Source of the DNA: Gammaproteobacteria bacterium
Lineage (GTDB): Bacteria; Pseudomonadota; Gammaproteobacteria; Steroidobacterales; Steroidobacteraceae
Length of the DNA stretch: 34,042 bases
Direction of reading: 5' to 3'
NCBI GenBank assembly: GCA_003132425.1
Contig: PKXS01000029.1
Coordinates: forward strand, 1 to 34,042
How positions within the stretch are numbered: the stretch's first letter is position 1; each line of letters begins with the position of its first letter. The position numbers were made by a program, and so were the translations under genes. The notes below the pieces were generated by a model. That model saw only the letters and a program-made list of their open reading frames with translations, was not told where the DNA came from and searched no databases. Below, piece by piece: positions 1-34,042 of the stretch.

Positions 1-35
1 CACAGAATTTCTGATACGCCCGTACGAGCGCCGGC

Positions 36-1073
36 GTGTATACCATGAGCTATATGCTCGAGGATCACCAAGGAGGCGTGTCGGCCATAACCTCGAATGC
101 GGGCGTCGTAGATATAGATGAGAGCTTCTCGGCGTTTGGCACACGACGCAATCCCACCACCTGGTCAGGTGCTCCGACGACTTCCGATCTCAATACAATT
201 GCGAGCTTAAGCCGCCAGGGCTATACATTTCAGACTTGGCTCGGTCAATCGATGGGGCTCAATCACATGAATGGGCGTGTGCAGGATCCGCTCTTGGGAG
301 GATTTCTATCGCCCGATCCGCATATTACGGACCCAACCAATGCTCAGAGTTACAATCGGTATAAGTATGTCAATAACAACCCGCTCACTTATTGGGATCC
401 CACGGGATTTAAATGCCTTAAGAAGTGCACCGTCGGCGACGACGACGATGACGATGATGATGACGACACCGGCTGCGGAAGTAATGACTGCATTGCGCCA
501 GTCGGCTGCGGAATACCCCCCTTCGCTCCTTGCCCTCGCGACCCGACACCGCCCCTTGATGCTAATCCGCCCTTGTACAGCCCTCCGTTGCCATGGCTTG
601 ATCCTAATCTCTCGAAATGCCTCCAGTCGCTTGTATTTTGCAATTTCCCGACGCAGAGTCAGAATCCGAATACGCCGATGACTCCTTGCCCGAGCGGACT
701 CGTAGCGGACGTTGAGTACGGGCTAATCCAGATGGGTCAGAATGCGGTCACCACCGGCAAGGTAGCTGTCGCTGGAGGTGCCGGTGTGGCACTCATTGCC
801 GCCCCCTTTTCGCTGACTCCGCCCGGGGCTGCGGCGGAAGGATATGCGGCCATTACCGTAGCGGCGGGGGGTGGAACCGCGCTCACCGGATATTCCATGC
901 AGCTGCTCGCAGGCAGCGCGCTCGCCTTTCAAGGAGACCTCGGACCTTTGGATTCCCTGTTCGCATCGACACTTAATTTAAATGTGCCCGGCGTTCCTAA
1001 TATTACCCCGACGAATCCATTCGGCAGCAACCTTAGTTCTCAGGCGGGGGCGAGCGGATGCAAATCTCCATGA
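36..1073 (+). CDS. RHS/YD-repeat protein, C-terminal part with variable tail (5' part broken or outside window)
   Basis: Residues about 5-35 read like the end of an RHS barrel (MLEDHQGGVSAIT). Residues 80-125 match the RHS-associated core (GRVQDPLLGGFLSPDP, then YVNNNPLTYWDPTG). After the core comes a 220-residue variable tail: a run of ten Asp (135-144), a Cys/Pro-rich stretch, and a Gly/Ala-rich hydrophobic stretch (about 240-300). In RHS proteins the core marks the junction with a polymorphic C-terminal effector, but I do not recognise a toxin fold here. The GTG at 36 is only the first start codon after an in-frame TGA at 12-14. RHS-like sequence appears to run right up to that stop, so the true gene probably began far upstream and is interrupted, or this is a displaced C-terminal cassette. 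The next gene overlaps its stop codon. The family call is secure; functionality is not. Confidence 0.75.
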   Translation: MYTMSYMLEDHQGGVSAITSNAGVVDIDESFSAFGTRRNPTTWSGAPTTSDLNTIASLSRQGYTFQTWLGQSMGLNHMNGRVQDPLLGGFLSPDPHITDPTNAQSYNRYKYVNNNPLTYWDPTGFKCLKKCTVGDDDDDDDDDDTGCGSNDCIAPVGCGIPPFAPCPRDPTPPLDANPPLYSPPLPWLDPNLSKCLQSLVFCNFPTQSQNPNTPMTPCPSGLVADVEYGLIQMGQNAVTTGKVAVAGGAGVALIAAPFSLTPPGAAAEGYAAITVAAGGGTALTGYSMQLLAGSALAFQGDLGPLDSLFASTLNLNVPGVPNITPTNPFGSNLSSQAGASGCKSP

Positions 1074-1486
1074 GACGGTGGGGAACAATCTTCTATTTCG
1101 CGGTCGCCGCGCTGTTATTCCTTGGATTCATCTATATAGGTGTCACGCGAGAATTCACGACCGGTCTAGACATTGGTTTTGTGATGGTCGTTTGGATTTT
1201 CGTGTTGATAGCCATGAAAACCGGTCTGGTGAGAGTCCCGCCGAATGTGCGGTTACCAGGAACGAATCTGCGCGCGGCATTCAATGTCTCAAGTTTGTTA
1301 CGTGCGGCCATTTGTGTGACGCTGGGGTGCGTGTGGTCGGCCGTCGCGAGCTTACTAATCTTGAGAGCGCAACTAGGCGATTCGTGGATTGGGGTCGCTG
1401 TTGTCTTCGTCCCCCAGTTACTAATCCTGGGGTTTTTTGTGCACTACGTGGTGGATGGTTTTAAGGTCAAGGTGGATCGTCGTTAG
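1070..1486 (+). CDS. Small four-helix membrane protein, possible RHS-tail immunity partner
   Basis: About 138 residues with four hydrophobic segments: FYFAVAALLFLGFIYIG, IGFVMVVWIFVLIAM, LRAAICVTLGCVWSAVASLLI and WIGVAVVFVPQLLILGFFV. It ends in a basic tail (KVKVDRR). The ATG at 1070 overlaps the RHS stop as ATGA (1070-1073), the usual sign of translational coupling. An in-frame ATG at 1058, preceded by a GGGGGCG stretch, is an alternative start that adds four residues. I recognise no named family. Its place directly behind an RHS variable tail is where immunity genes normally sit, and membrane-spanning immunity proteins are known for membrane-acting effectors. The immunity role is inferred from position only. 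Confidence 0.6.
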   Translation: MRRWGTIFYFAVAALLFLGFIYIGVTREFTTGLDIGFVMVVWIFVLIAMKTGLVRVPPNVRLPGTNLRAAFNVSSLLRAAICVTLGCVWSAVASLLILRAQLGDSWIGVAVVFVPQLLILGFFVHYVVDGFKVKVDRR

Positions 1487-1528
1487 GGCTGGACAATTCG
1501 TGCAATATCACAGGGCAGGAAATTTAGT

Positions 1529-1915
1529 ATGGACATTGTAGCGGTGGGCGCGAACGCGGAAGTCGGATCGCGCGCGATAGATCCAATCAAGTCGAGAAGG
1601 CCGGTGTATTTACCGTTGATAGCGGCAAACCTTGCACCGATCTTTCTTGCCGGCTTGTCTATGCTTAGTTGCCAACAGCGGCACTACATTGAGTCTACAT
1701 GGGGAGGGCTTGTCGTTTTTTCTAGCATCCTCATTTATTCCCTTGCAAAAGTCAGCGCAAGGACGTTGACTGTGCGCTCTGCAGCTACTACTCGGGAAAG
1801 AGCAATTACCACGACGAGGAGCAATTTTGACTCTCTGCTGCGACGGCCACGGTGGCGAAATACCGCAACCGCCGCCGCCGATAACGTTGCGGGGGGCTGC
1901 GCGGTTTTAGGATGA
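1529..1915 (+). CDS. Hypothetical small membrane protein
   Basis: 128 residues with two hydrophobic segments (VYLPLIAANLAPIFLAGLSML and WGGLVVFSSILIYSLA) in the first 75 residues. The remaining 50 residues are Arg/Thr/Ala-rich and low in hydrophobic content, and they may be frameshifted or non-native sequence. An AGGAAA stretch lies about six bases before the ATG. It is on the same strand as the RHS tail and the putative immunity gene, 42 bases behind the latter, so it could be a second orphan partner gene. I do not recognise a family. Coding status is uncertain because the C-terminal half looks degraded. Confidence 0.4.
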   Translation: MDIVAVGANAEVGSRAIDPIKSRRPVYLPLIAANLAPIFLAGLSMLSCQQRHYIESTWGGLVVFSSILIYSLAKVSARTLTVRSAATTRERAITTTRSNFDSLLRRPRWRNTATAAADNVAGGCAVLG

Positions 1916-1979
1916 GTGCAGGATAGCCTCGCGGCTGCAGTTTGAATCAAATCACCGTGCCGGCGTCTTTACCTTGCCG

Positions 1980-2147
1980 CTACGGCTTCTCGCCAATCTC
2001 GGCGGTGAAGCCGATGCCACGGCGCTTAGGGACAGGTGGGTGCATGAGTTGCCGGATAGCCGAGAGCATGGCGACGATGGCCTCGTCGTGGGTGGCGAGC
2101 TTCTTCTCGATGCGCGCTTCGAGCTGATCGAGGCGCCGGGCGACTGT
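1980..2147 (-). pseudogene. C-terminal remnant of an ORF6N-domain (phage antirepressor-like) protein
   Basis: Reading the reverse strand gives a 55-residue open segment: ARRLDQLEARIEKKLATHDE, then a short helix with AIRQLMHPP, then VPKRRGIGFTAE and a TAG stop. From memory this coiled-coil plus 'IRxLMxPPxPKRRxIGF' ending is typical of the C-terminus of ORF6N-domain proteins, which are found on phages and mobile elements. The frame is closed upstream by a TGA four codons before the coiled coil, and the N-terminal ORF6N domain is missing. Only a truncated relic remains. It supports the reading that positions 1-3770 are a mobile-element graveyard. Confidence 0.55.
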
Positions 2148-2192
2148 TCACGATCATGAGGAAAGCGCGTTCACCATTACTGGAATACGCAA

Positions 2193-3056
2193 ATGACTCA
2201 ACCAGCTCAGAGAAGTCTTGCTTTTCGCTTCCAGGCCGCTCGCCTGGGTCTGCAATTGCTGCTGTTGAGCTTTTTGCTGACGCTTAAGGGGACAGCTGCA
2301 CCTATCTCCCAAGATAAAGCAGCGGATGACAACGAAAGAGATCGAAGCGCGCGTTCCCCGTCCCATGCCGAAGTCAGCCGGGCCATCGATTTGGCCGCTG
2401 ACTATCTGGAGCGCGCCTGTGGCCCGGACGGGAGGTTCGCATATCGAGTCGATACCGTTTCCGGGCGGGAGACCGGTTCTTACAACGTTATTCGACACGC
2501 GGGTGCGATCTACGCCTTGGCGATGCTGAATCGTTACCAACCCGACCCTCAGGCTCTTGACGCGATGGTGCGGGCCGTGGGATTTCTTCGTCAGAACTAC
2601 ATCGCGGCAGGAACGCTACCAGGTCAGTTGGCGGTTTGGTCCGAGCCATTACCCGAGCGTTCACGGATTGAGTTCCCAGTGGCTGACTTAGGGGCGACGG
2701 GCCTTGGGTTGGTCGCGTTGGCCGCAGTCAATGACGCGGCACCGGGAACAGTACCTCTTACGCAATTACAGGCGCTGGGGCGCTTTATACTCTTCCTGCA
2801 ACGAGAGGATGGGAGCTTTATCAGCAAGTACATCGCAAAGAGAGGACCGATAGCAAACTGGGAGAGCCTATATTTTCCAGGTGAGGCAGCATTGGGGCTT
2901 GTGTCGTTGTATCGGGTCGATCATTCGCGTAAGTGGCTCGTTGCTGCTGAGAAAGCACTTTCTTACTTAGCAAGAAGCCGTGCGCATCTCGTAACCGTCC
3001 CTGCCGACCACTGGGCACTGATTGCGACAGCTGAGGTGTCTCGCTACGGTGATTAG
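2193..3056 (+). CDS. Secreted alpha/alpha-barrel-like protein, truncated by an amber codon
   Basis: The 287-residue reading starts with a signal-like hydrophobic segment (LGLQLLLLSFLLTLKGTAA). It continues with alternating helical repeats of the alpha/alpha-toroid kind: AIDLAADYLERACGPDGRF, HAGAIYALAMLNRY, ATGLGLVALAAV, LGRFILFLQREDGSF, YFPGEAALGLVSLYRV and ADHWALIATAEVSRYGD. Such repeats occur in terpenoid-cyclase-like, glucuronyl-epimerase-like and polysaccharide-processing proteins; I cannot assign a substrate. The TAG at 3054-3056 ends the frame abruptly after a helix, and the same frame then stays open with matching helical sequence to 3455. The start has only a weak ribosome-binding site. 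The simplest reading is a recently inactivated gene. Confidence 0.55.
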   Translation: MTQPAQRSLAFRFQAARLGLQLLLLSFLLTLKGTAAPISQDKAADDNERDRSARSPSHAEVSRAIDLAADYLERACGPDGRFAYRVDTVSGRETGSYNVIRHAGAIYALAMLNRYQPDPQALDAMVRAVGFLRQNYIAAGTLPGQLAVWSEPLPERSRIEFPVADLGATGLGLVALAAVNDAAPGTVPLTQLQALGRFILFLQREDGSFISKYIAKRGPIANWESLYFPGEAALGLVSLYRVDHSRKWLVAAEKALSYLARSRAHLVTVPADHWALIATAEVSRYGD

Positions 3057-3455
3057 ATAGGTTCTACGCTCTCGCGCCAGGAACTGATTCGCCATGCAAT
3101 TCAGATTTGTAATTCGATTCTTCGTGAGCAACTTACAAGCACAGCCACCGTAGATCTAGACGGAGCATTCGATTCGACTGGAAGGACTACTCCAGCGGCT
3201 ACCCGCTTAGAGGGACTCCTGAGTGCCTTGGAGTTTTTGCCAAGGGGGGAGTTGACAAACGAGATCGGAGTGGCCACCGGCCGCGGCATTGCCTTCTTAC
3301 TTCGGGCGCAAATCACTTCGGGCCCGTTCATGGGCGGCCTAACGGGAGCTGTCCCGTCTAGTGCGCGCGATTCCACCGAGATTCGTATTGACTACGTTCA
3401 GCACGCGTTATGCGCCTGGATTCGCTATCTGCAGTTAATGGGGTCAACTCAGTAG
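3057..3455 (+). pseudogene. In-frame continuation of the interrupted alpha/alpha-barrel-like gene
   Basis: Directly after the TAG at 3054-3056 the same frame runs 132 codons without a stop. It gives LSRQELIRHAIQICNSILRE, a DGAFDSTGRTTPAATRLEGL segment (Asp/Gly loop followed by a helix), and ends IDYVQHALCAWIRYLQLMG before TAG at 3453-3455. The helix-loop pattern continues that of the upstream part, so together they make one protein of about 420 residues. A new start at 3228 would give only 75 residues with no clear ribosome-binding site. Its end overlaps the end of the reverse-strand IS21 fragment. Either a point nonsense mutation or, less likely, amber readthrough explains it. Confidence 0.6.
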
Positions 3456-3770
3456 AGTACGAGTGTGACGCGCCAGTCGCTCGCGCAGTAGCGTCATCGA
3501 CTCCGGCAGGATCCAATCCTTGAACGGCGCGCCGTTACGCAAGGCACCGGGCTTGTGCTCGAGCGCCGGCAGGTAATGCCAGGGGTTGTACACGGTCTGA
3601 TACCGTTCGAACCGGCGCGCACGCTCCGCAATGACCACGCTGTCGCCAACGATGACGATGCGTGTGGCGTACGCCTGACCTGCCCCCAACATCAGGGCCA
3701 CGGAGTTCGTAAAGTCCTGGTTCACTTCGCTCCGTCCGCGGGATGCCCGCTGTAGATCGAAGTCTCTCAT
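3444..3770 (-). pseudogene. IS21-family transposase (IstA) C-terminal fragment
   Basis: The reverse-strand reading contains the C-terminal signature of IS21-type IstA transposases: a small beta-rich segment (ATRIVIVGDSVVIAERARRF), then YNPWHYLPALEHKPGALRNG and APFKDWILPESM. Intact IstA is about 500 residues; the DDE catalytic domain is absent here and the end (RHTRTLLS) departs from the usual extension. No istB partner is visible. The fragment converges on the interrupted barrel gene and shares a few bases with its 3' end, so insertion and later deletion may have shaped this junction. The product is not expected to be active. Confidence 0.65.
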
Positions 3771-4036
3771 TTTCGCGCTAGCCTTTTGTTCAGAAGTCGA
3801 TGAAGCTACACAAGGTGCAGGGTGACAACATGCAACCTAAGGGAGTACGACTATGGCAACACGTGTTACGAATCGACGGAGCTTTCGTCGTGAATTTCTT
3901 GGGGGATTCTCACATCCTGCTAAACCTTTGACCACCCGCCCGCATCGGGTGCAGACTTCTTGTAAAAGCGAGAGGACTACAGGGACGTTATCCACTTCAC
4001 GCAATGTGCGCATCCTCAAAATGATTGGGAGAATTC

Positions 4037-4480
4037 ATGGGTTACGTCGACAAGAACCTCTTGCCAAACGAGGAAATTAGCTATCGTGCACACCTTCACT
4101 GGATCATCTATACGCTCCCGATAATCGTGTTTGTGATCGCAATTCTTGTTGCGGTGAGCGGCGGCGGCTGGATCGCCGGCATTGCGTTAGGCGTCATCGG
4201 CTTTGTCCTCCTGCTGCCGCCCTGGATCAAAGCGAGCAGCTCCGAATTCGCAATTACCAATAAGCGCGTGTTGATAAAGGTCGGGCTCATCCGCCGGCAC
4301 TCTCTGGAATTGCTGCTGCAAAAGGTCGAAGGCATTGGCGTTGACCAGGGAATTCTCGGCCGCATGCTCGGATACGGAACAATCACCGTATCGGGAGTCG
4401 GCGGCACGAAAGAGACATTTCGGATGATCTCGAATCCACTGGAATTCCGGCGGCAGGTCCAGGCCAGCCTCACTTCGTGA
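4037..4480 (+). CDS. PH-domain (bPH2/YdbS-like) membrane protein
   Basis: 147 residues. Two adjacent membrane segments (HWIIYTLPIIVFVIAILVAV and WIAGIALGVIGFVLLLPPWI) are followed by a compact bacterial PH-like domain. Its hallmarks are 'EFAITNKRVLIKVGLIRRHSLELLLQKVEGI' (quoted in part), then GRMLGYGTITVSGVGGT and a C-terminal ISNPLEFRRQV helix. This order is that of DUF304/bPH2 proteins. The start at 4037 is preferred because GGGAG lies five bases upstream and MGYVDKNLLPNEE is the typical N-terminus; a TTG at 4025 is possible. Function in the family is poorly defined, probably membrane-associated scaffolding or stress response. The stop codon lies inside a 14-bp palindrome (4478-4491). Confidence 0.85.
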   Translation: MGYVDKNLLPNEEISYRAHLHWIIYTLPIIVFVIAILVAVSGGGWIAGIALGVIGFVLLLPPWIKASSSEFAITNKRVLIKVGLIRRHSLELLLQKVEGIGVDQGILGRMLGYGTITVSGVGGTKETFRMISNPLEFRRQVQASLTS

Positions 4481-4491
4481 TGGATCCATCA
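4478..4491. repeat. Perfect 14-bp palindrome TGATGGATCCATCA at the stop of the PH-domain gene
   Basis: The sequence is its own reverse complement and includes the TGA stop. No T-run follows, so it is not an evident intrinsic terminator. It could be a small operator or chance. Confidence 0.5.
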
Positions 4492-4588
4492 AATTTGCGC
4501 GGCCGCCCGGCCCATTGTTTCGAACGCGGGCGTGTCGTGAAGCGGGGAGTAGACGGTCGCTTAGTTCTTCGCTACCGCGGCCGCCGAT

Positions 4589-5347
4589 TCACGGCGCAGG
4601 TAAGCGCCAACTGATATTGATGTCGGTCCAAGTTGCGATCGGAACTCCGCCTTGACTCGCGGGCACGAAATGCGCCTGGTCGATCGCCTGCAGGCAGGCT
4701 TGGTCGAGAGCGGCAAAGCCCGTCGATTTGCTGACAATCGCCTTACCCAGGGTGCCGTCCGTCGTTATGTATACGTGGACGACACACTCGCCTTCCTGGT
4801 GCAATTGGCGTGCAGTTACCGGGTAATACTCAGGACCAACCTTTAATTGGTAGTCTCCCTGGATCTGAGGAGTCGCAAAGCGGTCCTGATTGGACGGGGC
4901 TATCGGCCCGCTACCCAGCGACCAAACTAACGGTAAATCGATCCAGGTGCCGACCGGTTTTTCGTCAACGGTTGCCGGAAGAAATCGCCCGTTCAGAAGA
5001 GCATCGATACATGCGGCATCGAGGCGCTCAAAGCCCGTGGAGGAGACCAGATGCGCTATACGGACGACGCCATCGGGATCTACCCTGACCCGGACGACGC
5101 ATTTTCCTTCCTCGCCGAGGGCTTTGGATTCCGCTGGATAGAATTGCGCGCCGATTTTTGGCGGATGATTATCGTCAATCCTAACCGGTGTCCTCGCCGC
5201 GGCGAGCGGCGGGTTTGGCGGCGCTGCGGTCTGCGCGGTGGGCGCCGAGGCCGGTTTCGGCAATTCAGTTGCGGCGCACCCACTGAGCGTAATCGCAAAT
5301 GCGCCGCCGCAAAATACAAAGAGAAATAATCCCCGCGCGCGATTCAT
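4589..5347 (-). CDS. TonB-family lipoprotein with two TonB C-terminal domains
   Basis: 252 residues. The N-terminus has a lipoprotein signal with the lipobox L21-S22-G23-C24. A Pro/Ala linker (25-55) follows, and then two tandem TonB C-terminal-like domains, about 60-146 and 165-252. Each shows the pattern 'Y P ... L ... EG x C V V x V x V ... D G x V ... S S T G F x x L D x A C ... A ... F x P A'. Canonical TonB has an N-terminal transmembrane anchor and one domain; a lipid-anchored protein with two domains is more likely an accessory periplasmic protein than an energy transducer. It lies between the PH-domain gene (convergent) and glgC (same strand, 87 bases upstream). Confidence 0.8.
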   Translation of the reverse strand: MNRARGLFLFVFCGGAFAITLSGCAATELPKPASAPTAQTAAPPNPPLAAARTPVRIDDNHPPKIGAQFYPAESKALGEEGKCVVRVRVDPDGVVRIAHLVSSTGFERLDAACIDALLNGRFLPATVDEKPVGTWIDLPLVWSLGSGPIAPSNQDRFATPQIQGDYQLKVGPEYYPVTARQLHQEGECVVHVYITTDGTLGKAIVSKSTGFAALDQACLQAIDQAHFVPASQGGVPIATWTDINISWRLPAP

Positions 5348-5434
5348 GGGTCTTGCCTTATGTCGCCGTCAAAGCCCTCAGCATCGGATTCTAAACGCTT
5401 TTGCGCGCAGCCAACGACGCGGATTGAGCGCCCG

Positions 5435-6730
5435 CTAGGTCATGCAACGCATCATATCCGGCGTCACCAACACGACGCCGTTCTTGGTGACGAAGAAGCG
5501 TTTTTGATCCTCCGCCAAGTCTTGACCGATGTTCACGCCATCGGGAACGACGCAATTCTCGTCGAGAATACAGCGCTTGATCTGGCAACGGCGGCCGATG
5601 GTGACGCTCGGGAGCAGGACCGAGCTGTCGATGGTGCTGCCGTCCTCGATCCGCACGTCGTTGGATAGCAGCGATCGGCTTACGTAGGCGCCCGATATGA
5701 TGCAGCCGCCGGCGACCATGGAATTGACTGCCATGCCGCGCCGGCCGTCTTCATCCAGCACGAATTTCGCGGGCGGTTGCTGCGGCTGATAAGTCCAAAT
5801 GGGCCATTGGTGATCGTAGATATTGAGTTCGGGATTGAGCGCAACGAGTTCCATGTTCGCTTCGTACAAGGCATCGACGTGGCCGACATCACGCCAATAA
5901 TTTTGCGCGCGCGTTTCGACATCGTGGAAGGGGTAGGCGTACACCCGCATGCGTCCGATGGCCGGGGGGATGATGTTCTTGCCGAAATCGTGATTGCTGC
6001 CCTCGTTGGCTGCATCGTCGGTCAGCAATTTCTCCAGCCGGTCCATGGCGATCACGTAGATGCCCATGGAGGCTCTCGCGAGGTGAGCGTGGCCGATGAT
6101 GGGGTCGGGGTTCTGCGGCTTCTCGGCGAATTTCGTCACACGATTGGTGTCGTCCGTAGTCATGATGCCGAACTCGTTGGCGCGATCGAGGGGTACGTCG
6201 ACCACGCCGACCGTGATGTCGGCCTCGCACTGCTCGTGATAAGCAATCATCGGACCGTAGTCCATTTTGTAAATATGATCGCCCGCCAAAATCAACACAT
6301 GCGTCGGGTTGTGCGAGCGGATGAATTCCAGATTCTGATACACCGAGTCGGCGGTGCCGCGGTACCAGTGGCTGCCGATCTGCTGTTGCGCCGGAATCAG
6401 CTCCACGAACTCGCCGAGTTCGCCGCGCAGATAGCTCCAGCCGCGTTGAATATGCTGGATCAGGGATTGTGCCTTGTATTGCGTGAGTACCGCGACCTGA
6501 CGGATGCCGGAATTGACGCAGTTCGACAGGACGAAATCGATGATGCGGAACTTGCCGCCGAACGGCGTAGCCGGCTTGCAGCGGTGCTGGGTAAGACCTT
6601 GGAGGCGTTCGCCGCGGCCGCCCGCCATGACTATCGCCAGCGTGCCGCTGGTGAGACGGCTGACGTAACGCCCGGTGTTGCTTCGAGCTGCATGCCGCAC
6701 GCTCATTCTGGTGTCACCGTGAGTCGTCAT
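5435..6730 (-). CDS. glgC: Glucose-1-phosphate adenylyltransferase
   Basis: 431 residues, near the usual 420. It makes ADP-glucose from glucose-1-phosphate and ATP, the committed step of bacterial glycogen synthesis. The nucleotide-binding signature AGGRGERLQGLTQHRCKP begins at about residue 36. It is followed by FGGKFRIIDFVLSNCVNSG, the GTADSVYQN segment, HVLILAGDHIYKMDY and the FAEKP motif. The C-terminal 120 residues form the expected left-handed beta-helix. The ATG at 6730 was taken; an internal ATG eight codons later is possible. The gene is divergent from glgA across 97 bases, so both may share a regulatory region. Confidence 0.95.
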   Translation of the reverse strand: MTTHGDTRMSVRHAARSNTGRYVSRLTSGTLAIVMAGGRGERLQGLTQHRCKPATPFGGKFRIIDFVLSNCVNSGIRQVAVLTQYKAQSLIQHIQRGWSYLRGELGEFVELIPAQQQIGSHWYRGTADSVYQNLEFIRSHNPTHVLILAGDHIYKMDYGPMIAYHEQCEADITVGVVDVPLDRANEFGIMTTDDTNRVTKFAEKPQNPDPIIGHAHLARASMGIYVIAMDRLEKLLTDDAANEGSNHDFGKNIIPPAIGRMRVYAYPFHDVETRAQNYWRDVGHVDALYEANMELVALNPELNIYDHQWPIWTYQPQQPPAKFVLDEDGRRGMAVNSMVAGGCIISGAYVSRSLLSNDVRIEDGSTIDSSVLLPSVTIGRRCQIKRCILDENCVVPDGVNIGQDLAEDQKRFFVTKNGVVLVTPDMMRCMT

Positions 6731-6827
6731 CAGTAAGCCCCCCGATCAAATCCCAGCCTGCCACACTCGACACATGCCTGCATCAGGTTTCGCGCGATGC
6801 CGCAGATGCCTTTGCTAGACTGACCGC

Positions 6828-8291
6828 GTGACCGCATTAAAGTTGTGCATTTTGAGTTCCGAGATCATGCCGTACGCGAAAACCGGCGGACTGGCGGATG
6901 TCGTTGGGGCATTGGCCCGGGAACTTCGGAGCATGGGTCATGAGGTGCGCGCCTTCATGCCGCTGTACGCGGCAGTTCGACGCGCGTATCCGGATTTGCA
7001 GCCCGTACCCGCTGTCGAGGCCGTGCCGATGATGATCGGCAGCACGGAATATCGATTCTCGCTGAAATCAGCGCATCCTCCCGGCGCCGATCCTCTGATA
7101 TATCTCGTCGATTGTCCCGCACTATTCGATCGCTCGAGTTTCTACACCAACGACCCCGACGATCATCGACGCTTCTTGCTGTTCACGCGCGCGGCCATGG
7201 AGAGTTGCCGATACCTGGAGTTTGCACCGGACGTGTTTCATTGCAACGACTGGCACACGGCATTTCTGCCCATGTACCTGAAGACGGTTTACGCGCCGGC
7301 CGCTTTTTTTTCGCGCTCACGTTCCGTCATGACCATACACAACATTGGTTACCAGGGGATCATGCCGGCCGCCGCGGCCCCCGACATCGGCTCAGCGACA
7401 GTCGTGTCTCAGCTGGACCCGGCGGACCTCGCGCTCGGGGTCATCAACGCGCTGAAAACGGGGATCAAATTCGCCGATCGGGTGACGACGGTCAGTCCGA
7501 CCTATGCGCGCGAAATCTGCGAGGCGCCGCTCGGGATGGGATTGCAGTCGGTACTGCGCACGCGCAGGGAAGCGGTGCTCGGAATCTTGAATGGCGTGGA
7601 CTACCTAGAATGGGATCCGCGGCACGACCCCCATTTGACCGTTCATTTCAACCCAAAAGACCTGCGCGGCAAGCTCGCCAACAAGCAGCGCTTGATGGCC
7701 GCAAATGATCTCAAAATCGATGCATGCCGCCCCATCGTCAGCATGGTGACCCGGCTCGCCGAGCAAAAGGGCATCGACCTGTTGTTCGACTCCCTGCCGC
7801 TCGTGTTGCAGGAGCGTGACTTCGGCTTCGTGGTGCTCGGCAGCGGCGATAGCCGCTACGCGGATTTTTTCGAGGGGCTTGCGGGGCGTTTTCCCGGGCG
7901 CGTGGCGTTTCATTCGGGTTTCGACGAATCGATGGCGCACTTGATCGAGGCGGGCAGCGATATTTTCCTCATGCCCTCGCGTTACGAGCCCTGTGGCCTG
8001 AATCAGATGTACAGCCTGCGTTACGGCACGATTCCGGTCGTGCGCAATACTGGAGGCCTCGGGGACTCGGTGCAGCACTACGATCCTCGCAGCGGCATCG
8101 GCACCGGATGCGTGTTCACCGACTTCGATTCACCGGCGGTGCGGTGGGCCCTCAACACGGTTCTTGACTGGTTTGCGGACCCCCAGAGTTGGCGGCGCTT
8201 GATGCGCAACGCCATGGCTCAGGACTTCTCCTGGAAGCGACAGGCGCAGTTGTACGAGGCGCTGTACGAGGACGTGCGGCACCGGGCTTGA
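6828..8291 (+). CDS. glgA: Glycogen synthase (ADP-glucose type, GT5)
   Basis: 487 residues, the normal length for bacterial GlgA. It extends alpha-1,4-glucan chains using ADP-glucose. The N-terminal substrate motif is K18-T-G-G-L in PYAKTGGLADVVGAL. The C-terminal domain has the retaining-glycosyltransferase E387 motif (PSRYEPCGLNQMYSLRYG), followed by TGGLGDSV. The start is a GTG at 6828 with no strong ribosome-binding site, chosen because LKLCILSSEIMPYAKTGGL is the expected N-terminus. It pairs with the divergent glgC. No branching enzyme or phosphorylase gene is in the window. Confidence 0.95.
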   Translation: MTALKLCILSSEIMPYAKTGGLADVVGALARELRSMGHEVRAFMPLYAAVRRAYPDLQPVPAVEAVPMMIGSTEYRFSLKSAHPPGADPLIYLVDCPALFDRSSFYTNDPDDHRRFLLFTRAAMESCRYLEFAPDVFHCNDWHTAFLPMYLKTVYAPAAFFSRSRSVMTIHNIGYQGIMPAAAAPDIGSATVVSQLDPADLALGVINALKTGIKFADRVTTVSPTYAREICEAPLGMGLQSVLRTRREAVLGILNGVDYLEWDPRHDPHLTVHFNPKDLRGKLANKQRLMAANDLKIDACRPIVSMVTRLAEQKGIDLLFDSLPLVLQERDFGFVVLGSGDSRYADFFEGLAGRFPGRVAFHSGFDESMAHLIEAGSDIFLMPSRYEPCGLNQMYSLRYGTIPVVRNTGGLGDSVQHYDPRSGIGTGCVFTDFDSPAVRWALNTVLDWFADPQSWRRLMRNAMAQDFSWKRQAQLYEALYEDVRHRA

Positions 8292-8319
8292 GCCGACCAA
8301 ATTCTCGGACCTTAGGGTG

Positions 8320-10083
8320 TCAGGGAACTGAGGGTTTCAGTTCGAGCAAGGCGTAGCGCCGGCCGTTTGGCAGCGCATAGCGCCGCAGTACCTGCAACTG
8401 CGAGCCCGGCAACCACGCCAGATCGGCGGCCGCGTGCCGACTTCTCGCAATCGACGACAGCCAAGGGCTCATGTTGCGTCCCGGAAGCTGCGTCACGACC
8501 AAACTTCGCGGCGCGCCGGTCATCTGCGCTCTCAAGACTTCGATCGCTGCGTCGTCGATCGGCCCCTGCACCACGCCAACCGAGGTCCGCGCGTACATGT
8601 CGATCATGGCTCGGGTGGTCTCATCCGGCGCGAATAGAATCAGCGGTTTGCCGGCCGAGTCCTGCTGTATGGCGCGGCCGATCGTCGCGAGATCCTGCCA
8701 CGAGTCTACTTGCCGGTAGACCTGCGATGCCGGGCCGACCAGTAAGGCGCAATAGGCCAGCAGCAATGCGCAATTCGCACGCAGCACCTGTGCGTGGCGC
8801 GCCGTCGACTCAGCGCGAATGGCGAGAAAGCCGGCGGCAACGAGCCCGATGGCGGAGATCGCCACATAGTCGGTGCGCGCTGCCAGCGTGGCCCACGCGT
8901 CCATGGCGAGAATCGTCATCGCCACGGCAATCACGCCGACGGCGAGCAGCAGCAATGCGGCCGTGGCGCGCAAGGCGCGCAGGTCCCAGCGCTCGTGCGC
9001 CGTGCGGATTTGTTGCGCCCACCAGCCGAGCAACACGGCGGCACCGGGCAGCGCCGGCGCCAGATAAATATTGCGCGCGGTCGCCGCCATCGACAGCACG
9101 GCGAGCGGCGGCAGCGACGCAGCGAGCGCAAAACGAACCGCGCGCCATTCGTCGAACGATGCTTTTCGCTGCCGCCAAGCGCGGCACGCGGCCGCAATCA
9201 CCAGCAACGTCCAAGGCCAGAGATACAGCGGCAGCTCGAGCAAGTACTTGCCCGGCGAATTGCGGTGTGCCGCCGCATATTGCAAGTCAACCGGCGCGTC
9301 GATGCGAGTAAAGCGGCCGACCAAATTGTTCCAAAAGAACACCTTCAGGTGAGCCGGTCCATCGGAACCTACGTACACGAACCAAACCCAGAGGAGAATT
9401 GCCGCTGCCTGAATGCCTAACCCGGCGTACAGTTCCCAGCGCAGCAACTCGCGCCAGCGCTTTTCCCAAATAGCCAGCGTTAGCAGGGCTAGCGCCGGCA
9501 CCATCCAGGCCGCGGCGCTTTTGCACAAAAACCCCAGCGCCAGCGCCGCATGCATCAACAAGTAACCGCGTAGACGCTCGCGGCTGTGACTCGCATAGAA
9601 CCCGATGTAGGCGCCCAGCAACGCGACCGAAATGGCGGCCAGGAGCGGGGCATCGGTGGCAAGCCAGATGCTCACCTGGTAGGACAGCAAGAAAGTACTG
9701 ATGGCGGCCGCGGCCACCAGACCCGCTAGGGGTCCCGCGCAGCGCCGCGCCAGGAAGCCGACGCCCAGCGCGGTGATCACGGCGTACAGCAAATTAGGCA
9801 ATCGCGCCGCCCAAGCCTGCGTGCCGAATGCCGTCATCGAGGCGGCGGCGATCCAATAGGTCAGGGGCGGCTTTTCACAAATGGCCTCGCCCGCCAGCAA
9901 CGGTACGGCCTTGTCCGCTTGCCAACTCATCCGCCACGCGATATCCGCTTCGCGCGGCTCATCCGGCGTCCAGTAGCCGCGTCCCACAATGCCGACGCAC
10001 CAGGCCAGAAATACCGCGGCAACCGACAGCGCAACTAGAGGCCGGGGGCGATTCATCCAGTAAGCACGCTGGAAAGTCCACAC
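8320..10083 (-). CDS. GT39/ArnT-like integral membrane glycosyltransferase
   Basis: 587 residues with about a dozen hydrophobic helices and a soluble C-terminal region of about 130 residues. The first periplasmic loop carries the acidic catalytic-type motif at residues 41-47 (DEPREAD), then KPPLTYW, both typical of the dolichyl-phosphate-mannose mannosyltransferase / ArnT superfamily. These use polyprenyl-phosphate sugars to modify lipid A or proteins on the outer face of the inner membrane. The start could be the internal ATG at 10056 (MNRPRPLVAL). The substrate cannot be told from sequence. The gene is divergent from the GST, with about 65 bases between starts. Confidence 0.8.
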   Translation of the reverse strand: MWTFQRAYWMNRPRPLVALSVAAVFLAWCVGIVGRGYWTPDEPREADIAWRMSWQADKAVPLLAGEAICEKPPLTYWIAAASMTAFGTQAWAARLPNLLYAVITALGVGFLARRCAGPLAGLVAAAAISTFLLSYQVSIWLATDAPLLAAISVALLGAYIGFYASHSRERLRGYLLMHAALALGFLCKSAAAWMVPALALLTLAIWEKRWRELLRWELYAGLGIQAAAILLWVWFVYVGSDGPAHLKVFFWNNLVGRFTRIDAPVDLQYAAAHRNSPGKYLLELPLYLWPWTLLVIAAACRAWRQRKASFDEWRAVRFALAASLPPLAVLSMAATARNIYLAPALPGAAVLLGWWAQQIRTAHERWDLRALRATAALLLLAVGVIAVAMTILAMDAWATLAARTDYVAISAIGLVAAGFLAIRAESTARHAQVLRANCALLLAYCALLVGPASQVYRQVDSWQDLATIGRAIQQDSAGKPLILFAPDETTRAMIDMYARTSVGVVQGPIDDAAIEVLRAQMTGAPRSLVVTQLPGRNMSPWLSSIARSRHAAADLAWLPGSQLQVLRRYALPNGRRYALLELKPSVP

Positions 10084-10148
10084 GGCAGAGAGCTTGGCAT
10101 ATGCTGACTATACTGCACGATGCGGTCCCGCCCAATGTGCCGGAGGGT

Positions 10149-10784
10149 ATGGTGATTCTCTATGGCTACTCGCTAAGTTCGGCCTCCTATCGTGTGCGCA
10201 TCGCGCTCGCCCTCAAGGGCTTGCCGGTGACCGACGTGCCGAAGCAACTGCGCAGCGGCGAGCAGCGGCGCGAGGATTACTTGCAGATCAATCCGCAAGG
10301 CCTAGTACCCGCGCTCGCCTTGGATGACGGGCAAGTGCTGACCCAATCGATGGCCATCATCGAATTCCTCGATGAGATGTACCCGCAGCCGGCGCTGTTG
10401 CCCGCGCAGCCGTTGGCGCGCGCGCGGGTGCGCGCGCTGACCCAGGCCATCGCCTGCGATATTCATCCGCTCAACAATCTGCGCGTGCTGCAATATCTCG
10501 ACCATAATTTAGGTCTGGACAAAATGGCGCGCGAGACTTGGTATCGGCACTGGGTGCAGCTCGGATTCGATGCCTTGGAGCGTTCCTTGTCCGGCGACCC
10601 GGCCGCGGGTCGCTTTTGTCACGGCGATGCGCCCACCATGGCGGATGTTTTTCTGGTGCCTCAGGTATTCAACGCGCGGCGCTTCACGGTCGATATGAGT
10701 CCCTATCCACGCATCGTCGGAATCGACGCGGCGTGCCGGGATTTACCGGCCTTCCAGAGTGCTGCACCGGAGCGTCAGGCTTAA
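10149..10784 (+). CDS. maiA: Zeta-class glutathione S-transferase, maleylacetoacetate isomerase type
   Basis: 211 residues from the chosen start, the usual size of MaiA. The N-terminus ILYGYSLSSASYRVRIALALKG carries the zeta-class active-site pattern SSxxxRVRIAL. It is followed by NPQGLVPAL and a TQSMAIIEFLDE glutathione-binding stretch. The C-terminal helical domain has the HPLNNLRVLQYL segment seen in maleylacetoacetate isomerases of tyrosine and homogentisate breakdown. A GGAGG lies at 10142-10146; the GTG at 10152 is better spaced than the ATG at 10149, so the start is uncertain by one codon. No hmgA or fahA gene is nearby, so another glutathione-dependent isomerase role is possible. It overlaps the uppP stop by four bases. 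Confidence 0.75.
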   Translation: MVILYGYSLSSASYRVRIALALKGLPVTDVPKQLRSGEQRREDYLQINPQGLVPALALDDGQVLTQSMAIIEFLDEMYPQPALLPAQPLARARVRALTQAIACDIHPLNNLRVLQYLDHNLGLDKMARETWYRHWVQLGFDALERSLSGDPAAGRFCHGDAPTMADVFLVPQVFNARRFTVDMSPYPRIVGIDAACRDLPAFQSAAPERQA

Positions 10785-11650
10785 TATCCCGCTCGGTGCA
10801 GCGCCGTCACCGCAACCGCGGCGATGAGGCAATAGATCCCAAACAGATACCAGCGGCCGCTCTCAAGCCACCGGCTAAGCCATTTCAAGGCTAGAAGTCC
10901 TGCAAAAAACGCCACCACCGCTCCAACCACGGTCAGCAATGCCACTGAGGCTAGATCTGCGGTGCCCTCCGTCTGTCCGGCGTGGATGAGCCGTAGCGTT
11001 TCACGGGCTACAACGGGTGGGGTCAAGACCACGGCCAAGGCGAAGCTGAACGCTTCCGCGCGCGACTTCGCGATCCCTAGCAGCATCCCGGTCGAAATGG
11101 TTGCCCCAGAACGGGAGAACCCGCGGAAGGGCAGGCACAGTCCCTGGATGGCGCCGATAAGGCCGGCCTGTTTCATGTTGATGTCTTGCGCTTCGGCCAG
11201 GGTCCGCGAGGAATTGCGTTTCTCGACGATGCCCGCAATCAAGATGAGGATTCCCGCGGCCGCCAAGGCCGGAGCAATGAATTCGAGGTGGCTAAAGAGA
11301 TCTTCTATCTGCGCATGCGGCACACCGCGAAAAGCGGTTCTTTCGATGATCTTGATGATGACTTCGCCGATGACGGCCGTGAATGCCGTCGCGATAACGA
11401 CGAGCACCGCAATTTTCTTGAACGCCGCCGTGCTTTGAAAATAGGCGACTCGCCACTGCCGCCAAAAGTAGACGATGACGGCAAACATAGTGCCCGTGTG
11501 CAGCATCACCAAGAGCAGTGTCATGGGCGGCGAAGACGGGTCCAGGCCCAGCAGCTTCTCCGCCACGACCACGTGGGCTGAGCTCGACACCGGCAGCAAC
11601 TCCGTGAATCCTTGCACAATTCCAAGGACGATGATTTTCAGCGGCGACAT
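10781..11650 (-). CDS. uppP: Undecaprenyl-diphosphatase
   Basis: 289 residues and highly hydrophobic, as expected for the BacA/UppP family that recycles undecaprenyl pyrophosphate to the monophosphate carrier for cell-wall synthesis. Motif 1 is GIVQGFTELLPVSSSAH (residues 10-26, with catalytic-type Glu17 and His26). Motif 2 is RGFSRSGATI (176-185). The Pro normally found in 'PG-SRSG' is Arg176 here. The gene is convergent with maiA. Its neighbours give no functional link. Confidence 0.93.
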   Translation of the reverse strand: MSPLKIIVLGIVQGFTELLPVSSSAHVVVAEKLLGLDPSSPPMTLLLVMLHTGTMFAVIVYFWRQWRVAYFQSTAAFKKIAVLVVIATAFTAVIGEVIIKIIERTAFRGVPHAQIEDLFSHLEFIAPALAAAGILILIAGIVEKRNSSRTLAEAQDINMKQAGLIGAIQGLCLPFRGFSRSGATISTGMLLGIAKSRAEAFSFALAVVLTPPVVARETLRLIHAGQTEGTADLASVALLTVVGAVVAFFAGLLALKWLSRWLESGRWYLFGIYCLIAAVAVTALHRAGY

Positions 11651-11709
11651 TGAAATTCCGAATGGGGAGTTTCAGAGTCTATCAGGCGGATCGTCCATTG
11701 CGGGGCTAG

Positions 11710-12177
11710 TCAGAAGTCCGGGTATGGCTCACCGTTCGTATGTGTGAAGCCGCCACGGCCCTGCGGCACTTTCAAATCAATATCCGGATAGAACACCTCG
11801 TCTTCATCCGGACGGCGCGAGCCGACTTCCAGGAACAGGGCGTCGTGAGCCGTGCGGTTCTGCAAGTGATGCCCGTCTTTTGCGCCGGCTTTGAAGCCGG
11901 CACAGTCTCCGGCACGCAGAATTTCTTCGCCCGAGTCCGTGATGAGGACCACCTCGCCTTCGACCACGTAGACGAACTCATCTTCCGCCGCGTGCCAATG
12001 GCGCTGACTCGACCAGGCGCCGGCTGGAAGACGCGTCAGGTTCACTCCGAAACTCGTGAGTCCGGCGGCATCTCCCAGGCGCCGGCGGATGCGCCCGGCG
12101 CATGGTTGGTGGTAGGGCGGCGGGTAACGCGAACCGGTAACGGTTTTAGTTGTGGTCAATTCAATTCTTTTTGCCAT
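11710..12177 (-). CDS. Cupin-domain protein
   Basis: 155 residues from the ATG at 12177 (MAKRIELTTTKT), which has GGAGG a few bases upstream; a longer frame to 12261 is less likely. Cupin motif 1 is present as RHWHAAEDEFVYVVEGEVV (two His and a Glu as metal ligands). Motif 2 is GDCAGFKAGAKDGHHLQN, with the His and Asn in place. Short single-cupin proteins of this type bind a metal and may act as sugar isomerases, dioxygenases or small-molecule sensors; nothing here decides which. It is divergent from the multi-PAS kinase. Confidence 0.8.
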   Translation of the reverse strand: MAKRIELTTTKTVTGSRYPPPYHQPCAGRIRRRLGDAAGLTSFGVNLTRLPAGAWSSQRHWHAAEDEFVYVVEGEVVLITDSGEEILRAGDCAGFKAGAKDGHHLQNRTAHDALFLEVGSRRPDEDEVFYPDIDLKVPQGRGGFTHTNGEPYPDF

Positions 12178-12295
12178 GCCGGATCCTCCGTCAGGTGGTG
12201 CGCCGCGATTCCTCAATAGTATTCTCGAGAGCGGCCGATGGTAAGCGGCTATAGTGAGCATGCATCCTCAACGAAATTAGGTGAGTAGGATAGGT

Positions 12296-14827
12296 ATGCA
12301 CGGCCTTGCGCAGAGCAGAAAAGCCGCTACGGATTCGGCTTGTGCCGTGTTCGATTCCGTGGCAAGCGGCGTCGCCGTGACGCAGCCGGACGGAACCTTG
12401 GTCTTTTGCAATACGGCACTTCTCGAGCTGTGGGCGCAAAGCGCCGGGCCGGTGCTGGGCGCGTCGATTTTCACGCTGTTGGACGGCGCTGTGGACGGCA
12501 ATTTGCAGGCGCTGCACCGCGCCGTGCTGGCAACCAACTCCGAGCAGCACGCCCAAGTGCATTGCTGCGGGGGCAACTTCGTCGCCGGCGTGATTCTGCG
12601 TCGATTGGATCGACATGAGGGGCCCCTTGTCGTCTGGTCGTTTATGGATGCCCGAGGCCGCGAGCCGGTCCCCGATCTCGCCTTATGGGGTACCGGGATC
12701 GGGCTGTGGGACTGGGACATCGTGAGCGATCGAGTGACCTGGATTAATGATTGGTGCGAGCACTCGCTATTCACGGTCCATTCCGCCCATAGCCACGGAC
12801 AACTATGGTCAGCGCGCATACATCCGGAAGATATTCCGGCCCACCGGGCAGCGTTGAATCAGCATTTGGACGGTCGAGGGCCGTACCACATCGAATATCG
12901 GCTCCGCAGTCGTAACGATGACTGGGTCTGGATTCAGGAGCGGGGCAGGGTGATCGAGCGAGACTCGGCCGGCCGCGCATTGCGCATGGTGGGGCTAAGC
13001 ATCGACGTGGACGAGCGCCATCGCGCGGCGCATGCCCTCGAGCGCAGCGAGTCTCGATTCGCGCACGCCGTCTGGGGAACCAGCGTCGGCTTTTGGGACA
13101 ATGACGTCCGCACCGACGCCGTGCACTGGTGGAACGACTGGTGCGCCACCGTCGATCTGGACCCCTGCGAGGGAGCCAACCACTGGCCGCGCTGGTCCGC
13201 GGCCGTTCATCCCGATGACCTCCGGCCGTTCAGCGCACAGCACGAGGCATTGATCGAGGGCAGCGGTAAAATCTATGAAGTCGAGTACCGGATACGTACC
13301 CGCTCGGGGAATTGGCGCTGGATCTTGAGTCGCGGACGGGCAACGGCGCGCGATGATGCCGGGCGCGCCATCCGTCTTGCCGGCGTGACGATCGACATCG
13401 ATGCGCGCAAACGCATGGAGCTCGCGCTGCGCGACAGCGAAGCGCGGCTCGAAGCAGCCATGTGGGGGGCGGATCTAGGCCTATGGGACTGGAAAACCGA
13501 TGACGACTCGCTGCTATGGTTGTCCGATTGGCCGACGCGATACGGCATCGGCGCGGGGATACGCACTGTACGGCGCAAGGAGTGGCTGGCGCGAGTGCAT
13601 CCCTTGGATCGGCAAAAATACGCAGCCGATGATCACGGACTGATACACGACGGCAAGGACTCAGCCGAGAGCGATTATCGTGTTTTGTCCTCGCTCGGCG
13701 ATTGGCGCTGGGTAAATGTGCGAACCACGGTCGTTGAACGAAATGCCGCGGGCCGGGCGTTGCGAATTGTCGGCGCCTGCATCGAGGTGGACTCACGGCG
13801 ACGGGCCGAACAGCTATTGCGGACGCAAGCGATGATTTTGGAAACCATGCGCGAGGGCGTGGTGCTCCTCGATCTGCACGGGCGCATCGAATTCACGAAT
13901 CCCGCATTCGACCGCATGTTCGGCCGCACCTCCTCAGAGCTGACCGGGACTTCCGCGATCGACCTGCTGAACACCAGGCAAAAAGGCCAGTCCTCTCCGC
14001 TCGCCGTCGAGGGGTTGCTGGAGCAATTGAACCGCCGCAGCGGCAAGCGCGATATGCTGTTTCGCCGCCGTGACGGCAGCCAATTCGCGGGCGAGGTGCT
14101 ATCCGCGGATATCGAGCTGAGCGGCGAGAAGAAGATTTTGGTGGTGGTGCAAGACGTCTCGGAGCGCAAACAGCTGGAATCGGAGATTATCGAGAACGCC
14201 AACCGCGAACGCCGGCGTCTGGCCGGCGACCTGCATGATGGCCTCGGACAGGAACTAACCGGCATATCGCTCATGTTGCGCAGCCTGGTGAGGCGTGCGG
14301 GGAGCGCGCCATTGCATGCCGCTCCGGAACTCAACGAGATCATTGCCTTGGTGAATCACCTCATCGAAAGCACGCGCAAGATGGCGCTCGGCATCTCACC
14401 GGTGACGCTGCAACGCGGTGATTTATTGTCCGCCTTGGAGACTCTCGCCGGCTGGTGCCGCGACAGTTACAGCATCGATGTCCGATTGCGCCTGATCATC
14501 CGTTGGCCGATGCTCATCGACGAATCCGCCGCCACGCATCTGTATCTCATCGTGCAGGAGGCGATCAACAATGCCGTCAAGCATGGCCACGCCCGATCGG
14601 TGGTGGTGACCCTACGGACCAATAGAACTGTGGTTTATCTGTCGATTGCCGATGACGGCGTGGGCATTGCGGACCTTGCCGTGCGCGGCGACGGAATGGG
14701 GCTGAAGATCATGCAATACCGCTCCGCCATGATCGGCGGGGTCGTGCGGATAAAAAGGCTGCCGACCGGCGGCACGCGAATTCGCTGTCTCTGCCCGCGG
14801 ATCGCGTCCGGAGCGACCTTCGAGTAG
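12296..14827 (+). CDS. Soluble multi-PAS sensor histidine kinase (NarL-partner type)
   Basis: About 843 residues with no membrane segment. Five PAS-like units precede the kinase core. The first starts at FDSVASGVAVTQPDG. The next three are clear internal duplicates, each opening with GLWDWD, VGFWDND or LGLWDWK and ending in an RWxWxxxRG-type PAC strand. The fifth starts at ILETMREGVVLLDLHG. The HisKA_3 dimerisation motif is RRRLAGDLHDGLGQELTGIS, with phospho-acceptor His647, followed by a HATPase domain (VQEAINNAVKHGHA, DDGVGI, GMGLKIM). The ATG at 12296 follows AGGA; a GTG at 12281 is an alternative. It is an orphan here: no response regulator is adjacent. Its signal is probably cytoplasmic (redox or ligand). 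Confidence 0.88.
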   Translation: MHGLAQSRKAATDSACAVFDSVASGVAVTQPDGTLVFCNTALLELWAQSAGPVLGASIFTLLDGAVDGNLQALHRAVLATNSEQHAQVHCCGGNFVAGVILRRLDRHEGPLVVWSFMDARGREPVPDLALWGTGIGLWDWDIVSDRVTWINDWCEHSLFTVHSAHSHGQLWSARIHPEDIPAHRAALNQHLDGRGPYHIEYRLRSRNDDWVWIQERGRVIERDSAGRALRMVGLSIDVDERHRAAHALERSESRFAHAVWGTSVGFWDNDVRTDAVHWWNDWCATVDLDPCEGANHWPRWSAAVHPDDLRPFSAQHEALIEGSGKIYEVEYRIRTRSGNWRWILSRGRATARDDAGRAIRLAGVTIDIDARKRMELALRDSEARLEAAMWGADLGLWDWKTDDDSLLWLSDWPTRYGIGAGIRTVRRKEWLARVHPLDRQKYAADDHGLIHDGKDSAESDYRVLSSLGDWRWVNVRTTVVERNAAGRALRIVGACIEVDSRRRAEQLLRTQAMILETMREGVVLLDLHGRIEFTNPAFDRMFGRTSSELTGTSAIDLLNTRQKGQSSPLAVEGLLEQLNRRSGKRDMLFRRRDGSQFAGEVLSADIELSGEKKILVVVQDVSERKQLESEIIENANRERRRLAGDLHDGLGQELTGISLMLRSLVRRAGSAPLHAAPELNEIIALVNHLIESTRKMALGISPVTLQRGDLLSALETLAGWCRDSYSIDVRLRLIIRWPMLIDESAATHLYLIVQEAINNAVKHGHARSVVVTLRTNRTVVYLSIADDGVGIADLAVRGDGMGLKIMQYRSAMIGGVVRIKRLPTGGTRIRCLCPRIASGATFE

Positions 14828-14851
14828 CTTCCGCTTGCTCGATGCCGGCGC

Positions 14852-15415
14852 CTAGCTCGATGCCGCCGCTTTGAGCGCCTCAGCTTTCACATCGTAGCCG
14901 CCAAGCGTCCATTCGCGCGGATTGCAACTGGTGCGGTACTGCGCGTCGCGCAGGCTAAAATTATTGAGCACGATGTCTTTCATATCGTCGACCAATTCGC
15001 AGTCACCGCCGCCCATGAAACTCGGGCGCTTCGGAGCCATGTTCAATCCGGCCCAGCGCGCTTGCACGGTGCCTGCCGCACCGGAATCGGCGGCCGGCGC
15101 CAGCGAATAAAAGTCCGCGTCAACCCAAGCAGTGTGACTGAGCGCATACGGCCGGCGCTCGCACGCCCCCGTGATCTTTACTTTCAGGTCCGGGCGGGCG
15201 CCGAAGTGCAGAAGAATTCCCCGCACCTGAGACTCCAAACCCCCGCAGCTATACTGCGAGGTCAAGCCGGAGTAAGAAAATGTCACTTTGTGATGTTGCC
15301 AGGCACCGGCGACGGTGCCGGACTCGGCCGCACCCGATGCTTGCGTAAGCAGGGTTACACCGCAGAGCGCCGCCGCGCCCAGGAAAGAAGTCCCTATTCG
15401 GTTGGTGCATTGCAT
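14852..15415 (-). CDS. Secreted hypothetical protein
   Basis: About 187 residues. The ATG at 15415 (MQCTNRIGTSFLGAAALCG) follows a GGAGGG site; the longer frame to 15466 is less likely. The N-terminus is a signal peptide ending near TQASGAA. The mature part has four Cys (SQYSCGG, TGACERR, GDCELVDD, RTSCNPRE) that could form two disulphides. It also contains the segments WQHHKVTFSYSGLTSQYSCG and QYRTSCNPREWTLGGYDVKA. I cannot name the family or role. It converges on the multi-PAS kinase with 24 bases between stops. Confidence 0.7.
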   Translation of the reverse strand: MQCTNRIGTSFLGAAALCGVTLLTQASGAAESGTVAGAWQHHKVTFSYSGLTSQYSCGGLESQVRGILLHFGARPDLKVKITGACERRPYALSHTAWVDADFYSLAPAADSGAAGTVQARWAGLNMAPKRPSFMGGGDCELVDDMKDIVLNNFSLRDAQYRTSCNPREWTLGGYDVKAEALKAAASS

Positions 15416-15689
15416 TACGGAACCCTCCCACTGTTGCCGAGCTTTCGCGGCATGGGCCTGCTCCAAAGGAGCAGCCGGTGCATGATACTCCTAGACTAAT
15501 TGGACCAGATACAGGGCAAGTAGTTCACTCAGGTGGGCGCTTATAGCGGGAAGATTTCCCGACCCTGGACGCTTGGCGGACGGGGCGCGCGGAGCTTTGA
15601 TATGCTGAGGGAAGCTCGAATTGTCCCACCCCGGCACGCTGCGGAGCGGTCCTATATCCGACTCACGCTAGAGGAATTCTTGGCCGAAC

Positions 15690-16778
15690 ATGAACATGCT
15701 AACTAAGGTTTCGTGGCTTGCAGGGTGCGCGGGCAGCGCAATGCTGCTGGCCGGGGCAGCGGCTGCCGCTACGGGCGGCGAATACCAGATTTATGTCACC
15801 AACGAGCGGTCCGGCGACGTGACGGTGATCGACGGGGCCGATTTTAAGGTCCTCGCGACGATTCCGGTCGGAAAGCGGCCCCGCGGAATCCACGCGAGCC
15901 CCGATGGCAAGACCGTGTATGTGGCTCTTAGCGGCACCCCGATTCAAGCGCCGCCGAAGCTCGATGCGCACGGCAATCCGATTTTGCATAGGGTAAGTGA
16001 CGATGATGACGACAGCGACGTCAAGGCGGACAAGGCGGCCGACGGAATTGGATACATCGACACCGCGCAGCGCAAGCTTCTGCGCAAGATTTCCGCCGGC
16101 TCCGACCCGGAAGAATTTGCGCTTAGCGCCGACGGAAAGCAGCTGTACGTGTCGAACGAGGATGTGGGAACGGCGAGCGTCTTCAATGTCGCCAGCGGCA
16201 AGGTGGAGCACATCATTCCGGTGGCGCGCGAGCCGGAAGGCGCGGGCACCTCGCCCGACGGCAAGATTTTCTATATCACCTGTGAAACGGGTGGCGATGT
16301 ATTCGCCATAGATGCCCGATCCTACAAGGTGCTGGCGCACATGGCGGTGAACCCCCGGCCGCGCAGCATTGATTTTCTGCCTGATGGGTCGCGCGCCTTT
16401 GTGCCGTCGGAATCGGTGGCCGAGCTGAACGTCATCGATACGGTAACGTACAAGGTAGTGAAGACGATCAAGCTTCCCGAGCATACGCGGCCGATGGAGG
16501 TCCGGCTGGCGCCGGGCGGGAAAACGATTTACGTGAGCGGCGGCCGTTCCGGAGAGGTAGTTGCGCTCGATGCGAACACCTATGAGGTGCTCAACACGAT
16601 CAAGGTCGGCACCCGGCCTTGGGGACTTGCGATTAGCGCGGACGGTAAATATCTGTTCACCGCGAACGGTCCCAGCAACGACGTTTCGGTGGTAGACCTC
16701 GGCGCCGGCAAAGAAGTGGCGCGGGTGAAGGCCGGAGAGAGCCCCTGGGGAGTCGCCGTCGTGCCGCAGGCGAGATAA
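15690..16778 (+). CDS. Periplasmic YVTN-type beta-propeller protein
   Basis: 362 residues with a signal peptide (WLAGCAGSAMLLAGAAAAA). The body consists of about seven repeats of the pattern 'P-G x x P x G ... S P D G K x x Y V ... x V x V I D ... V ... I x V', typical of YVTN beta-propellers. An acidic loop (DDDDDSD at about residue 104) interrupts one blade. Similar propellers are often found with PQQ-dependent alcohol oxidation, and a PQQ methanol dehydrogenase lies 6 kb away, but that link is only suggestive. Start: ATG at 15690 or 15696; GAGG lies somewhat far upstream. It converges with the di-heme gene. Confidence 0.85.
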   Translation: MNMLTKVSWLAGCAGSAMLLAGAAAAATGGEYQIYVTNERSGDVTVIDGADFKVLATIPVGKRPRGIHASPDGKTVYVALSGTPIQAPPKLDAHGNPILHRVSDDDDDSDVKADKAADGIGYIDTAQRKLLRKISAGSDPEEFALSADGKQLYVSNEDVGTASVFNVASGKVEHIIPVAREPEGAGTSPDGKIFYITCETGGDVFAIDARSYKVLAHMAVNPRPRSIDFLPDGSRAFVPSESVAELNVIDTVTYKVVKTIKLPEHTRPMEVRLAPGGKTIYVSGGRSGEVVALDANTYEVLNTIKVGTRPWGLAISADGKYLFTANGPSNDVSVVDLGAGKEVARVKAGESPWGVAVVPQAR

Positions 16779-16799
16779 GCCAGGCGCGAATTCCCTGCG

Positions 16800-18224
16800 C
16801 TAGCTTCTCGGCACGAAAACCTGCTGCGCCGTGATGCTCCTGGTAAATCCTTGCTTGTAGGCCCGCGCCCGCACCACTTCGGGTTCCGTCAGCGAGAGAG
16901 GCGCTGCGTACACCGGGTCGGAGGTAGTTGGTTCACTGCCGTCAAGCGTGTAATGAATCACTGCGCCAGGTTCCGTTTCCCGCAACGTCACGGTGACCGT
17001 CTTGTCGAAGCCGCCTCCGGGCGGCGACATGATCGGAGGATCGAGAACCGGCGGCCCGGGCATGCTGTGAATCCATTGCCGCAGCAGTTCCACGCCCGCC
17101 TTGTCGATCGTCATTCGCGCCAAAGGCGGCATTCTGAACGTGTCGTTCGTATCCACCCGCATGAAGAGAATCGAGCGCCAAATATCATTTGGCGCAATTA
17201 CCCGGGACCTGTCGATGTTCTCATCGATCACCACTGCACCGCCGATCAGTGCCTGCTTCGCGAGGGGAGTCGTGTATCGCGCATCGAAATTCGCAACGGT
17301 GCCCCCTGGCCGGTGGCATTGGGAGCAATTCGCGTCGAGATAGGAGCGGCCGCGATCTTCCACGCTGCGCGTCGCGTCGTTCGTGGCCGCAAGCTTTGGC
17401 AGCGTCGCTATTTCGGAATCGGAAAGCCCATGGTCGAACATGCCAATGTGGTTCCAGGCACGCAATTCGTTATCGGTAACACCCGACGGGTAAGTGAAAT
17501 CGCGATTCATCTGGCGAGTTTTCACGCCGAGCACGCCGCCTGCATTTGCCGTGTGGCAGGTGAGGCAATCCTTCCGGCTTGGGTAGTACCACGTCTGCGA
17601 ACGCGTGCCGGCGGCGGTCTTGATCGTGATGTTCTCTTTGACGGCCGTGGTCAGAAGATCCGCATCGCTGTTGTCCGGACGCCATTTATAGGTGACGCCG
17701 TAGACCCCGCCGTTGCGATCGCGGACGAGTAAGCGCGTTTCAAGACGGCGCTTGACGCTGGGATCGGTGTCGTCCACGGGCAGATCAAAGTGCTTCACAA
17801 AGATGGTGCCGTCCGGAAATTCCCACTCGCCGTCGGAGGAGAAATTCACCTTTCCCTTGGGCAGAGAAATCCAGCGGGACTTGTCAGCCCCATCGGACCA
17901 AAATGCCAGGATGAGGTCGTAGGGTATCAATGTCTTACTGGGCGAGAGCGTCCGGACATCGTCGAAAATACCTGTCTGCGACAGCAGAGCAGGGAATTTG
18001 CCGCTCGCTGCCTGCGGCATCAGGCGGTACGGCGTCGATACCACCGGCCGAGAATCCAGGCCGTAGGGCTTGGTCGATTCGACAGAAGCGAGGCTCGGCG
18101 ATTGAATCGCTGTTACCCCCACTACCAGCGCCAACAGCGCCGTTCGCGCCGACGCCGAAGTCCTTATCGCGCGCGCAAGTCTGGCGGAACCCGCAAGCTT
18201 ATCCGACGAAATACGCATGATCAT
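16800..18224 (-). CDS. Periplasmic di-heme c-type protein with chitobiase-like C-terminal domain
   Basis: 474 residues. A signal region (about 25-47) leads into a domain resembling the SO2930/TIGR03806 family ('FPALLSQTGIFDD', 'YDLILAFWSDGADKSRWISLPKG', quoted in parts). Two heme-binding motifs follow: C220-LT-C-H and C300-SQ-C-H. Met ligands are plausible at TFRMPPLARM. The last about 75 residues (TVTVTLRETEPGAVIHYTLD, then GSEPTTSDPVY) form a CHB_HEX_C-type immunoglobulin-like domain, usually found on glycoside hydrolases. It probably acts in periplasmic electron transfer. It shares orientation with the C13 peptidase upstream (80-base gap) and converges with the beta-propeller gene. Confidence 0.8.
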   Translation of the reverse strand: MIMRISSDKLAGSARLARAIRTSASARTALLALVVGVTAIQSPSLASVESTKPYGLDSRPVVSTPYRLMPQAASGKFPALLSQTGIFDDVRTLSPSKTLIPYDLILAFWSDGADKSRWISLPKGKVNFSSDGEWEFPDGTIFVKHFDLPVDDTDPSVKRRLETRLLVRDRNGGVYGVTYKWRPDNSDADLLTTAVKENITIKTAAGTRSQTWYYPSRKDCLTCHTANAGGVLGVKTRQMNRDFTYPSGVTDNELRAWNHIGMFDHGLSDSEIATLPKLAATNDATRSVEDRGRSYLDANCSQCHRPGGTVANFDARYTTPLAKQALIGGAVVIDENIDRSRVIAPNDIWRSILFMRVDTNDTFRMPPLARMTIDKAGVELLRQWIHSMPGPPVLDPPIMSPPGGGFDKTVTVTLRETEPGAVIHYTLDGSEPTTSDPVYAAPLSLTEPEVVRARAYKQGFTRSITAQQVFVPRS

Positions 18225-18303
18225 ATGACTCTAGAATAAGCGGATTAGTTGCATGCGCCAATCGGTGCTGTGACCGCGGGCCGCGCTTTGGCGCGCAGCG
18301 GAC

Positions 18304-19659
18304 CTAACGATCGGAGGCGCTCATCGAGGCGAGCTTTGCCTGCATTTCGGCGCCGAAGTAAGCCTGAGGGCGTGACGGAGTGTCGTGCTCTCGCCGCTCC
18401 CGCGCGGCGATGGCCGCCTTGGCCTTTTCAAAGGCGTCGCGCAGCGAGCCGGCGGCGGGCAGCGCGTCTCGGTAGAAGGCCTCCCCGAAGTAGGTCAAAT
18501 CACGATCGTTTGAACAGCCGAACGAAGTGCGATCGGCCGCCGCCGCCGTAATGACGATGGTTCGTGAATCGCTCAGGGGTTCGATGAAACCACCGGCGTA
18601 GCAAGCCGAAATGATGATGACGCGCCATTTGATTCCGGATTCGCTCAACGCGGTGACGAGATCCTCGACCGTCAGCGAGTCCTCGAGCGGCAGCTGCGAA
18701 TTGGAGATCGCGATTGCAGGATCATCCGAGCCATGCGAGGAGATGGATAGGAATAGCACATCGCGATCCAGGTGCATGCGCGACGCCACGCCGCGCAAAG
18801 CGTACTTGAGACCCGATACGGTTGCGAGCGGCGCGCCCTGCAAGTCCCGCTGATCGTTGATCAGCAACAGGCTTCTGCCGGCGATGCCGTACCGTTGACC
18901 GAGAACTCTTGAGGCCAAGCCGATCTCCTGGGCGAACACCTTCTCCTCACCGACGCCGGCAAAGCCGAGAAAGAACGCCTCGGGCTTGTTCGCGCCATCC
19001 CGATCGATGGCCGAGAGGGCCTGATCGATGCGGCCCGCTTGCGCGAACAAAATCTGCTCGCTCTGCGCCGGCGCGTTGTCGGCCGCGGCGACTTCTTCGT
19101 CGCGCGGATTCCAAACGTCGGGAACCGCATTCCAAGCATCGGTCAGCCATATGAATCCCAGGATGAACACAACGCCGGTAAGGGCCGCCGCACGCTGCGA
19201 TTCTCCGGTGATGGCGCGCAATCCGCGGGTCAAATACAAAAAAACGTATAGGGCGGTGACGATGCCTGCTCCCAAGAACCAATGGGCGCCAAGGTAGGCC
19301 GCGGCGACGGTCACGAGCAGCGATAGAATTGGAATGAGGCCCACCGCCAGCACGAGCGCCGGGCCGAACTTTGGCGTCGGAGTCGATCGCCATTGCAGCA
19401 GAGCGGCCAAACCCAGCGTCGCCAGCGCATACCAGGCAAGCAGCGGAATACCGTTTGCATAGAATTCAGGGTCCGGCTGGCTCTCCCACCGGTCGATCGC
19501 AATCCAGAGCACGAGCCATGCCGCACACATCGCGAGAGTTGCGAGAATTGGGTTGCCGCGCGGTACCGCGTTGACAGGGCAGAAAATCCATAGACGCGCC
19601 AACGCGGCAAACCAACCGCGAGGTGGATCGTCGGCGCGCGCCGGTTCGTTGTCGCTCAT
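18304..19659 (-). CDS. Membrane-anchored C13 (legumain-like) family peptidase
   Basis: 451 residues from the ATG at 19659 (MSDNEPARADDPP). Five or so transmembrane helices in the first 190 residues are followed by a soluble caspase/legumain-fold domain. The catalytic pair is visible as His309 in LFLSISSHGSDDP and Cys353 in VIIISACYAGGF. The SHG and ACYAG motifs match clan CD peptidases of family C13. Bacterial membrane members are known but poorly studied; roles in protein processing or stress have been suggested. A GTG 18 codons upstream would extend the protein. It is divergent from the gamma carbonic anhydrase, with about 115 bases between starts. Confidence 0.85.
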   Translation of the reverse strand: MSDNEPARADDPPRGWFAALARLWIFCPVNAVPRGNPILATLAMCAAWLVLWIAIDRWESQPDPEFYANGIPLLAWYALATLGLAALLQWRSTPTPKFGPALVLAVGLIPILSLLVTVAAAYLGAHWFLGAGIVTALYVFLYLTRGLRAITGESQRAAALTGVVFILGFIWLTDAWNAVPDVWNPRDEEVAAADNAPAQSEQILFAQAGRIDQALSAIDRDGANKPEAFFLGFAGVGEEKVFAQEIGLASRVLGQRYGIAGRSLLLINDQRDLQGAPLATVSGLKYALRGVASRMHLDRDVLFLSISSHGSDDPAIAISNSQLPLEDSLTVEDLVTALSESGIKWRVIIISACYAGGFIEPLSDSRTIVITAAAADRTSFGCSNDRDLTYFGEAFYRDALPAAGSLRDAFEKAKAAIAARERREHDTPSRPQAYFGAEMQAKLASMSASDR

Positions 19660-19773
19660 AGATGTGGTCAATGATAGCAGTTGGAGCGAGGCTCTCTCGG
19701 TTGCATGGACCACGCGTCCGGCCCGATGATGGCGGAGTCTGGTTGCCTAGAGACCTTGAAATGTGGAGATTCC

Positions 19774-20301
19774 ATGGCCGTGTATAAATTGGGCGACGCT
19801 TCTCCAACAATAGCGACTCATTGCTATATCGCGCCGAACGCCACGGTCATCGGCAACGTGGCGCTCGCCGAACACACCAGCGTGTGGTTTGGCGCGACCT
19901 TGCGCGGCGACAACGATGCCATCAGCATCGGCGTCAACAGCAATGTGCAGGATGCGGCGGTGCTGCACACCGACCCCGGCTTTGCGCTCGCGGTCGGGGC
20001 CGACGTGTCCATCGGCCACCAGGCCATGTTGCACGGCTGCAGCGTGGGCGACGGGTCGCTGATTGGAATACAGGCGGTTGTATTGAATGGCGCGGTGATC
20101 GGCAAGAGCTGTCTGGTCGGCGCCGGCGCCGTGATCACGGAGCGTAAGAGATTTGCCGACGGCTCCCTTATCTTGGGAGCACCCGCCGAGGTGGTGCGCG
20201 AGCTCACCGCGGATGAGCGGGCAAAATTGCTGAAAATTGCGGCACTTTACGTTTCGCGCGGCGCCTTCTACCGAAGTCATTTGCAGAAGTTGGCAGAGTA
20301 G
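19774..20301 (+). CDS. Gamma-class carbonic anhydrase family protein
   Basis: 175 residues from the ATG at 19774, which has GGAG five bases upstream. Left-handed beta-helix hexapeptide repeats run through the whole protein (APNATVIGNVALAEHTSVWF and later repeats). The three zinc-ligand histidines expected in gamma carbonic anhydrases are His65 (VLHTD), His82 and His87 (GHQAMLHG). A C-terminal helix (ELTADERAKLLKIAALYVSR) packs in typical YrdA/CaiE-like members. Many members of this subgroup have weak or no measurable activity, so catalysis is uncertain. It converges with the response regulator, with 23 bases between stops. Confidence 0.88.
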   Translation: MAVYKLGDASPTIATHCYIAPNATVIGNVALAEHTSVWFGATLRGDNDAISIGVNSNVQDAAVLHTDPGFALAVGADVSIGHQAMLHGCSVGDGSLIGIQAVVLNGAVIGKSCLVGAGAVITERKRFADGSLILGAPAEVVRELTADERAKLLKIAALYVSRGAFYRSHLQKLAE

Positions 20302-20324
20302 CGATCCTATGCACCTGCGATCGG

Positions 20325-20966
20325 CTATTTGATCATGTCGAACCGCAGCGCAATCCTCACCAGCTCCACGTCGCTGGAAACGCCGAGCTTCTGCTTGATC
20401 GAGGTGTGATAGTTGGCAATCGTCTTGCCGCTCAAGTTGAGGGCCTTGGCGATCTCGGCGGCGGTGAGGCCGGCCACGAGTTGCCGGAAAATCTCGAATT
20501 CACGCGAGCTCAGCAGCTTAAAGGGATCTTGCTCGCCGGCAAGCTTGTAGAGCGCCACCGAATGCGCGATGTCGGGACTCAAGAATTGCCGGCCGGCGGC
20601 CACTTCGAGCACCGCTTGCGCCAAAGTCTCGGGCGTATTGCTCTTGCTGACGTAACCGCGCGCGCCCAGACGCATGGCTCGGTCGGCAAGGGCCGCGTCC
20701 TCGTGCATGCTGAATACGATGACACGCGCGCCAGGCTCGCGCGCCAGGAGCCGGCGCATGATTTCAATTCCGCCGCTGCCGGGCATCGAAAGGTCGAGCA
20801 CCAGCACATCAGGCATGCATTGCAGATAGTTCCGATAGGTCTTTTCGGCGGTATCCGCTTCGGCAACCACTTCGATCGCCGGATACTGATCCAACAGGCG
20901 GCGAAAGCCCGATCGCACGATCGCATGATCGTCCGCCAACATCACACGCGTTCTTGGCGATGTCAT
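20325..20966 (-). CDS. NarL/LuxR-type response regulator
   Basis: 213 residues. The receiver domain has the acidic pair D12-D13 (MLADDHAIVRSG), phospho-acceptor Asp58 (VLVLDLSMPG) and Lys in YVSKSNTPE. The C-terminal LuxR-type helix-turn-helix runs through LSSREFEIFRQLVAGLTAAE and ends IANYHTSIKQKLGVSS. The ATG at 20966 overlaps the kinase stop as ATGA, showing translational coupling; an ATG at 20993 is an alternative. It is the natural partner of the upstream kinase. Divergence from xoxF suggests control of methanol oxidation, as NarL-type regulators often control PQQ alcohol dehydrogenases. Confidence 0.92.
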   Translation of the reverse strand: MTSPRTRVMLADDHAIVRSGFRRLLDQYPAIEVVAEADTAEKTYRNYLQCMPDVLVLDLSMPGSGGIEIMRRLLAREPGARVIVFSMHEDAALADRAMRLGARGYVSKSNTPETLAQAVLEVAAGRQFLSPDIAHSVALYKLAGEQDPFKLLSSREFEIFRQLVAGLTAAEIAKALNLSGKTIANYHTSIKQKLGVSSDVELVRIALRFDMIK

Positions 20967-22351
20967 GCTTGCTCTGCGTTCGGTATCGGCCATGGCAATT
21001 CCACCATGATGCGTGTTCCCTGCTGTACGACGCTCTCTATGGTAACAGCGCCGCCGAGACCTCTTATGCGTTCCCGAATACCAAGAAGCCCCAAGCCTTC
21101 GCCGGCCGCGTCCGGGTCGAAACCGACGCCATCGTCGCGCAGCGTCGCCGTCAACACGGCCGCGGCATTGGGGAGCGGCTTTCTGGACACGGTGACTTCG
21201 ATCGACACATTGCCGGCGCGCGCGTGGCGCGCGACGTTGGTCAATCCCTCCTGCACTACCCGGTAAATCGCGGTGGCGAGTTCGCCCGTCAGTTCGCCGG
21301 CCGGGGGCTCGACGCGAAGCGAACAATCCGTTTGCGGATTGCGCTGGCGAAACGCGGCTTCGAGTTCGCCCAGCGCGGCCTCGAGCCCGAGCCCGTCGAT
21401 GACGGTCGGGCGCAGGCGCTGCAGCATGCCGCGCACCATATTCTTGATGCGCGCGGTGACCTCGATGATGGCCGTCGCACTTTCGCGAATCACGGAATCG
21501 GGGGAGCCGTCGGCGCGTTGGATGGTGACCGCGTCGGCATGTATGGCGGTCACGCATTGGCCGATCTCATCGTGCAGCTCGCGCGCGATGCGCTTGCGCT
21601 CGTCCTCCTGGGTCTGAATCAGGCGATGCGTCAGGCGATGGTTTTCCGCCGTGCTGTGCTCCAGGGTGCGTACCATCCGGTTGAAGTCGCCGCTCAAGGT
21701 CGCGAGCTCCGGCAGGTCGAATGCCGGGAGGCGCGCGTCCAGTCGACCGGTAGTCAATTCATTGAGCGCAGTGCGGATATGACCGAGCGGCCGCAGCGCC
21801 CGCCCCACCGCCCACCAGACCAGGGCATTGACCATCAGGGAAAATACGATGAGCAGGCCGAGCAACCCGCGCGTCACGTTCCAGATTTCGTCGATCTCGA
21901 AAGCCGGATCCGGATGAATGACGAGAACGCCTACCGCCAGACGATCGAAGTCCACGAAGCGGCGCACGTCGGGAACGGGCTTGAACGACCGCTGCACCAG
22001 CCACCCGAACCAATTCGGCGCCTCGGGCGCGTGCTTCTGCCCGCTTGCGCTGCTATCGAGCAAGGTACCGACCGCATTGTAGAAGTACACCTCCACGTGG
22101 CGCACGTCGCTTAACTTGGCAAGCTGCAGCTGCGGCAAATGATTGCTATTGAGGCGCCAGGCGCCGCGGGCCAACGTCAATTCTGCCTCGAGATAGCGCT
22201 CGACCAACTCGGTGGCCGAGTACGCCTCTCCGCGGATGTCGTTCTGCGCCCGCGTGACGATGTAGACGCCCGCGGCGAGACAGAACAGGGCGATCAAGCA
22301 AGTGATGAGCAACATCAATCGCAGCTTCAGGCTCAGTCGCCAACGGCGCAT
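20963..22351 (-). CDS. Membrane sensor histidine kinase (HAMP, HisKA_3)
   Basis: 462 residues. A first transmembrane helix (LMLLITCLIALFCLAAGVYI) and a second (VTRGLLGLLIVFSLMVNALV) bracket a periplasmic sensor region of about 110 residues. A HAMP linker follows, then the dimerisation motif RIARELHDEIGQCVTAIHAD with phospho-acceptor His260, and a HATPase domain (VVQEGLTNVARHARA, RDDGVGFDP, GLGLLGIRERI). It is coupled to the response regulator by a 4-base overlap and is divergent from xoxF across a 556-base gap. The signal is unknown; the periplasmic domain would suit sensing of an alcohol, aldehyde or metal. Confidence 0.92.
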   Translation of the reverse strand: MRRWRLSLKLRLMLLITCLIALFCLAAGVYIVTRAQNDIRGEAYSATELVERYLEAELTLARGAWRLNSNHLPQLQLAKLSDVRHVEVYFYNAVGTLLDSSASGQKHAPEAPNWFGWLVQRSFKPVPDVRRFVDFDRLAVGVLVIHPDPAFEIDEIWNVTRGLLGLLIVFSLMVNALVWWAVGRALRPLGHIRTALNELTTGRLDARLPAFDLPELATLSGDFNRMVRTLEHSTAENHRLTHRLIQTQEDERKRIARELHDEIGQCVTAIHADAVTIQRADGSPDSVIRESATAIIEVTARIKNMVRGMLQRLRPTVIDGLGLEAALGELEAAFRQRNPQTDCSLRVEPPAGELTGELATAIYRVVQEGLTNVARHARAGNVSIEVTVSRKPLPNAAAVLTATLRDDGVGFDPDAAGEGLGLLGIRERIRGLGGAVTIESVVQQGTRIMVELPWPIPNAEQA

Positions 22352-22401
22352 CGTTCCGTACTCCCTCGTTCTTCGCCGGATTGTACCGATCGGCGCGAAG
22401 C

Positions 22402-22433
22402 GGCCTCGTGCCGCTCATGGCCTCGTGCCGCTC
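22402..22433. repeat. Tandem 15-bp direct repeat (GGCCTCGTGCCGCTC), period 17
   Basis: Two identical copies at 22402-22416 and 22419-22433 lie between the kinase start and the xoxF enhancer-like dyad. They could be a binding site for a regulator of the divergent kinase gene or a recent slippage duplication. Confidence 0.7.
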
Positions 22434-22491
22434 TTGGCGTCGGTGACAATGGGCCGATCGCGAAATAAATTGCGGCGGTGCGCCTCATGAA

Positions 22492-22547
22492 CGGCGCAAT
22501 CGCAACTGCTCCACTGTCACGGCCATGGCACAGTTGCTATTGCGGCG
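22492..22547. promoter_or_regulatory. Long inverted repeat upstream of xoxF, candidate activator (enhancer) site
   Basis: The left arm CGGCGCAATCGCAACTG (22492-22508) and right arm CAGTTGCTATTGCGGCG (22531-22547) are inverted copies with two mismatches over 17 bp and a 22-bp spacer. The centre lies about 141 bp upstream of the start predicted from the sigma-54 element at 22635. That is a usual distance for a sigma-54 activator. Binding by the AcoR-type protein encoded at 27366 is inferred. Confidence 0.6.
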
Positions 22548-22634
22548 CGGCGAGACGTTTCGGTCATCGATTGTAAATAGCTGATTTGAAACCACTTCTG
22601 GCGGAAGCAGTATTTTCTTCCAAGTTTTCTCGGA

Positions 22635-22650
22635 TGGCATAGCCATTGCT
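22635..22650 (+). promoter_or_regulatory. Sigma-54 (-24/-12) promoter of xoxF
   Basis: TGGCATA-GCCA-TTGCT fits the RpoN consensus TGGCACG-N4-TTGCW, with the invariant GG and GC separated by exactly ten bases. Transcription would begin near 22661, giving a leader of about 247 bases before xoxF. The element sits in the kinase-xoxF gap, and a sigma-54 activator gene lies downstream in the same cluster. Confidence 0.65.
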
Positions 22651-22690
22651 ATTCAATAGATCGCGGTCCAAGCCAGCGGTGCTTATCATC

Positions 22691-22704
22691 GCTGACTTAT
22701 CAGC
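22691..22704. repeat. Short dyad GCTGA-CTTA-TCAGC in the xoxF leader
   Basis: Five-base arms are inverted around a 4-base loop. It lies in the predicted transcribed leader and could form a small hairpin. The function is unknown. Confidence 0.35.
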
Positions 22705-22792
22705 TCATTGGGATCAGACTGGTGCCGGTGGGTTTGCGACCAAAGAAATATAAGCAACAGGTACGCACTGTTTTAAGGAGGGAGGTTTGTAA

Positions 22793-22906
22793 GTGAACAC
22801 CAACAACGGCCACCATTTTCGCACCGCACCCAGATACAGGACTGTGTGCACACCGCCTCCACGAGTGGCGGCGATAAGCCCAGGCCCCAAGCAGGAGGAG
22901 AATTGA
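22793..22906 (+). CDS. Putative 37-codon leader ORF before xoxF
   Basis: A strong ribosome-binding site (AAGGAGGGAGG, 22775-22785) stands seven bases before a GTG. From it 37 codons run open to the TGA at 22904-22906, one base before the xoxF ATG. The peptide begins VNTNNGHHFRTAPRYRTVC, then has a Pro-Pro-Pro stretch and ends GPKQEEN. The xoxF ribosome-binding site (AGGAGGAG, 22893-22900) lies inside its last codons, so translating ribosomes would cover it, and termination could feed xoxF. I know no family for it. A leader peptide that couples or attenuates xoxF translation is an inference; it is too short to judge coding bias, and chance is possible. Confidence 0.4.
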   Translation: MNTNNGHHFRTAPRYRTVCTPPPRVAAISPGPKQEEN

Positions 22907-22907
22907 G

Positions 22908-24791
22908 ATGAAATGGCTCACAGCAAAACGTCAGGTCAAAATGTATTACGCGGTCGCAGCGCTCGTGGCGGCCAGTGGTGCAGCAATGGCCGCATCGGAT
23001 ACAGAGCAATTCCAACGCTTTGAGGATCCCAACCAGTGGGGCGCCCCGGCGGGCAATCTGAATCAGACCCGCTATAGCTCACTGAAGGAAATCAACACCA
23101 CCAACGTCAAGGGCCTGCAGATGACCTGGGCGCAATCGAGCGGCACCTTGCGCGGTCACGAAGGACAGCCGTTGGTCATCGAGAATGTCAACGGCAAGCC
23201 GATGATGTACATGGAAAGCGGTTGGCCGAACATCGTCCAAGCCCTTGATCTGACCGATCCGGACCATCCGGTGCAGGTATGGAGCTACACCAAGACCAGC
23301 GGTCGCGACGAGTCAGCGGTGCCCCGCGCCTGTTGCGATACCGTGAATCGCGGTCTGTCCTACGCGGAAGGCAAGCTGGTCTTCGGCACTTTGGACGGCT
23401 ATGTCATCGCACTGGATGCCGCGACCGGCAAGGAAGATTGGGTCGTCAAGCATGCCTATCCGGACAAAGGCGAGACCATCACGCCGGCGCCGATCATCGC
23501 CAATGACAAGGTCATCATCGGCTTCGGCGGCGACGAGTTTGCCGCGCGCGGCCGTGTCACGGCCTATAACCTTGCCGACGGCAAGAAAGTGTGGGAGTGC
23601 CACTCCACCGGCAGCGATAAGGATGTGTGCCTGACGGCGAACACCAACAAGGCTCATCCGGAATATGGAACGGCCGGCAAGGACTTGGGCATTTCCACTT
23701 TTCCTGGCGATGAGTGGAAGCGCGGCGGCGGAGCGGCGTGGGGCTGGTATGCCTACGATCCGAAGCTGCACATGGTGTACTACGGAACCGGCAACCCGGG
23801 CCTGTGGTCGCCGCAGTACCGTTGCGCCGAGCCGCTTACTCAAGCGAACTGCAACAGCGGCAAGTTCGACAACAAATGGTCGATGAGCATCTTTGCCCGC
23901 AACGTCGATACCGGCGAGGCGGAATGGGTGTATCAAATGACGCCGTTTGATCAGTGGGACTACGACGGCGTCAACGAGGTCGTGCTGGTCGACATCAACA
24001 TCGACGGCAAGATGCACAAGTGTCTGGTGCATTTCGACCGCAACGGCTTCGCCTATGTGCTCGATCGAGTGGATGGCACGCTGCTGCGCGCCCACAAGTA
24101 CGTCACGGTGAACTGGGCGGAAAAGGTCGACATGAAGACCGGCCGGCCGGTGAAGGTGCCGGAACACTCACCGCTCAAGGTGGGTGACAACACGCAGGCC
24201 TGCCCGTCCGCGATGGGCGGCAAGGACCAGCAGCCGGTGGCGGTCGATCCTAACGATGCGGCGAGCTTCTACGTGCCGACCAACAACTGGTGCATGGAAG
24301 ACGAACCGCAGGCGCGTTCGCACACGCAGCAGGGAACGGTATACGTGTTTGCCAATGTTTACATGTATCCGGAAAAGCCCGGCGTGACCGGTAAATTCAA
24401 GAAGTTCAACGTGGTGACGGGTAAGACCGAGTGGGAAATTCCCGACCCGTATCCGAACTGGGGCGGCGCGCTGGTCACGGGCGGTGGCTTGGCGTTCTAC
24501 GGCAGCCTGGGCGGGGACTTCCGCGCCGTCGATCGTGCGACGGGCAAGGTATTGTGGGAGCGCAAGCTTGGCTCAGGGATCATCGGCAACCCGATCACGT
24601 ATTCCGTGAAAGGCAAGCAGTATGTATCCGTGTGGTCCGGCATCGGCGGCTGGATCGGTCTGCCGGTGACGGCAAATCTCGATCTCAGTGATAAGTTCGG
24701 TGCGATCGGCGCCACGGCAATGGCCAAGGCTTCGGGCCTCAACCACATACCTCAAGGCGGTACGCTGTACACCTTTAGGTTGGGCGAGTAA
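22908..24791 (+). CDS. xoxF: PQQ-dependent, lanthanide-type methanol dehydrogenase
   Basis: 627 residues with a signal peptide cleaved near AMA-28. It oxidises methanol (to formaldehyde or further) in the periplasm using PQQ. The eight-bladed quinoprotein propeller is recognisable. The vicinal cysteines Cys142-Cys143 (RACCDTVNRG) would form the ring disulphide near PQQ. The decisive motif is DQWDYDGVNEV: Asp351 matches the catalytic Asp, and Asp353, two residues on, is the extra lanthanide ligand that is Ala in calcium-type MxaF. An insert with two Cys (RCAEPLTQANCNSGKFDN) precedes the active-site strand. The ribosome-binding site AGGAGGAG is well placed. Neighbours are xoxJ- and xoxG-like genes downstream, a divergent two-component pair and an intrinsic terminator after the stop. 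Confidence 0.94.
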   Translation: MKWLTAKRQVKMYYAVAALVAASGAAMAASDTEQFQRFEDPNQWGAPAGNLNQTRYSSLKEINTTNVKGLQMTWAQSSGTLRGHEGQPLVIENVNGKPMMYMESGWPNIVQALDLTDPDHPVQVWSYTKTSGRDESAVPRACCDTVNRGLSYAEGKLVFGTLDGYVIALDAATGKEDWVVKHAYPDKGETITPAPIIANDKVIIGFGGDEFAARGRVTAYNLADGKKVWECHSTGSDKDVCLTANTNKAHPEYGTAGKDLGISTFPGDEWKRGGGAAWGWYAYDPKLHMVYYGTGNPGLWSPQYRCAEPLTQANCNSGKFDNKWSMSIFARNVDTGEAEWVYQMTPFDQWDYDGVNEVVLVDINIDGKMHKCLVHFDRNGFAYVLDRVDGTLLRAHKYVTVNWAEKVDMKTGRPVKVPEHSPLKVGDNTQACPSAMGGKDQQPVAVDPNDAASFYVPTNNWCMEDEPQARSHTQQGTVYVFANVYMYPEKPGVTGKFKKFNVVTGKTEWEIPDPYPNWGGALVTGGGLAFYGSLGGDFRAVDRATGKVLWERKLGSGIIGNPITYSVKGKQYVSVWSGIGGWIGLPVTANLDLSDKFGAIGATAMAKASGLNHIPQGGTLYTFRLGE

Positions 24792-24812
24792 CGCAACTGG
24801 TCTTGACGACGT

Positions 24813-24845
24813 ATCCCGGTGCCGCAAGGCACCGGGATTTTCTTT
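24813..24845 (+). terminator. Intrinsic terminator after xoxF
   Basis: A perfect 11-bp stem (ATCCCGGTGCC / GGCACCGGGAT) with a GCAA tetraloop is followed by TTTCTTT. It lies 22 bases past the xoxF stop and before the xoxJ-like gene, so it should lower downstream expression relative to xoxF. Confidence 0.9.
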
Positions 24846-24930
24846 GCCGGCGCTAGGGTGCAACATGGCGCAGCGGATTTGAAACCTTCTGCCGCGACCC
24901 CGGTCTAGAAGCGTTGTGAGGAGCATGGGA

Positions 24931-26574
24931 ATGATCTACAGGCCAGCCAGCAAATTTCAGCGGATAGCGCTAGCTGCCGGCCTGTTGGCTGCCAGCGGCG
25001 CGGCGCTTGCCGGCGACCTTAGCTCGCTGACCGTCTGCGCGGATCCGGGCAACATGCCGCTGTCCAACGAAAAAGGCGAAGGATTCGAGAACAAGATTGC
25101 GCAAGTGATCGGGTCGGCCCTCGGCACGGGCGTGCATTACTACTGGCGGCCGTCGATCGAGCGCGGACTCATGCGCACGACCTTAAGCGCGGGCAACTGC
25201 GATCTGTGGATGGATATGGCCACGGACACCGAAGGCGCAGAGGTCCTAAGCCCATTGTACCGCTCCACCTTCGTACTGGCTTATCGCAACGACAAGGGCA
25301 TCGACATCAAGAGCATGGACGATCCGGCCCTGAAGAAACTTCGCGTCGGCGTGTTCCAGGTGTCGGCGATCCGCGAAGCCTTGTCCGAGCACGGCGTCGT
25401 CAGCAACACCGTGATTCATTACATCAGTCACAATGCCGACATCGTGGAGGACAATCAACCGTCCTACCAGGTTCAGCAAGTCATTGACGGTACCCTCGAT
25501 GTCGCCGCGGCGTGGGGCCCCATGGCCGGCTACTACAAGACGGTCCTGCATGCGCCATTGACCATCCAACCGGTCAATTTGATGGAAGATAAGGTTCCGA
25601 TGGAATTCGATATGGCGCTCGCCGTGCCAAAAGGGCGGCCGGACATCAAAGCGGCCGTCGAACAGGCCCTGGCGGACCACAAGGGCGAAATACGGCAAAT
25701 ACTCATCGATTTCGGCGTGCCGCTGGTCAAGTGCGGCGAATGTCTGGTCTCCGGGGACCTACCCTCGCACGGCGCGTACGCGCCTGACAAACCCGAAGTG
25801 CAAAGCGCCGCAGCGGAAGCGAAAATGCGCAGGGCCAGAATGGCCGATCTGAAGAAATGGCTGGCGCAAGGCGCCGATCCCACCGATGAGTTGAACAACG
25901 CCGTCACGGCCAACGACGTCGATCGTGTGCGCTATCTGTTGGCGCACGGAGCACAGACCAACTCGTTCGACGGCGAAGGCAACACGCCTCTGGTCAATGC
26001 CACTCGTTTCGGTTTCTTTACGGTAGCCGAGTATCTCGCCGCGCACAAAGCGGACACGAATCTTGCCGATCACAGTAGCTGGACGCCGCTGATGTATGCG
26101 GCCTGGGGCGATGACCCAAAGTTGGAAAAAATGCTGCTGGCGCACGGCGCGAGCATGCTGTCGACGAATAACGACGGCCTGACGCCGTTGGCAATCGCCG
26201 CGCAAAACGGCAAGGTCAAGGCGGCGGAAGCGTTGGTGAGCGCGGGCGCCGATGTCAATGCGCCGATTGCGAAGGGCGGTTACACGCCCTTGATGCTGGC
26301 CTCGATCTCCGGCTCCGCCGAACTTGCAACTTCGCTGATTGCGCACGGTGCAAAGGTCAACGCCACGAATCCGGGGGGCGTCACTGCGCTGATGATCGCG
26401 GCTGCCGGCAATCATGTGAGCGTGGCCGATCTATTGCTCAAATCGGGCGCGGACATCGATGCGCGCAGCGAGGACGGCCGCACGGCGCTCGCCATCGCGC
26501 AAGCCAATAACAATGACGCCGTGATCAAGCTGCTGCAGGAAGCCGCTCACCACGGCGCCGTCAAGCCGAGCTGA
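24931..26574 (+). CDS. xoxJ: XoxJ-like periplasmic binding protein fused to ankyrin repeats
   Basis: 547 residues from the ATG at 24931, chosen because GAGGAG ends seven bases upstream; GTG/ATG codons at 24916 and 24925 are in frame but too close to it. A signal peptide ends near GAALA. Residues about 28-275 form a solute-binding-protein fold of the quinoprotein-dehydrogenase-associated type (LTVCADPGNMPLSNEKGEGF, then CDLWMDMATD and KLRVGVFQVSAI), as in MxaJ/XoxJ, thought to help mature or activate the dehydrogenase. Residues about 310-545 are roughly seven ankyrin repeats (GLTPLAIAAQNGKVKAAEAL and similar). Ordinary XoxJ proteins are about 270-300 residues, so the ankyrin tail is an addition. 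It lies between xoxF and a cytochrome gene. Confidence 0.88.
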   Translation: MIYRPASKFQRIALAAGLLAASGAALAGDLSSLTVCADPGNMPLSNEKGEGFENKIAQVIGSALGTGVHYYWRPSIERGLMRTTLSAGNCDLWMDMATDTEGAEVLSPLYRSTFVLAYRNDKGIDIKSMDDPALKKLRVGVFQVSAIREALSEHGVVSNTVIHYISHNADIVEDNQPSYQVQQVIDGTLDVAAAWGPMAGYYKTVLHAPLTIQPVNLMEDKVPMEFDMALAVPKGRPDIKAAVEQALADHKGEIRQILIDFGVPLVKCGECLVSGDLPSHGAYAPDKPEVQSAAAEAKMRRARMADLKKWLAQGADPTDELNNAVTANDVDRVRYLLAHGAQTNSFDGEGNTPLVNATRFGFFTVAEYLAAHKADTNLADHSSWTPLMYAAWGDDPKLEKMLLAHGASMLSTNNDGLTPLAIAAQNGKVKAAEALVSAGADVNAPIAKGGYTPLMLASISGSAELATSLIAHGAKVNATNPGGVTALMIAAAGNHVSVADLLLKSGADIDARSEDGRTALAIAQANNNDAVIKLLQEAAHHGAVKPS

Positions 26575-26631
26575 AGCTACGCGTGAATAACAGCAGTCCG
26601 CAAACCAGATACCGATAGAAGGAGAATTGCA

Positions 26632-27174
26632 GTGCTAAGACGAGTGTCAGCCGTCAGTGTCATCGCGTCCATTGCAGTACTAGCGGCGGTCGGTACCTTC
26701 GGCAGGGTTTGGGCCGGTGGGGACGCGGCGCCGGTCGATTACACCAAGATCTCGCCGGTAGACCTGGTGAAGAACACTCCCAAGGGAAAACTGGTCAATC
26801 CGTACAAGGACACTCAAGCCGACATCGTGGCGCAAGGCGGCAAACTATTGGCGAGCTACTCGTGCAGCGGCTGCCACGGCGGCACCGGCGGCGGCGGCAT
26901 GTGCCCACCGCTGACCAACGACACCTGGGTGTACGGCGGCGACGATGACACGCTGTTCCGGCTCGTGACGCTCGGCAGCGATGAGCTGCAAAAGCAGGGC
27001 TACACCCGCATAGGCCACGAAAACGTGGTCGGTCCGATGCCGCCCTTTGGCGGCATCATCAAGAACGCCGACGATCTTTGGAAAATATTTGCCTTTGTCC
27101 GGGCCAACTATCACGGCGATCCGGCCTATAAATTTGGAGCTCCGCCGCCTCCCCCCGAACCCGCCAACCCGTAA
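26632..27174 (+). CDS. xoxG: XoxG-like cytochrome c
   Basis: 180 residues with a signal peptide ending near RVWA. There is one heme-binding site, C78-SG-C81-H82, and a likely axial Met136 in VVGPMPPFGG. The fold and the 'GGDDDTLFRLVTLGSDELQ' stretch (quoted in part) suit cytochromes that accept electrons from methanol dehydrogenase. The C-terminus is a Pro-rich tail (PPPPPEPANP). A GTG start follows AAGGAGA at a good distance. It follows xoxF-xoxJ on the same strand (57 bases behind xoxJ), so the physiological electron acceptor of XoxF is the best assignment. Another small periplasmic cytochrome role cannot be excluded. Confidence 0.82.
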   Translation: MLRRVSAVSVIASIAVLAAVGTFGRVWAGGDAAPVDYTKISPVDLVKNTPKGKLVNPYKDTQADIVAQGGKLLASYSCSGCHGGTGGGGMCPPLTNDTWVYGGDDDTLFRLVTLGSDELQKQGYTRIGHENVVGPMPPFGGIIKNADDLWKIFAFVRANYHGDPAYKFGAPPPPPEPANP

Positions 27175-27212
27175 GGGCCTATCTGTCTCATTATTGGTAC
27201 ACAAACTGAAAA

Positions 27213-27232
27213 ATGTTGCGGCGCATGTTGCG
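27213..27232. repeat. Direct repeat ATGTTGCG x2 before the sigma-54 activator gene
   Basis: Copies at 27213-27220 and 27225-27232 are 12 bases apart. The stretch includes TTGCGGCGC (27216-27224), a 9-mer also present in the right arm of the xoxF dyad (22540-22548). It could be an autoregulatory site of the activator; this is speculative. Confidence 0.35.
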
Positions 27233-27365
27233 CGATCATCGCAAAAGGACCAGGCTTTGTGTGGGTTGGCCAGACGCAGCGGGAGTCCCGACATCGTCGG
27301 TTATGCGCAACGTCTGAGCATCGGCGAAACAAGAATAGATGCCTCGAGCCGTTGAGGGGGACGTT

Positions 27366-29354
27366 ATGTCGAACGAGAATCTCGCGACCAGCCACGCGTC
27401 CCGCATCCTTAGCGTCGTACAGAGTGGATTCCAGCCCGCCGGAATCGAGCCCCATGTCACGCGCTCCTGGCACCGCTGCGTGCGCGAATATGGCATCGAG
27501 CCGTCGGCGCCGCGCCAAATCGCCATCCTGAATCCGCTATCCCTGAAGGAATTGCAACAGCGCATGGGCGAGCTGCTGCCGGTGGCACGCGCGGAAATGG
27601 AGAGCCTGTATGAGCAGATAGCGGGCTCCGGCTTCGCGGTGATCTTGTCGGATACTCAGGGCGCCGTGCTCAGCACGATTACCGATCCGTCATTGCAACG
27701 CGAGTTCCGTCAGGCCGGGTTGTCGCTCGGCGCCCTGTGGGACGAACGTCACGAAGGGACCAACGGCATCGGTACCTGTCTTGCGGAAGGCGGTCCGGTG
27801 ACGGTGCATCGCGAGGAGCATTTCCGCGGGTACAACTTGTCGTTGTCCTGTTCCGCGGCGCCGATTCTCGATCCGCACGGGGTCATGATGGGAGTGCTCG
27901 ATGCATCCACCGTAAAATCGAGCGATAGCCGGCTGATCCAGCGCCACACGATGGCGCTCGTCAACATGTCGGCCAATCTGATCGCGCGCTGGAATTTTCT
28001 GAACCAATACGAGCAGTCCTGGATCTTGCGTTTTCACAGCCGGCCGGAATTCGTCGGATTGCTGCACGAGGCGCTGGTTGCCGTCGATGGCTCCGGCAAT
28101 ATATTGGCGGTCAACGAGAGCGCGCTTCTGCAGCTTGGCTGTTCGACCCGGAAAATGTTGATCGGCCAATCGATCGAGAGGTTCTTCCAATTCGACTTTG
28201 GAACATTGGATCAGCGCGCCAAATTTGAACCCAGCGCGATCTGGCCGGTGCGCGATCTCGCTCACGGCAGACGATTCTTCGCCGTGGTGCGCGCTCCGCT
28301 GCGCAACGCCGTGCGAGCTCTCGCATTGGCGACGCCGGATCATAGCCGCGACAAGATCGACGCGGCGCCGCACGAACGCGGGCAGCAGCACGTCGTCGAG
28401 GACGCGCAGATGCGCAAGAACCTGGCGGCCGGCCGGCAGCTATTTGCGAAGCAGGTGCCGATCTTACTGCAAGGCGCGACCGGCACCGGCAAGGAAGCCT
28501 TCGCGAAGGCATTGCATCGAGGCGGGTTGTGGTTCGACAAGCCGTTCGTCACGGTCAATTGCGCGGCAATTCCGGAGAGCCTGATCGAGAGCGAGTTGTT
28601 CGGCTATACGCGCGGCGCCTTCACCGGCGCCGTGAAGGAAGGCCGGGTCGGCAAGATCCTTCAATCCAACGGCGGCACGTTGTTCCTCGACGAGATCGGC
28701 GACATGCCGTTGATGCTGCAGACGAGGCTGCTGCGCGTGATCGAGGAACGAGAGGTCGTGCCGCTCGGCAGCGATCAGGCCATTCCGGTCAATTTGCACG
28801 TGATCAGCGCCACGCATCGCGACATTCATCAGATGATTCAAAGCGGCGAATTTCGCGAGGATCTTTACTACCGCTTGAACGGCATCACGCTGCAATTGCC
28901 GCTATTGCGCGATCGCGGCGATAGGGCTGAATTGATTCGCACTCTGCTGCAGGAGGAGAACTGCGGCCAGGATAGCGCGGAGATCGCCGAAGACGCATTC
29001 CGCAAGCTCTTGGACTATTCCTGGCCCGGCAATATTCGCCAATTGCGCAATGCCTTGCGGACCGCGGCGGCGCTGTGCCGCGACGGCATCATCCGGCTGT
29101 CGAATCTACCGCAGGAGATTCTCGACACCGAGAGCCGCGCATTGCCGCCGACAACGGCCGCGGGGACGCCGGAGACATCTCCGGTCACGGCGAGTTTGCC
29201 CTCTGCGGCGCTGCGTGAAGCGGAGTGCGCCGCGCTGCTGCGGGAGCTCGAGCGCATGCGCTGGAATATCAGCCGCACCGCGCAGGCATTGGGCATCAGC
29301 CGCAATACTCTTTATCGCAAGATTCACAAGCACCGAATCGTTCTGGAGCACTGA
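27366..29354 (+). CDS. Sigma-54-dependent transcriptional activator, AcoR family
   Basis: 662 residues from the ATG at 27366 (GAGGGG upstream). The N-terminal part is a GAF-type sensor region (VTRSWHRCVREYGIEP, then GTNGIGTCLAEGGPVTVHRE, a usual AcoR signature), followed by a PAS-like segment around 225-300. The AAA+ domain has Walker A GATGTGK (370-376), the sigma-54 contact loop GAFTGA (417-422), Walker B TLFLDEIGD and an arginine-finger region. A Fis-type helix-turn-helix closes the protein (ISRTAQALGISRNTLYRKIH). It should activate RpoN promoters; -24/-12 matches lie upstream of xoxF, frmA and the porin, so it is the likely regulator of this C1 cluster. The inducer may be an alcohol or aldehyde. 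Confidence 0.93.
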   Translation: MSNENLATSHASRILSVVQSGFQPAGIEPHVTRSWHRCVREYGIEPSAPRQIAILNPLSLKELQQRMGELLPVARAEMESLYEQIAGSGFAVILSDTQGAVLSTITDPSLQREFRQAGLSLGALWDERHEGTNGIGTCLAEGGPVTVHREEHFRGYNLSLSCSAAPILDPHGVMMGVLDASTVKSSDSRLIQRHTMALVNMSANLIARWNFLNQYEQSWILRFHSRPEFVGLLHEALVAVDGSGNILAVNESALLQLGCSTRKMLIGQSIERFFQFDFGTLDQRAKFEPSAIWPVRDLAHGRRFFAVVRAPLRNAVRALALATPDHSRDKIDAAPHERGQQHVVEDAQMRKNLAAGRQLFAKQVPILLQGATGTGKEAFAKALHRGGLWFDKPFVTVNCAAIPESLIESELFGYTRGAFTGAVKEGRVGKILQSNGGTLFLDEIGDMPLMLQTRLLRVIEEREVVPLGSDQAIPVNLHVISATHRDIHQMIQSGEFREDLYYRLNGITLQLPLLRDRGDRAELIRTLLQEENCGQDSAEIAEDAFRKLLDYSWPGNIRQLRNALRTAAALCRDGIIRLSNLPQEILDTESRALPPTTAAGTPETSPVTASLPSAALREAECAALLRELERMRWNISRTAQALGISRNTLYRKIHKHRIVLEH

Positions 29355-29370
29355 TCGCCCCGGCAGGCGC

Positions 29371-29391
29371 GCGGCCCGCGGCCCGCGGCCG
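29371..29391. repeat. Tandem GC-rich heptamer (GCGGCCC), three copies
   Basis: Two full copies and a near-complete third (GCGGCCG) lie just after the activator stop. It is probably a slippage repeat with no evident function. Confidence 0.6.
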
Positions 29392-29395
29392 ATGA

Positions 29396-29420
29396 AAGGT
29401 CCCCGCCCAGCGGGGACCTT
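29396..29420. terminator. Bidirectional hairpin terminator between activator and gfa
   Basis: A perfect 11-bp stem (AAGGTCCCCGC / GCGGGGACCTT) with a CCA loop lies between two convergent genes. T-runs are short (TT on the forward strand, TTT on the reverse), but position and symmetry suit a shared terminator. Confidence 0.75.
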
Positions 29421-29436
29421 ACTTGCGGAACCGACT

Positions 29437-30009
29437 TCAGGCTTTCAAGACGCCCGATTGTTTCGCGGCATGAGTCGCCAGCGCGTCCATCAGCGGCGGA
29501 TTCAAACAGTCGTACGGTTCCAGACCGAGCTGTTTCAGCCGGCTTCGAACCGCGCCCATATTCGCCGGATCCGCACCCGCCTCGATGATCGAGGAGACAA
29601 ACGCCGCGAAACCCGGCGGCGACCAACCCGATTCCGTCGACAACTCGGAGTGGATGAAGTCGAGACCGTGAAACGCGTGCTTGGTATTCTCGATGCGGCC
29701 GAACATGTGAACACCGCACACCTTGCACGCATGGCGGTGAATGGTCGCCGCCGTATCGACAACTTTGAGCTTATCGGCGTTTTGCGTTACGGTGATCTTG
29801 TCACGCGGCACCACCCCAACTACCGAAAACAGCACGCCCTTGGGCCTCCAGCACTGGGTGCAGCCGCATGCATGGTTGTGCAGAACCTGCGATTTCACGG
29901 ATACCTTGACAGGCTTATCGGTGCATTTGCAGGTCAGGGTTCCGCCAGCAAAGTCTTTCGACCCTTGCTTGATACCGTTGTCGACCGACGGGTGAATTGA
30001 AACTGTCAT
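29437..30009 (-). CDS. gfa: Glutathione-dependent formaldehyde-activating enzyme
   Basis: 190 residues from the ATG at 30009 ([12 protein letters not shown]). It speeds the condensation of formaldehyde with glutathione to S-hydroxymethylglutathione. The zinc-binding cysteines of the Gfa/CENP-V fold are all visible: C27-x-C29 (LTCKCTD), C48-x-C50-xx-C53 (HACGCTQCW) and C95-xx-C98 (HACKVCG). The total length matches Gfa of about 190 residues. It lies directly behind frmA on the same strand (86 bases), and with fghA upstream it completes the glutathione route from formaldehyde to formate. This fits the methanol dehydrogenase next door. Confidence 0.93.
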
Positions 30010-30036
30010 GATGTTTCCTCTCAATAGTTTTCTAAC

Positions 30037-30071
30037 AGCCGTTCACACGGCTTCTTTAACGATCAATCGTT
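30037..30071. repeat. Two short dyads between frmA and gfa
   Basis: AGCCGT-TCAC-ACGGCT (30037-30052) and AACGAT-CA-ATCGTT (30058-30071) stand side by side in the 86-base frmA-gfa gap. They could be an operator, or hairpins that tune gfa expression. Neither has a T-run on the reverse strand. Confidence 0.45.
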
Positions 30072-30095
30072 GCGACTTGCGCCCCCCATTTTCGC

Positions 30096-31217
<1,122 letters not shown>

Positions 31218-31274
31218 CTAATGAAATGCTTTTCGTGTGCTCTTCGGCCGACGTTACGAGAGACGCATAGCCAC

Positions 31275-31291
31275 AAGCAGCTTGCGTGCCA
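31275..31291 (-). promoter_or_regulatory. Sigma-54 (-24/-12) promoter of frmA-gfa
   Basis: The reverse strand reads TGGCACG-CAAG-CTGC-TT. The -24 box is a perfect match, the -12 box has C for the first T, and the invariant GG and GC are ten bases apart. Transcription would start near 31266, about 61 bases before the frmA ATG. Confidence 0.7.
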
Positions 31292-31386
31292 GCCGGCACC
31301 AAGCGGCAATAATGCTGGCCGATCAGATACTTGCACGCCAAAACAGCATACCTGCGTAGGTAGGTTGCGCATGGTGTTTCTGAACC

Positions 31387-31414
31387 GCTACAGTTTGTGC
31401 CACAGAACTGTAGC
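31387..31414. promoter_or_regulatory. Perfect 9-bp-arm palindrome, candidate activator site for frmA
   Basis: GCTACAGTT (31387-31395), a 10-base spacer TGTGCCACAG, then AACTGTAGC (31406-31414). The centre is about 135 bp upstream of the start predicted for the sigma-54 promoter at 31275-31291. It also lies 17 bases past the fghA stop, but no T-run follows, so an enhancer is favoured over a terminator. It shares CAGTT with the xoxF dyad. Confidence 0.6.
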
Positions 31415-31424
31415 AGCGCGGGCG

Positions 31425-31436
31425 GCCTGATCAGGC
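31425..31436. repeat. Perfect 12-bp palindrome GCCTGATCAGGC at the fghA stop
   Basis: It is self-complementary and includes the stop codon of fghA. No function is evident. It may add to a 3'-end structure with the nearby 31387-31414 palindrome. Confidence 0.45.
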
Positions 31437-32276
31437 ATGCAGAGCTGCCGCGTGATGGCGTAGATGATCTTCCATGAAGGTACTGATGAAGTAATAACTG
31501 TGGTCGTAGCCTGCTTGCAGGCGCAGCCTTAGTGCCTGCCCGGACTCGCGGCAGGCGGCTTCAAAGAGCTGAGGACGCAGCTGCTCGGCTAAGAATTTGT
31601 CCCCTTCGCCTTGATCGATGAGGATGGTGCCGGGCAAACGGCGACGCTTTACCAAGACGCAGGCGTCGTAGTCTTCCCAGGTTGCACGGTCTTCGCCTAG
31701 GAATCGGGAAAACGCCTTGCGTCCCCACGGCACTTGCGACGGCGCCACGATGGGCGCAAAGGCGGACACCGAACAATAGCGATCAGGGTTCTTCAGCGCG
31801 ATCGTCAATGCACCGTGGCCGCCCATCGAATGCCCGAAGATGCTCTGTCGGCTGATCTCGATCGGGAAGTGCGCGGCGACGATCTCCGGCAACTCGCGGC
31901 TAACATAGCTATACATGTTGAAGAAGCGCGACCACGGCGCCTGAGTGGCGTCCAGATAGAAACCCGCCGCAGTGCCGGCTTCCCAATCCGCCGCTTCATC
32001 GGGAATACCTGTATTGCGCGGACTGGTGTCGGGTGCCACCAGGATCAGACCCAGTTCCGACGCGAGCCGTTGCGCGCCGGCCTTGACGGTAAAATTCTCT
32101 TCGCTGCACGTAAGCCCCGCCAGGAAGTACAACGCGGGTACCCGGCCGCTTCGCGCTTGTGGCGGCCTATAAACCGCGAACCGCATCGGGCCGGCGCAGA
32201 CCGCCGACGTGTGGCGATAGAAGCCCTGCACGCCACCGAAACTGGAATGCTCGGAAATGGTTTCGATGGGAGTCAT
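31431..32276 (-). CDS. fghA: S-formylglutathione hydrolase
   Basis: 281 residues from the ATG at 32276 (MTPIETISEHSSFGGVQGF), the usual FghA N-terminus; the longer frame to 32405 is not supported. It splits S-formylglutathione into formate and glutathione. The alpha/beta-hydrolase nucleophile is Ser150 in FGHSMGGHGA. The likely acid is in IDQGEGDKFL and the His in GYDHSYYFISTF. LAGLTCSEENF near residue 53 is also typical. It shares orientation with frmA and gfa but is separated from frmA by 225 bases that contain frmA's own sigma-54 promoter. Confidence 0.95.
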   Translation of the reverse strand: MTPIETISEHSSFGGVQGFYRHTSAVCAGPMRFAVYRPPQARSGRVPALYFLAGLTCSEENFTVKAGAQRLASELGLILVAPDTSPRNTGIPDEAADWEAGTAAGFYLDATQAPWSRFFNMYSYVSRELPEIVAAHFPIEISRQSIFGHSMGGHGALTIALKNPDRYCSVSAFAPIVAPSQVPWGRKAFSRFLGEDRATWEDYDACVLVKRRRLPGTILIDQGEGDKFLAEQLRPQLFEAACRESGQALRLRLQAGYDHSYYFISTFMEDHLRHHAAALHA

Positions 32277-32607
32277 GCTTGCGATTCCAAATTGCAACGC
32301 GCCGGGGCAGCAGTTTAGCCCAGCCGCCGCGCACCCGCGCCAGCGCGTTCGCAACGCTGCGCCGCATCGGTGTGTTCCCTGCAACAGCTGTATCTGAATC
32401 AACACAGAGTGCGACAGATCTGATTCTACGGCGTGACACAGGAATACTCATGACCGCACACCGGAGGCCAATCAGTTTGCTTGCGCGCAACACAATGACC
32501 GGCGAACGCCAATTACGCTCGACTAACGACGTGAGCCTGTGAATCCTTTGCTACAAAGCGCAAGAGCATGCGCAGTTTGCGCCGCCGTCGACCCTCGGTT
32601 GCGTATT

Positions 32608-32623
32608 TGGTACGCCTCTTGCA
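32608..32623 (+). promoter_or_regulatory. Sigma-54 (-24/-12) promoter of the porin gene
   Basis: TGGTACG-CCTC-TTGCA matches the RpoN consensus except T for C in TGGC, with correct ten-base spacing. A start near 32634 gives a 92-base leader. The 449-base fghA-porin gap (32277-32725) also holds CAGTTTGC at 32473-32480 and 32573-32580, and TTGCGCGCAA at 32481-32490. I see no gene in it. Confidence 0.6.
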
Positions 32624-32725
32624 CTGAAGTCCCTGAGGCTTACCGGCGCCATGCGGCGTCTGGCGGCAGTTCGCTGCAGCAGCCGTTAACGTCACACAAA
32701 AAACTCGAAGCGAAAGGGGGTTTTC

Positions 32726-33988
32726 ATGAAAACGAGTACCAAGCTTGTGGTCGCGCTGAGTGCCGCGCTGTGGCTCGTTCCGATGACCAGAGCGGTCGCC
32801 GGAATCGATGTCACCGCCGGCGATTGGAAATTGGATTTCTCCGGAAACGTGAATGGGTTCTATGTGGGGGCCAGCTGCGATACTCCGAGCTCCACCACGG
32901 GCGTAACCGGCGGTCTCGCTTGCGCCGGTGATAATTCGACATCGGTTCGCAACGGTTTGCTGCCCGCGGCTCTGGTGTTCAGCGCTACGACGCGGCAGGA
33001 CGATTTCGATATCGATGTGACCATCGGATTCTATCCCGGCATCAATAGCTCGGCAGCGGGCCAAGTCAACTTGGGTGGCGGCAGTCCAACCGCTTTGGCG
33101 ACACCGGGCATCGATGCGCGCCAGGCGTTCTTTACCTTCGGTGATGCCAGCTGGGGGACGGTGAAAATTGGCCGCGACATCGGTCTATTCGCCAAGGACG
33201 CGATTCTCGACGATATGACCTTGCTGGGAATGGGCACTGCTTCGGGCAATCAGGCACCGAGTAACACCAGCCTCGGCCGTATCGGGCTGGGCTACATCTA
33301 TACGGATTGGGAACCGCAGATCACGTATACGACACCTAGTTTCAGCGGGTTCGCCGCATCGGCCGGTGTCTTCCAGCCGCTCGACGAATTTAATCAAGAT
33401 AACCCGCTGGATTATTCGAAGCACACCTCGCCGCAGTTCCAAGCGGGGGTCAGCTACAGTTTTGGTGATCCGAAGAGCGACGCCTTGACCGGCAAGGTCT
33501 GGGTGGACGTCGTCACTCAGCAATACCAACTTCCCTCCGGAACCTATCCGACTGGATTATCGACAAGCAACGACGGCACCGCGGTCGACGGAGGGGTGAA
33601 ACTGGACGTCGCTGGATTCGAGGCTGTGCTATACGGATATACCGGCAAGGGAGTCGGAACGACGGGTCTTTACCTGGATGCGCTATCGGCCGGGGGCGAC
33701 ACGCGCAAATCCGACGGTGGCTACGTCCAAGCTACGTATAAATTCGACAAGCTCAAAGTCGGCTTGAGCTATGGTATATCCGATCTGAAGCTCGCCGATG
33801 ATGAACAAGCGACCGAGAACACCAGCACCCTGCTCAAGCGCAATGCTTCGGGCGTTGTCGGCGTGTACTACAGTCTCACGAAGAGCGTGACCTTGGTCGG
33901 CGAGTACATCGACACGAAGGCCACGGCGTGGGGCGGCGACGAGGCGAGGGAAAGGGACTACGCCCTGGGCGGGATCCTGTTTTTCTGA
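32726..33988 (+). CDS. Outer-membrane porin
   Basis: 420 residues with a signal peptide cleaved near AVA-25. The mature protein starts GIDVTAGDWKLDFSGNVNGF and is rich in alternating amphipathic strands (FFTFGDASWGTVKIGRDIGL, VGLSYGISDLKLADD, VTLVGEYIDTKA). It ends in Phe-Phe, the usual signal for beta-barrel assembly. This arrangement is that of Gram-negative trimeric general porins. A GAAAGGGGG stretch precedes the ATG. It lies next to the formaldehyde-oxidation genes, divergent from fghA, under a sigma-54-type promoter. A role in taking up a C1 substrate, metal or co-substrate is possible but not shown. Confidence 0.85.
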   Translation: MKTSTKLVVALSAALWLVPMTRAVAGIDVTAGDWKLDFSGNVNGFYVGASCDTPSSTTGVTGGLACAGDNSTSVRNGLLPAALVFSATTRQDDFDIDVTIGFYPGINSSAAGQVNLGGGSPTALATPGIDARQAFFTFGDASWGTVKIGRDIGLFAKDAILDDMTLLGMGTASGNQAPSNTSLGRIGLGYIYTDWEPQITYTTPSFSGFAASAGVFQPLDEFNQDNPLDYSKHTSPQFQAGVSYSFGDPKSDALTGKVWVDVVTQQYQLPSGTYPTGLSTSNDGTAVDGGVKLDVAGFEAVLYGYTGKGVGTTGLYLDALSAGGDTRKSDGGYVQATYKFDKLKVGLSYGISDLKLADDEQATENTSTLLKRNASGVVGVYYSLTKSVTLVGEYIDTKATAWGGDEARERDYALGGILFF

Positions 33989-33996
33989 TTTACGAG

Positions 33997-34010
33997 GCGG
34001 GTCAACCCGC
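33997..34010. repeat. Small hairpin GCGGGT-CA-ACCCGC after the porin stop
   Basis: Six-base arms lie just past the porin stop. There is no T-run within the window, so terminator function is only possible. Confidence 0.35.
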
Positions 34011-34042
34011 AGTGATGGTTCAGATCGGCGGCGCAGCGATTG

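Follow-up and report, generated by a model that had tools for sequence, protein, structure and literature searches.

A GAF/AAA+/Fis-type activator encoded between xoxF and frmA is proposed to co-activate these two genes and a porin gene by IHF-assisted DNA looping, as a new regulon that would work by a known mechanism; on the sequence evidence set out below this reading is given a probability of about 0.83. The region upstream of xoxF, the gene for a lanthanide-type methanol dehydrogenase, would be a sigma-54 enhancer, and frmA would have a matched one. Each predicted enhancer comprises two tandem palindromic operators, a strong proximal copy and a variant distal copy, followed by an IHF-like bending site and then by the -24/-12 promoter. 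Dimers of the activator (27339-29354) most likely bind the operators and would assemble into an ATPase ring that, on IHF-looped DNA, opens sigma-54 polymerase at xoxF (in a presumed operon with xoxJ and xoxG), at frmA and at the porin gene. The trigger would be a signal received by the sensor domain, with methanol, formaldehyde or another C1 compound of that kind as the probable candidates, and the activator probably also controls its own gene. What the sequences themselves show is the elements, with their conservation, spacing and occurrence together with the activator.

Genes of the cluster

The window, the whole stretch of 34,042 nucleotides that was analysed (G000:C42:1-34042), belongs to a genome of 4.08 Mb, assembled in 146 contigs with a completeness of 96.6% and a contamination of 5.7%. 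The genes that concern the proposed regulon are:

20325-22351, minus strand: histidine kinase and LuxR-type response regulator, directly upstream of xoxF
22908..24791, plus strand: xoxF, lanthanide-type methanol dehydrogenase (TIGR03075, above cut-off)
24916-26574: MoxJ/XoxJ-like protein with C-terminal ankyrin repeats
26632-27174: cytochrome c
27339..29354, plus strand: sigma-54 activator (GAF, AAA+ with GAFTGA, Fis-type HTH)
30096..31205, minus strand: frmA, S-(hydroxymethyl)glutathione dehydrogenase (TIGR02818, 727.5 bits, above cut-off)
31431-32276, minus strand: fghA
32726..33988, plus strand: porin (Porin_4)

XoxF-type methanol dehydrogenases carry an extra Asp two residues past the catalytic Asp, and this residue was found in the window XoxF (WDYDG). 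The best solved-structure match of the protein was 7o6z, which we take to be the XoxF1-type enzyme of Methylacidimicrobium, and its WDYDG aligned with the WDYDG of both 7o6z and 4mae, the Asp being kept. The abstract of PMC8546591 opens with an XoxF1-type enzyme of that genus. The XoxJ/MoxJ-like periplasmic binding protein (24916-26574) has a long C-terminal ankyrin-repeat region, through which the relatives' cluster matches extend. A minus-strand reading frame at 18304-19713 gave a weak caspase-type match (NF047832, E 1.4e-4) that lay far under the cut-off.

The activator has the features of an AAA+ protein of its class, keeping Walker A, Walker B, the GAFTGA loop and a C-terminal Fis-type HTH. 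A PAS match fell slightly under its cut-off, and an ATG at 27366 is a possible start instead of 27339. The N terminus matched the solved DhaR fragment 4lrx weakly (residues 34-262, E 4e-7), a match that names no ligand.

Promoters and operators of xoxF and frmA

Three sigma-54 elements were located:

22635..22650, plus strand: xoxF -24/-12 element TGGCATAGCCATTGCT
31276..31291, minus strand: frmA -24/-12 element TGGCACGCAAGCTGCT, the best match of the window
32608..32623, plus strand: porin sigma-54 element TGGTACGCCTCTTGCA

They are the three best -24/-12 matches (GG and GC at the standard spacing) of the whole window, in the order frmA, porin and xoxF, and they are conserved. An element scoring at least 22.0 was present in all 10 porin promoters examined; the porins of L034 and L035 show just 40-41% identity. 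Among 33 frmA upstream regions, a comparison that left out the partial frmA of L077, the 11 from the cluster scored 22.5 and the other 22 never scored above 20.5. The rpoN gene was found in 20/20 genomes searched, over the cut-off in 19 and split in G011; L052 was absent from this search.

The original prediction placed matched enhancer-like dyads about 135-140 bp upstream of xoxF and frmA. An inverted repeat exists at xoxF (arms 22492-22508 and 22531-22547, 15/17 pairs), as does a perfect 9-bp dyad, GCTACAGTT/AACTGTAGC, at frmA (31387-31395 and 31406-31414), and their centres lie as claimed, at about -141 and -136 from predicted starts that were set 26 nt beyond the first T in the -24 box. 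The chance of such dyads was estimated from order-1 Markov shuffles of the window (n=80). A 17-bp dyad with at most two mismatches and a gap of at most 30 occurs once in the window versus 0.2 expected, and 15% of the 80 shuffles contained at least one; perfect 9-bp dyads with a gap of at most 12 occur nine times versus 2.9 expected, at least nine being reached in 2.5% of shuffles. Looser settings gave 11 versus 5.8 expected (9-bp dyads, gap of at most 20) and 1 versus 0.55 (14-bp dyads, at most one mismatch). By these shuffle counts, the window contains somewhat more short dyads than expected, and taken alone neither of the two dyads is exceptional; what stands out is the promoter context.

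Orthologous clusters were collected with the activator as query, and the DNA upstream of the -24/-12 elements was aligned. The conserved signal was an 18-bp palindrome, TGTNNC-N6-GNNACA, that overlaps both dyads, and each promoter has a weaker copy upstream. These operators, and the IHF-like sites that accompany them, are:

22481..22498: xoxF distal operator CGCCTC-atgaac-GGCGCA, 34 bp farther upstream than the proximal copy
22515..22532: xoxF proximal operator TGTCAC-ggccat-GGCACA
22574..22586, minus strand: xoxF IHF-like site WATCARNNNNTTR, 9 of 9
31321..31333, plus strand: frmA IHF-like site, 8 of 9
31375..31392, minus strand: frmA proximal operator TGTAGC-ggttca-GAAACA
31398..31415, minus strand: frmA distal operator TGCTAC-agttct-GTGGCA, 23 bp from the proximal copy

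The xoxF proximal operator was present, at -120..-123 relative to the sigma-54 element, in 9/11 promoters of genomes with an intact-GAFTGA activator orthologue (8/8 positions in eight of them, 7/8 in L092), and also in L040 and L041. It was missing at about -120 in L089 and L036 despite an intact activator, 7-of-8 matches being found elsewhere (-98 and -178, respectively). The distal copy, CGCNTC-N6-GGCGCA, matched at 10-11 of 11 positions in 8/12 xoxF promoters scanned. At frmA, all eight defining positions of the proximal operator were kept in 11/11 cluster promoters, at -100..-102, and the distal TGCNNC-N6-GNNGCA was found at -123..-125 in 10 of the 11 and at -135 in the other; the distance between the two copies is 21-23 bp in 10 promoters and 34 bp in L055. 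Mean pairwise identity over the eight defining columns was 1.00 at frmA (11 promoters) and 0.97 at xoxF (nine promoters, chosen for having the site) against 0.27-0.41 for the flanks, the operator being scored on the same alignments from which it was defined. With cross-trained matrices, the frmA proximal site ranked 24th in the window (xoxF-trained) and the xoxF site 35th (frmA-trained); these weak ranks indicate that the common part is the TGT..C..G..ACA skeleton and that the two sites differ elsewhere. The sequence TGTCACGGCCATGGCA at 22515, which scored 19.0 as a weak sigma-54 match, was rejected as a promoter, being the operator itself.

It could be that the predicted dyads (the 17-bp arms at xoxF and GCTACAGTT/AACTGTAGC at frmA) are themselves the binding sites, as they are present where they were said to be and overlap the conserved operators. 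However, the outer arms at xoxF, which pair at 13/14 core positions in the window, pair at just 2-8/14 in eight relatives, and dyads of this quality are not rare by chance. The perfect palindrome at frmA joins the left halves of two adjacent operators, the distal and the proximal. The CAGTT/AACTG said to be common to the two dyads does occur in both, but in opposite directions at xoxF and frmA. The axes also differ: at xoxF the conserved operator is centred on 22523.5 and the dyad on 22519.5, 4 bp apart, and at frmA the positions are 31383.5 and 31400.5. Given the poor conservation and the unexceptional chance frequency, the dyads were ruled out as operators, and it is highly improbable that they are what the regulator binds. 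Their absence from close relatives that keep the cluster had been named as grounds for refutation; the literal xoxF dyad was indeed missing there, the overlapping operator was not. The original prediction is partly supported: it was right that a shared control element should exist, and a common upstream element at similar distances from the sigma-54 promoters was found, but it was wrong on which palindromes form it, as neither the dyads it named, nor their axes, nor its element at 32573 before the porin gene held up.

The IHF-like site lies downstream of the proximal operator, between operator and promoter, in the same orientation at xoxF and frmA. The IHF consensus, WATCARNNNNTTR, is as cited in an excerpt of PMC8899819. 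At xoxF the site (8-9 of 9) was found at -61..-63 in 9/12 promoters, exactly those with the operator, the best match in the other three (L089, L036 and L086) being 6 of 9; at frmA it was found at -41..-43 (8 of 9) in 11/11. Operator and IHF-like site stand 59-60 bp apart in the xoxF promoters and 59-61 bp apart in those of frmA, and the two are together displaced by about 20 bp, or about two helical turns, relative to the -24 box between the two promoters. Matches of at least 8 of 9 number 24 in the window on both strands, and the chance of a given 3-bp offset and strand is about 0.001. A gene of the himA family or type was found above the cut-off in 2/4 genomes tested, G000 included.

Candidate operators at the porin and activator genes

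Further candidate operators were located before the porin gene and before the activator gene:

27184..27201: operator upstream of the activator gene, TGTCTC-attatt-GGTACA
32389..32406: first porin operator TGTATC-tgaatc-AACACA, matching seven of the eight defining positions
32410..32427: second porin operator TGCGAC-agatct-GATTCT, 21 bp from the first

Each ranked second of 34,021 window positions with a single matrix, trained on frmA proximal sites only for the first porin site, on frmA distal sites only for the second and on xoxF sites only for the activator site. Cognates of the first porin operator were found in L031, L033, L037, L038, L044 and L050, and also in L032, where the sequence ends before any porin; those of the second were found in L037 and L038. 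The two sites stand 219 and 198 bp before the -24 box in the window and 120-124 and 99-103 bp before it in L037/L038, and no IHF-like match at the porin gene exceeded 7 of 9. The porin-region element of the original prediction, CAGTTTGCGCC, is present at 32573-32583, but it is not kept in the porin alignment and was rejected as an operator in favour of the candidates at 32389-32427. Upstream of the activator gene, sites scoring at least 13 were found in 10/29 orthologues (L048 not among them) versus 3/1277 same-size control windows, a comparison in which the orthologues are related and the binomial value overstates the case; the other 19/29 had no site reaching 13.

The xoxF and frmA proximal, activator and first porin sites share the 12-bp spacer of the TGT-N10-12-ACA class, and the distal copies vary. 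Conserved palindromic sites about 80-220 bp upstream, as found here, are a feature of sigma-54 enhancer promoters. Activation of such promoters depends on sigma-54 and ATP hydrolysis, and an IHF site or an intrinsic bend between enhancer and promoter is frequent in them though not obligatory.

Specificity and likely identity of the regulator

In the window's own genome (4.08 Mb) there are 34 exact operator matches and 29 sigma-54 matches, and the two come within 250 bp of each other only at xoxF and frmA; 0.011 coincidences would be expected at distances of 80-125 bp. This count used the exact pattern, which the porin and distal sites do not fit and which places them outside it. A genome-wide regulon defined by the operator alone was rejected, the 34 matches being equalled by 34 in the reversed control. 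A scan of the window for operator and sigma-54 pairs, with 0.2 expected per window, turned up a single weak pair, which lies within a reading frame at 14220 and was taken as chance; the porin pair was not listed because its site lies slightly past the 220-bp limit.

Among 196 relatives, the frmA-type combination of operator and promoter gave 13 matches, 11 of them at cluster frmA genes (reversed control, 1), and the xoxF-type combination gave 14, of which eight were at xoxF, all in genomes with the activator (control, 0). Within the 23 genomes of the genus, the frmA-type combination was found in 11/11 with the activator (at least 77% identity) and 0/12 without it, and the xoxF-type combination in 8/11 and 0/12, respectively; the genomes are related and these counts are not independent. 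Records in two collections were counted once (for example, L034 = G003:C57). The three xoxF-type misses comprise a 7-of-8 site in G004 (L092), a promoter without that site in G014 (L089), and G008, in which just a 44% xoxF relative was found. In G004, G014 and G017, xoxF and the activator are on different contigs. The operator matrix, trained on the same 11 cluster frmA cases, scored these at 18.8-25.4 and 36/37 control upstream regions at 7.3 or less; the one exception, at 16.2, was from G026, whose best activator relative is 46% identical. This co-occurrence argues for the activator encoded between xoxF and frmA as the likely reader of the operators, as originally proposed.

An alternative is that some other regulator reads the TGT-N12-ACA operators, either another enhancer-binding protein, the genome having seven matches to the activator at E of 0.001 or less (the activator itself included), or the histidine kinase/LuxR-type pair, whose genes adjoin xoxF. 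This is unlikely. The combination tracks this particular activator, operators recur next to the activator gene in distant orthologues, and a counterpart of the kinase/regulator pair was found only in L036 (E 1e-20) among the nine loci of relatives in which more than 5 kb precedes xoxF. The case of G010 (L086/L129) also bears against it. There, xoxF is 90% identical and has a sigma-54 element, and the best activator relative, on the same contig, is 45% identical; the xoxF promoter has no operator at -120 and no IHF-like site, with a 7-of-8 match at -166, and it is possible that an operator swap took place. For paralogous activators (42-49%), no common operator was established, though there is the 16.2 match before the frmA homologue of G026 and a porin pair in L132.

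The combination of operator and sigma-54 element was also seen in three genomes of another genus of the family, L132 (G120), G062 and G140. In L132 it lies between a porin that resembles, by eye, the one in the window and a gene for a 392-aa sigma-54 activator that has no N-terminal sensor region.

The similarity could in principle be inherited or chance sequence that has no regulatory role, given that the genomes are related and that, across the genome, the bare 18-bp pattern occurs no more often than its reversed control. However, the flanks have diverged and the operator, IHF-like and sigma-54 columns have not, the operator-to-IHF spacing is matched in two promoters, and operators are retained in Rudaea and a near relative. 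This explanation is considered extremely improbable, and control by the GAF/AAA+/Fis activator remains the preferred reading.

Loss of sigma-54 features in Rudaea and a near relative

Three loci, L041 (R. cellulosilytica DSM 22992), L042 (Rudaea sp.) and L040 (a proteobacterial MAG that is among the first relatives listed for the L041 genome), encode activators that are 66-71% identical to that of the window and keep the recognition helix. L040 has intact Walker motifs, and those of L041 (GATGSGKE) and L042 (GATGTGKQ, GGTLFLDD) show slight changes. The GAFTGA loop is altered to GKFANT in L040 and GAFPGA in L041 and is partly deleted in L042; the loop comparison left out L037 (broken frame; one internal stop in G008), and L035 ends inside the HTH. 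In these loci, no -24/-12 match of 18.5 or more was found in the 600 bp before xoxF (2/2) or frmA (3/3), and the sole match of at least 21.5 in the whole of the three loci was at L041:173, far from the cluster. All three thus combine a lost GAFTGA with targets that have no -24/-12 element, as in sigma-70-type enhancer-binding proteins, and rpoN is present in their genomes. Both xoxF operators are kept in L040 and L041, 35 bp apart, and operators are kept before the activator gene and before fghA in all three. As for sigma-70 promoters, just a TAGAAT box downstream of the fghA operator was noted, by eye. L036, which is labelled Rudaea sp., has an intact GAFTGA and keeps -24/-12 elements at xoxF and frmA.

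Loss of the contact loop and of the -24/-12 elements, with the operators retained, suggests a switch away from sigma-54 in Rudaea and its near relative. One interpretation of these sequences, to which we give an even chance, is that a single orthologous regulon changed its sigma factor, operating through sigma-54 and an IHF loop in the window's genus, while the same DNA sites would serve sigma-70 promoters in Rudaea and the near relative.

Activator orthologues at 59-65% identity have GAFTDA in 13/14 loci (L043, L045-L049, L052, L157, L158 and L160-L163; L156, a repeat of L043, was left out) and GAFTGA in L159. The equivalent change in NorR (G266D) is described in an excerpt of PMC2941729 as giving a constitutively active protein that bypasses sensor control and is still sigma-54-competent. 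The loci L157, L160 and L047 have an operator and, with it, a weak sigma-54-like element, both directed away from the activator gene; in two of them (L157 and L160) the direction is towards a small gene, presumably SRPBCC-like.

Discussion

Much of how XoxF-type methanol dehydrogenases are turned on still awaits explanation, and a hypothesis at the level of individual bases is offered here for a lineage of uncultured bacteria. According to this hypothesis, one activator would couple the oxidation of methanol, the removal of the resulting formaldehyde and a porin. The tandem operators and the fixed operator-to-IHF spacing, moved as a unit by about two helical turns, would offer a clean model of an enhancer. 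With the Rudaea orthologues, that of R. cellulosilytica DSM 22992 (L041) among them, the question of a change from sigma-54 to sigma-70 becomes testable in a cultured organism. If true, the change would be a natural promoter-by-promoter record of an enhancer-dependent circuit becoming ordinary, on a rare-earth methanol pathway.

Among the papers listed from the open-access literature, covered mostly as titles and the first lines of abstracts, no description of sigma-54 control of xoxF together with frmA was found. According to an excerpt of PMC11845868, XoxF regulation still needs more study and is expected to be species-specific. In a figure legend, the same paper labels a GAF/sigma-54 regulator on its map of the mxa and xox clusters. 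The likeness to the window is a sigma-54 regulator gene mapped with mxa/xox clusters, and the excerpt gives no promoter, operator or regulon; because it already names such a gene, the neighbourhood of these regulators and xoxF is not new.

The anatomy proposed here is the standard one of enhancer-dependent promoters and its operators fall in a published TGT-N12-ACA class, and the system is therefore regarded as a new regulon of a known kind. TGT-N10-12-ACA operators are described, in the part of PMC6615313 consulted, for Fis-type enhancer-binding proteins (NifA, FhlA, and AdhR, AorR, BldR and others of Clostridiales). In common with that class are the TGT...ACA ends, the 12-bp spacer, the position upstream of a sigma-54 promoter and the activator gene nearby; alcohol-related targets in some groups are a further likeness. 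The differences are the setting in Gammaproteobacteria, the extra C..G inside the palindrome and the targets xoxF, frmA and porin.

By its description in an excerpt of PMC8899819, the BmoR/PBMO system of Thauera butanivorans is also similar, with an alcohol-related oxidation, a sigma-54 activator, an upstream inverted repeat and proposed IHF looping. It differs in having its UAS 193 bp upstream of the -24/-12 boxes and a monooxygenase as its target. The same excerpt reports that, in E. coli, the BmoR promoter still worked without the inverted repeat, which counts against the operator model put forward here.

Enhancer-binding proteins that lack GAFTGA and act at sigma-70 promoters are described in an excerpt of PMC10274813 (NtrC of R. 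capsulatus and Caulobacter, and VspR). Like these proteins, the activators of L040, L041 and L042 have lost the sigma-54 contact loop and kept the DNA-binding domain. Unlike them, intact and altered orthologues here share one type of operator at the same genes, and the step can be compared promoter by promoter.
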